Shown piece after piece: positions 1 to 45,179 of a DNA stretch of 45,179 nt. The first letter of the stretch is position 1; each line of letters opens with the position of its first letter. Source of the stretch: an uncultured Oscillospiraceae bacterium. Its GTDB lineage: Bacteria; Bacillota; Clostridia; Oscillospirales; Oscillospiraceae. The stretch covers positions 1 to 45,179 of the forward strand of contig CANRDC010000011.1 in assembly GCA_947629245.1 (NCBI GenBank). The letters run 5' to 3'. Position numbers and translations under genes: made by a program. Under the pieces are notes generated by a model. That model was not told the origin of the DNA. It saw only the letters and a program-made list of their open reading frames with translations, and ran no database searches.

Positions 1-108
1 GAGCCCACGGCCACGCCCGAGCCCACGGCCACGCCCGAGCCCACGGCCACGCCCGAGCCCACGGCCACGCCCGAGCCTTCGGCCACGCCCGAGCCCACGG
101 CTGTGCCA
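1..108 (+). repeat. 18-bp tandem repeat coding a Glu-Pro-Thr-Ala-Thr-Pro linker
   Basis: Six 18-base units lie head to tail: four copies of gagcccacggccacgccc, one with ccttcg in place of cccacg, and a diverged last unit. The array may begin before the window. It keeps the reading frame, so copy-number change would only lengthen or shorten a spacer in the surface protein. Confidence 0.9.
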
Positions 109-2343
109 GAGCCCACGGAAGCGCCTGACGCCGGGGAGCCTGCCGGTCCTGCGGAGCCTGTCGCGATAGACGCGGCCGCGCCGGTCCTCTCCGGCAGCTG
201 CGGCGCGGCTGGCAGCGACGTCTCCTGGAGCCTGACGGGCGGCGTCCTGACCATCTCCGGCGCCGGCAAGATGGCGGACCACGGCACGGCGGGCAGCGCC
301 CTCGCCCCCTGGTACGACCACAGGGATACCATCACCGCCGTCAGAATCACCGGCGGCGTCACCTACATAGGCAAGAACGCGTTTCACGGCCTTACCGCTC
401 TTACGACCGTCAGCATCACCGCCGATGTAAAGAGCTTCAGCCATGACGCTTTCAGCGGCTGCGACAAATTCACCGCGCTGCTGAGCGTCGGCGGCAAGAC
501 CTATTACTTTGTCAAAGGCGCCGTCCAGACGGGATGGCAGCAGGTCGACGGCGGCAGGAGGTATTTTGACGACACCGGCGCCATGGTCACCGGCTTCAAG
601 CGGATCGGCTCCAAGCAGTACTATCTGCCCGGCGGCAAGCTCCTGACCGGCTGGCACACCAGCGACGGCGGCGTCACCCGCTACTTCGACCCGGACAATG
701 GCGGCGCCATGCTCACCGGTTTCAAACGGATCGGCTCCAAGCAGTACTATCTGCCCGGCGGCAAACTGTATACCGGCTGGCACACCAGCGCGGGCGGCGT
801 CACCCGCTACTTCGACCCGAAAGACGGCGGCGCTATGCTCACCGGCTTCAAGCGGATCGGCTCCAAGCAGTATTATCTGCCCGGCGGCAGGCTGTATACC
901 GGCTGGCAGACCAGCAAAGCCGGAAACCGCCGTTACTTCGACCCGAAAAACGGCGGCGCTATGCTCACCGGCTGGTACACCAGCAAGGCCGGGAACACCC
1001 GTTTCTTTGACGACGAGACCGGCATACAGCTTTTTGGCTTTGTGGAGATCCGGGGCAGGATGTACTATCTGCCCAACGGCGTGCTTTACACCGGCTGGCA
1101 GACCAGCAAGGCCGGGAACCGCCGTTACTTCGACCCGAAAAACGGCGGCGCCATGCTCACCGGCTGGTACACCAACAAAGCAGGCGTCACCTACTATTTT
1201 GACGAACGGACCGGCGTCCGGCTCTCCGGCTTCCGGCGGATCGGCTCCGAGCAGTACTATCTGCCCGACGGCAAGCTGTATACCGGCTGGCAAACCAGCG
1301 CGGGCGGCGTCACCCGCTACTTCGACCCGAAAGACGGCGGCGCTATGCTCACCGGCTTCAAGCAGATCGGCTCCAAGTGGTACTATCTGCCCGGCGGCAA
1401 GCTCCTGACCGGCTGGCAAACCAGCGCGGGCGGCGTCACCCGCTACTTCGACCCGAAAGACGGCGGCGCTATGCTCACCGGCTTCAAGCGGATCGGCTTC
1501 GAGCAGTACTATCTGCCCGGCGGCAGGCTGTATACCGGCTGGCAAACCAGCGCGGGCGGCGTCACCCGCTACTTTGACCCGGACAACGGCGGCGCCATGC
1601 TCTCCGGCCTCCGGCAGATCGACGGCGGAAAATACTATCTGCCCGGCGGCAAGCTTCTCACCGGCTGGGCCACGCTCGACGGCGTGACCTGCTATTTCGA
1701 CCCGGACAGCGGCGGCGCTATGCTCACCGGCTGGCAAACCGTCGAGGGCGCCCGATACTACTTCCTGGACAACGGCCAGGTCGTGACCGACGGCCCGAAA
1801 TTCGTCGCCGACAACATGTACCTCTTCGAGGCCGACGGCAGGCTGGTGACGAACGAGGACCGCACCCTGCTGGGCAAAACGTACCATATTGACGGGCGCG
1901 GCGTCATCGAGGGCTATATGACGGACGCCATGTGGACGGCCAAGGAGCGGCTGGACAAAAACGGCTGGGACCTGTACACCGCCTACAAGCTGGCGGCGGC
2001 CATCCCCTATTCCAACCGCTCGCTGCGCGCTCCGTCCGGCGCGGTCCATACCCAGTGGTACGCAAATTACGGCTTCGCCAACGGCACCGGCAACTGCTAC
2101 GTGATGAACGCCATGCTCTATCAGTACGCCAAGCTCCTGGGCTACGAGGTGTACTTCGTGGAGGGCTCTGTCGGCAGCCGCAGCGGCTACGGCGCTCCCC
2201 ACGGCTGGTGCGAGATCATCGAGGACGGCGTGACATATGTCTACGACTCCAACTTCTACAACGAGACCGGCATGAACGGTTTCAGGATCGGATACGGCCA
2301 GAGCGGGACCTGGCGGTACCAGAACTGGACGCGGGTAAGCTGA
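1..2343 (+). CDS. Cell-wall-binding repeat surface protein with LRR segment and transglutaminase-like domain (5' end missing)
   Basis: The frame is open from base 1, so the true start and any signal peptide lie outside the window; the GTG at 103 is only an internal codon. In order: a Glu-Pro-Thr-Ala linker (to about 170), a short leucine-rich segment of the BspA type (about 180-480), about 20 tandem cell-wall-binding repeats of roughly 20 residues with YYLPGGKLYTGW-like cores (about 500-1890), and a C-terminal transglutaminase-like domain. In that domain a Cys-His-Asp triad can be proposed: Cys in GTGNCYVMN (codon 2095), His in PHGWCE (2200) and Asp in YDSNF (2245). Family knowledge: such repeats bind wall polymer carbohydrate and such domains are cysteine transglutaminase/protease-like. 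Inference: an extracellular, wall-attached enzyme or adhesin. The substrate is unknown. Confidence 0.9.
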   Translation, partial: EPTATPEPTATPEPTATPEPTATPEPSATPEPTAVPEPTEAPDAGEPAGPAEPVAIDAAAPVLSGSCGAAGSDVSWSLTGGVLTISGAGKMADHGTAGSALAPWYDHRDTITAVRITGGVTYIGKNAFHGLTALTTVSITADVKSFSHDAFSGCDKFTALLSVGGKTYYFVKGAVQTGWQQVDGGRRYFDDTGAMVTGFKRIGSKQYYLPGGKLLTGWHTSDGGVTRYFDPDNGGAMLTGFKRIGSKQYYLPGGKLYTGWHTSAGGVTRYFDPKDGGAMLTGFKRIGSKQYYLPGGRLYTGWQTSKAGNRRYFDPKNGGAMLTGWYTSKAGNTRFFDDETGIQLFGFVEIRGRMYYLPNGVLYTGWQTSKAGNRRYFDPKNGGAMLTGWYTNKAGVTYYFDERTGVRLSGFRRIGSEQYYLPDGKLYTGWQTSAGGVTRYFDPKDGGAMLTGFKQIGSKWYYLPGGKLLTGWQTSAGGVTRYFDPKDGGAMLTGFKRIGFEQYYLPGGRLYTGWQTSAGGVTRYFDPDNGGAMLSGLRQIDGGKYYLPGGKLLTGWATLDGVTCYFDPDSGGAMLTGWQTVEGARYYFLDNGQVVTDGPKFVADNMYLFEADGRLVTNEDRTLLGKTYHIDGRGVIEGYMTDAMWTAKERLDKNGWDLYTAYKLAAAIPYSNRSLRAPSGAVHTQWYANYGFANGTGNCYVMNAMLYQYAKLLGYEVYFVEGSVGSRSGYGAPHGWCEIIEDGVTYVYDSNFYNETGMNGFRIGYGQSGTWRYQNWTRVS
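530..1890 (+). repeat. Near-identical cell-wall-binding repeat units at DNA level
   Basis: Within the surface-protein gene, units of about 60 bases alternate between a YYLPGG type and a RYFDP type, giving a higher-order period of about 120-126 bases. Blocks such as ggcttcaagcggatcggctc recur almost unchanged (around 590, 720, 840, 1480). This degree of nucleotide identity, beyond protein conservation, suggests recent duplication or gene conversion and a tract prone to recombination or misassembly. Confidence 0.85.
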
Positions 2344-2350
2344 CGGCCGC

Positions 2351-2389
2351 GCCGAAGCCCGCCCCGCTCCGGCGGCGAAAGGCTTCGGC
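2351..2389 (+). other. Intergenic hairpin after the surface-protein gene
   Basis: Inverted repeat gccgaagcc (2351-2359) and ggcttcggc (2381-2389) lies just after the stop codon at 2343. No T-tract follows, so it is a weak terminator candidate or an mRNA-stabilising hairpin. Confidence 0.4.
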
Positions 2390-2443
2390 GGCTCCGGCTC
2401 GGATAAGCTCTTGCAAATCAAATCAAAGAAAGGATCTTCACCC

Positions 2444-3211
2444 ATGAAAAAGAATCTGAAAAAGCTCGCCGCCATGCTTCTGGCGCTGACGATGGCGCTG
2501 AGTGTGACGGGCTACGCCGCCGCCGGCGAGGACGCGGACGCGGAACAGACCGAGCCCGCGGAGGAAGCCGCCGACGCCAAGCAGGCGGGGCCTGCGGAGG
2601 AAGCCGACGAGGAGCAGACCGCCGACGAGGCGGAAGAGGCCGCCCGGATCGCGAGAGTCGTTCTGGACCTGACGGAAGAAGGGCTGGCCGCTCTTCCCTG
2701 CATCGGGGAGAAAACAGAGGAATGCTCCACGATCGCGCTTCTGAACGACACCGGGGACGACATCACCGCCATCAACATCAAATCCAGCGAGGACACCGAG
2801 TGGTCCGACAACATCCTGGCGGAGGACTATGTATTCGAGGACGGGGAACCGGCGCTCCTGTGCTGGGAGGCCGAGGAGGGCGTGCTCTACGATCTGCAGT
2901 TCACCTTCTCCGACTGGACCGTGGGCGTTGCCCATGACGTGGACTTCGCCGACACTCCGGGCGCGGAGCTCCATCGTCAGTGGAACGGCCTGCCCTATCT
3001 GGTATACATCAGCCTCTCCACCCGCGAGAAGGTAGACACCTCCGAGGCCGAACAGGCCCGGGCCGAGGCGGAGATCGCCGCGGGTACCTGGGCGTACGGC
3101 GGCGGCTCCAGCTCCGGCGGTTCCAGCAGCTCCTCCGGCGGCGGCAGCTCCTCCGGTGGCTCCAGCTCCGGCGGCGGCGAGGGCTGTCTGGACGACGCTC
3201 TGTTCTGGTAA
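2444..3211 (+). CDS. Small secreted acidic protein with Ser/Gly-rich tail, unknown function
   Basis: 255 residues. ATG 2444 is chosen over the upstream TTG (2411) because AAAGAAAGGA sits about 9 bases before it. The N-terminus is a signal peptide (KKNLKK, then a hydrophobic AAMLLALTMAL stretch, with likely cleavage near YAAAG). An Ala/Glu-rich acidic stretch (about 25-70) follows, then a compact middle region (about 75-200) with ALLNDTGDDITAINI and WSDNIL motifs. The C-terminus is a Ser-Gly tract ending in EGCLDDALFW. No enzymatic motif is seen and no sortase signal is obvious. The middle region resembles small secreted Clostridia proteins of unknown role, and I assign no function. It lies 18 bases before the acyltransferase gene and is probably co-transcribed with it. 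Confidence 0.8.
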   Translation: MKKNLKKLAAMLLALTMALSVTGYAAAGEDADAEQTEPAEEAADAKQAGPAEEADEEQTADEAEEAARIARVVLDLTEEGLAALPCIGEKTEECSTIALLNDTGDDITAINIKSSEDTEWSDNILAEDYVFEDGEPALLCWEAEEGVLYDLQFTFSDWTVGVAHDVDFADTPGAELHRQWNGLPYLVYISLSTREKVDTSEAEQARAEAEIAAGTWAYGGGSSSGGSSSSSGGGSSSGGSSSGGGEGCLDDALFW

Positions 3212-3229
3212 CGGACCATCCGAAGCGCG

Positions 3230-4270
3230 ATGACGGTACAACAGCGCGAGCACGGCTTTGACTTTCTGCGGGCCGTGGCCTGCCTTTTCATCATCCTGCT
3301 GCACACGGTCTATTCCACGACCCTCATGTACGGCGTCAAGCTGAACACGTTCCTGCGGGCGGCAGGCTTTCAGGCCGCCGCCAACGACCTGATGTGGGCG
3401 GTGCCCTGCTTCGTGATGGTGACGGGAGCGCTGCTCCTGCCGCCGGAGAAGCACATCGGCTACCGGGCGCTGTTCACGAAATACATCGCCCGCGTGGTCA
3501 AGGCCATCGTGGTGTTCGGGGCGCTGTTCGTGGCGTTGGAGGCCGTCTTTGACCCCGGTCTGCGCACATGGGAGCATGTGCGCGCCGGTCTTTACGAGAT
3601 ATTTTCCGGCGGCGGCTGGTCCCATATGTGGTATCTGTACTGCCTGCTGGGGCTGTACCTTCTCCTGCCTGCGTACAAGAAGATCGCGGCCCTGGCCGAC
3701 GAGCGGGACATCCTGTATCTGCTGGCGGTCTACGGGCTGTTCGAGGCCGTCCTGCCCCTGCTGGGGATCTGGGACATCCAGTGCGGGTTTTACATCCACG
3801 TATCGTCCGTCTATCCCTTCTGGCTGTTTTTGGGCTACTGGCTGCGCCGCTGGGGCGGGAAATACAGCCGGGCCCTGTACGGCTGGGCCTTCGTGGGGGC
3901 CACGGCGGCGCTCACCGGCGCGAGCCTGGCGGCCACCTATTGGAGGACGTCGGCGCTGGACGCGCTGTTCACCTACTCCTCCCCCCTGGTGATCCTGCAG
4001 GCGGGCGGTCTGGCCGGGTGGTTCTTCCAGTGCCGTTCCGACGGCTCCGGCCCCGTGGGCCGGGTCCTGACGAATATCGACCGGCACTCCTTCGGCGTCT
4101 ACCTCATCCATATGGCCTATATCCGTCTGATCTACAAGCATCTGCGCTTCGACCCGTTTTCCATCGGACCGGTCCCCGGCGTGCTGGCCGTGGCGCTGGC
4201 GGCGTTCCTGCTGGCCTACGGGACGGAATGGGTCCTGCGCAGGCTGCCTCTGTTCAAATCGTTCCTGTAA
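3230..4270 (+). CDS. Membrane acyltransferase, acyltransferase-3 (OafA/WecH) family
   Basis: 346 residues, start ATG 3230. The N-terminal signature DFLRAVACLFIILLHT (residues 11-26), with the conserved Arg and His, is typical of acyltransferase family 3, and about ten hydrophobic segments span the protein. A later SFGVYLIHM motif matches the conserved end of the family. Such proteins move acetyl or other acyl groups from CoA onto extracellular sugars. In this setting the acceptor is probably a surface glycan or teichoic-like polymer (inference). It is the last gene of the plus-strand run, and a strong bidirectional hairpin follows it. Confidence 0.88.
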   Translation: MTVQQREHGFDFLRAVACLFIILLHTVYSTTLMYGVKLNTFLRAAGFQAAANDLMWAVPCFVMVTGALLLPPEKHIGYRALFTKYIARVVKAIVVFGALFVALEAVFDPGLRTWEHVRAGLYEIFSGGGWSHMWYLYCLLGLYLLLPAYKKIAALADERDILYLLAVYGLFEAVLPLLGIWDIQCGFYIHVSSVYPFWLFLGYWLRRWGGKYSRALYGWAFVGATAALTGASLAATYWRTSALDALFTYSSPLVILQAGGLAGWFFQCRSDGSGPVGRVLTNIDRHSFGVYLIHMAYIRLIYKHLRFDPFSIGPVPGVLAVALAAFLLAYGTEWVLRRLPLFKSFL

Positions 4271-4281
4271 CCGCGCATACG

Positions 4282-4322
4282 AAAATGTCCGGGAACACGC
4301 AAAGCCGTGTTCCCGGACGTTT
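4282..4322. terminator. Bidirectional Rho-independent terminator between convergent genes
   Basis: Perfect 13-bp stem gtccgggaacacg (4287-4299) / cgtgttcccggac (4306-4318), extended by aaaat/gtttt on the outside. The A-tract before and T-tract after make it work on both strands, ending the plus acyltransferase run and the minus methionine operon. Confidence 0.9.
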
Positions 4323-4337
4323 TATATCCCGCCCGCC

Positions 4338-5057
4338 TCAGCAGGTCACAGTCCCCGCCGCTATGATATGGGGCAGGTCCACGCCGCTGTAGCTGCCGTT
4401 GAAGAACCAGTCCACCGTCAGGGTCCCAACGGTGCCCGCCGGTACGTCGAGATATGTGGAGAAGAGGTCGCTGACTGTGTAGACGTCCTCCCCGATCAGG
4501 ATGCTCCCCACCTGGCATACCGTGCTCTGACCGGCCAGGTCCACGGTGACGGAGGTGTTCGTCACGTCCAGGGTATAGGAGCCGACCCTGCCGGTGACAT
4601 AGACCCGTACCATCCCGTTGCCCAGGGCCTGTGTGCTCCAGTCCACATTCAGCTCCAGCGCCGTCCCGGTACTGGAAGCGCAGCTTCCCGCGCTGGACGG
4701 CACGGCCGTGGGCGTAGGCTCCGCCGTCGGCACCGGCGTAGCCGTCGCCGGTATGGGCGTGGGCGCGGGCTCCGCCGTCGGCGCGGGCGTGGACGGCGTC
4801 TCGGTCGGCAGGGGAACATCCGTCGCCGCCGCGGGCGGCGGCAGCTCCGGCGCGGCCGTTATCTGCACGGATCCGGCGGCGTTCGCGTACTGGTCGGCCG
4901 CGCCCTGCCCCGGCATGACCGCCTGCGCCACATCCCGCTCTCCGTTGGCGGCCACCTGCTCCGCCACGCAGCCCTTCAGCCGCGCGAACAGAAACAGCTC
5001 CGCGCCGACGACCAGTATCAGCACGATCACCAGCACGACGATCCCCGTTCTCCTCAT
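4338..5057 (-). CDS. Membrane-anchored extracellular protein with Pro/Thr/Ala linker, unknown
   Basis: 239 residues. A single N-terminal transmembrane anchor (MRRTGIVVLVIVLILVVGAE) is followed by about 50 residues of extracellular spacer, a Pro-Thr-Ala-Glu linker (about 75-120), and a beta-rich C-terminal domain of about 105 residues with three cysteines. The linker resembles that of the surface protein at position 1. Its ATG overlaps the stop of the MetF-like gene in ATGA (5054-5057), so translation is probably coupled. Nothing in the sequence connects it to methionine metabolism, so the coupling may be positional only. Function unknown. Confidence 0.8.
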   Translation of the reverse strand: MRRTGIVVLVIVLILVVGAELFLFARLKGCVAEQVAANGERDVAQAVMPGQGAADQYANAAGSVQITAAPELPPPAAATDVPLPTETPSTPAPTAEPAPTPIPATATPVPTAEPTPTAVPSSAGSCASSTGTALELNVDWSTQALGNGMVRVYVTGRVGSYTLDVTNTSVTVDLAGQSTVCQVGSILIGEDVYTVSDLFSTYLDVPAGTVGTLTVDWFFNGSYSGVDLPHIIAAGTVTC

Positions 5058-5935
5058 TGCAGTCCCTCCTTCCGAAACCTGTCCATGATCCGCGCCATCA
5101 GCTCTGTGCGGCCAAAAGGCGTCATCAGATAAAATCCGTCGATATAAGGGGCGATCTCCCTTGCCACGGCGGCGGACACCTCCACCGCCAGGTCCTCGCC
5201 CCGAGCCCGGTCCGCGCCCTCATAGAGCGCCTCCACGCGCCCGTCCACGTCGATGCCCGGAATGTTCTCGTTCATGAACCGGGCGTTTTTCCGGCTGACC
5301 ACCGGCATGACGCCGCCCAGCAGCTTTCCCCCCTGCAGCGTCCGCCGGGCCAGCGCCAGATTCTCCAGCGCCCGCTCCGTCAGCACCGGCTGGGTGAAAA
5401 AGCCCACGGCGCCGCACGCCAGCTTCTGCCGGGCCAGCTCCAGCTGGCGGTCGAAGTTGCGGGCGTTGACGTTCAGCGCGGCAAAGACGCGGAAGGGGCC
5501 CGGCAGTTGCATGGACGCCGCGTAGCGGATGAAGCCCCGGGAGGTGAAGTCGTACACGCCATGGACGTCGGCCCGGTCCTCCGGCGGGATGGGGTCCCCC
5601 GTGACCAGCAGCGCCTGCTCGATACCCTCCGCCGCCAGACCCAGCAGCAGCGCACGGGAGGCGTTCCGGTTCCGGTCCCGGCATGTCAGATGGGGCATGG
5701 CCTGTATCCCCAGCTCCCGGTGGAGCTTGCAGGCCGTCAGGCTGGAATCAACGCAGGGCCTGCCGTTGGGACAGTCCGCCACGGTGACGAGCTCCGCGCC
5801 CGCGTCCGCGAGCCTGCGGGCCCCGGCCATATACTTTGTCAGGTCCGGGCTGTCCGGCGCGTCCAGCTCCACCGCGAAGGGTCTCCGGTCCGGGTCGCAC
5901 AGGGCCTCCCAAAAGCCGTTCTTATCCACACTCAT
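5054..5935 (-). CDS. metF: 5,10-methylenetetrahydrofolate reductase-like protein
   Basis: 293 residues. The ATG at 5935 is used rather than upstream in-frame codons because it overlaps the metH stop in ATGA and begins the family-like sequence. Motifs fit a TIM-barrel MTHFR: VTVADCPNGRPCVDS, a MPHLTCRDRN strand (about 100), LLVTGDP (about 128) and a QPVL element (about 200). In the family it reduces methylene-THF to methyl-THF using FAD, and supplies the methyl group to MetH, encoded immediately upstream. The four-gene order (activation protein, metH, metF, membrane protein) supports the role. The NADH/ferredoxin partner is not visible here. Confidence 0.88.
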   Translation of the reverse strand: MSVDKNGFWEALCDPDRRPFAVELDAPDSPDLTKYMAGARRLADAGAELVTVADCPNGRPCVDSSLTACKLHRELGIQAMPHLTCRDRNRNASRALLLGLAAEGIEQALLVTGDPIPPEDRADVHGVYDFTSRGFIRYAASMQLPGPFRVFAALNVNARNFDRQLELARQKLACGAVGFFTQPVLTERALENLALARRTLQGGKLLGGVMPVVSRKNARFMNENIPGIDVDGRVEALYEGADRARGEDLAVEVSAAVAREIAPYIDGFYLMTPFGRTELMARIMDRFRKEGLQ

Positions 5936-8292
5936 CCCAGCACCTCCCTGGCGATATCCGCGCTCCGCTTGGCGTCTCTGGCGTAATAGTCCGCGCCGAT
6001 CCGGCGGGCGTACTCCGCCGTCAGCACCGCGCCGCCCACCATGACCTTGCATTCATGGCCGCTCTCCCGCAGGGCGGCGATGGTCTCGGCCATGGCGGGC
6101 ACCGTGGTGGTCATGAGGGCCGACAGGCCCACCAGGCGCACGTCCTCCCGGACAGCCGCCTCCACCACCGTCTCCGGCTTCACGTCCCGGCCCAGGTCGA
6201 TGACCGTGTAGCCGTAATTCTCCAGCACCACCCGGACGATGTTCTTGCCGATGTCGTGGATGTCCCCCCGGACGGTGGCCAGGACGATCTTCCCCTTGCT
6301 CACCGAGCCCATTCCCTTTTCCGCGATGCGCCGTTTGACCACCTCAAAGCCCTCGCAGGCGGCGTTGGCGGCGTTGATGAGCTGGGGCAGGAAGATCTCC
6401 TGCCGCTCGTACCGCTCCCCCACCCGGTCCAGCGCCGGGATGAGCAGCGTATCCACCGCCTCCAGCTCCGTCATGGTCTGAAGCGCCCTTTCCGTGAGGG
6501 CGGCGGTCTCCGCCCTCAGGCCCCTGGCGACGGCCTCGTCCAGGGTCATCGTCCCCGCGACGTCCGGCCGGGAGGGCGCGGGCCCGGCGTTGGCGAACCG
6601 GGCGATGTACGCCGCGCTGTCCCAGTCATGGCCGGACAGGACCCGATGGGCCGCCACCGCGTCCATGACCGCCGCCTGGTTGGGATCCGCGATGGGCAGG
6701 TCCAGCCCCGCGGCCATGGCCTGGGCGAGGAAGCTCACCGTCACATGCTCCCTGGCCGGAAGGCCGAAGGAGATGTTGCTGACCCCCAGCACGGTATGCA
6801 GCCCCAGCTCCTCCCGGACCCGCCGGACGGCCTCCAGCGTCTGGACCGCCTGGTCCTGCTGAGCGGACACGGTCAGGGTCAGGCAGTCGATGAACACGTC
6901 CTCCCTCGGGATGCCATGCTCCTCCGCCGCCGCCAGTATCCGTTCGGCGACGGCCACCCGCTCCGCCGCCGTGGCGGGGATGCCGTTTTCGTCCATGGTC
7001 AGGCCCACCACCGCCGCGCCGTACTTTTTGCACAGGGGCAGCACCGCGTCCAGCGTCCGCCGGTCCCCGTTGACCGAGTTGACGATGGCCTTGCCGTTCG
7101 CCGCCCGGAGGCCCGCCTCGATGGCGGCGGGGTCGGAGGAGTCGATCTGCAGGGGCAGGTCCGACACCGCCTGCACCGCCCGGACCGTCCGCGCCATCAT
7201 GGCCCTCTCGTCCAGGCCCGGCAGCCCCACGTTCACGTCCAGTATCTCCGCGCCCGCGTCCTGCTGCTCGACGGCCCGCTGCTGGATGTAGCCCATGTCG
7301 CCCTCCCGAAGGGCCTGCTGGAGCCGCTTTTTGCCCGTGGGATTGATGCGCTCGCCGATCACATGCACGTCCCCGTCCAAAACCACGGTCCGGGCCGCGG
7401 AGCACACGCCCCGCCGGACCGGGTCGGGCCGCGCCGCCGGACGTTTTCCATCCACAGCGCTTGCCAGCGCCCGGATGAAATCCGGCGTAGTGCCGCAGCA
7501 GCCGCCCAGGGCCGTCACGCCCAGCTCCAGCGCCGGGACAAGGGCCCCGGCAAATTCCTCCGGCGCGACGGCATACGCGCCCGTGGCCGGGTCGGGCAGC
7601 CCCGCGTTAGGCTTTAGGATGAGCGGCGCGTCCGTCCAATGGCGCAGCTCCGCCGCCAGCGGCAGCAGCTCCTTCGGCCCCAGGCTGCAGTTGAAGCCCA
7701 TGGCGTCCACCCCCAGCCCCGACAGTGTCAGGCCCATGGCCGGGACGGTGGTCCCCAGAAACGTCCGGCCCGTGTCCTCAAAGGTCATGGTGACCCACAC
7801 CGGCAGAGACGTATTCTCCTTCGCCGCCAGCACCGCCGCCTTCGCCTCATAGAGGTCGCTCATGGTCTCGAACACCACCAGATCGGCCCCGGCGGACTGG
7901 CCCGCCGTGACCATCTCCCGGAACAGCTCGTACGCCTCGTCAAAGCGCAGCGTCCCCAGCGGCTCCAGAAGCTGCCCCAGGGGCCCCACGTCCAGCGCCA
8001 CCTTCACGTCCCGACCCTCGCACGCCGCCCGCGCGGCCCGGACGCCCGCGGCGATCAGCTCCCCCGGCGTATAGCCGCTTTTGGCGGTCTTGAGCCGGTT
8101 GGCCCCGAAGGTGTTGGCGTAGAGCACCCGGCTGCCCGCCTCCACATACCGGCGCTGGACGGCGGTCACCGTCGACCGATGGGTCACGTTCCAAACCTCC
8201 GGCAGGGCCCCCACCGGCAGACCGGCCTGCTGGAGCATGGTGCCCATGGCTCCGTCCAGCAGTATGATCTCATGTTCCGCCACAGCGTCCAC
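5932..8292 (-). CDS. metH: Cobalamin-dependent methionine synthase lacking the activation domain
   Basis: 786 residues. Homocysteine-binding domain at about 1-290, with zinc cysteines Cys202 (FNCSLGP) and Cys265-Cys266 (GGCCGTT). Pterin-binding domain at about 315-570 (VIGERINPTGKKRL). B12 cap and Rossmann domain at about 580-786, with GDIHDIGKN (cobalt ligand His about 679). E. coli MetH is about 1,230 residues; here the C-terminal S-adenosylmethionine activation domain is absent and is supplied by the gene just upstream. The start is ambiguous: GTG 8292 gives a 23-bp overlap with the activation gene, and GTG 8283 is possible, with AAAGG about 12 bases upstream. It transfers the methyl group from methyl-THF through cobalamin to homocysteine in the cytosol. 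Confidence 0.93.
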   Translation of the reverse strand: MDAVAEHEIILLDGAMGTMLQQAGLPVGALPEVWNVTHRSTVTAVQRRYVEAGSRVLYANTFGANRLKTAKSGYTPGELIAAGVRAARAACEGRDVKVALDVGPLGQLLEPLGTLRFDEAYELFREMVTAGQSAGADLVVFETMSDLYEAKAAVLAAKENTSLPVWVTMTFEDTGRTFLGTTVPAMGLTLSGLGVDAMGFNCSLGPKELLPLAAELRHWTDAPLILKPNAGLPDPATGAYAVAPEEFAGALVPALELGVTALGGCCGTTPDFIRALASAVDGKRPAARPDPVRRGVCSAARTVVLDGDVHVIGERINPTGKKRLQQALREGDMGYIQQRAVEQQDAGAEILDVNVGLPGLDERAMMARTVRAVQAVSDLPLQIDSSDPAAIEAGLRAANGKAIVNSVNGDRRTLDAVLPLCKKYGAAVVGLTMDENGIPATAAERVAVAERILAAAEEHGIPREDVFIDCLTLTVSAQQDQAVQTLEAVRRVREELGLHTVLGVSNISFGLPAREHVTVSFLAQAMAAGLDLPIADPNQAAVMDAVAAHRVLSGHDWDSAAYIARFANAGPAPSRPDVAGTMTLDEAVARGLRAETAALTERALQTMTELEAVDTLLIPALDRVGERYERQEIFLPQLINAANAACEGFEVVKRRIAEKGMGSVSKGKIVLATVRGDIHDIGKNIVRVVLENYGYTVIDLGRDVKPETVVEAAVREDVRLVGLSALMTTTVPAMAETIAALRESGHECKVMVGGAVLTAEYARRIGADYYARDAKRSADIAREVLG

Positions 8293-8938
8293 CCGCCTTT
8301 CTTATTTCACAGTTCGCAAACATTCCGCAGCCGTCGCACCGCCGCTCTTCCGTCCCCGGCCCGTCCGACACGCCGATCAGGGCGGTGACGGATTTCTGCG
8401 GGATCATCAGCCCGCCCGCCGTCAGGCTCACGCCGATGCGCCGCTCCACGTCCAGCACCCGGCACAGCGTCTCCTGCTGCTCCAGCGGCATATCCCCATA
8501 GCCGGGGCTGAAACGGCCGGTGAGGCGCTTTGGGGCCAGCGCCGCCGCCAGGTCCGCGCACAAATTGTCGCACACGTTCTCGATTGCCGCGCTGGCGCAC
8601 CCGTCCAGGGCAAGAGCCAGGGCCATATCCGCCGCCTGGGTCCGGCGGATGAGGGTCTCGGCCTCCGCGCCCAGGGTGGCGCCCATCAATATGACCTGCC
8701 CGCAGCCCGCCAGATGTGCCCGGATGTCCCGGCCCTCGGGACAAAATCCCGTCCCGGCCAGGGTCCCGTCCGGGAGCAGTTCGAACATCCGCCACACCGC
8801 CCTTGGCCGGGCGGTCCGGCGCAGCAGGGCCTCGCACCGGTCCAGCGTCCGCAGCAGCTCCTCCGGCGCCGGGCCGCCCCTCCACCCCATATAGCGCAGG
8901 GCCTCGGCCCGATCCAGGCCGGTCAGTCTCGCTTCCAT
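8270..8938 (-). CDS. Stand-alone MetH activation-domain protein
   Basis: 222 residues from ATG 8938, which follows a GAGGT ribosome site. Upstream in-frame codons (TTG 8971, ATG 8962) fall in or next to the promoter -10 and are rejected. The RFSPGYGD motif (about residue 140) and a following PQKSVTALIGVS segment match the AdoMet-binding reactivation domain of MetH. The C-terminus carries a Cys cluster (CDGCGMFANC) common in Clostridia versions. In the family it binds AdoMet and re-methylates oxidised cob(II)alamin on MetH. As the first gene of the operon it overlaps metH by 23 bases, consistent with a two-subunit methionine synthase. Confidence 0.85.
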   Translation of the reverse strand: MEARLTGLDRAEALRYMGWRGGPAPEELLRTLDRCEALLRRTARPRAVWRMFELLPDGTLAGTGFCPEGRDIRAHLAGCGQVILMGATLGAEAETLIRRTQAADMALALALDGCASAAIENVCDNLCADLAAALAPKRLTGRFSPGYGDMPLEQQETLCRVLDVERRIGVSLTAGGLMIPQKSVTALIGVSDGPGTEERRCDGCGMFANCEIRKAGGRCGGT

Positions 8939-8970
8939 GGCGCAACCTCGTTGGTGTCTCATGATAGGCA

Positions 8971-8999
8971 ATCATACCATAGAAACGGAAAAATGTTAA
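8971..8999 (-). promoter_or_regulatory. Promoter of the methionine operon
   Basis: On the minus strand: TTAACA (8994-8999), 17-base spacer, TATGAT (8971-8976). The predicted start of transcription near 8965 leaves a leader of only about 27 bases, too short for a cobalamin or SAM riboswitch, and it fixes the first gene's start at 8938. Confidence 0.75.
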
Positions 9000-9015
9000 G
9001 TCCCGCCGGGCAAAA

Positions 9016-9051
9016 GGGCCCGCCGCAAAAACCGTGTTTTGCGGCGGGCCC
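9016..9051. terminator. Strong hairpin terminator after the polymer operon
   Basis: Perfect 15-bp inverted repeat gggcccgccgcaaaa (9016-9030) / ttttgcggcgggccc (9037-9051) with a 6-base loop. TTTT follows on the minus strand and a longer T-run on the plus strand, so it can end the minus-strand sugar-transferase transcript and insulate the methionine promoter beside it. Confidence 0.85.
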
Positions 9052-9069
9052 TGTTTTTTCCTTTTTTCG

Positions 9070-10470
9070 TTATCCCGCTTTCTCTTCAGCGCCGCCCTCG
9101 TCGTTGATGAATTTGACAGCAAATACCGTCGTTAGCAGGATCTGGATGTCGAACCAGATGCTCCAGTTCTCTATGTAGTAGATATCGTACTCGATCCGCT
9201 TTTCGATGGAGGTATCGCCCCGCAGATCGTTCACCTGGGCCCAGCCGGTGATGCCGGGGCGGACCTGGTGCTTGACCATATAAAGGGGCACCTCGCCGCG
9301 GAATTTCTCCACGAAATGGGGCACCTCCGGCCGGGGGCCCACAAGGCTCATATCCCCCCGCAGCACGTTCCAGAACTGGGGCAGCTCGTCCAGAGAGCAC
9401 TTGCGCATGAACGCGCCGAATTTCGTCCGCCGGTCGTCCGTCTGTCCGCTCCAGCCGGTCTGTTCCCGGTCATTCACCCGCATGGACCGGAACTTATACA
9501 TGGTAAACCGCTTGTTGTTCCGCCCCACCCGTTCCTGTTTGAAGATGACCGGCCCCGGAGAGGACAGCTTCACGCCGATGGCGCAGATCAGCATGACCGG
9601 CGACAACAACAGCAGCAGCAGCGCCGAGCCAACGATATCCATGGCCCGCTTGGTGAACGCGTTCACCCAGCTGTCCAGGGGGATATAGCGGATATTCATC
9701 AAAGGGATGCCGTCCAGATTGTCGATCTGGGGATTGGGCGACATGTACTCCTCGTAAAACGGGATGATATACAGCCGCACGCCCGCCAGGTTGCACAGGG
9801 TGATGATCTTCGGCATGCGCCACACGTCCGCCGGTTCCAGCGCCGCCACCACCTCGTCCGGACCCAGCTCCTCCAGCAGCCGGGCCAGATCGCCGAAGCC
9901 GCCCAGCCGCCGCAGACCGTTGTTCTCGTCCTCCGCGGACACATAGCCCAGCGCGTTATAGCCCAGGGACCGCTCGGTCCGTATCTCATGCAGATATTTC
10001 TGCGCCAGCGGGCCGCCGCCCACCAGCAGGATATGCTTCTGGTTATACCCCTCGCTCCGGTATTTGCGCAGCGCGGTGCGCAGAACGAGCCTCTTCAGGC
10101 TCAGCGTCACGCCGGTCAGCACAAAGGCGATGGCCAGCAGGCCGCGGGAATAGTTCACCATGCCCTTGTCCAGGAACATCCAGCCCAACAGGACCGCCAT
10201 GACCAGGGCCGTCGCCTCCCACAGGCGCGTGAGCTCCCTCTTCAGGCTCGTCCGCCGGAAGCTCTGATACAGCCCGAAGGAGGCATAGGTGAAAAGCTGC
10301 GCCGCCGTATACACGGCGCCCATCGCCACATAGCTTCGCAGGGGAACGATGATCTGCCCCTGGAGCACATGGAACCGGAACCAGTACGCGATCGGGAACG
10401 CGAAAAAAAGTATCAGCCCGTCGCTGAACACATGGAACTCATTCAGTTTCTTCTGGTTTTCTTTGATCAT
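9070..10470 (-). CDS. Polyprenyl-phosphate sugar-1-phosphate transferase (WbaP/CpsE type)
   Basis: 466 residues. The N-terminal half has four or five membrane spans and a nucleotide-binding-like segment (ILLVGGGPLAQKYL, about 170). The C-terminal catalytic domain (about 275-466) has the family pattern: KRAMDIVGSALLL membrane hairpin, PVIFKQERVGRNNK, YKFRSMR, SLDELPQFWNVLRGDMS, LVGPRPE, and RPGITGWAQVNDLRG. It transfers a sugar-1-phosphate from a UDP-sugar to undecaprenyl phosphate at the inner membrane face, starting a surface polymer. It is the last gene of the nine-gene cluster, 75 bases after the fused ABC ATPase. A TagO-type initiator is not present in the window. Confidence 0.92.
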   Translation of the reverse strand: MIKENQKKLNEFHVFSDGLILFFAFPIAYWFRFHVLQGQIIVPLRSYVAMGAVYTAAQLFTYASFGLYQSFRRTSLKRELTRLWEATALVMAVLLGWMFLDKGMVNYSRGLLAIAFVLTGVTLSLKRLVLRTALRKYRSEGYNQKHILLVGGGPLAQKYLHEIRTERSLGYNALGYVSAEDENNGLRRLGGFGDLARLLEELGPDEVVAALEPADVWRMPKIITLCNLAGVRLYIIPFYEEYMSPNPQIDNLDGIPLMNIRYIPLDSWVNAFTKRAMDIVGSALLLLLLSPVMLICAIGVKLSSPGPVIFKQERVGRNNKRFTMYKFRSMRVNDREQTGWSGQTDDRRTKFGAFMRKCSLDELPQFWNVLRGDMSLVGPRPEVPHFVEKFRGEVPLYMVKHQVRPGITGWAQVNDLRGDTSIEKRIEYDIYYIENWSIWFDIQILLTTVFAVKFINDEGGAEEKAG

Positions 10471-10518
10471 ATCTCTCTAACCACCATCCGCGTGGAACGC
10501 TTCCCGCCCTGGGGAGAG

Positions 10519-10540
10519 GCGCCGCGCGGACGCGGCGCCC
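10519..10540 (-). other. GC-rich hairpin between operon genes
   Basis: Inverted repeat ggcgccgcg (10519-10527) / cgcggcgcc (10532-10540) with a 4-base loop sits in the 75-base gap between the fused ABC ATPase and the sugar transferase. There is no T-tract, so it is more likely a partial attenuator or processing/stability hairpin than a full terminator. Confidence 0.5.
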
Positions 10541-10545
10541 GTTCT

Positions 10546-12117
10546 CTATTCCTCCGCCGCTCTCGCCCGGGCGGCGGCGATCGCCTCGGCCATGGTATAA
10601 TCCCGGTATTCCCCCAGCCGCCCGCCGAAAATAACGTCGGGCCGTTCCTTCGCAAGCTCCAGATACTGCCGGTAGAGCTTCGTATTGCGCGCGCCGCCCA
10701 CCGGACGACAGCTCATCCGGCCCGGCAGCCACTCCTGGGGATATTCCCTGGCTACGACGGTACCGGCGCTCTTCTCTCCGAGGAAGTGCTTGTACTCGAT
10801 GACCCGCGCGCAGCCGGCGGGATCGTCCTGCAGCTCCACGATCGCCCGGCCCTGGAAGTTTTCCAGCTCCAGCCGCTCCAGCTCGTAGCGGAGGCTGTCA
10901 TATTCCAGATGGCCCAGGCTGTACTCGAAAAAGCCGTCGATCGAGCCGGTATAGACCACCTTGTCCGCAATGCCGGGAAAGGCGTCCGTCAGCTTCCGGT
11001 AGTCCATGCACGTCACGGTGGGGATGCCCTCCAGCATCCGCTCCACCATCTTCGTATAGCCGTCCTTCGGCACGCCCTGCCAGGTCTCCCCAAAGCCGCC
11101 GTCATAGGGCACGAACTCGGCGAAGCGGTTGACATGATCCCATATATCCTGCCGGTCCGTATGGAAAATATGCGGACCGTATTTGTGCACCGTGACGCCG
11201 TTCATGTTCTCGCAGGCGGCGTCTCCGCCCAGCAGGGCCCGGCCGTCGATGACCAGGCACTTCTTCCCCCGGTCGGACATCTCCCGCGCAAACGCGGCGC
11301 CGTACATCCCGCCGCCCACCACCAGGTAATCGTAATGTCCGTTCAGCCAGCCCCAGACCGTCTTGACCCGGTCCAGCGTGATGGTCTTATCCAGAAACTG
11401 CTGGTACAGGCCGCACAGGATCTGCGTGTCGCCCAGGGCGATCTGCTCGCCCTTTTCCAGCCACAGCACCTTCGTGCACATCTGCCGCACCTGGCTCAGG
11501 GAGTGGGACACCAGGATCGTCGCCGCGCCGCCGCCGATGATCTGGCGCATCTTGGCCTCGCTCTTGGCCCGGAACGCGCCGTCCCCCACGGACAGCACCT
11601 CGTCCAAAATGAGGATGTCCGGCTGCACCATGGAGGCGATGGCAAAGGCCAGACGGCTCTTCATGCCGCTGGACAGCTGCTTGAACGGCCGGTCCTGGAA
11701 ATTCTCCAGCTCCGCGAAGCGGATGATCTCCTCGTAGGCGTCGTCCATGAATTTCCTGGTATAGCCCAGCATGGCGCCCCGGAGATAGGTGTTCTCCTTT
11801 ACCGTCAGCTCCTTGTCGAAACCGCTGGCGAGCTCCAGCAGCGCCGCGATGCTGCCCTTGCGCTTCACCGTGCCCTTCGTGGGCTCCATGATCCCCGAAA
11901 CGGCCTTCAGAAGCGTGGATTTCCCCGCGCCGTTGCTGCCGATGATCCCCAGCATCTCGCCCTTTTCCAGGGAAAAGGTGACGTTTTTGTCGGCCCAGAA
12001 ATAGTTCACCGTATAGTTATGCGTCAGCTTTCGCATGACGTATTCCTTCAGGCCGATATCCTTGAAGTCCCCCGTCTTGTAACGGATGGACACATTACGC
12101 ACTTCCAGTATGCTCAT
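10546..12117 (-). CDS. Fusion: polysaccharide-export ABC ATPase (Wzt/TagH) + internally shortened UDP-galactopyranose mutase
   Basis: 523 residues in one frame. Residues 1-250 are a complete ABC ATPase of the Wzt/TagH type: Walker A GSNGAGKST (60-68), signature LSSGM (148-152), Walker B ILILDEVLSVGD (168-179), H-loop His205. Residues 261-523 match UDP-galactopyranose mutase (Glf): FAD motif VVGGGMYGAAFA (266-277), KYGPHIFHT (312-320), GYTKMVERML (353-362), VVYTGSIDGFFEY (387-399), AREYP (456-460), IFGGRLGEYR (496-505). Full enzymes are about 370-390 residues; this half is about 262. The roughly 100-residue alpha-helical/mobile-loop part expected between NRFAEF (330-335) and QGVPKDGY (347-354) is missing. 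The ATPase should pair with the permease encoded 12 bases upstream. Mutase activity is doubtful. Confidence 0.88.
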   Translation of the reverse strand: MSILEVRNVSIRYKTGDFKDIGLKEYVMRKLTHNYTVNYFWADKNVTFSLEKGEMLGIIGSNGAGKSTLLKAVSGIMEPTKGTVKRKGSIAALLELASGFDKELTVKENTYLRGAMLGYTRKFMDDAYEEIIRFAELENFQDRPFKQLSSGMKSRLAFAIASMVQPDILILDEVLSVGDGAFRAKSEAKMRQIIGGGAATILVSHSLSQVRQMCTKVLWLEKGEQIALGDTQILCGLYQQFLDKTITLDRVKTVWGWLNGHYDYLVVGGGMYGAAFAREMSDRGKKCLVIDGRALLGGDAACENMNGVTVHKYGPHIFHTDRQDIWDHVNRFAEFVPYDGGFGETWQGVPKDGYTKMVERMLEGIPTVTCMDYRKLTDAFPGIADKVVYTGSIDGFFEYSLGHLEYDSLRYELERLELENFQGRAIVELQDDPAGCARVIEYKHFLGEKSAGTVVAREYPQEWLPGRMSCRPVGGARNTKLYRQYLELAKERPDVIFGGRLGEYRDYTMAEAIAAARARAAEE

Positions 12118-12129
12118 AGCGCCCCGACC

Positions 12130-12981
12130 TCACACATAGTAAAGAAATCTGGTGTTGTATTTCTTATACATAAAACACCCGATCCCCAGCACGATGGCCA
12201 CATCCGCCAGCATGAGCATATGATACGTGAAGCTTGGCACGACGGAATCGATGACGATCATCCGGAAGTACCGGATGAACAGATACACCGGGTTGAGCAT
12301 GAAAAGCTGCTGGATATTCTCCGGGAATCGGTCCACCGGATAGAAGATGGCGGACATATACATCAGCAGCATGGTGAACACGTCGTACAGATACTGGGTG
12401 TCCCGGAAAAACACAAAGAACGCCGACAGGATCATGCCCACGCCGATGTTGAACAGGATCAGCCCGCAGATGGGATACAAAAGGCACAGGAACTTCCACG
12501 TAAAGGGCAGCCCGTCAAAGGCCACGAAGATAAAGAACACCACCAGGATCAGGCCGAAGTTGATCAGCGCCTGGACGTTTCGGGACAGCAGAAACAGGTA
12601 CTTGGGCACGTTCACCTTGGTGAAGATACCGGCGTTGCCCATGATCGTACCCATGCCGCCCTTGGTGGCGTCGCTGAAAAAGGTGAAGATCAGGTTGCCG
12701 CAGAAAAGATAGATGGTGAAGTGGGGCGTATTGCGGCCCAGCAGCCGCGTGAACACAAGGCTCATCACCAAAAGCTGCAGCAGCGGCGCCAGGATGCTCC
12801 AGCCCATGCCCAGCACCGTCCGCTTGTATTTCTTCTTAAAATCGCGCTTGACCAGTTCCTCAAAGAGGAACTGGTAGCGCTTCATTTTATGGACCACCCG
12901 TCCGATCCCGAGCTTCGCGGCTATACCGGTGGCGCGGTCCCTGCCCTGAGCAGGCCGCTTCTTTTTCTGGGGCGTACTCAT
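12130..12981 (-). CDS. ABC-2 type polysaccharide/teichoic acid export permease (Wzm/TagG)
   Basis: 283 residues from ATG 12981, which overlaps the SDR stop in ATGA; longer upstream reading is a shadow. After a basic N-terminus (STPQKKKRPAQ) comes FLFEELVKRDFKKKYKRTVLG, the amphipathic helix typical of polysaccharide ABC-2 permeases. Six membrane spans follow, and the sequence ends in KKYNTRFLYYV. It should form the membrane channel that moves the completed lipid-linked polymer outward, powered by the fused ATPase encoded next. Family membership is clear. The exported polymer is inferred from neighbours (phosphoribitol- or phosphoglycerol-containing). Confidence 0.92.
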   Translation of the reverse strand: MSTPQKKKRPAQGRDRATGIAAKLGIGRVVHKMKRYQFLFEELVKRDFKKKYKRTVLGMGWSILAPLLQLLVMSLVFTRLLGRNTPHFTIYLFCGNLIFTFFSDATKGGMGTIMGNAGIFTKVNVPKYLFLLSRNVQALINFGLILVVFFIFVAFDGLPFTWKFLCLLYPICGLILFNIGVGMILSAFFVFFRDTQYLYDVFTMLLMYMSAIFYPVDRFPENIQQLFMLNPVYLFIRYFRMIVIDSVVPSFTYHMLMLADVAIVLGIGCFMYKKYNTRFLYYV

Positions 12982-13682
12982 GTTTTCTTCCGGACGATGA
13001 TGTTCTGACCGTCCAGGCAGTGCTCCGACTCGGACACCAGCTGGCAGATGATATGGCCCACATCCTCCGGCTGCATGATGGTGCTCTGGTCCTCGTTGGG
13101 GGCCAGCTTCCGCCGCAGCGCCGTGGCGCACCGGCCCGGGGAGATGCAGTACACCCGGATGCCGTACTCCGCCAGCTCCTCCGTCAGCGTCTGGGACATG
13201 CTCACCACCGCCGCCTTGGAGGAGGCGTAGCTCAGCCAGCCGGGCCGGGGCGTGATCCCCGCCGTGGACGCCACGTTCAGGATCTTCGACCCATCCCGGT
13301 TCAGACGCATGTACTTGGTGCACTCCCGGATCAGCAGGAACGGCGCGAACACGTTCGTCTCGTAGGTCAGACGCATGCTCTCCAGCGACGTGGTCAGCAG
13401 CGGCTGCGGGTCCGTATAACCGGCGATGTTCAAAAGACAGGTGATCTCGCCGGTGGTCTCATAGATGCGCTCCACCAGCGCGGGGATGCCCTCCAGATCC
13501 GCCAGATCGTAGGCGAACAGCTCCACATGGGCGTTCGTGGTCATCTTGGCCTTCGTCTCCGCCAGCTTGTCCTCCGTCCGCCCGATCAGCGCCAGATACT
13601 CGAACTCGTTCGCCGCCCCGATCGCAATGGCCGCCGCGCGGCCGATGCCGCTGCCCGCGCCCGTGATGATACATGTCTTCAT
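12978..13682 (-). CDS. Short-chain dehydrogenase/reductase, probable ribulose-5-phosphate reductase for CDP-ribitol
   Basis: 234 residues. NAD(P)-binding ITGAGSGIGRA (6-16), NIAG (about 85-88), catalytic Ser in NVASTAG and YASSK (Tyr and Lys) are all present, so the enzyme should be active. It lies 3 bases after an IspD-like cytidylyltransferase. In Haemophilus influenzae Bcs1/Acs1, an IspD-like domain and an SDR domain are fused and make CDP-ribitol from ribulose-5-phosphate. The adjacent pair here looks like the same enzyme split in two (inference from order and families). Start ATG 13682 has GGGAGGGAC upstream. Confidence 0.85.
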   Translation of the reverse strand: MKTCIITGAGSGIGRAAAIAIGAANEFEYLALIGRTEDKLAETKAKMTTNAHVELFAYDLADLEGIPALVERIYETTGEITCLLNIAGYTDPQPLLTTSLESMRLTYETNVFAPFLLIRECTKYMRLNRDGSKILNVASTAGITPRPGWLSYASSKAAVVSMSQTLTEELAEYGIRVYCISPGRCATALRRKLAPNEDQSTIMQPEDVGHIICQLVSESEHCLDGQNIIVRKKT

Positions 13683-13685
13683 CCG

Positions 13686-14369
13686 TCAGTCCCTCCCGAC
13701 GATATATTCTCTGTAAATTGCCTCTCCGGCCATCAGATCCACCGAATTGGTGACCTTGATGTTGTTGGGCGTTCCCTCCAGCACCCGGATCGGCGCGTTG
13801 GTATAATGATACAGCAGGCTGGTGTCCTCCGTAAAGACGAGCCCGTCCTTTTCCGCCTGCTCGTAGGCGGCCAGCAGCGCCCCCCGCTTGAACTTCTGGG
13901 GCAGCTGGATGTTCACAAGGCTGTTCCGCTCCAAAAGACCGCCGATCATGCCGTCCTTTTGTACGGAGACGGTGAAGGGGATGTCCAGCCCATAGGTGGC
14001 GCTGGCCGCGTCGCAGTCCATCAGGGCCTTGAACTCCCCGGTGGTCACAAAGGGCCGGGCCGCCTCATGGATGACGATATCCTCGTTCTTCGCCGCCTTC
14101 ACGCCCAGATACGCCGACTGCTGGCGCGTCTCGCCGCCGTCGATGATCGTATAGGGCTTTTTCAGCATATAGGCCGCGATATGCATCTGCAGCAGTTCCT
14201 TATAATGGGGATGGCAGGATACGATGACCTCGCCCACCTCGTCGATCCGTTCCAGCCGCTCCAGGGTATGGAGGATCATGGGTTTGCCCGCCAGGGCCAG
14301 AAACTGCTTGGGTACAGACTGATGCATCCGGGACCCGGTGCCGCCCGCCAAAATGATCACACTGTACAC
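13686..14369 (-). CDS. IspD/TarI-family cytidylyltransferase, probable CDP-ribitol pyrophosphorylase
   Basis: 227 residues, start GTG 14369 preceded by AGAGGTGAG. N-terminal nucleotide-binding motif ILAGGTGSRMHQSVPKQF (6-23) with the Arg and Lys that contact CTP; IHEAARPFV (about 113) and a late NIKVTN element (about 205) also fit. IspD itself acts in isoprenoid synthesis. Here the flanking SDR, TagF-like polymerase and export genes favour the teichoic role (ribitol-5-phosphate + CTP to CDP-ribitol), but IspD activity cannot be excluded by sequence alone. Confidence 0.85.
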   Translation of the reverse strand: MYSVIILAGGTGSRMHQSVPKQFLALAGKPMILHTLERLERIDEVGEVIVSCHPHYKELLQMHIAAYMLKKPYTIIDGGETRQQSAYLGVKAAKNEDIVIHEAARPFVTTGEFKALMDCDAASATYGLDIPFTVSVQKDGMIGGLLERNSLVNIQLPQKFKRGALLAAYEQAEKDGLVFTEDTSLLYHYTNAPIRVLEGTPNNIKVTNSVDLMAGEAIYREYIVGRD

Positions 14370-14375
14370 TGAATC

Positions 14376-15683
14376 TCACCTCTTATTGATAATATTATTG
14401 ACGATATAGTCTTTTTGCTTTTGGATCACAGGCCCCTGATTCTCCGGGGAATAGAACACCCGCTTCACCCGCTGCCGCTCCGCCTCGTACTCGTCCTGGC
14501 CTTGCAGCAATTTTTCCAGCTCCGCGATGAACTCGTCCGAGTCAAACACCTTCGGACCGGGGGTCACGTAGTCGTAATCGAAGTTGATCTCCCACCTGGC
14601 CAGGTATTCGTCCAGGTCGTAGCAGTAAAACATCACCGGCCGGTCCAGCAGCAGAAAGTCCGTATAGCAGCTGGAGTAATCCGTGACGAGGATATCCGTG
14701 TACTTGAGAAGCAGCTGGGGGTCCAGCGCGAAATTCTGCCGGGAGATATCGACGATGTTGTCAAGGCCCTTGAACTGGTCCCTCGCGGTGGTATTGTAGC
14801 GGTGCTGCTTGACCACGAAGGTATAGCCGTACTTTTTCAGCATCTCCGACAGCCGCCTGTAATCGATCTGCTCGCCGATCTTCTCCGGGCCCTTTTTGCG
14901 GACGTTGTACGCCCGATAGGTGGGCATATAGAGGATGATCTTGTTGCTTTTGAAAAATTCCAGGGAGTCGTCCTGGACCTCCTCCAGGCTGTCGTCGAAG
15001 AACACGTCGTTGCGCGCCTGGCCCAAGTTCAGTACGTGATCCTCCTTCACCCGGTAGGTGGCCGGGTAATAGGCGCTCACTTCCTCGCTGGTGCTGATCA
15101 CATAGTTTTCCCGCGCGGCGTTGAGTCCGGCCCACCACACGTTATAGGTCCGCTTCAAAGACGGCGGGGACGACACCCACTTGCCGGAAAAGGCGTTTTT
15201 GTTCCGCCACCATACCCGCTTGAGGCCCACGCCGTGCCAGCAGTTGACGCTCACCGCGCCGGCGGCCAGGATATAGTTGAACTCCTCCTTCAGGGAGTTG
15301 GTATGGATCAGCGTGCCCGCCTTCAGCTGCAGCTTCTTCCCCTCCCGGGAGTCCAGCATGCAGACCTCATAGCCGCGGGCCTTCAGCCCGTTATACACGT
15401 CCCTGTTGCGGGTGATCCACACGCACCGGAACCGGGGGTCCTTGAGGAATTCGTAAAAGAGGTACTTGGTGTTGTCGCTGAACGACTGCCCCTCGTCCGC
15501 CGTGAACAGGATCAGGCTCTTATCCCTGGGCAGCAGCCACAGGCCGTAATAGACCGCCCCGGTGACGGCCCGCTTCACCAGCGTCTTGAACCTCTCCCAG
15601 ATCTTCATCTTGCGGACCTGCAGGAAAATGATCACAAAGAGAAGAACGATCATAAAATCCTGTTTGTCAAAGCTCTGTATCAT
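14376..15683 (-). CDS. CDP-glycerol/CDP-ribitol glycero-/ribitolphosphotransferase (TagB/TagF/TarL family)
   Basis: 435 residues; ATG 15683 follows GGAGGG by about 10 bases. A hydrophobic N-terminal segment (10-22) suggests membrane association. The catalytic region shows NCWHGVGLKRV (about 185-195; family HGTPLK), IILYMPTYRAYN (about 250) and TDILVTDYSSCYTDFLL (about 350), with a nearby Asp-rich YCYDLDEY, as in the glycerophosphotransferase fold. It would polymerise or prime polyol-phosphate units on the lipid-linked chain. Being downstream of LicD and upstream of the CDP-ribitol pair, ribitol phosphate is the likeliest unit, although glycerol phosphate is possible. Confidence 0.9.
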   Translation of the reverse strand: MIQSFDKQDFMIVLLFVIIFLQVRKMKIWERFKTLVKRAVTGAVYYGLWLLPRDKSLILFTADEGQSFSDNTKYLFYEFLKDPRFRCVWITRNRDVYNGLKARGYEVCMLDSREGKKLQLKAGTLIHTNSLKEEFNYILAAGAVSVNCWHGVGLKRVWWRNKNAFSGKWVSSPPSLKRTYNVWWAGLNAARENYVISTSEEVSAYYPATYRVKEDHVLNLGQARNDVFFDDSLEEVQDDSLEFFKSNKIILYMPTYRAYNVRKKGPEKIGEQIDYRRLSEMLKKYGYTFVVKQHRYNTTARDQFKGLDNIVDISRQNFALDPQLLLKYTDILVTDYSSCYTDFLLLDRPVMFYCYDLDEYLARWEINFDYDYVTPGPKVFDSDEFIAELEKLLQGQDEYEAERQRVKRVFYSPENQGPVIQKQKDYIVNNIINKR

Positions 15684-15687
15684 CCGT

Positions 15688-16518
15688 TCAAATCCCTCCG
15701 CCTGTTTTGTCTTTATCGGAAAGATGTCCCTGCCGCTCTTCCACCGGCGGCGGGGTCATATAGTCGCCGAACATATTGGTGAGCAGTCCGTCCCAGCCGG
15801 AGGGCACGGAAAACCGGTGCCCCTCAAATTCCAGCTCCGACGGCCGGGCGAACCAGGCCGCCTCGCATACCTCGCCCGGATACCCGTACCGGCCCCCCAC
15901 ATTGCAGACATGCTTCCCCGACGAGAGCCGGGCGAACAGTCGGAACACGCCGTTTCGGACGGCGAACAGCCATTTCAGGGGAAGATGGCGGAGCACACGC
16001 CAGAGCGCCAGCATGTACCGGCGTTTGTATCCGCACACGAACCCCTCCTCCGTGTGAAACAAAATGCAGTTGTTCACCAGCCGCATCGCCGCGAAGTACA
16101 GCACCGCCGCCCGCCTGCTGTCCGGACATGGGTCCAGAGGAAAGATATCGATGAAGCCGTCGTCCTTCCCCATCTGCAGAGCGTAGGGCTGGAGCGGACC
16201 GTGGCGCAGCTTGGCGAAGCAGTGGGGATACGTCCTGTCCGTTCCGGTGGTCTGCACATAGTACTCCGGCGGAAAGACCCGCTCCCGCTCGCACAGGCGG
16301 CAGAACCGGTCATAGTCCTCACGGGGCATGGCGATGTCCATATCGTCGTCCCAGGGGATGAATCCCCGGTGGCGCACCGCGCCGAGCAGCGTGCCGCCGG
16401 TCAGGTAATACCGGAGCCCGTTTTCCCGGCATACGCGCCGTATCTCCAGCAGTCCGGCCAGCTCCTCCAGCTGCAGGGCTCTGAGCGCGCTGTCCCGGCT
16501 GTTTCCCTCAATTTCCAA
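15688..16518 (-). CDS. LicD-family phosphotransferase
   Basis: 276 residues, TTG start at 16518 with GAGGGGAG about 8 bases upstream. The LicD signature is clear: YYLTGGTLLGAVRHRGFIPW followed by DDDMDIAMPREDYDRF (residues about 37-72), a nucleotidyltransferase-like metal site with paired Asp residues. Members transfer phosphocholine or polyol phosphates from CDP-donors onto sugars. Phosphocholine pathway genes (LicA/B/C) are not seen in the window, so a CDP-ribitol or CDP-glycerol donor is plausible. It sits between GT2 and the TagF-like polymerase, with an 18-base gap upstream and 4 bases downstream. Confidence 0.9.
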   Translation of the reverse strand: MEIEGNSRDSALRALQLEELAGLLEIRRVCRENGLRYYLTGGTLLGAVRHRGFIPWDDDMDIAMPREDYDRFCRLCERERVFPPEYYVQTTGTDRTYPHCFAKLRHGPLQPYALQMGKDDGFIDIFPLDPCPDSRRAAVLYFAAMRLVNNCILFHTEEGFVCGYKRRYMLALWRVLRHLPLKWLFAVRNGVFRLFARLSSGKHVCNVGGRYGYPGEVCEAAWFARPSELEFEGHRFSVPSGWDGLLTNMFGDYMTPPPVEERQGHLSDKDKTGGGI

Positions 16519-16536
16519 AAGGTATTCTCCCCTCTG

Positions 16537-17451
16537 TCAACGGATGTGCTCTACCTCGGGCCGGAAGATCAGTCCCTGGGCCATCCCCTTCAGAAGCGTC
16601 CCCAGCCGCCGCAGACGGTGGTCCTTCGCCTGGGTCAGTATCCACCACAGACTGCGCCCGCAGCGGGCCAGATACCACAGCACGCCCCGCAGGCCCTCCC
16701 GGCGGTAGGTATAGCTCTCGTTGCGGAACGAGATCCTGTACCGGTCCAGCCGCTCCAGCGCGTCCGTGGCCACATTGCTGCCGCCGTTGTTCGCCATGGC
16801 ATGCACCGCCTGGCTCCGCCCCGCCATGAAGCACGGGCGCCTGCCCCGGACCGCGATGCGGCGGGTGTACTCGATGTCGTCGCCCCAGATGAAGTATTCC
16901 CGGATGGGCAGACCGAAGGCGCGCACCGTCTCCGCCGGGAGCAGCAGCGACACGAACGTGGCCTGCTCCACCTGAAGCACGCCGTACTTCAAAAGCTCCG
17001 TATAGCGGTAGTATTTCCGGCTCACCTTCTGCCGGTTCATCACGCACTCATGCCCGTCCGTCCACAGCACCGCGCTGGATATGAAGCCGTACTGCCCCGG
17101 TCCGCCCAGGAGCCCGTCCGCCTCCAGCAGCTTTTCCAGCGCGTCGGCCGCCGGTCGGCAGTCGTCGTCCATGATCCACACATAGTCCCAGCCGTCCTCC
17201 ACGGCCCAGCGCATGCCGCAGTTGAAGCCGCCCGCGCCGCCCGTGTTCGACCCCAGGGTCCGATACCGGACGCGGGGCTCCGCCGCCGCCAGAGACTCCA
17301 GCCATTGGGCCGTGCCGTCCGTGGAGGCGTTGTCCACCACCAGCACGCCGCAGGCCGCGCTCTGGGCCAGCAGGCTCGCCACGCAGTCCTTCAAAAGCGC
17401 CAGACGGTCCCGTGTCACCACCACCGCCGCCACTTTTTTCTCTCTATCCAT
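16537..17451 (-). CDS. Family 2 glycosyltransferase (galactofuranosyl/rhamnosyltransferase-like)
   Basis: 304 residues from ATG 17451, overlapping the preceding stop by 8 bases; upstream in-frame sequence is a shadow. GT-A motifs: AAVVVTRDRLALL (7-19), VVDNASTDGT (37-46), NTGGAGGFNCGMRWA (about 67), WIMDDDC (DxD, about 92) and EYFIWGDDIEYTRRI (about 200). The NTGGAGGF and WGDDIEY signatures resemble GlfT1-like galactofuranosyl- and rhamnosyltransferases (family knowledge), interesting beside the UDP-galactopyranose mutase remnant. It acts on lipid-linked intermediates at the inner face. The donor sugar is not proven. Confidence 0.88.
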   Translation of the reverse strand: MDREKKVAAVVVTRDRLALLKDCVASLLAQSAACGVLVVDNASTDGTAQWLESLAAAEPRVRYRTLGSNTGGAGGFNCGMRWAVEDGWDYVWIMDDDCRPAADALEKLLEADGLLGGPGQYGFISSAVLWTDGHECVMNRQKVSRKYYRYTELLKYGVLQVEQATFVSLLLPAETVRAFGLPIREYFIWGDDIEYTRRIAVRGRRPCFMAGRSQAVHAMANNGGSNVATDALERLDRYRISFRNESYTYRREGLRGVLWYLARCGRSLWWILTQAKDHRLRRLGTLLKGMAQGLIFRPEVEHIR

Positions 17452-18202
17452 GTCCCCTCGCAAACTTCCGCCGCAGAAACGCCGCGATCTTCCGCGGCCA
17501 GTGCTGGCTCTCCATATTGACCAGCGGCGCCTCCCGGTACGGGACACGCTCCGCCTCCAGCCACACGTCCAGCAGCCGCTCCGCCACGAAGCCGAACACC
17601 CGCCGGTCATACTCGTCATAGCCGGAAACGTCGATCCGGCGCTCCAGCTCGAACAGCACGCCGAAAAGCCACTGGCAGTACCGGTCCAGCACCTCCCGCC
17701 GCATGATGAGCATGTTCCACCGGTGGCCCCAGGTCCGGGCCATCACCCGGTCGAACGCCTCCGCCCAGGCAGGGTCCCGCTCGGCCAGTATCCGCCGGAC
17801 CTGGTCCATGTCCTGCCCGTTGTGGGCGTGGGCGTACTGGCTGGCGTTCGTCTCGATATAGTACCGCCGGGGCTTCGGCACCACGACGGCCGTCTTTTCC
17901 AGAAGCCGCCGGGCCTGCTCGCCCGTCAGGACGCGCTCCCAGCGGGGGCCTGTCCGCCGACCGGCGAAATACCGCCGGTAATGGCACAGCCCCACCGCGT
18001 CCGCGTCCAGATTCTTCCACGCCCAGTAAAGGCATGTCAATTCACAGTATCCGGCGTTTTTTGCGCTGATATTCTCCCCCGTGTCGTCCGGCTGCCAGCC
18101 AAGGGGCTCATGCAGCGCCCGACCGGCCTGCACCGGCAGATACGCGCCGTCCTCCGGCATCCGATAGGGCTTGTGCGCGGCTACCACGATCTGTACCTTC
18201 AT
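17444..18202 (-). CDS. DUF4422-type glycosyltransferase
   Basis: 252 residues, ATG 18202 with GGGAGAGGG upstream. It begins with KVQIVVAAHKPY and has DDTGENISAKNAGYCELT, YWAWKN and VGLCHYRRYF motifs (about 38-80), then HAHNGQDMD and YDRRVFGFVAERL, all typical of the DUF4422 glycosyltransferases found in capsule and polysaccharide clusters of Clostridia and Bacteroidetes. It is the first gene of the minus-strand polymer operon, read from the promoter at 18370-18398 through a leader of about 160 bases. Confidence 0.87.
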   Translation of the reverse strand: MKVQIVVAAHKPYRMPEDGAYLPVQAGRALHEPLGWQPDDTGENISAKNAGYCELTCLYWAWKNLDADAVGLCHYRRYFAGRRTGPRWERVLTGEQARRLLEKTAVVVPKPRRYYIETNASQYAHAHNGQDMDQVRRILAERDPAWAEAFDRVMARTWGHRWNMLIMRREVLDRYCQWLFGVLFELERRIDVSGYDEYDRRVFGFVAERLLDVWLEAERVPYREAPLVNMESQHWPRKIAAFLRRKFARGHG

Positions 18203-18240
18203 CCGACCCTCTCCCGGCGCCTCCCGACCGGCTCGCACGG

Positions 18241-18292
18241 GCAGTCCTTATTCGGGACAACCCATACGCGCACGAATCCCGCTCCGGACTGC
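18241..18292 (-). other. Hairpin in the polymer-operon leader
   Basis: The roughly 160-base untranslated leader (about 18203-18362) contains an inverted repeat gcagtcc (18241-18247) / ggactgc (18286-18292) enclosing a GC-rich loop. No T-tract and no recognised riboswitch motif. It may only influence stability. Confidence 0.35.
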
Positions 18293-18369
18293 TCCTTCCC
18301 GCGCATACCGCGCCGCGCCTGGAGCCATCTGGGGCGAAAATTCCAAATATGGTCAGGATTGCAGGCCCA

Positions 18370-18398
18370 ATCATATCACAGCATCCCGCATTTTGCAA
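18370..18398 (-). promoter_or_regulatory. Promoter of the surface-polymer operon
   Basis: On the minus strand TTGCAA (18393-18398), 17-base spacer, TATGAT (18370-18375). It lies about 65 bases from the divergent ATP synthase promoter. Confidence 0.75.
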
Positions 18399-18415
18399 CA
18401 TTTTGTGTGGTCTTT

Positions 18416-18435
18416 CCGGAACTAGCCGGAACTAG
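18416..18435. repeat. Tandem 10-bp duplication between divergent promoters
   Basis: CCGGAACTAG occurs twice in direct succession (18416-18425 and 18426-18435), centred between the polymer-operon promoter and the atp promoter. With a 10-base period, both copies face the same side of the helix, as expected for a protein-binding site. Confidence 0.7.
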
Positions 18436-18462
18436 TATCCCGCTTTTTCCATGGCGCGCCGC

Positions 18463-18491
18463 TTGTAAATGACCGGCAGGAGTGCTATAAT
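18463..18491 (+). promoter_or_regulatory. Promoter of the ATP synthase operon
   Basis: TTGTAA (18463-18468), 17-base spacer, TATAAT (18486-18491), with extended -10 TGC directly before. It is placed about 30 bases before the first atp gene. Confidence 0.8.
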
Positions 18492-18522
18492 GGGGCCTTA
18501 AAGAAACTGGTCGAAGGTGGTC

Positions 18523-18841
18523 ATGATGCACAGCAACATATTCGGCGGGGCTCTGGCCTTCGCCGCGGGCTTCGGTCTGGCCGCGGCCGGCTACCTGTTC
18601 AGCCGCCATGTGCTGAGGACGAAGCCCGAGCGGTACGCCCTGTCCCAGACGCTGAAGCAGATCGTACAGGTCCTGTTTCTGGTGGCGCTGTTCGTCGTGG
18701 GCGGCTATACGCCCTGGGACAGGACGTGGCTCGTGGTCGGCGGCGTTGTCGGTATCACCCTGCCCATGATCTGGTTCACATACAGGCTCGTCAAATTCAA
18801 CGACTCTCTGCACACCGAAAGCGAAAAGGAGGACTCCGGCA

Positions 18842-18849
<8 letters not shown>
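18523..18849 (+). CDS. AtpI-like small membrane protein of the ATP synthase operon
   Basis: 108 residues from ATG 18523 (ATG 18526 is equally possible; GAAGGTGG lies just before). Three hydrophobic segments and a central basic TKPERYALSQTLKQ loop. Its position as first gene before atpB, its size and its hydrophobicity fit AtpI, which helps c-ring assembly or Mg2+ supply. Sequence motifs alone are weak. Its stop overlaps the atpB start by 8 bases. Confidence 0.7.
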
Positions 18850-19775
<926 letters not shown>

Positions 19776-19785
19776 TCGCGGCGCC

Positions 19786-20202
19786 ATGACGATACAGGTA
19801 TCGGTCCTCATCTGGACCGTGATATGCTTTTTGCTGCTGATGGCGATACTGCACTTTCTGCTGTTCAAGCCGGTGCTCCAGATGATGGACAGGCGCCGGG
19901 AGCATATCCGCAGCGCCAAGGCCAAAAAGGCGCAATACGCGCGCATGGCGGAGGAATACGCCGCCGTGCTGGAAAAAAGCCGCGCCGACCGTCTGGCCCA
20001 GCAGCAGAAGGAGCTGAAGTCCGAGTTGGAGCGGCTCCGGGCCGACAACCGGACCCTTCTGGCGACGGCGAACGAGACCAGGCTCCGCAAGGTGGACGAA
20101 TACAGCGTAAAGGCGGAGGCAGACTGCGCCCGGCTGCTCACGCTCTTGAGCGAGCAGGCGGACGAGCTTGCCGTGTCCTTCGCTCAGAGCCTGACAAAGT
20201 GA
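19786..20202 (+). CDS. atpF: F-type ATP synthase subunit b (short)
   Basis: 138 residues: one N-terminal membrane span (5-28, LIWTVICFLLLMAILHFLLF) with the typical FKPVLQMMDRR turn, then a charged helix (35-130) predicted to form the right-handed coiled-coil stalk. It is about 20 residues shorter than usual b (about 156-165). The next gene starts with another b-like anchor, so the peripheral stalk may be a b/b' heterodimer. Gap to the next start is 7 bases. Confidence 0.9.
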   Translation: MTIQVSVLIWTVICFLLLMAILHFLLFKPVLQMMDRRREHIRSAKAKKAQYARMAEEYAAVLEKSRADRLAQQQKELKSELERLRADNRTLLATANETRLRKVDEYSVKAEADCARLLTLLSEQADELAVSFAQSLTK

Positions 20203-20209
20203 CAAAGAC

Positions 20210-22447
20210 ATGAAGATACAATATGTTATCATCAACTTTCTGATCCTGGCGGGTCTGCTGGTCCTGGTCGGCCGGAAGATGGTCAAGCGCATCTTCTCCG
20301 ACCGCCGGGCCCGGATACTCCGGGAACTGGACGAGGTGGACGAAATCGAGCGCGCCGCCCCGCCGGAAAAGCCGGACCCGGACCGGGCCGCCATGGGCGA
20401 CGAGAGCCTCACCGCGGCCGGAGAGTCGGCCCGCGCCAACCTGGCCCAGGAGCAGGCGCTGGCGGAATCCGGTGTGGCCCAGATGGAGGCCTTCGGCGAG
20501 CGGGAATGCCGGGAGATACACCGGATCATGATCCAGAAGACGAAGCGCAAGTTCTTCCAGGTCATGAAGGAAAACGTCGCCAGGACCTTCTCCCAGGAGC
20601 CCTATCTCAGCCGGATGCGGGCGAAAGAGGCCGCCCAGGTGGACGAGATCCTGAGCCGGATCGAGCTGACGCCGGGCGACATGGCCTATCTGCGCTATCA
20701 CGGGGTGCTGTACGTCACCCTCACCTCCACGTACAAGCTGGACCCGGCCCTGGTGAAGAAGGTGGACGAGGCCACCACGGCGCTGCTGGACATGGTGGGC
20801 GGCAGGACCTCTCTGTGGGTGCTGGAGGACCCGTCGCTGATCGGCGGGCTGCGGCTTCGCATCGGCGACACGGTCTACGACTGCACGGTGGCGGAGGAAC
20901 TGTACCACTTTGAAAAGAGCATCAGCCGGGCCCCCGTGACCAGCGAGGAGATCGTAGGCGCGGTGCTGGAGGAATTCACCCAGAAGGCCCAGACCACCGA
21001 GCCCAAGCTGCACATCTATCAGCTGGGCAGGGTCCTGCAGATCTCCGACGGCATCTGCTGGATGGACGGCCTCATCGACATCATGTACGGCGAGGTCGTG
21101 GAGTTCGACTGCGGCGAGCGGGGCATGGTGCTGGACATCCAGCCCCAGCGGGTGGGCTGCGTGGTGTTCGGGGAGTATGAGACCATCGAGAGCGGCAGCA
21201 AGGTCCGCCGGGTGGGACGCATCGCCTCCGTGCCGGTGGGCGACGCCCTGCTGGGCCGGGTGGTGAACCCCATCGGCGACCCCATCGACGGGGAGGGCTA
21301 TATCTACGCCACGGAAAAGCGCCCCGTGGAATGCCGGGCCCCCGGCATCCTGGACAGGGCCGCCGTGACGAAGCCCCTGCACACCGGCCTGAAGGCCATC
21401 GACTCCCTGGTGCCCATCGGCCGGGGCCAGCGGGAGCTCATCATCGGCGACCGGCAGACCGGCAAGACCTCCATCGCCCTGGACGCCATCATCAACCAGA
21501 AGGGCAAGGACACGGTGTGCATCTATGTGGCCATCGGCCAGAAGGACACCACCATCGCCGAGATCCGCATGCGTCTGGCCCAGTACGGGGCCATGGAATA
21601 CACCACCATCGTGGCGGCCACCGCCTCCGACTCCGCCGCCATCCAGTACATGGCCCCCTTCGCGGGCACGGCCATGGCGGAATACTTCATGTACGCGGGC
21701 AGGGACGTGCTCATCATCTACGACGACCTGTCCAAGCACGCGGTGGCGTACCGGGAGCTGTCGCTGCTGCTGCACCGGCCCTCGGGCCGGGAGGCGTATC
21801 CCGGCGACATCTTCTATCTCCACTCCCGGCTGCTGGAGCGCTCCGCCCACCTGTCCGAGGAGCTGGGCGGCGGCTCCATCACCGCGCTTCCCATCATCGA
21901 GACCCAGGCCGGGGACATCTCGGCCTATATCCCCACCAACGTGATCTCCATCACGGACGGCCAGATCTTTCTGGAGAGCGAGCTGTTCCACGAGGGCCAG
22001 CGGCCCGCCATCAACGTGGGCCTGTCGGTGTCCCGGGTGGGCGGCGCGGCTCAGACGAAGCTGATGAAGCAGATGTCGGCGAGCCTGCGCACCAAGCTGG
22101 CCCAGTACCGGGAGCTGGCGGACTTCACCCAGCTGGGCACCGACGTGGACGAGGACACCCGGCGGACTCTGGACGCCGGAGCCCACCTGATGGAGGCGCT
22201 GAAGCAGGGCCGGTTCCATCCCCTGGAGGACTGGCAGCAGGCGCTGCTGCTGTTCGCCGTGTCGGAGGGCTGCGCCGACGGCGTGGCGCTGGAGGATATG
22301 GAGACGTTTGAAAAGGAGCTGTTCGCATTCTTCGAGAAGAACTGCGGCGCCCTCGCGGACGGGCTCAAGACCGGCAAAAAGCAGACCCCGGAGCAGCTCG
22401 CGGACATTCGGACCGCGTTGGGCGAGTACAAAAAGAGCATCGCGTGA
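20210..22447 (+). CDS. atpA: Fusion reading frame: b'-like anchor + delta C-terminal domain + ATP synthase alpha
   Basis: 745 residues in one frame (alpha alone is about 500). Residues 1-22 form a membrane anchor; 25-150 a charged helix like subunit b. Residues 160-237 match the delta/OSCP C-terminal domain (YVTLTSTYKLD; DPSLIGGLRLRIGDTVYDCTV). Residues 243-745 are a full alpha subunit: TSEEIVGAVLEEF start, Walker A GDRQTGKTS (413-421), QKDTTIAEI, SVSRVGGAAQTK. The delta six-helix N-terminal bundle is not recognisable. Codon 243 is GTG (20936) inside cccccGTGAcc. Removing one C from the C5 run at 20931-20935 would end a b'-delta gene at TGA 20937-20939, overlapping an alpha start as GTGA. So this is either a real fusion, a frameshift, or a one-base sequence error. 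No separate atpH exists in the operon. Confidence 0.85.
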   Translation: MKIQYVIINFLILAGLLVLVGRKMVKRIFSDRRARILRELDEVDEIERAAPPEKPDPDRAAMGDESLTAAGESARANLAQEQALAESGVAQMEAFGERECREIHRIMIQKTKRKFFQVMKENVARTFSQEPYLSRMRAKEAAQVDEILSRIELTPGDMAYLRYHGVLYVTLTSTYKLDPALVKKVDEATTALLDMVGGRTSLWVLEDPSLIGGLRLRIGDTVYDCTVAEELYHFEKSISRAPVTSEEIVGAVLEEFTQKAQTTEPKLHIYQLGRVLQISDGICWMDGLIDIMYGEVVEFDCGERGMVLDIQPQRVGCVVFGEYETIESGSKVRRVGRIASVPVGDALLGRVVNPIGDPIDGEGYIYATEKRPVECRAPGILDRAAVTKPLHTGLKAIDSLVPIGRGQRELIIGDRQTGKTSIALDAIINQKGKDTVCIYVAIGQKDTTIAEIRMRLAQYGAMEYTTIVAATASDSAAIQYMAPFAGTAMAEYFMYAGRDVLIIYDDLSKHAVAYRELSLLLHRPSGREAYPGDIFYLHSRLLERSAHLSEELGGGSITALPIIETQAGDISAYIPTNVISITDGQIFLESELFHEGQRPAINVGLSVSRVGGAAQTKLMKQMSASLRTKLAQYRELADFTQLGTDVDEDTRRTLDAGAHLMEALKQGRFHPLEDWQQALLLFAVSEGCADGVALEDMETFEKELFAFFEKNCGALADGLKTGKKQTPEQLADIRTALGEYKKSIA

Positions 22448-22465
22448 TTTGGGGATGGAGCGATC

Positions 22466-23302
22466 ATGCCGTCGATTCAAAGTCTGAAAAAACAGCTTCG
22501 GGGCGTTCTCTCGACCCAGAAGCTCACCAAGGCCATGAAGACCGTCTCCGCCGCGAAATTCTCCCGGCTGAACGGCGCCTACGGCAAGTACGCCGAGTAT
22601 GGCCGCCAGTGCAAGGCTGTATTCGACCGGTTCCAGGAGGGCTTTCTGGACGCTGTCCCCGCCGGGGACAGCGCCGCGCCGCCGCTTTATGTGGTGCTGA
22701 CCGCCAACAAGGGACTTTGCGGCAGCTTCAACACAGAGGTGCTGAAATTCGCCCAGGAGGAGCTCGACCGTCAGAAGGACTATGTGCTGCTGGCCTGCGG
22801 GAAAAAGGCCGTCCGCTTTTTCACGGGCAGGGGCGTCCCGCTGGCGGGCGAGTACGTTTTGCACGACGAGCCGTCCTATGAGCAGAGCTGCCAGGTGCTG
22901 GACGAGCTGCTGCGCCTGCGCATGACCGGGCGGGCCTGCGGCGTATACGTGATCTATCCGAAGTACGTCAACATGCTGACCCAGACGCCCGCGATGTGCG
23001 AGCTGTTCCCGCCCGCCGGGCAGGGGCGGGACGCCCCGGACGACGGCGCCATCCTCTGCGAGCCGGACCGGGACACGTTCATAGCGAGAAACGCCCGGGA
23101 GGTGTTTCGGGCGATATTTTACGAGCTGGTGCTGGAGGCGGCCCTGGGAGCCCAGGCGGCCACGCTGATGACCATGCGGGCGGCCTATGACGCCGCCACG
23201 GAATACAGCGCCCAGCTGGAGGGCCAGATCAGCCGCAAACGGCAGAGCGCCGTCACCGCGGACGTGATCGAGACCTCCTCCGGCGGCTGGGACGCGACCT
23301 GA
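22466..23302 (+). CDS. atpG: F-type ATP synthase subunit gamma
   Basis: 278 residues, ATG 22466 with GGATGGAG upstream. N-terminal helix PSIQSLKKQLRGVLSTQKLT followed by KAMKTVSAAKF, then LTANKGLCGSFN (about 79-90) and a C-terminal MTMRAAYDAATEYSAQ helix; both coiled-coil helices of the rotor shaft are present. It connects the c-ring to the catalytic head. An uncommon hydrophilic ending (SSGGWDAT) follows the last helix. It is otherwise ordinary. Confidence 0.95.
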   Translation: MPSIQSLKKQLRGVLSTQKLTKAMKTVSAAKFSRLNGAYGKYAEYGRQCKAVFDRFQEGFLDAVPAGDSAAPPLYVVLTANKGLCGSFNTEVLKFAQEELDRQKDYVLLACGKKAVRFFTGRGVPLAGEYVLHDEPSYEQSCQVLDELLRLRMTGRACGVYVIYPKYVNMLTQTPAMCELFPPAGQGRDAPDDGAILCEPDRDTFIARNAREVFRAIFYELVLEAALGAQAATLMTMRAAYDAATEYSAQLEGQISRKRQSAVTADVIETSSGGWDAT

Positions 23303-23323
23303 GGAGCAAGACCGACATTTGAC

Positions 23324-23344
23324 CCGGACGGCCCGGCCGTCCGG
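23324..23344 (+). other. Intercistronic hairpin before atpD
   Basis: ccggacgg (23324-23331) and ccgtccgg (23337-23344) form an 8-bp GC hairpin in the 56-base gap, ending just before the GGAGGG ribosome site of atpD. No T-tract. It may set relative expression of the beta subunit, needed at three copies per gamma. Confidence 0.5.
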
Positions 23345-23355
23345 CGGAGGGATAA

Positions 23356-24747
<1,392 letters not shown>

Positions 24748-24748
24748 T

Positions 24749-25033
24749 ATGGGGTCGCTGACAGTGAAGATCGTGACCGCCCGGGGCTCTCAGGACCCGG
24801 TCCGGTGCAACAGCGTCCATCTGACGCTGTGCGACGACGCCAAAGGCCTGGGCGGCGGCAGCTACGGCGTCCGTCCCGGCCACGCCAAGGCGCTTTTTGC
24901 CCTGGCCGACGGCCCGGTACAGGCCCTTTCCGCCGGAAAGACCGTTCTGGCGGGCCGGTGCTGCGGGGGCTTCGCCGCCGTGGAGCAAAACACGGTGACC
25001 ATCGTCACGGAGCGGTTCGAGCCCGCAGTATAA
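24749..25033 (+). CDS. atpC: F-type ATP synthase subunit epsilon lacking the C-terminal helical domain
   Basis: 94 residues from ATG 24749. Only the N-terminal beta-sandwich is present (LTVKIVTARG ... GVRPGHAKALFALADG ... NTVTIVTERFE); usual epsilon is about 130-140 residues with two C-terminal helices that can inhibit ATP hydrolysis. Here the protein ends (EPAV) directly after the sandwich, and no frameshifted remainder is evident in the 33 bases before the hydrogenase. It should still join gamma to the c-ring but cannot give the classical helix-based inhibition. The loop HLTLCDDAKGLGGGSYGVRPGH departs from the usual EGxxGxxPGH pattern. Confidence 0.85.
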   Translation: MGSLTVKIVTARGSQDPVRCNSVHLTLCDDAKGLGGGSYGVRPGHAKALFALADGPVQALSAGKTVLAGRCCGGFAAVEQNTVTIVTERFEPAV

Positions 25034-25066
25034 CAGCCCCGCCCGGAGAACAGGAGGAATGAAAAT

Positions 25067-26524
25067 ATGGTGACCAACGACGCCGCCATCGCGCGGATCA
25101 AACACGAGGTGGTGCAGGAGGTGGCAAGGCTCGCTTGGGAGGGCAGGCTGGACCAGGAGCGGGACCAGATCCCCTACCGGATCATCCCCGGCCCCCAGGC
25201 CCATTTCCGCTGCTGCATCTATAAAGAACGGGAGATCATCCGCCAGCGGGTGCGTCTGGCCGAGGGGAAAAGCCCCGCCGGACAGCGCTCGGACAATATG
25301 GTCCAGGTCATCAACGCGGCCTGCGAGGAGTGTCCCATCGCGTCGTATATCGTGACGGACAACTGCCGCAAGTGCGTGGGCAAGGCCTGCCAGAATTCCT
25401 GTCAGTTCGGCGCCATCTCCATGGGCCCCAACCGGTCCTACATAGACCCCAACAAGTGCCGGGAGTGCGGCAAGTGCGCCCAGGCCTGCCCCTACAACGC
25501 CATCGCCCACCTGGAGCGGCCCTGCAAAAAGGTCTGCCCCGTGGACGCCATCACCTACGATGAGTACGGCATCTGCGTCATCGACGAGAACAAGTGCATC
25601 CGCTGCGGCGCCTGCATCCACAGCTGCCCCTTCGGCGCCATCGGCACCAAGACGTCGGTGGTGGACATCATCAACGCCATCAAGTCGGGCAAGCGGGTGG
25701 TGGCCATGCTGGCCCCCGCCACGGAGGGCCAGTTCGGCCCGGACATCACCATGTCCAGTTGGCGGACCGCGCTGAAAAAGACCGGCTTTGCCGACATGGT
25801 GGAGGTGGGTCTGGGGGGCGACCTGACCGCCGCCGCCGAGGCCAGGGAATGGGCCGAGGCTTACAAGCAGGGAAAGAAGATGACCACCTCCTGCTGCCCC
25901 GCCTTCGTGAACATGATCGAGATGCACTATCCCGCCCTGAAGGAGAACATGTCCACCACCGTGAGCCCCATGTGCGGCGTGAGCCGGTATCTGAAGCGGC
26001 AGGACCCGGACACCGTCACCGTGTTCGTGGGCCCCTGCATCGCGAAAAAGAGCGAGATCAACCTCCACGACATCGAGGGCAACGCGGACTACGTCCTGAC
26101 CTACGGGGAGATCCGCTCGCTGATGTACGGCAAGGGCGTCGAGCTGGAGCCGGAGGAGAATAGCGCCCAGCAGAGCAGCGTATACGGCAAGCGCTTCGGC
26201 AACGGCGGCGGCGTGGCCGCGGCGGTGGTCCGGTGCTTCGAGGAGATGGGCGAGGACATCCATCCCGAGGTGATGAAGTGCAACGGCGCGGCGGAGTGCA
26301 AGAAGGCTTTGCTGCTGCTGAAGGCCGGGAGGCTCCCGGCGGATTTCATCGAGGGCATGGTCTGCGAGGGCGGCTGCGTGGGCGGCCCCAGCAAGAACAT
26401 GACCGTGGCCGAAGCAAAGAAGTTCCGGGACGACATGATCGGCAAGGCCGACGGCCGGGGCGTGCTGGAGAACCTGAAGGCCATGGGCGCGGACACGGTG
26501 CCCATGCACCGGACGCGGACATGA
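25067..26524 (+). CDS. [FeFe] hydrogenase, group-B-like monomer
   Basis: 485 residues, ATG 25067 behind AGGAGGA. Cysteine-rich N-terminal half: CEECP (86-90) and CRKCVGKACQNSC (100-112), then ferredoxin-type clusters CRECGKCAQACP (131-142), CKKVCP (153-158) and CIRCGACIHSCP (177-188). H-cluster motifs: L1 TSCCPAF (274-280), L2 GPCIAKK (322-328), L3 MVCEGGCVGGP (431-441). L1 with Phe instead of Trp, L2 with GPC rather than MPC, and the short L3 point to group B (family knowledge) rather than the common group A. It should evolve or oxidise H2 with ferredoxin in the cytosol. It lies 33 bases after epsilon with no terminator between, so it may be read from the atp promoter. No HydE/F/G maturases are in the window. 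Confidence 0.9.
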   Translation: MVTNDAAIARIKHEVVQEVARLAWEGRLDQERDQIPYRIIPGPQAHFRCCIYKEREIIRQRVRLAEGKSPAGQRSDNMVQVINAACEECPIASYIVTDNCRKCVGKACQNSCQFGAISMGPNRSYIDPNKCRECGKCAQACPYNAIAHLERPCKKVCPVDAITYDEYGICVIDENKCIRCGACIHSCPFGAIGTKTSVVDIINAIKSGKRVVAMLAPATEGQFGPDITMSSWRTALKKTGFADMVEVGLGGDLTAAAEAREWAEAYKQGKKMTTSCCPAFVNMIEMHYPALKENMSTTVSPMCGVSRYLKRQDPDTVTVFVGPCIAKKSEINLHDIEGNADYVLTYGEIRSLMYGKGVELEPEENSAQQSSVYGKRFGNGGGVAAAVVRCFEEMGEDIHPEVMKCNGAAECKKALLLLKAGRLPADFIEGMVCEGGCVGGPSKNMTVAEAKKFRDDMIGKADGRGVLENLKAMGADTVPMHRTRT

Positions 26525-26545
26525 GCGCCGTCCGATAGCGGATAT

Positions 26546-26588
26546 GGCAAGGAGCGCCCCCGTCCAATGGACGGGGGCGCTCCTTGCC
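26546..26588 (+). terminator. Long perfect hairpin after the atp-hydrogenase operon
   Basis: 20-bp perfect arms ggcaaggagcgcccccgtcc (26546-26565) and its complement (26569-26588) with a 3-base loop, 21 bases after the hydrogenase stop. There is no T-run, so it is either a Rho-type/partial terminator or a 3'-end stabiliser. Confidence 0.7.
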
Positions 26589-26622
26589 GCGCTTGTCGAA
26601 AACGGGTCCCGGCCCGCAAAAA

Positions 26623-26645
26623 GGCCCGGACAAAATGTCCGGGCC
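26623..26645 (-). terminator. Rho-independent terminator of the MsmK-type ATPase gene
   Basis: Arms ggcccggaca (26623-26632) / tgtccgggcc (26636-26645). On the minus strand it is followed by TTTTT. It lies 16 bases after the ATPase stop at 26662. Confidence 0.88.
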
Positions 26646-26661
26646 TGGGTGCTTTCGTGCC

Positions 26662-27780
26662 TTACAGGAGGATGTTCTTCTCGGTCTCGGGATCGAACAG
26701 ATGCAGCAGCTCCGGCGGGAAAGTGAACGCGATCTGGGTCCCGTAGGGGATACCGGCGCGCCACTCGGCGGGCAGCTCCGTGGAGGGGATGCGCAGGACC
26801 ACGTCCTTGCCGTCCGCGTCCACATGCAGATAGATCTCAGAGCCCATCATCTCGGACACGTCCACCTTGGCGCCCAGCGTGGAACTGCTGGCCTCGGCCA
26901 GGTGCACATGCTCGGGACGGATACCGACCGTGACGTCCTTCTCGGTGATGTTCTGGGCCTTCAGCTTCTCCTGGGCCTTCTTGGTCAGCTCCATGACGGC
27001 GCCGTGGGTGTGCAGCTCATAGCCGTCGCCGCTCTTGACCACCTTGCCGTCGAAGAAGTTCATCTGCGGCGTGCCGATGAATCCGGCCACGAACACGTTC
27101 TCCGGATCGTCGAACACCTGCTGGGGCGTGCCGATCTGCTGGATGAAGCCGTCCTTCATGATGACGATACGGTCGCCCAGGGTCATGGCCTCGGTCTGGT
27201 CGTGGGTCACGTAGATGAACGTGGTGTTGATGCGCTGGCGGAGCTTGATGATCTCGGCGCGCATCTGGTTACGCAGCTTAGCGTCCAGGTTGGACAGCGG
27301 CTCGTCCATCAGGAACACCTGGGGCTCGCGGACGATGGCGCGGCCGATGGCCACACGCTGCCGCTGGCCGCCGGACAGAGCCTTGGGCTTCCGGTCCAGA
27401 TACTCGGTGATATCCAGGATGGCCGCGGCCTCCTTCACCCTCTTGTCGATCTCCGCCTTGGGCATCTTGCGCAGCTTCAGGGCGAAGGCCATGTTGTCAT
27501 ACACGGTCATGTGGGGATACAGAGCGTAGGACTGGAACACCATCGCGATGTCGCGGTCCTTGGGCTCCACGTCGTTGACCCGCTTGTCGCCTATGTACAG
27601 GTCGCCGTCGGAGATGTCCTCCAGCCCGGCCACCATGCGCAGCGTGGTGGACTTGCCGCAGCCAGAGGGGCCTACCAGCACGATGAACTCCTTGTCCGCG
27701 ATCTCCAGGTTGAAATCGTGGACGGCGGTCACCTTGTTGTCGTAGACCTTCTTGATGTTTTTCAGGGTAACAGTTGCCAT
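26662..27780 (-). CDS. msmK: Stand-alone carbohydrate ABC transporter ATPase (MsmK/UgpC type)
   Basis: 372 residues from ATG 27780 (ATVTLKNIKKVYDNK), the usual start for the family. Walker A GPSGCGKST, Q-loop FQSYALYPHMTV, LSGGQRQRVAIGRAI signature, Walker B VFLMDEPLSNLD, and a C-terminal regulatory OB/TOBE domain with VGIRPEHVHL. In Gram-positive bacteria one MsmK can energise several sugar importers (family knowledge); no permease or binding protein is next to it here, in line with a shared ATPase. The start has no clear ribosome site. The reading frame stays open upstream to ATG 27900, directly after GGAGG, with a composition unlike a protein, so the short form is chosen. A leader of about 205 bases precedes it. 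Confidence 0.92.
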   Translation of the reverse strand: MATVTLKNIKKVYDNKVTAVHDFNLEIADKEFIVLVGPSGCGKSTTLRMVAGLEDISDGDLYIGDKRVNDVEPKDRDIAMVFQSYALYPHMTVYDNMAFALKLRKMPKAEIDKRVKEAAAILDITEYLDRKPKALSGGQRQRVAIGRAIVREPQVFLMDEPLSNLDAKLRNQMRAEIIKLRQRINTTFIYVTHDQTEAMTLGDRIVIMKDGFIQQIGTPQQVFDDPENVFVAGFIGTPQMNFFDGKVVKSGDGYELHTHGAVMELTKKAQEKLKAQNITEKDVTVGIRPEHVHLAEASSSTLGAKVDVSEMMGSEIYLHVDADGKDVVLRIPSTELPAEWRAGIPYGTQIAFTFPPELLHLFDPETEKNILL

Positions 27781-27913
27781 GCGTATGAGCCGTAAGGGCA
27801 ATGCCTCCGCAAATACCCTCTTGTCCGTGAAGAGCGAGACCTCGCGGACGTTACGACAGGTCTCCACACTGCCGCACCGCCGGCCCGGCGGATGGGTCAT
27901 CCTCCTTTTTTAC

Positions 27914-27954
27914 GGTCCTGCGCCGTTATAGTAGAGGAGTAACGGCGGAGGACC
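27914..27954 (-). promoter_or_regulatory. Structured 5' leader hairpin of the msmK-type mRNA
   Basis: Inverted repeat ggtcctgcgccgtta (27914-27928) / taacggcggaggacc (27940-27954), 15-bp stem with one mismatch. In the RNA (minus strand) the first arm, GGUCCUCC, and the loop CUCCUC could each pair with the GGAGG that follows at about 27901-27905, so two alternative folds are possible. It is not a riboswitch class I recognise. Confidence 0.6.
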
Positions 27955-27993
27955 TAAATTTTTCTGAGTCAATGTGCCCAAATTTACGAGATA

Positions 27994-28022
27994 ATTCTAT
28001 CACACCATTTGACAGATTGCAA
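27994..28022 (-). promoter_or_regulatory. Promoter of the msmK-type gene
   Basis: On the minus strand TTGCAA (28017-28022), 17-base spacer, TAGAAT (27994-27999). Predicted transcription start near 27987, giving a leader of about 205 bases. Confidence 0.75.
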
Positions 28023-28117
28023 GAACAATTTGGCCCCCGGAACAGATTTTTTGCCAGGCGGCCGCGCCAATATGTGAAAATTTTACACCCTGTTCATTTC
28101 GTACGGCGATTATGTGT

Positions 28118-28123
28118 TATAAT
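28118..28123 (+). promoter_or_regulatory. -10 element of the acyltransferase/PAP2 operon
   Basis: TATAAT at 28118-28123, about 34 bases before the gene start. No good -35 is seen (TTCATT at a 19-base distance is the nearest), so an activator may be needed. The stretch 27781-28156 otherwise holds only the msmK leader and promoter. Confidence 0.55.
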
Positions 28124-28156
28124 GCTGTGCATGAGAATATCTTTGGAGAAAAAGTC

Positions 28157-28936
28157 ATGGAAGAAAAGAAAACCCCGTTTCTTTACAAGATCATAAGACG
28201 GCTGGTGCTGCTGTTCTATCCCAGGACGGCGGTCTCCGGCACGGAAAACCTGCCGGAGGAGGAGCCCTGCGTGGTGGTGGGCAACCACACCCAGATGAAC
28301 GGCCCCATCGCGGGGGAGCTGTACTTTCCCGGCCCCCACTACATCTGGTGCGCCGGGCAGATGATGGAGCTGAAGGAGGTCCCCGGCTACGCCTATCAGG
28401 ACTTCTGGTCCGGCAAGCCCAAGTATATCCGCTGGTACTATAAGCTGGCGAGCTACCTGATCGCGCCGCTGGCGGTGCTCATCTTCAACAGCGCCCACAC
28501 CATCCCCGTCTATCACGACACCCGCATCCTCACCACCTTCCGCCAGACCGTCAAGCGGCTGCAGGAGGGCGCCCGCGTCGTCATCTTCCCGGAGTACGAC
28601 AAAAAGTACAACAACATCCTCTACGACTTCCAGGAGCGGTTCGTGGACGTGGCGCGCATCTATTATAAAAAGACCGGCCAGGCGCTTTCCTTCGTGCCCA
28701 TGTACATAGCGCCCGCTCTGCGCACCATGTATCTGGGCAAGCCCGTCCGCTTCGACCCGGCCGCTCCCATGGCGGAGGAACGCGCGCGCATCTGCGCCTA
28801 TCTCAAGGACGAGATCACCCGCATCGCCGCCGCCCTGCCGGAGCACACCGTGGTCCCCTACCGGAACGTCCCCAGGCGGCAATACCCCAAAAATACCCCC
28901 ATCGAGGTTTATGACCATGAACAGGACTGCCGTTGA
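28157..28936 (+). CDS. PlsC-like acyltransferase with variant HX4D motif
   Basis: 259 residues, ATG 28157 with TTGGAG 9 bases upstream. Motif I reads VVVGNHTQMNGP (38-49): the catalytic His is present but the usual Asp five residues later is Gly. A FPEYDKK element (about 150) takes the place of FPEGTR. VPMYIAPALRTMYLGKP (about 185) is well preserved and looks like a distinct Firmicutes subgroup of lysophosphatidate-type acyltransferases (recalled, not checked). Hydrophobic segment near 105-115. Likely membrane-bound lipid or glycolipid acyl transfer, substrate uncertain. It overlaps the PAP2 gene by 20 bases. Confidence 0.8.
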   Translation: MEEKKTPFLYKIIRRLVLLFYPRTAVSGTENLPEEEPCVVVGNHTQMNGPIAGELYFPGPHYIWCAGQMMELKEVPGYAYQDFWSGKPKYIRWYYKLASYLIAPLAVLIFNSAHTIPVYHDTRILTTFRQTVKRLQEGARVVIFPEYDKKYNNILYDFQERFVDVARIYYKKTGQALSFVPMYIAPALRTMYLGKPVRFDPAAPMAEERARICAYLKDEITRIAAALPEHTVVPYRNVPRRQYPKNTPIEVYDHEQDCR

Positions 28937-29588
28937 TTACCGCGAATTCCGCCTATCCCGGATAAACGAGCCCCGGTTCGCCCACGCAAAGCTGCTGCTG
29001 GGCTGGGTGGGCTATTTTGTGCTGTACTTCCTGACGGAAAACCTGATCCCCGCCGAGCGCTGCCACCCGGTACACTGCTTTCTGGACGATATCATCCCCT
29101 TCAACGAGTGGTTTTTGCTGTTCTATGTGAGCTGGTATCTGCTGGTATTCGGCTCCCTGGCCTATACGTTCTTCTATGATACGGACAGCTTCCGCCAGAT
29201 CCAGACCTACATCATCCTCACTCAGGTGATCGCCATGGCGGCCTATATCCTCTGGCCCTCCCGGCAGGATCTGCGGCCGGAGGTCTTTGCGCGGGACAAC
29301 CTTCTCACCCGGCTCATGGCTGTCATCTACGCCTTCGACACCAATACCGGCGTGTGCCCGTCCCTGCACGTGGGCTATTCTCTGGGCATTTTGTCGGTGT
29401 TTTTAAAGCACAAAGACCTCTCCAAGGTCTGGAAAGGTCTTTTGACGGTATATGTGCTGGGCATCTGCGCGTCGGTGTGCTTCGTCAAGCAGCACTCGGC
29501 GGTGGATGTGCTGGCGGCGCTGCCCATGTGCGCCCTGGCGGAATACCTGGTGTTCAAACGGGGGCTGTGGAAGAAGTGGGCCAGTTAA
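28917..29588 (+). CDS. PAP2-superfamily membrane phosphatase
   Basis: 223 residues from ATG 28917, preferred over ATG 28911 because GAGG (28904-28907) is 9 bases away. Six membrane spans. Phosphatase motifs C2 and C3 are present: CPSLHVGYS (about 146-154) and KQHSAVDVLAALP (about 188-200), with catalytic histidines. The first motif is less clear: an Arg precedes PEVFARDN. Family members dephosphorylate phosphatidic acid, undecaprenyl pyrophosphate or inositol-phosphate lipids. With the acyltransferase beside it, phospholipid turnover is a fair guess. Its stop shares TTAA with the convergent ABC gene. Confidence 0.85.
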   Translation: MNRTAVDYREFRLSRINEPRFAHAKLLLGWVGYFVLYFLTENLIPAERCHPVHCFLDDIIPFNEWFLLFYVSWYLLVFGSLAYTFFYDTDSFRQIQTYIILTQVIAMAAYILWPSRQDLRPEVFARDNLLTRLMAVIYAFDTNTGVCPSLHVGYSLGILSVFLKHKDLSKVWKGLLTVYVLGICASVCFVKQHSAVDVLAALPMCALAEYLVFKRGLWKKWAS

Positions 29589-31300
29589 GCGGCCACTGTG
29601 TATAGAGAGTAAAAATATCCTTTCCGCTCCATCAGGTCCCGGAAGGACCCCCGCTCGGCGATAGCGCCGTTTTTCAGCACGAAAATCTCATCGTACCTCT
29701 CCAGGAGGACCGGGTCCAGCCGGTGGGTGACCACCAGCCGGGTCAGGCCCTCCAGGTCTAATATGGCCTCGGTGACCGCGCAGGCGGTCTGATTGTCCAG
29801 GGCGGCGGTGGCCTCGTCCAGCAGCAGCACGGGCGTGCCCCGCAGCAGGGCCCTGGCGATGCTCACCCGCTGGCGCTCCCCGCCGGAGAGCCCTGCGCCG
29901 TTTTCTCCGCAGCGGTAGTCCTCGCCCCGCTGGGCCAGCAGGGCCGCCAGCCCCGCCCGCTCCACGGCCCCGTCCACCGCCTCGTCGGGAAAATCCCGGA
30001 ACATGGTGATGTTTTTCCGGACCGTGTCGTCGAAGAGGAACACGCTCTGGCCGATCAGGCTCTCCAGATCGTACAGGCTGCCAGGGTCCACGCCCCGCAG
30101 CTCCCGGCCATCCAGGGTCACAGAGCCCTCATAGCCGTCGCAGGCACCCATGAGCAGATTGAGAAGGGTGCTCTTGCCGGAGCCGGAGGCCCCCACCAGG
30201 GCGTACTTTTTGCCCGCCTCCAGCCGCAGCGATACGTCCCGCAGCACCGGCTGGCCAGGCTCGTAGGCGAAGGATACGTCGGTAAGCTCGATGGCGTCAT
30301 GGAGCGCCGGTTCAATAGGTTCGCCTGTCCGGGAGGCGTTTTCCTCCGTCACCGCCGCCAGCTTCGTGATAAGCCCACGACCGGCCTTCCGCTGGGCCAG
30401 CAGTTGGGGAATTTGCTGGACCGGCTGGACAAGGGAGTTGGAGAGGTTGGTGAAGATCAGCACCGTCCCCGCCGTGACGCTGCCGCGCAGCGCCAGATAC
30501 GCGCCGATGAAAAACATGCCGAACTGCATGATGACGGAGAGGCTGCCGCCTATCCCCTGCATCGCCCCCCGCCAGCGCAACCGGCGGCTCCGGGCCTGTT
30601 CCAGCGTGCGATCTTCCCCGTCGAAAATGCGCCCCGCCTCCGGCTCGGCCTTGAAGCTCTTGATGACGGCAAAGCCGGAGAGCAGGTCCTTGATCCTGCC
30701 CACGAAGGCCTCGCTCCGGTCGCTGAGGGCTTTTTCCCGCCGGGCCAGCTCTGGGCTAAAGATGGTCACCCCCAGGAGAGGCAGCACACACAGCGCCACG
30801 GCGGCCCCCGTCAGCGCGGGGCTGTAGGTGAGCAGGAACACCAGCGTGGCCGCGAAATCCAGGGGCAGCACGATCAGCTCAAACAGGTTTTGCAAATAGT
30901 CGGAGCCGATCACCGTCACATCGCTGGTGAGGACGGACAGATATCGCCCGGTACTCTCCCTGGTAAAGGCGCTGATGCTCTTTTCGGCCAGCCGCTGAAA
31001 GGCGTAGGACTTGTACTGGCGCAGCGCCCTGCCAAGCCAGCCGCTGAGGGCCCGGTAATACAGCGTCTCCTGTACGCCTATGAACACCGCCACGCCCACC
31101 GCCGCCCATAAGAGCCGGACGAGCCGGGCGGCGTCCAGCGCCGCGACAGCGTCTATCACCTCCCCCAGCACCCATGACACGACGAGCATGGCCGGGATCT
31201 CCAGAATGTACAGCGCCGCCGTCCCCAGAAAGCGGAGGCGGTTGCGCTCATAAAAGGCCCGGATGTAGGGCCGGGCAGGATCAGGCTTTTTCCTCTTCAT
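29585..31300 (-). CDS. ABC exporter (permease-ATPase half transporter)
   Basis: 571 residues; ATG 31300 has GGAGG upstream, and an in-frame TTG at 31321 is less likely. Six membrane spans (about 20-300), then an ATPase: Walker A GASGSGKST (about 372), signature LSGGERQRVSIARAL (about 470), Walker B VLLLDEATAALD (about 495), H-loop TH. It begins with a basic KRKKPDP segment. A single half-transporter gene implies a homodimer, or a partner elsewhere. Its start overlaps the XRE regulator's stop by 20 bases, so it is probably expressed with and controlled by that regulator. Substrate unknown (lipid, drug or peptide). Confidence 0.93.
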   Translation of the reverse strand: MKRKKPDPARPYIRAFYERNRLRFLGTAALYILEIPAMLVVSWVLGEVIDAVAALDAARLVRLLWAAVGVAVFIGVQETLYYRALSGWLGRALRQYKSYAFQRLAEKSISAFTRESTGRYLSVLTSDVTVIGSDYLQNLFELIVLPLDFAATLVFLLTYSPALTGAAVALCVLPLLGVTIFSPELARREKALSDRSEAFVGRIKDLLSGFAVIKSFKAEPEAGRIFDGEDRTLEQARSRRLRWRGAMQGIGGSLSVIMQFGMFFIGAYLALRGSVTAGTVLIFTNLSNSLVQPVQQIPQLLAQRKAGRGLITKLAAVTEENASRTGEPIEPALHDAIELTDVSFAYEPGQPVLRDVSLRLEAGKKYALVGASGSGKSTLLNLLMGACDGYEGSVTLDGRELRGVDPGSLYDLESLIGQSVFLFDDTVRKNITMFRDFPDEAVDGAVERAGLAALLAQRGEDYRCGENGAGLSGGERQRVSIARALLRGTPVLLLDEATAALDNQTACAVTEAILDLEGLTRLVVTHRLDPVLLERYDEIFVLKNGAIAERGSFRDLMERKGYFYSLYTVAA

Positions 31301-32177
31301 CGCCCTCCGCCCCCTTTTCAAAGCACTTTTCCCGTATCAGGTTGCCCACCAGATTCATCCCATGGCCCTGCCATGCCCAGCGGGCAAAGGTCAGAAGGGG
31401 CACGATACCGCTGAAGTCCCGCAGGGCATAGACGCTCACCGGCCCCTCCGGCATGGTGATCTGCTCCTTCGCCAGCAGGTGTGCCTTCGTCAGCGCCTCC
31501 AAAGCTTTCTCCGTTTCCGGCAGGGGCACGCCCGTAGCGCCAGCCACCACCGCCGGGGCGTAAAGGCCCTCCCGGCTCCGGCAGAGATACCGCAGCGCCT
31601 CCATGGCCCCCGGCAGCGCCAGAGCTCCGAACAGCGTCCGGTATTCCCCGTCGGTCAGAAGATACTTCTCATAGCCCGCTTCCGGCTCCGGGAATACCCC
31701 CATGAAGGAGTAATCCTCTGCCCCCACGCCCAGGATGTAGCCAGTGTCGGTGCCCGTCATCATGCGCATCAGCGCCTTGCCCTGGCCAAAGAGACTGGGC
31801 GTCTCCAGCTCCGCCTTCTCGGGATAGGCGATCCAGGGCGCGTCAAACAGCGGGTCGCTGACACCGTAAATGGCCGCCTCCCACAAAAGCCGGGTCAGGC
31901 TGGTCAGCCGGTCCTTCTCCGGGATGGACCGCAGCCACTGGATCAGGTCGTTGGACATATCCCTGGCCGGACCGCTCTCCCGGCCGAAGAGCGCGTCCAC
32001 CGTCACGTGCAGCCGGTCCGCGATGGCGGGCAGCAGCGTCACGTCCGGGGCCCCGCCGCACTCCCACCGGCTCACTGCCTGGGTGCTCACCCCCGCCGCC
32101 TTGCCCAGCTCCTCCTGGGTCAGGCCCGCCGCCTTTCTGTATTTGGCGATCTGCTCGCCGATCAGATCCGTATTCAT
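31281..32177 (-). CDS. XRE-family transcriptional regulator with large C-terminal sensor-like domain
   Basis: 298 residues, ATG 32177 with GGGAGG 8 bases upstream. Helix-turn-helix of the XRE type at residues 5-60 (IAKYRKAAGLTQEELGKAAG, VSTQAVSRWECGG). The remaining 230 residues have no domain I recognise; a segment around 200-245 resembles a winged helix (APAVVAGATGVPLPETEKAL, VYALRDF). It heads a two-gene operon with the ABC exporter. Its promoter spacer carries a perfect palindrome, suggesting autoregulation. Effector unknown. Confidence 0.88.
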   Translation of the reverse strand: MNTDLIGEQIAKYRKAAGLTQEELGKAAGVSTQAVSRWECGGAPDVTLLPAIADRLHVTVDALFGRESGPARDMSNDLIQWLRSIPEKDRLTSLTRLLWEAAIYGVSDPLFDAPWIAYPEKAELETPSLFGQGKALMRMMTGTDTGYILGVGAEDYSFMGVFPEPEAGYEKYLLTDGEYRTLFGALALPGAMEALRYLCRSREGLYAPAVVAGATGVPLPETEKALEALTKAHLLAKEQITMPEGPVSVYALRDFSGIVPLLTFARWAWQGHGMNLVGNLIREKCFEKGAEGDEEEKA

Positions 32178-32210
32178 CCAAAGCGCCTCCCTGTTTCAAC
32201 TGTCGCTTGT

Positions 32211-32239
32211 ATTTTACCGCAAGCGCCGCTTGAATACAA
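32211..32239 (-). promoter_or_regulatory. Promoter of the XRE-ABC operon
   Basis: On the minus strand TTGTAT (32234-32239), 17-base spacer, TAAAAT (32211-32216). Confidence 0.7.
32220..32232. promoter_or_regulatory. Candidate XRE operator inside the promoter spacer
   Basis: Perfect palindrome CAAGC-GCC-GCTTG fills the -10/-35 spacer. Further GCTTG/CAAGC half-sites lie nearby (about 32205-32209 and 32270-32274). A repressor bound here would block RNA polymerase. Confidence 0.6.
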
Positions 32240-32290
32240 CGGAGGCGTTCTTGACAAATATCAATTATTGCTTGAATTTTGGCGTAAAAA

Positions 32291-32320
32291 CAAGGGGCAT
32301 GACCGTGGTCATACCCCTTG
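32291..32320 (-). terminator. Rho-independent terminator of pfkA
   Basis: Arms caaggggcatgac (32291-32303) / gtcataccccttg (32308-32320) with one wobble pair. On the minus strand TTTTT follows. It lies 14 bases after the pfkA stop at 32334. Confidence 0.88.
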
Positions 32321-32333
32321 GGCGTATGTTTTG

Positions 32334-33317
32334 TCAGACGTTTTTCGCGTGCATGGCCTCCAGGACCTCGTAGCGGTCCATGGGCAGATGCTTCTTCTCG
32401 GCCAGGGCCTTCTCGATGGGCTTGGTGACCAGTTGGCCGTCGTGGGTGCACACGATGCAGTTGCCCTCCCCCTGGACCAGGCTCATGACGGCCTTATAGC
32501 CCATGCGGGCGGCCATCTCCCGGTCCCGGGCCGTGGGAGACCCGCCCCGCTGGATGTGGCCCAGGATGGTGACCCTGGGGTCCATGCCCAGCTCCTCATG
32601 GATGCGCTGGCCGATCTCGTGGGCGCTTCCGGCCCCCTCGGCCACCACGATCATGAAGTGGGTGTTGCCCATCATCCGGGACTGGCGGATGCGCTCCACC
32701 ACATCCTTGTCAAAATCCACCTTCCGCTCCGGGATGAGCACGGCGGTGGCGCCCACCGCCAGGCCCACGTACAGGGCCAGATACCCCGCATGGCGGCCCA
32801 TGACCTCCACCACCGAGCAGCGCTCGTGGCTCTGCATGGTGTCCCGCAGCTTGTCGATGCACTCCACGGCGGTATTGCAGGCGCTGTCAAAGCCCAGGGT
32901 GTAGTGGGAGCAGCCCACGTCGTTGTCGATGGTGGCGGGGATGCCAACCACGGTCACCCCCAGCCGGGACAGCTCCAGCGCGCCCCGGAAGGTGCCGTCG
33001 CCGCCGATGGCCACCACCGCGTCCAGTCCCAGCAGCTTGCAGGTGGCCACGGCCTTGTCCCGGCCCTCCGGGGTCAGGAATTCCTCGCTCCGGGCGGTGT
33101 ACAATATCGTGCCTCCGGCCGCCAGGATGTGGCTCACCGATTCGGAGTCCAGGGGCACGAAGTCGCTGAACACCAGTCCGTTCCAGCCCCGGCGGATGCC
33201 CACGCACTCGATCCCCTGACCGATGGCCGTGCGCACCACGGCCCGCACCGCCGCGTTCATGCCCGGCGCGTCGCCGCCGCTGGTCAGCACGCCGATCCGC
33301 TTGATCTTATTGTCCAT
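32334..33317 (-). CDS. pfkA: ATP-dependent 6-phosphofructokinase
   Basis: 327 residues from ATG 33317, preceded by AAAGGAG. Motifs: VLTSGGDAPGMNAAVR (8-23), AIGGDGTFRG (about 100-109; GGDG, not GGDD, indicating ATP rather than pyrophosphate as donor), PATIDNDV (about 122-129) with the catalytic Asp, MGRHAGYLAL (about 169), AEGAGSA and LGHIQRGGSP (about 245). Catalyses the committed step of glycolysis in the cytosol. Single gene, own promoter and terminator. Confidence 0.95.
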   Translation of the reverse strand: MDNKIKRIGVLTSGGDAPGMNAAVRAVVRTAIGQGIECVGIRRGWNGLVFSDFVPLDSESVSHILAAGGTILYTARSEEFLTPEGRDKAVATCKLLGLDAVVAIGGDGTFRGALELSRLGVTVVGIPATIDNDVGCSHYTLGFDSACNTAVECIDKLRDTMQSHERCSVVEVMGRHAGYLALYVGLAVGATAVLIPERKVDFDKDVVERIRQSRMMGNTHFMIVVAEGAGSAHEIGQRIHEELGMDPRVTILGHIQRGGSPTARDREMAARMGYKAVMSLVQGEGNCIVCTHDGQLVTKPIEKALAEKKHLPMDRYEVLEAMHAKNV

Positions 33318-33387
33318 GACAGTTTCTCCTTTATCAAAATGGCATGATCTCTCTGTCCGTTTCTCCTTCCGGACCGCTTCATGGCAC

Positions 33388-33396
33388 ATTATAGCA
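33388..33396 (-). promoter_or_regulatory. Extended -10 promoter of pfkA
   Basis: On the minus strand TGC-TATAAT (TATAAT at 33388-33393). No consensus -35 is seen (TTGTTT at a 15-base distance). The leader is about 65 bases. Confidence 0.65.
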
Positions 33397-33445
33397 TATA
33401 TCCCAGAAAAACAAAAGCCTCGCCTGCATCCACACCCATTATAAA

Positions 33446-33464
33446 CGCCGCCCTTCGGGCGGCG
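33446..33464 (-). terminator. Hairpin, probable terminator downstream of tRNA-Thr
   Basis: cgccgccc (33446-33453), ttc loop, gggcggcg (33457-33464). On the minus strand TTTAT follows. It is the last of three hairpins on the tRNA transcript path. Confidence 0.5.
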
Positions 33465-33480
33465 ACCTTGTTGCCGGGGC

Positions 33481-33585
33481 CCCCACGCGAATCCAGAGAA
33501 GCGGATCGCGTGGGGAAAAGGAGAAACGCCCCTGACCGACGAATGAGGACCGGTTTACCGGTCCTCATCGTCTTCAGGAGCGTTT
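33481..33585 (-). other. Two further hairpins between tRNA-Thr and pfkA
   Basis: Hairpin A: ccccacgcg (33481-33489) / cgcgtgggg (33507-33515) with an inner atcc/ggat. Hairpin B is nested: outer gaaacgcccctga (33523-33535) / tcaggagcgtttc (33573-33585, one mismatch), inner atgaggaccgg (33542-33552) / ccggtcctcat (33557-33567). On the minus strand hairpin B comes directly after the tRNA CCA end and is followed by a T-rich stretch, so it may be the primary terminator. Confidence 0.6.
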
Positions 33586-33590
33586 CGACG

Positions 33591-33667
33591 TTGGAGCTAG
33601 TGGCCAGACTCGAACTGGCGACCTGCTGATTACGAATCAGCTGCTCTACCGACTGAGCTACACTAGC
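33591..33667 (-). tRNA. tRNA-Thr (anticodon CGT), CCA encoded
   Basis: On the minus strand the cloverleaf reads GCTAGTG acceptor paired with CACTAGC, D-arm GCTCAGTCGGTAGAGC, anticodon arm GCTGA-TTCGTAA-TCAGC (anticodon CGT, codon ACG), T-arm GCCAG-TTCGAGT-CTGGC, discriminator T, and CCA at 33591-33593. All stems pair fully. Confidence 0.96.
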
Positions 33668-33691
33668 ATATGTCCCCTTCCGCGCCCAAGT

Positions 33692-33720
33692 ATTTTAGCA
33701 TAGGCGGTCCATGAAGTCAA
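33692..33720 (-). promoter_or_regulatory. Promoter of tRNA-Thr
   Basis: On the minus strand TTGACT (33715-33720), 17-base spacer ending TATGC, TAAAAT (33692-33697); extended -10. Confidence 0.8.
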
Positions 33721-34146
33721 CAGAAAAAAACTTTCACTTTCCGCGATTACGCCTTGTATTAATCCCGGCAAAATGAACAGCTTTTTCCATTCCGCCCCGC
33801 CGGATTTTTCAACCCGATCGGCCCCTCCGTCCTCCCACCGGCCCCGGAAAACCGCTTTACTTCCGGTTTTTCCAGATTTGCCCTGCCCCAGACCTTTATT
33901 TACATAAATTTTTACTCATTTATAATGCAGAAAGTTATCGACATTTTCAACAGAGATTTCAACAGCCCTTTAACCCTTGTATTATCGCCGGTCCAACGAG
34001 ATTTGGAAATTTCTTCAAATTCGGCAATCGTGTCCAGAAACAAATAGTTTCAGTTTTTGATTTAACATAATTCGAAAATTCTCATTTCGCCCCAGGCCCC
34101 GGACCGGGCCGTCCGGGCGGCGGCGGATAAAAATGCATGGATACCG
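33721..34146. other. AT-rich intergenic region without a gene
   Basis: No credible protein gene. It is clearly richer in A+T than its surroundings. It contains two near-identical 17-mers (CCTTGTATTAATCCCGG at 33752-33768 and CCTTGTATTATCGCCGG at 33975-33991), two TTTCAACAG copies near 33943-33963, a weak hairpin (33846-33873), and a plus-strand promoter-like pair (see next entry). It may hold a small RNA or control sites for radC. Confidence 0.6.
33899..33926 (+). promoter_or_regulatory. Orphan promoter-like sequence
   Basis: TTTACA (33899-33904), 16-base spacer, TATAAT (33921-33926). No gene follows on this strand for about 1 kb. A weak hairpin gaaac/gttt c with TTTTT follows near 34036-34060. 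Candidate small RNA promoter, but AT-rich DNA yields such matches by chance. Confidence 0.35.
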
Positions 34147-34842
34147 TCACAAGGCCGGCAGATACCCGCTGTCGGCCATGGAGACGAAGTCGTCTCCGGC
34201 CACCACGATGTGGTCCGTAAGCGTCACGCCCACCTCCGCCAGCACCTGCCGGACGCGGAGCGTGACGGCCACGTCGTCGTTGGAGGGCAGGGCGATGCCG
34301 CTGGTATGGTTGTGGGCCAGGAGAACATAGGTGGCGTTCTGGCCCAGGGCCAGCTGGACGATGCTGCGGATGTTGACGCTCACGGACACCGTGCCGCCCC
34401 GGCCGATCTCCCGGCAGTCCAGTACCTTCAGCTTCGCGTCCATGCACACCAGGTACATCCGCTCCTCCTTGCAGGTCAAAAACCGGGGCAGCAGATACCG
34501 TCCGGCGGCGTCGCTGTCGGTCAGGATGCGGCCCGGATCGGCCTTGCTCATCAGATACCGGCGGGCCACCTCCGGCACCAGATGGATCAGCACCGCGGCG
34601 CTGTCCCCCACGCCCTCCACCGTTTTCAGCGCCTCCGGCGCCGCGTCGAACACGCCCTCCAGGCTGCCGAAGGCCTCCAGCAGCCGGTGGGCCGTCACGT
34701 TCATATCCTTTCGCGGCTGGGCGTAAAACAGCAGCAGCTCCAGGATGCTGTGGTCCTCAAAGCTGTCCAGTCCGTGCTCCATAAACCGCCTGCGCATCCG
34801 CTCCCGGTGGTTTTCGTGGGGATTGTCCTTCCTGTTCTCCAT
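34147..34842 (-). CDS. radC: RadC/JAB-domain protein
   Basis: 231 residues. N-terminal helix-hairpin-helix-like region (30-90, FYAQPRKDMNVTAHRLLEAF, VEGVGDSAAVLI), then a JAMM/MPN domain with LAHNHTSGIALPSNDD (about 173-188: His-x-His ... Ser-x-x-Asp metal site) and HIVVAGDDFVSMADSGY near the end. Full length for the family. Cellular role unsettled despite the historical DNA-repair name. No clear promoter or strong ribosome site is seen upstream. Divergent from the SEDS gene. Confidence 0.93.
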   Translation of the reverse strand: MENRKDNPHENHRERMRRRFMEHGLDSFEDHSILELLLFYAQPRKDMNVTAHRLLEAFGSLEGVFDAAPEALKTVEGVGDSAAVLIHLVPEVARRYLMSKADPGRILTDSDAAGRYLLPRFLTCKEERMYLVCMDAKLKVLDCREIGRGGTVSVSVNIRSIVQLALGQNATYVLLAHNHTSGIALPSNDDVAVTLRVRQVLAEVGVTLTDHIVVAGDDFVSMADSGYLPAL

Positions 34843-34883
34843 CGTACCGCTCGATTCTTAATAGTTTCTTAAAGGAGTTTCCG

Positions 34884-34912
34884 TTGCCTCTCCGGTCATT
34901 TTGTGCTATACT
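34884..34912 (+). promoter_or_regulatory. Promoter of the first SEDS gene
   Basis: TTGCCT (34884-34889), 17-base spacer ending TGTGC, TATACT (34907-34912). Confidence 0.75.
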
Positions 34913-34960
34913 TCTGGGCGTGTATCGACCCTATCCGACTTCAGAAAAGGAGGTCAGCCT

Positions 34961-36118
34961 GTGAAGCTGAAGTTTTCCGATATCCGCAGCTTCCTCAAGC
35001 GGGCGGACATGCTGCTGTTTTTCCTGTGTCTGGCCGCGGCGATCATGGGGCTCGTAGAGATCTCCAGCGCCACCGCCACCATGGGCAGGTCCTATATTTA
35101 CGTGCAGTCGTTCGCGCTGCTCATCGGCATCGTGCTATACTTCCTGTTCACCCTCATCGACGCGGACATCTTCGCGGACCAGTGGCCGCTGCTGGTGGTG
35201 GCGGAGTTCGGACTGATCCTAATCCTGGCCGTTTTCGGGTCCATGGACGACACCGGCAACCGGGCGTGGATACGCTTTCTCGGCATCGGCATCCAGCCCG
35301 CCGAGGTGGTGAAGGTCATCTACATCGTGCTGACCGCCAAACACCTTACATACCTGAAGGAATACCGGAACCTGAGCTCGCCGCTGTCCATGTTCCAGCT
35401 GGTGGGCCATCTGGCGCTGCTGTTCGGGATGTACATGGTCATCTCCGGCGACCTGGGAAACGCGCTGGTGTTCATCTTCGTGTTCGCGGTGCTGATCTTC
35501 GCCGCGGGGGTGAAGCTGTACTGGTTCCTGTTCGGCGCGGCGGCCGTGGCGCTGGCGGTGCCTCTGGCGTGGAACTACGTGTTCAGCGACAACCAGAAAA
35601 ACCGCATCCTCCTGCCCTATATCCAGGACCAGATCGACCCCACCGGCTACGGTATCAGCTGGGAGCCCACACGGGCCAAGCTGGCCCTGTCCTCCGGGCG
35701 GCTGTGGGGCACGGGTCTTTACCAGGGCACCCAGACCCAGACCGCCGAGGGCGGCCTGCGAAGCAAGCACGCGGACTATATCTTCGCCTGCATCGGCGAG
35801 GAGATGGGCATGATCGGCTGCATCGTGGTGATATTGCTGCTGCTGGCCATCATCATCCGGTGCGTATACGTAGGGGTCCACTGCCACAGCACCTTCGGCA
35901 TGCTGGTGTGCACGGGCGTGGCCGCCATGATCTGCTTCCAGCTGTTCAACAGCGTGGGCATGTGCACGGGCCTGACCCCGGTCATCGGCCTGACGCTGCC
36001 GTTTTTCAGCTACGGAGGCTCGTCGCTGTTCACCATGTTCGCCGCCATGGGCATCGTCTCCGGCATACGATACCGACCAAAACCGAGCCAGTTCCGAGCG
36101 TATTCTCTGGAATACTGA
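34961..36118 (+). CDS. SEDS-family peptidoglycan glycosyltransferase (RodA/FtsW-like)
   Basis: 385 residues; GTG 34961 is chosen because AAAAGGAGG lies 8 bases upstream, while earlier in-frame codons overlap the promoter. About ten membrane spans. SEDS features: GNRAWIRFLGIGIQPAEVVKV (the WI..G...QPSE-type motif), GDLGNALVF (catalytic Asp region), HADYIFACIGEEMGMIG, and GLTLPFFSYGGSSL. Such proteins polymerise lipid II glycan strands with a class B PBP. No PBP is beside this copy. Transcribed alone, ending at the terminator 36129-36159. Confidence 0.93.
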   Translation: MKLKFSDIRSFLKRADMLLFFLCLAAAIMGLVEISSATATMGRSYIYVQSFALLIGIVLYFLFTLIDADIFADQWPLLVVAEFGLILILAVFGSMDDTGNRAWIRFLGIGIQPAEVVKVIYIVLTAKHLTYLKEYRNLSSPLSMFQLVGHLALLFGMYMVISGDLGNALVFIFVFAVLIFAAGVKLYWFLFGAAAVALAVPLAWNYVFSDNQKNRILLPYIQDQIDPTGYGISWEPTRAKLALSSGRLWGTGLYQGTQTQTAEGGLRSKHADYIFACIGEEMGMIGCIVVILLLLAIIIRCVYVGVHCHSTFGMLVCTGVAAMICFQLFNSVGMCTGLTPVIGLTLPFFSYGGSSLFTMFAAMGIVSGIRYRPKPSQFRAYSLEY

Positions 36119-36128
36119 ATCTGAAAAA

Positions 36129-36159
36129 GCAGCAGACGAGTTCCATCTGCTGCTTTTTT
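36129..36159. terminator. Bidirectional Rho-independent terminator
   Basis: gcagcaga (36129-36136) / tctgctgc (36146-36153) followed by TTTTTT and preceded by AAAAA, ending the SEDS gene on plus and the DUF975 operon on minus. Confidence 0.9.
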
Positions 36160-36166
36160 CCTGCCG

Positions 36167-36973
36167 TCACGCCGGGGCCTGAGGTCCTACCGGCGGGGCG
36201 TTGCGGGCCATGAACTGCTTGACCACGTACTCATAGTACCCGGCCATGGTCACCTGCATGTAGGCGGCCACCCATATGAGCAGCAGCAGTCCCAGCACCG
36301 GGATCGCCGCGCTCAGCAGTATCCAGCCCAGAAAGCTCATGTCCAGCTTGAACAGCTCCCATTTGTGCCCCCGCATGGCCTCCCGGCTTAGCGCCACGCA
36401 CTGAAAACAGCTCATGCCGGGATTGTCCAGCATGATAAAAGTAGCCTGCCGGTAAGCGTAGGAGGCCACGATCGAGGGGAGCATCAGGGGCAGACCGAAC
36501 AGCAGCCACAGGGCACTTCCCGTCTCCAGGATCAGGAACGTGACCGGCAGGACATACAGAAGCGACCACAGCGATATGAACAGCGACGGCAGAAGCTGTA
36601 TCCAGATGGAGCGGAAAAACGTCCCGAAGCCGTCGAACAGGTCGCCGCAGCCCGCCTTCTGCCGCCGCCAGACCCGCATAGTGTAGAGCGTGAAGCCCAC
36701 GGCCAGTTCCACGCTCATGACCTCCAGCGCTATCTGCAGCAGCCAGCCGAAGCCTCCCGCCACGCCCACGGGTTCCGCATAGACCATCTCGCCCTGTACG
36801 GCGGCGGCGAGCATGATCCGGTACGCCTTTAACGTGCCGTTCAGGCTCATGCCCAGAACGCTCAGCACCAGCGTGATGACGATCAGCAGCAGCACTACCC
36901 AATAAGGGGCGGGCCGGGTCTGACGCATGGCATCCTTTGCCTGTCTCTTCAGCTCTTTCCGATCCAGTGTCAC
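36167..36973 (-). CDS. DUF975-family membrane protein
   Basis: 268 residues, GTG 36973 with AAAGGAG upstream. Starts DRKELKRQAKDAMR (amphipathic, typical of DUF975), then six membrane segments, with RQATFIMLDNPGMSCFQCVALSREAMRGHKWELFKLDMSF (given here only for its conserved centre, residues about 175-215) and an Ala/Pro tail. Function of the family is unknown. Third gene of a minus-strand operon, 20 bases after the Gx gene. Confidence 0.82.
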   Translation of the reverse strand: MTLDRKELKRQAKDAMRQTRPAPYWVVLLLIVITLVLSVLGMSLNGTLKAYRIMLAAAVQGEMVYAEPVGVAGGFGWLLQIALEVMSVELAVGFTLYTMRVWRRQKAGCGDLFDGFGTFFRSIWIQLLPSLFISLWSLLYVLPVTFLILETGSALWLLFGLPLMLPSIVASYAYRQATFIMLDNPGMSCFQCVALSREAMRGHKWELFKLDMSFLGWILLSAAIPVLGLLLLIWVAAYMQVTMAGYYEYVVKQFMARNAPPVGPQAPA

Positions 36974-36993
36974 GATCTTAGCTCCTTTCGCTT

Positions 36994-37506
36994 TTACGGT
37001 GTGTGTTTTGTCTCATAGCTTCTCAGCGCCCGCACCAGGTACATGGCCCCCAGGCCGGTGAAGGCCCCGGTCACGATGGCCGAGGCCAGCAAAGCCGGTC
37101 CGTACCAGAACAGGGACGGCGTTTTCGTCACCGCCGCCGCCGCCAGAAGCTGGCCCAGGTTGTGGCCGATGGCGCCGAACACGCTCACCACCCACAGCAG
37201 CTTTTCCGGGAACAGCCCCAGTATTCCCGCCATCACGGCCCAGGACAGCGCTCCGCCCGCCAGGGAAAACAGGATCGCGGAGAAGCTCCCGGCAAACAGC
37301 GCGCCCAGCACGATGCGCATGAGCAGGACGCATCCCGCCTCCCGGCGGCCCAGCAGCGCCATGGCCGTCAGCGTCACCACGCTGGCCAGCCCCAGCTTCA
37401 CCCCCGGCACGGGGATGGGCGCCGGGATCTGGCCCTCGATGACCCATATCGTCAGTTCCAGGGCCGTCAGCAGGGCCATGAAAACCAGTTTTCGCGTCTT
37501 GCTCAT
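36994..37506 (-). CDS. Gx transporter family / heptaprenyl diphosphate synthase component I-like protein
   Basis: 170 residues, five membrane spans. Typical features: PVPGVKLGLASVVTL (about 33-47) and GAIGHNLGQLLAA (about 110-122). The family is usually annotated as heptaprenyl-diphosphate synthase subunit I or an ECF-like Gx transporter, and is routinely found next to a NusG domain II protein, as here (stop and start one base apart). Substrate not established. The ECF-S-like fold suggests transport. Confidence 0.87.
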   Translation of the reverse strand: MSKTRKLVFMALLTALELTIWVIEGQIPAPIPVPGVKLGLASVVTLTAMALLGRREAGCVLLMRIVLGALFAGSFSAILFSLAGGALSWAVMAGILGLFPEKLLWVVSVFGAIGHNLGQLLAAAAVTKTPSLFWYGPALLASAIVTGAFTGLGAMYLVRALRSYETKHTP

Positions 37507-37507
37507 T

Positions 37508-37846
37508 TCATTCTTCTATTTCGATGACGAGTTTGTGGGGCAGGCATACGATGGGGACGGCCCCGTCGGATATGGCCCCCTGCTTCACGCAGTCGTGGTT
37601 GGGGCAGTCCGCGTCCGCCACCTCTATGGCGCCGGGACTCACCCGGACGGTGTTCCAGCCATACTCCGTCTCCACCGTGAACTCGTAGGGCACGACCGCC
37701 GCGGCCAGGTCTACCGTCCTGTACGGCTCCCCGTCCACAGTGACCACCGCCCGGCGGCCGACGCCTCCACGCAGCAGGTACGTTCCCGCTCCCAGCGCCG
37801 CCAGCACGGCGAACAGCACGATCCAAAAAACTGTTTTTCGCTTCAT
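37508..37846 (-). CDS. NusG domain II-containing small membrane protein
   Basis: 112 residues. N-terminal membrane anchor (KTVFWIVLFAVLAALGAG) and an extracytoplasmic NusG_II-type domain with CPNHDCVKQG and IVCLPHKLVIEI, i.e. two conserved Cys-His clusters; possibly metal or redox related. Partner of the Gx protein. The ATG at 37846 lies 7 bases after the promoter -10 and has no ribosome site, so the mRNA may be leaderless. Confidence 0.88.
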   Translation of the reverse strand: MKRKTVFWIVLFAVLAALGAGTYLLRGGVGRRAVVTVDGEPYRTVDLAAAVVPYEFTVETEYGWNTVRVSPGAIEVADADCPNHDCVKQGAISDGAVPIVCLPHKLVIEIEE

Positions 37847-37848
37847 AG

Positions 37849-37877
37849 TTTACATTTTAGTTACAGGAATGTATAAT
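37849..37877 (+). promoter_or_regulatory. Promoter of the FHA-SEDS/PBP operon
   Basis: TTTACA (37849-37854), 17-base spacer, TATAAT (37872-37877). It overlaps the opposing promoter almost completely. Confidence 0.75.
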
Positions 37878-37882
37878 GTCAA
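37854..37882 (-). promoter_or_regulatory. Promoter of the NusG_II-Gx-DUF975 operon
   Basis: On the minus strand TTGACA (37877-37882, full consensus), 17-base spacer, TAAAAT (37854-37859). Predicted start at about 37846-37847, on or next to the A of the ATG. Confidence 0.8.
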
Positions 37883-37952
37883 TAAGATTCTGATGGAGAC
37901 AGGCCATAAACTTTCATGACCGGGCTCCATCCTTCCGGGAGGAGGAGCGGAA

Positions 37953-39761
37953 TTGGATATCGTGACGCTGATCTTCGGGAAGGCCGGTCCCATGCTGGCG
38001 AACATATCCCGGTATATCCTGCCGCTGGTGGCGCTGGCGATCGTGGCCCGGTGCGTGCGCAGCATGCTCCGGGAGCGGTACGAGCCGGAGACCTGGGCGT
38101 ATCTGTACATGGTGGGGAACATCATGGTCCCTCTGCGCCACTGGGAGTGCATCCTGGGCCGGGCCAGGAGCGTGGACGGCCAGGTGGACGACCCCTCCGT
38201 GGAGAAGTTGCACGCCTGCCTCATCCGCGATCCCAGGGGAGACTGGACGGTGTACAATCTGGGCAAGGGCGAGACGTATGTGAACGGCGAACCGGTCCAG
38301 CCCGGCGGGGCGGTGATCCGGGACGCGGACGTGCTGACCCTGGGGCAGGTCTCCGCCCGGTTCGTGGACCTGACGGAGGAGGAGCGGGCAAGCCTGCTCA
38401 AATACCGCCACGCCCCCGGTCGGCGGGTCCGGCCCAGCGTGACCATGATGCTGCTGACCGCGTTCCAGATCCTGCTTTTGCTGCAGCAGCTCACCTATAA
38501 CCCGGACGCGGGTCTGGGCGTGGCCATGGGCTTCGCCATCCTGGCCACGGTCCAGTGGAGCTACTTCATCGTGCTGCGGGCCTCGGGCCAGACGGGCTTC
38601 GAGCCGGAGATCCTGGCGCTGTTTCTGTCCTCGGTGGGCATGAGCGTATGCGCGTCCAAGACGCCGGACGATATGTTCAAGCAGATCGTTCTCTTTCTGG
38701 CCGCCATGGGCCTGTTCGTGTTCATGTGCCTGTGGATACGGGACCTGAAACGGGTCAAATCCGTGCGGCTGTACGCCTTCATCGCCGCCATCGGCATGCT
38801 GGTGGTGACGCTGGCGCTGGCCGACGTGCAAAACGGCGCCCGCAGCTGGATCCGGTACGGCGGCTTTTCCATCCAGCCCTCGGAGCTGGTGAAGGTGCTG
38901 TACATATACGCGGGCGCGGCCACCCTGGACCGGCTGTTCGTGAACCGGAACCTGATCTTCTACATCGGCTTTTCCGCCGGATGCGTGGGGCTTCTGGCCC
39001 TGATGGGGGACTTCGGCACGGCGCTGGTGTTTTTCGTGACGTTCCTGGTCATCTCCTACATGCGCTCGGGCAGCTTCGCCACGGTGTTCCTGGCCGTGGC
39101 CGGGGCGGTGCTGGGCGTGATGCTGGTGCTGACCATCAAGCCCCACGTCATCGCCCGGTTCCAGACCTGGGGCCATGTGTGGGAGGACGTGGACTGGCGG
39201 GGCTACCAGCAGTCCCGGGCGCTGAGCGCCGCCGCCAGCGGCGGGCTGTTCGGCCACGGGGCCGGTAACGGCTGGTTCATCGACATCGTGGCCGCCGAGA
39301 CGGACCTGGTGTTCGCGGTGATCTGCGAGGAGCTCGGGCTCGTGACGGCTCTGTGCTGTCTGGCGTCCCTGGTGGTGCTGGCGGTCTTTGTGGTGAAAAA
39401 CGCCTCCTCCGGCCGGTCCAGCTATTTCATCATCGCCGCGGCGGGCACGGTGAGCATGATGCTGGTGCAGATGTGCCTGAACGTGTTCGGCGCTATGGAC
39501 ATCCTGCCCTTCACCGGCGTCACGTTCCCCTTCGTGTCCATGGGCGGCACCAGCCTTCTGTCCTGCTGGATGCTGCTGGCCTTCATCAAGGGCAGCGACA
39601 TGCGGGCCAACGCCAGCTTCGCCGTGAAAAGGCCGGAGAAATTCTCCGGCGGCGCAGGCGTGGACGACGGCGGTTATATCCCCGACGGGGACGGCGGCGG
39701 GTATTATGAGGACGGCGGCGGCTATGACGACGGGTACTATTCCCGGGGAGGGCGCTCATGA
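37953..39761 (+). CDS. FHA domain-SEDS fusion protein (RodA/FtsW-like)
   Basis: 602 residues, TTG start at 37953 behind GGGAGGAGGAG. One membrane span (about 17-33), then a cytosolic FHA domain (about 65-138) with the phosphothreonine-binding pattern LGRARS (Gly-Arg), PSVEKLHA (Ser and His) and VNGEPV (Asn-Gly). The SEDS domain follows (about 165-570, about ten spans) with ARSWIRYGGFSIQPSELVKV, GDFGTALVF, FAVICEELGLV and FPFVSMGGTSLL. The tail (575-602) is an acidic Gly/Tyr/Asp stretch. Actinobacteria keep FHA proteins, rodA, pbpA and pknB as neighbours; here FHA and SEDS are one chain. Control by a Ser/Thr kinase is inferred. Coupled to the PBP by ATGA. Confidence 0.92.
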   Translation: MDIVTLIFGKAGPMLANISRYILPLVALAIVARCVRSMLRERYEPETWAYLYMVGNIMVPLRHWECILGRARSVDGQVDDPSVEKLHACLIRDPRGDWTVYNLGKGETYVNGEPVQPGGAVIRDADVLTLGQVSARFVDLTEEERASLLKYRHAPGRRVRPSVTMMLLTAFQILLLLQQLTYNPDAGLGVAMGFAILATVQWSYFIVLRASGQTGFEPEILALFLSSVGMSVCASKTPDDMFKQIVLFLAAMGLFVFMCLWIRDLKRVKSVRLYAFIAAIGMLVVTLALADVQNGARSWIRYGGFSIQPSELVKVLYIYAGAATLDRLFVNRNLIFYIGFSAGCVGLLALMGDFGTALVFFVTFLVISYMRSGSFATVFLAVAGAVLGVMLVLTIKPHVIARFQTWGHVWEDVDWRGYQQSRALSAAASGGLFGHGAGNGWFIDIVAAETDLVFAVICEELGLVTALCCLASLVVLAVFVVKNASSGRSSYFIIAAAGTVSMMLVQMCLNVFGAMDILPFTGVTFPFVSMGGTSLLSCWMLLAFIKGSDMRANASFAVKRPEKFSGGAGVDDGGYIPDGDGGGYYEDGGGYDDGYYSRGGRS

Positions 39762-41065
39762 AGAAAGTCACCAACCGTGCCTTCTCGGTGCTGCTGCTGG
39801 TGGCCCTGGTGCTGGCAGGCACGGGCGTATACCTGTTCCGGCTGGTCCGGGACGGGGGCGACTGGGCCACCTTCTACGCCAACCGGAGCGTCTATACCGA
39901 CGGGGTGCTGAACCGGGGCTCCGTCACCGACCGGAACGGGACGGTGCTGGCGGCGGCGGGCGAGGACGCCTTCCACTACGCCGAGGACGCCGCTGTCCGA
40001 CGGGGCTGTCTGCACGTGGTGGGCGACCTGGGCGGCAACATCGGCACCAGCATCCTGTCCATCTTTCGGGACAGGTTCATCGACTACTCCTTCTTCACCG
40101 GCACCACCACCAAGGGCGCCTCCATGAAACTGACCCTCGACGCGGACATCTCCGCCGCGGCCTATAACGCCCTGGCCGGTAAAAAGGGCACGGTGCTGGT
40201 CAGCAACTACCAGACCGGCGAGATCCTGTGCATGGTCTCCACCCCCGGCTGGGACCCGGAGCAGGGCGTCCCCTCCGACCCGGAGGACGGCGCGTTCATC
40301 AACCGGGCCATCAGCTCCACCTTCACCCCCGGCTCCGTGTTCAAGCTGGTGACCATGGCCGCCGCCATCGAGAACATCCCCGATATCTGGGACCAGACCT
40401 TCACCTGCACCGGCAGCACCGTCATCGGCGGCCAGACCGTCAAGTGCTCCGGCGTCCACGGCACCCTCACGGTGGAGAAGGGGCTGGCCTGCTCCTGCAA
40501 CGTGGTGTTCGGCAACGTGGCCGCCCAGCTGGGTGGGGACCTCATCAGCCAGTACGCGGAGAAGTACGGCCTCACCTCTGCCCACGCCCTCAACGGCGAC
40601 ATCCCCACCGCCGCGGGCAGCGTGCCCGCCGCCGTGGGCGACGGCGACGCCGCCTGGGAGGGCATCGGCCAGTACGAGGACCTGGTGAACCCTTACGCCT
40701 TCCTCCGGTTCATCGGCGCCATCGCCAACGGCGGCGCCGTGGTGGAGCCCACCATTCTGGCTGGGAAGCGCTGCGGCACCACCCAGCTCATGGAGCCCTC
40801 CACGGCCCAGACTCTGTCGGAGATGATGAGCTACAACGTATCCTATGAATACGGCACCTGGGCCTATCCCGGCCTGGAGATACACGCCAAGACCGGCACC
40901 GCCGAGACCTACGGCGGCACCCACGCCTGGTTCGCCGGTTTCATCACCAACGCCAACGCGCCTCTGTCCTTCGTGGTGCTGGCGGAGCGGGCCGGAAGCG
41001 GCTACGGCGTGGCCTCCCCCATCGCCAATACGGTATTACAGAAAGCGGTCTCCGTGCTGGGCTGA
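39758..41065 (+). CDS. Class B penicillin-binding protein (PbpA-like transpeptidase)
   Basis: 435 residues. N-terminal membrane anchor (8-28), short dimerisation-like region with NRGSVTDRNGTVLA (52-65), and transpeptidase domain with all three motifs: SVFK (193-196), SCN (246-248) and KTG (378-380). Size and layout resemble actinobacterial PbpA more than the 600-700 residue PBP2/FtsI. The start overlaps the FHA-SEDS stop (ATGA, 39758-39761), so the pair should form one polymerase-crosslinking complex at the membrane exterior. Confidence 0.93.
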   Translation: MKKVTNRAFSVLLLVALVLAGTGVYLFRLVRDGGDWATFYANRSVYTDGVLNRGSVTDRNGTVLAAAGEDAFHYAEDAAVRRGCLHVVGDLGGNIGTSILSIFRDRFIDYSFFTGTTTKGASMKLTLDADISAAAYNALAGKKGTVLVSNYQTGEILCMVSTPGWDPEQGVPSDPEDGAFINRAISSTFTPGSVFKLVTMAAAIENIPDIWDQTFTCTGSTVIGGQTVKCSGVHGTLTVEKGLACSCNVVFGNVAAQLGGDLISQYAEKYGLTSAHALNGDIPTAAGSVPAAVGDGDAAWEGIGQYEDLVNPYAFLRFIGAIANGGAVVEPTILAGKRCGTTQLMEPSTAQTLSEMMSYNVSYEYGTWAYPGLEIHAKTGTAETYGGTHAWFAGFITNANAPLSFVVLAERAGSGYGVASPIANTVLQKAVSVLG

Positions 41066-41381
41066 TATCGAGCTCATACCGCGGCACAAGCCGACGGCAG
41101 GGCGAGGAGGCAGTGCCTGTGCAACGCATATTGCCGAGCGCAGCGAGGACGTGCGGCACAGGTACTGTCGACGAGAGCCTGTCCGGTACGCCCTAAGGCG
41201 AAACGCTCCCATCCCAGCGTGAGCCATGGCGCTCCCCGCGTCGACAGCAGCCCTCGCGAACGTCTCCGCTTCGCGGAGCAAGGTTCGTTCGAGGGATGCT
41301 GCCTCCTTGGAGCGCCGTCGGTGCGTGCTCTCCGCGCGCTATGGCACGCGGCGCGAATCTGAAACAAGGCAGTTTTATCCT
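41066..41381 (+). other. Folded 316-base gap before the ABC-F gene
   Basis: No credible protein gene. At 41228-41316 an extended stem-loop can be drawn: outer ggcgctcc (41228-41235) / ggagcgcc (41309-41316), then cagc/gctg, ccctcg/cgaggg, cgaac/gttcg and a capping ctccgc-ttc-gcggag (41264-41278). Another small hairpin, cgccctaaggcg, lies near 41189-41200. No T-run, no clear promoter. It could be an ABC-F leader/attenuator, an unclassified structured RNA or a repeat element. Confidence 0.6.
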
Positions 41382-43256
41382 ATGATCGACATATCCCTGC
41401 AAAACGTAAAAAAGGGCTTCGGAGGCGTCGAGATCCTCCGGGGCGTGACCTTCGACGTCCAGTCCGGCGAGCGGGTGGCGCTGTTGGGCCCCAACGGGGC
41501 CGGAAAGACCACCCTCCTGCGGGTGCTCACAGGGGCCCTGGAGCCGGACGAGGGGACCGTGGTCCTGGCCGCCGGTAAGCGGGTGGGCCTGATCTCCCAG
41601 ATCCCGGTATACCCCGAGGGGCACACCACCGAGGACGTGCTCCGCTCCGCCTTCCGGCACCTGGACCGCATCCGGGAGCAGATGACGGCCCTGGAGGCCG
41701 CCATGCAGACCGACGACTCCCCCGCCACCCTGGCCCGGTACGACGCCCTGGCGGCGGAATACGACCGGCTGGGGGGCTACAACACCGACTTTGAGCGGGA
41801 CCGTATCGCCAACGGCCTGGACATCTCCCCGGCCATGCGGGCGCAGAGCTTCTCGAGCCTCTCCGGCGGGGAAAAGACACGGGTGAATCTGGCCCGGCTG
41901 CTCTTAGAGGACACGGACATCCTGCTCTTGGACGAGCCCACCAACCACCTGGACCTGAAGAGCACCCAGTGGCTGGAGGATTTCCTGCTGCGCTTTCAGG
42001 GCACCGTGCTCGCCGTGAGCCACGACCGGTGGTTTTTGGACACCGTGGCCCAGCGGACGATCGAGCTCGACCACGGCGTGTGTCAGTTCTACGCGGGCAA
42101 TTACAGCTTTTACATCGCGGAAAAGCAGCGCCGGTATCAGGAGCTGCAAAAGCAGTATGAGAAGAGCCAGCGCCAGATCGCCCACCTGGAGCAGGCGGCC
42201 AGGGACCTGCGGCTGTGGGCCTTTCTGGGCAACGACAAGCTCTACAAGCGGGCCTTTTCCATGGAAAAGCGCATCGCCAAGCTCCAGACCGCCCCCAAGC
42301 CCACACGGGAGCGGAAGCTGAACGTCCGGTTCAAGGAGCGGGAGCTGCTGGGAGACGAGGCGCTGGTGATCGACGACCTGGGCAAGAGCTTTGGGGACAA
42401 GCGGCTGTTCGAGCATCTGGAGCTTCTCATTCGCCCCGGCGAGCGGGTGGCCGTCATGGGCGACAACGGCAGCGGCAAGTCCACTCTGGTGAAGATCATC
42501 CTGGGCGAGGTGATGCCGGACGCGGGCTATACCCGCCTGGGCCCCGCCGTGCGCACGGCGTATCTGCCCCAGCTGGTGACCTTCGCCCATCCCGAGCGGA
42601 CGCTGCTGGACACCCTTATCTACGACGACAAGGCCCAGCCTCAGGACGCCCGGGACAGGCTGGCCGCCTTCAACTTCACCGGCGAGGACGTGTTCAAGAC
42701 CGTAGGCTCCCTCTCCGGCGGGGAGCAGAGCCGTCTGCGGCTTTGCATGCTCATGAAGAGCGACATCAATCTTCTCATTCTGGACGAGCCCACCAACCAC
42801 CTGGACATCGCCAGCCGGGAGTGGATCGAACAGGCCCTGGACGATTACGGCGGCACGCTGCTGTTCGTAAGCCACGACCGGTGGTTCACGGACCGGTTCG
42901 CCACCCGCATCTGGGAGCTCAAAAACGGCGCGCTCACGGATTTCGCCGGGGGCTACACGGAGTATCAGGCATACAAGGCCCGGCAGGCCGAGCTTACCCA
43001 CGCCGCCAAACGCCACGAGCCTAAAGCCCCCAAGGCGGCCCGGCCCCAGCGCTCCGGGGACCCGGCCAAGCGGCTGGCCCGGCTGGAGAAGGAGATCGAA
43101 AGGCTGGAGGGTGCCATAGGCGAACTGACCGCCCAGGAGGAAGCGCACGCCACCGACTATCAGAAGCTCATGGAGCTGGGCGAGGAAAAGGCCGCCCTGC
43201 AGGAGAAGCTGGACGGGCTGTATGGCGAGTGGGAGGCGCTGGCGGAGGATGCGTGA
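41382..43256 (+). CDS. ABC-F family ATPase (ribosome-associated type)
   Basis: 624 residues from ATG 41382 (IDISLQNVKKGFGG). Two ABC domains and no membrane part: first with Walker A GPNGAGKTT (about 36-44), LSGGEKTRVNLARLLLEDT and LLLDEPTNHLDL; second with GDNGSGKST (about 363), LSGGEQSRLRL and LILDEPTNHLDIASREW. The charged inter-domain linker (about 240-320) and a C-terminal Lys/Ala-rich coiled coil (about 550-624) fit ABC-F proteins that act in the ribosomal E site for translation or antibiotic protection. The ribosome site is weak (AAGG 14 bases away). It overlaps the next gene by 8 bases. Confidence 0.92.
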   Translation: MIDISLQNVKKGFGGVEILRGVTFDVQSGERVALLGPNGAGKTTLLRVLTGALEPDEGTVVLAAGKRVGLISQIPVYPEGHTTEDVLRSAFRHLDRIREQMTALEAAMQTDDSPATLARYDALAAEYDRLGGYNTDFERDRIANGLDISPAMRAQSFSSLSGGEKTRVNLARLLLEDTDILLLDEPTNHLDLKSTQWLEDFLLRFQGTVLAVSHDRWFLDTVAQRTIELDHGVCQFYAGNYSFYIAEKQRRYQELQKQYEKSQRQIAHLEQAARDLRLWAFLGNDKLYKRAFSMEKRIAKLQTAPKPTRERKLNVRFKERELLGDEALVIDDLGKSFGDKRLFEHLELLIRPGERVAVMGDNGSGKSTLVKIILGEVMPDAGYTRLGPAVRTAYLPQLVTFAHPERTLLDTLIYDDKAQPQDARDRLAAFNFTGEDVFKTVGSLSGGEQSRLRLCMLMKSDINLLILDEPTNHLDIASREWIEQALDDYGGTLLFVSHDRWFTDRFATRIWELKNGALTDFAGGYTEYQAYKARQAELTHAAKRHEPKAPKAARPQRSGDPAKRLARLEKEIERLEGAIGELTAQEEAHATDYQKLMELGEEKAALQEKLDGLYGEWEALAEDA

Positions 43257-44010
43257 ACTGACCCGTACCCAAAAATGGCTCTATATCGCCGCGGCGGTAT
43301 GCCTGGTTTTGAGCGTATTGATCGAATTTATCCCCGTCGGCTACGGTATGACCGCGCTGGTATTTCTGGCCCTGGCGGTGTGGCTGGCCCTGTACGCGCT
43401 GTTCTCCCGGCCCGACAGCCGCGCGGGCCTCGTCATGCGGCGGCTGCTGGCGCTGGGGGTGGCGCTGGGGTTCCCCCTGTTTCTCGCGGCGGAGATCCCC
43501 GTGCTGCGGGACGCCCGTTCGGCCCAGGACACCGCCGCCCCCTACCTCATCGTCTGCGGCGCGGGGGTGAACGGCTCCACGCCCTCCCGGTCCATGACCG
43601 ACCGGCTGCACAGGGCCCTGGAATGGCTGGACGAAAACCCGGACGGCGCGGCGGTCCTGTCCGGCGGCCAGGGTACGGGCGAGGACCTGTCCGAGGCCCA
43701 GGCCATGTATAACTGGCTCCTTGACCAGGGGACCGACCCGGACCGGCTGCTGCTGGAGGACCGGTCCGCCAGCAGCTATGAGAATCTGCAAAATTCCCTG
43801 GCCGTCATCGCGGCCAACGGCGGGGACCCCGCCGGGAGGGTGGCCGTTTTGTCCAGCGAGTACCATCTGCACCGGCTGGGCTGGATGGCAAAGCGGCTGG
43901 GCTGTGAGCCGGTATTGGTGGCGGCGCGCACCACAAAGGTGACCCTGTTCGTCAACTACGCCATCCGCGAGGCGTTCGCCATGTGGAAGCTGTGGGTGTT
44001 CGGACCCTGA
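43249..44010 (+). CDS. YdcF-like (DUF218) membrane protein
   Basis: 253 residues, ATG 43249 behind GGCGGAGG. Three N-terminal hydrophobic segments (10-90), then the DUF218 domain: YLIVCGAGVNGSTPSRSMTD (about 98-117), AVLSGGQGTGEDLSEA (about 134), and LLEDRSASSYENLQNS (about 162), with SSEYHLHRLGWMAKRLG (about 195). YdcF-type proteins have a conserved acidic/His surface site, and some bind nucleotides or AdoMet; SanA/ElyC members act in envelope integrity. The exact role is unknown. Confidence 0.85.
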   Translation: MRELTRTQKWLYIAAAVCLVLSVLIEFIPVGYGMTALVFLALAVWLALYALFSRPDSRAGLVMRRLLALGVALGFPLFLAAEIPVLRDARSAQDTAAPYLIVCGAGVNGSTPSRSMTDRLHRALEWLDENPDGAAVLSGGQGTGEDLSEAQAMYNWLLDQGTDPDRLLLEDRSASSYENLQNSLAVIAANGGDPAGRVAVLSSEYHLHRLGWMAKRLGCEPVLVAARTTKVTLFVNYAIREAFAMWKLWVFGP

Positions 44011-44043
44011 CGCCCGCATTATTTAGAAAGGAACGTGACCAAC

Positions 44044-44421
44044 ATGCTGCAAAAAACCTACACTCCCGACGCGCCGGAGGCCATCGGCCCCTATTCCCAG
44101 GCCATATCCGCCGGTGGATTTCTCTTCGCCTCCGGCCAGATCCCCCTGATGCCCGGTACCGGCGCCATCGACGGCGCCTCCATCGCCGAGCAGACCGACC
44201 GGGCCTGCCGGAACGTACAGGCCATTTTGGAGGCCAACGGTCTGACCTTTGAGGACGTGGTCAAGACCACCTGCTACCTTGTGCATATGGGCGACTTCGC
44301 CGCCTTCAACGAGGTCTACGCCCAATACTTCACCGGCAGGCCCGCCCGCTCCTGCGTGGCGGTGAAGGAGCTGCCGAAGGGCGCTCTGTGCGAGATCGAG
44401 ATCGTGGCCAAGCTGAAATGA
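44044..44421 (+). CDS. ridA: RidA-family enamine/imine deaminase
   Basis: 125 residues from ATG 44044. The in-frame GTG 44035 is only 2 bases from the AAAGGA site and is rejected. Motifs: EAIGPYSQAI (about 12), FASGQIPL (about 29), the catalytic Arg in RPARSCVAVKELPKGA (about 100) and a final Glu-x-Glu strand (CEIEIVAKLK). RidA hydrolyses reactive 2-aminoacrylate arising from PLP enzymes. Normal length, cytosolic trimer. Confidence 0.95.
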   Translation: MLQKTYTPDAPEAIGPYSQAISAGGFLFASGQIPLMPGTGAIDGASIAEQTDRACRNVQAILEANGLTFEDVVKTTCYLVHMGDFAAFNEVYAQYFTGRPARSCVAVKELPKGALCEIEIVAKLK

Positions 44422-44430
44422 GCGGACATG

Positions 44431-44447
44431 CCTTGCATCTTGCAAGG
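44431..44447. promoter_or_regulatory. Palindromic operator candidate over the flavodiiron -35
   Basis: Perfect palindrome CCTTGCA-TCT-TGCAAGG; its right half contains most of the -35 hexamer at 44440-44445. A redox- or O2-responsive repressor is a natural guess, with no identity implied. Confidence 0.55.
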
Positions 44448-44468
44448 GATACAGTTATTGGTTATAAT
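44440..44468 (+). promoter_or_regulatory. Promoter of the flavodiiron protein gene
   Basis: TTGCAA (44440-44445), 17-base spacer, TATAAT (44463-44468). Confidence 0.82.
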
Positions 44469-44508
44469 GAAACAGATCCTGTAAATTTCCGCTCAAGGAG
44501 GAAAACGT

Positions 44509-45179
44509 ATGTACTGCGTGAAAAAGGTCACCGATTCCATCACCTGGATCGGCGGCAACGACCGGCGCATCAGTCTTTTTGAGAACGTGTACCCCGTCCC
44601 CAACGGGGTCAGCTACAACTCCTATTTCGTCAGGGACGAGCAGAACGTGGTGGTGGACACGGTGGACCGCTCCGTCCGGGACGTGTTCTTCGAGAACATC
44701 ATCCACCTTTTGCAGGGCGAGCCGCTGCACTGGCTGATCGTGAACCACATGGAGCCGGACCACGCCGCCACCATCGAGGAGCTGGCCCTGCGCTATCCCA
44801 TGGCCAGGATCGTCTGCAACGCCAAGATCGCCGCCATGATGAAGCAGTTTTTCTGTTTCGACGTGGACAGCCGGGTCCATCTGGTGAAGGAGGGGGACAC
44901 CCTTTGCACGGGCCGTCACACCTTCGCCTTCGTCATGGCCCCCATGGTCCACTGGCCGGAGGTCATGATGACCTATGACGCCACCGAAAAGGTCCTGTTC
45001 TCCGCGGACGCCTTCGGCTCCTTCGGGGCTCTGGACGGGGGCATCTTCGCCGACCACGCCGCCACGGACCAGGTCTATATGGACGAGGCCCGGCGGTACT
45101 ATACCAACATCGTGGGCAAGTACGGCAACCAGGTCCAGGCGGTGCTGAAAAAGGCCGCCGGGCTGGACATCGCCATGAT
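44509..45179 (+). CDS. Flavodiiron protein (FprA/rubredoxin:oxygen oxidoreductase), 3' end missing
   Basis: 223 codons are visible from ATG 44509 (AAGGAGG 7 bases upstream); the gene runs off the window. The metallo-beta-lactamase-like diiron domain shows NHMEPDHAATIEEL (His-x-Glu-x-Asp-His ligands, about 77-91), MVHWPEVMMTYD (about 145, further His) and LFSADAFGSFGALDG (about 165, bridging Asp). The C-terminal flavodoxin domain lies outside. The family reduces O2 or NO to protect anaerobes, fed by rubredoxin. Confidence 0.93.
   Translation, partial: MYCVKKVTDSITWIGGNDRRISLFENVYPVPNGVSYNSYFVRDEQNVVVDTVDRSVRDVFFENIIHLLQGEPLHWLIVNHMEPDHAATIEELALRYPMARIVCNAKIAAMMKQFFCFDVDSRVHLVKEGDTLCTGRHTFAFVMAPMVHWPEVMMTYDATEKVLFSADAFGSFGALDGGIFADHAATDQVYMDEARRYYTNIVGKYGNQVQAVLKKAAGLDIAM

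Follow-up and report, generated by a model that had tools for sequence, protein, structure and literature searches.

A Gene Family Predicted to Join the ATP Synthase α Subunit to a Membrane-Anchored Stalk Module in Uncultured Gut Bacteria

Introduction

The F-type ATP synthase is generally described as an enzyme with a single peripheral stalk and a single a subunit. The closest described departure is an engineered one: in the FoF1 of Bacillus PS3, the N-terminal domain of subunit δ was removed and the remaining C-terminal domain, δ(CTD), was fused to α (Ueno et al., Nat Commun 2025; PMC12229609). According to that report, as many as three stalks were present on the resulting enzyme, an a subunit was seen with each of them, and the H+/ATP ratio was 5.8 as compared with 3.0; on grids, 0, 1, 2 and 3 stalks were counted in 15, 51, 26 and 8% of cases, detachment being probable. 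It was concluded there that the δ N-terminal domain limits the F-type enzyme to one stalk, natural multi-stalk enzymes were suggested with their verification left to later work, and stably bound stalks were called for. Natural δ(CTD)-α fusions were also reported in the same source (Acidaminococcus fermentans; UniProt G4Q3K6, A0A1I2C5T3; PMC12229609). Another related arrangement is the mycobacterial b-δ fusion, in which, as reported, a duplicated domain attaches two of the three α subunits, α is a separate chain and there is one stalk (PMC8617483; PDB 7njk and others). Thus δ(CTD)-α fusions are already in print, and no description of a chain with the order b-δ(CTD)-α was found in the open-licence literature and the preprints included there.

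A gene with this order was proposed by a sequence-only reading of a stretch of 45,179 nucleotides from an uncultured Oscillospiraceae bacterium (contig CANRDC010000011.1 of assembly GCA_947629245.1), called here the window. In this work the gene, its operon and its relatives were analyzed; judging from the genomes compared, an ATP synthase head subunit that is continuous with a membrane-anchored stalk is encoded by many uncultured gut bacteria.

Experimental Section

Named species genomes were scanned with a sequence pattern; the 326 hits led, through tblastn, to 257 relatives, of which the best 80 were used as loci. A profile of the b′-δ(CTD) module was built from 47 sequences and run, with a threshold of E ≤ 1e-6, on 375 genomes from the order. 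Numbers of α genes in the order sample were obtained by scoring the two best candidates per genome. The b′-δ(CTD) module was modelled separately with AF2, since the VIA-align result of the full model was filled by α chains. In the script for operon order, β was labelled by the fusion profile, to which β is related.

Results

On the + strand of the window lies an operon for an F-type ATP synthase, in the order atpI-like, a, c, b, fusion, γ, β and short ε:

18517..18849, + strand: atpI-like gene, 110 aa (weak PF03899 match, 19.6 bits, under the cut-off)
18842..19516, + strand: subunit a, 224 aa (PF00119, E 4e-44)
19548..19775, + strand: subunit c, 75 aa, with GQG and MEALTIY (PF00137)
19786..20202, + strand: separate subunit b, 138 aa, one N-terminal membrane helix (hydropathy; PF00430, 34.6 bits, over the cut-off)
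20210..22447, + strand: b′-δ(CTD)-α fusion gene, a single frame of 745 codons (Pfam, TIGRFAM, relatives, AF2 and PDB matches)
20210..20701, + strand: b′-like part of the fusion, residues 1-164 (AF2, hydropathy, profile positions 2-151 matching b-size frames)
20702..20929, + strand: δ/OSCP C-terminal domain, residues 165-240
20930..20995, + strand: junction, with linker 241-248 and α N-terminal helix 249-262 (start-codon scan, codon-position differences, AF2)
21014..22444, + strand: α head part, residues 269-745 (TIGR00962)
22466..23302, + strand: subunit γ, 278 aa (PF00231)
23359..24747, + strand: subunit β, 462 aa (PF00006, PF02874)
24749..25033, + strand: short subunit ε, 94 aa, β-sandwich only (PF02823)

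The 745-codon frame with b-like, δ(CTD) and α parts, as the sequence-only reading had it, was found in one piece, and its parts were recognized by Pfam, by TIGR00962 and, in members of the family, by PF00430. The α part scored 707.6 bits with TIGR00962 (cut-off 484) and contained the three Pfam α domains (N-terminal, nucleotide-binding and C-terminal) at fusion residues 273-739, as expected for an F-type α. Pfam OSCP (PF00213) matched over its cut-off at residues 162-237, covering only model positions 98-171 of 172, and the fold of the δ/OSCP C-terminal domain was superimposed on OSCP with an rmsd of 1.8 over 75 residues. The δ/OSCP N-terminal domain was absent from the fusion, the OSCP search reaching model positions ~95-172 only in 23 of 23 fusions.

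In the b′-like part, AF2 and hydropathy indicated an N-terminal membrane helix, a helix to residue 48 and a low-confidence break at about residues 50-64, followed in the AF2 model by a long helix at 65-127 and short helices up to 164. Taken alone, the b part of the window protein gave 19.4 bits with PF00430, under the cut-off of 28; 18 of 19 aligned members (window included) matched this family at E ≤ 0.01, the best at 3e-10. The membrane helix, the long helix and kinship to b, the features of subunit b/b′, were therefore present, with the window protein itself below the curated cut-off. The AF2 model of the whole chain showed membrane helix, long helix, δ C-terminal fold and α head (mean pLDDT 75, with stretches of α at pLDDT <50), and residues 1-247 folded alone gave a mean pLDDT of 90. 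A membrane-anchored b-type strand, the δ C-terminal domain and α make up one chain.

The profile of the b′-δ(CTD) module gave 52 rows in the 375 order genomes. Fifteen were of full length (window included), each in a fusion frame, one of them cut by a contig end. Classed by size and position rather than by individual annotation, 28 of the 52 rows lay within positions 2-151 and belonged to open frames as long as b genes (162-243 codons), and nine started at position 137 or later, ended by 234 and belonged to frames as long as δ genes (181-190 codons). This split of the partial rows indicates that the module consists of b plus the δ C-terminal domain. No free b′-δ(CTD) gene was found with this profile in the 375 genomes at E ≤ 1e-6, and separate b′-δ and α genes, the arrangement that might have spoken for a false join, were seen neither there nor among the best 80 of 257 relatives.

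Among the 60 nearest genomes, 8 carried a full-length frame without stops, and so did 16 in a sample of 394 genomes from the order, where one further frame was truncated by a contig end; the b/OSCP/α order which it had been proposed to seek in relatives does occur there. The full-length matches were 55-87% identical to the window protein and belonged to five families. Among the matches listed for 341 genomes of the class and 299 of the phylum, no full-length unbroken fusion was found except the window's own, and 27 pattern hits in viral contigs included no relative of the fusion. All of the best 80 of 257 loci came from metagenome assemblies whose titles give Clostridia, Bacillota or taxa within them, and the gut of rabbit ("Lapin", in our reading), goat, sheep, deer or water buffalo is named in many of these titles. 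Within the genus (G001-G034), the triple fusion, a δ(CTD)-α operon or no F-type α was seen, depending on the species; this distribution is patchy and the gene has perhaps been transferred, many of these drafts being incomplete.

The junction lay in one open frame in all of the best 80 of 257 loci; 76 frames were complete (736-790 codons from stop to stop) and four ran off the contig. Its length was exactly 46 residues in 77 of these 80 loci, namely 72 of the 75 measured first and five variant-motif loci added later. In 235 pairs at 5-30% divergence, junction differences fell at the three codon positions in the numbers 1432, 1316 and 4910. Since third positions take most of the differences, the junction is evidently translated in the frame of the fusion; from these comparisons the join is both translated and length-constrained.

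In 80 of 80 loci (best 80 of 257) the fusion was preceded by a separate b gene (126-165 aa), and the full order I-a-c-b-fusion-γ-β-ε was found in 64 of them, the other 16 showing parts of that order. The atpI-like relative was the first operon gene in most of these loci. The c-subunit motif was kept in nearly all relatives, and we take a c subunit with GQG and MEALTIY to be of the H+ type. The window ε is too short for a C-terminal helical domain, and its relatives had a median of 96 aa (range 87-148, n=70). Directly after ε, a monomeric [FeFe] hydrogenase is encoded at 25067-26524 (TIGR04105, 597.6 bits).

The canonical single-stalk layout, with separate genes for a full δ and for α, was not found in the window operon. 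A separate δ, reported missing by the sequence-only reading, was likewise absent from the rest of the source genome (G000, 87% complete), in which nothing besides the fusion matched OSCP at E ≤ 1; a single a gene was found in this genome, with one match. Two α-related genes on contig C46 (frames of 462 and 589 codons) resemble V-type B and A subunits, and the genome thus seems to have a second rotary ATPase. RnfC, which could supply a weak ion gradient, was found over its cut-off at G000:C22:6750-8048; Rnf was common in carriers and non-carriers of the fusion alike, and no difference was seen that would explain its carriage.

An OSCP search in 23 carriers found the fusion in each. In 20 of them no second δ exceeded the family cut-off, and 19 had nothing else at E ≤ 1; G320 had one further weak match below the cut-off. 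Two genomes, G411 and G127, also had a full-size δ elsewhere (179-codon frame), and in G417 an extra OSCP match, read across stops, preceded a second gene of the δ(CTD)-α kind. A second F-type α was found in these three genomes (G417, L238 and L071; G411, C2 and C50; G127, C6 and C10), G417 thus combining the triple fusion with δ(CTD)-α, and G411 and G127 the triple fusion with a full-size δ; the other 20 of the 23 carriers showed one α. As most examined carriers have no other δ or F-type α, all three head α subunits should come from the fusion gene in most of these draft genomes.

By their N-terminal extension, α genes were of four kinds: none, δ(CTD) of ~72-106 aa, full δ of 164-184 aa, and b′-δ(CTD) of at least 229 aa; the kind was assigned by hand for two odd loci, L251 and L270. 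In a tree of 157 rows, from which duplicates, short cores and loci without the exact P-loop pattern (including L073, L182, L193, L200 and L258) were left out, as were most of the 80 loci (19 chosen, 15 passing the filters), all 37 b′-δ(CTD)-α rows lay on one side of one branch with a support of 100, and the 50 δ(CTD)-α rows required nine gains or losses. In a 71-row tree, hand-picked from the 157 rows, 15 b′-δ(CTD)-α rows were grouped with 100/100 support and 20 δ(CTD)-α rows required six changes, at least five of them forced by supported branches. On these alignments the α parts of the triple fusion are one well-supported group. Joining the triple fusion with δ(CTD)-α, as would be expected if the former arose from a δ(CTD)-α ancestor, was compatible with the data in an AU test in which the nested unfused rows were kept in and the long-branch L028 was dropped (p 0.53); with the nested unfused rows left out of the constrained group the same joining was rejected (p 5e-48). 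The δ-α fusions stand separate in several parts of the tree, and such repeated fusion suggests a benefit.

A full-size δ fused to α (~670-700 aa) was seen in nine relatives (L086, L092, L186, L187, L252, L253, L254, L255 and L257), and in the seven that were scanned OSCP was matched along most of its length; such a chain would place three δ N-terminal domains on one head. In L251 (G134:C17:36300-40500) two tandem δ C-terminal domains, seen as two Pfam OSCP stretches, are fused to α, and in L061 and L027 (G051:C2) a free 72-aa gene resembling the δ C-terminal domain lies directly before a separate α gene.

Discussion

In our judgement it is fairly probable that the operon encodes a natural F-type enzyme in which α carries its own stator, with three b′-δ(CTD)-α chains and three peripheral stalks. 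Because three α subunits are needed per head, three fusion chains would be expected per enzyme, each paired with one separate b, and three stalks would then surround the rotor, covalently tied to the head. With the δ N-terminal domain missing from the three-fold axis, the number of stalks would no longer be held to one, and the b′ strand fused into the chain would stop the stalks from detaching. The sequence-only reading was right that three membrane anchors per head follow from an obligatory fusion and that a b-like/δ/α chain without a separate δ implies a new stator design; the conflict with a working enzyme which it saw in the anchors is unnecessary, since the δ N-terminal domain is gone (compare the engineered enzyme, PMC12229609). 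Three anchors per head are probably the point of the design. Less surely, each stalk may come with an a subunit of its own, for a maximum of three; with more protons per turn, ATP might then be formed when the proton motive force is low, as in the engineered δ(CTD)-α enzyme. That three stalks with up to three a subunits would raise H+/ATP two- to three-fold, letting gut fermenters make ATP at proton motive forces insufficient for ordinary enzymes, and that an F-type machine would here have reached a V-type-like stator with three stalks, is a tentative proposal, somewhat short of an even chance.

A narrower form of the three-stalk reading, overlapping with it in probability, has three covalent stalks and one a subunit only, the other two stalks bracing the head at an ordinary proton ratio. 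The single a gene per operon is in agreement with this form, as are V-type enzymes, in which several stalks occur together with a single a subunit; the stalks observed in the engineered enzyme, in contrast, always retained subunit a, according to the report (PMC12229609), and we regard the one-a form as rather doubtful.

An ordinary one-stalk enzyme could also be obtained if the chain were cut, as a protease may do, or if α were made in addition from an internal start, giving one long and two short α subunits per head. This would keep the canonical stoichiometry, and in-frame GTG codons occur in the junction at 20936, the internal start named by the sequence-only reading, and nine codons further at 20963. 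No Shine-Dalgarno match precedes GTG 20936 in the window, and a start codon stands at its place in only 2 of 75 relatives (from the best 80 of 257), so that initiation there was not borne out. GTG 20963 has GGAG upstream; a start was found at its place in 8 of the 75, four of them with such a motif. Internal initiation as a general mechanism was thus unsupported: start positions in the junction vary or are missing, no position is conserved, and junction residues 10-40 contain no start codon at all in 25 of the 75. A junction start with a 4-base Shine-Dalgarno match occurred in 10 of 75 relatives, at scattered places, as compared with 56 of the best 80 of 257 loci at the start of the fusion (two of the 80 not evaluated). 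That the junction is constant in length points to a geometrical role more than to a site of cutting, and loss of the δ N-terminal domain would strip a one-stalk head of its usual axial contact. Processing to a one-stalk enzyme is accordingly considered unlikely.

That the complex is an ATP-hydrolysing proton pump rather than a synthase, with another rotary ATPase of the genome doing the rest, appears similarly improbable. The C-terminal domain of ε often brakes hydrolysis, and the window ε is too short to have one; the two V-type A/B-like genes could provide the second enzyme. Against this, extra a subunits would give a weak pump, and 20 of the 23 carriers show no other F-type α.

That the fusion is due to misassembly or a frameshift, or that the gene is broken, is a negligible explanation in spite of the draft state of the genome and the run of C at 20931-20935, in view of the coding signature across the junction and of the same open frame in 80 of 80 loci (best 80 of 257) and in sampled genomes of five families, by which a base-call slip in CCCCC was ruled out. 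The miscall suspected by the sequence-only reading is not indicated either by the many relatives whose residues at this place are different and which are fused nevertheless.

The gene family offers a natural candidate for a multi-stalk enzyme, with stalk and head in one chain, in many gut species and with the whole operon available. The multi-stalk question becomes directly testable with it and, if the answer is positive, estimates of the proton cost per ATP in gut anaerobes would change; the three-stalk rotary enzyme suggested by the fusion could perhaps use a weak proton gradient for ATP synthesis.

With respect to known systems, the N-type ATPase (alternate F1F0) resembles the window in having a b chain (TIGR03321) without a δ gene, and its b model matched residues 7-238 weakly. 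Membership was rejected on the scores for b (TIGR03321, 19.7 vs a cut-off of 224.7 bits) and α (TIGR03324, 606 vs 750.5 bits). The proposed stator design, a long helix with a globular end domain on each α/B-type subunit, resembles V-type stalks; V-ATPase stalk subunit E and flagellar FliH matched at about 10% sequence identity, and subunit E is not known to be fused to subunit B. The mycobacterial b-δ fusion has a duplicated domain between b and δ(CTD) and a separate α, neither of which was found in the window, where the helices are followed by δ(CTD) from residue 165, the N-terminal part of OSCP gave no match and α is fused.

Natural δ(CTD)-α fusions, as far as described, share with the window a δ C-terminal domain on α and no N-terminal domain; those found here, represented by 50 rows in the tree, were mostly of ~570-610 aa and had no b part. 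PDB 9jc1, the engineered δΔN-α chain of PS3, was the best PDB sequence match to the window protein, with equal length across the junction (103 residues on 103). In Foldseek its three copies ranked as the top three, above plain α subunits (TM-score 0.48, rmsd 11.6); the 50-entry VIA-align list, filled by plain α chains, did not include it. According to the report (PMC12229609), the engineered enzyme and the window agree in lacking the δ N-terminal domain, in having δ(CTD) directly before α with a junction of equal length, and in an ε without a C-terminal domain, removed in the triple-stalk PS3 enzyme and too short for one in the window. They differ in that the b subunits of PS3 are separate, whereas in the window one b-type strand lies inside the chain as well. 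The fusion is best regarded as a genuine and conserved arrangement of domains in a known machine, and the engineered enzyme is a strong precedent for the three-stalk reading.
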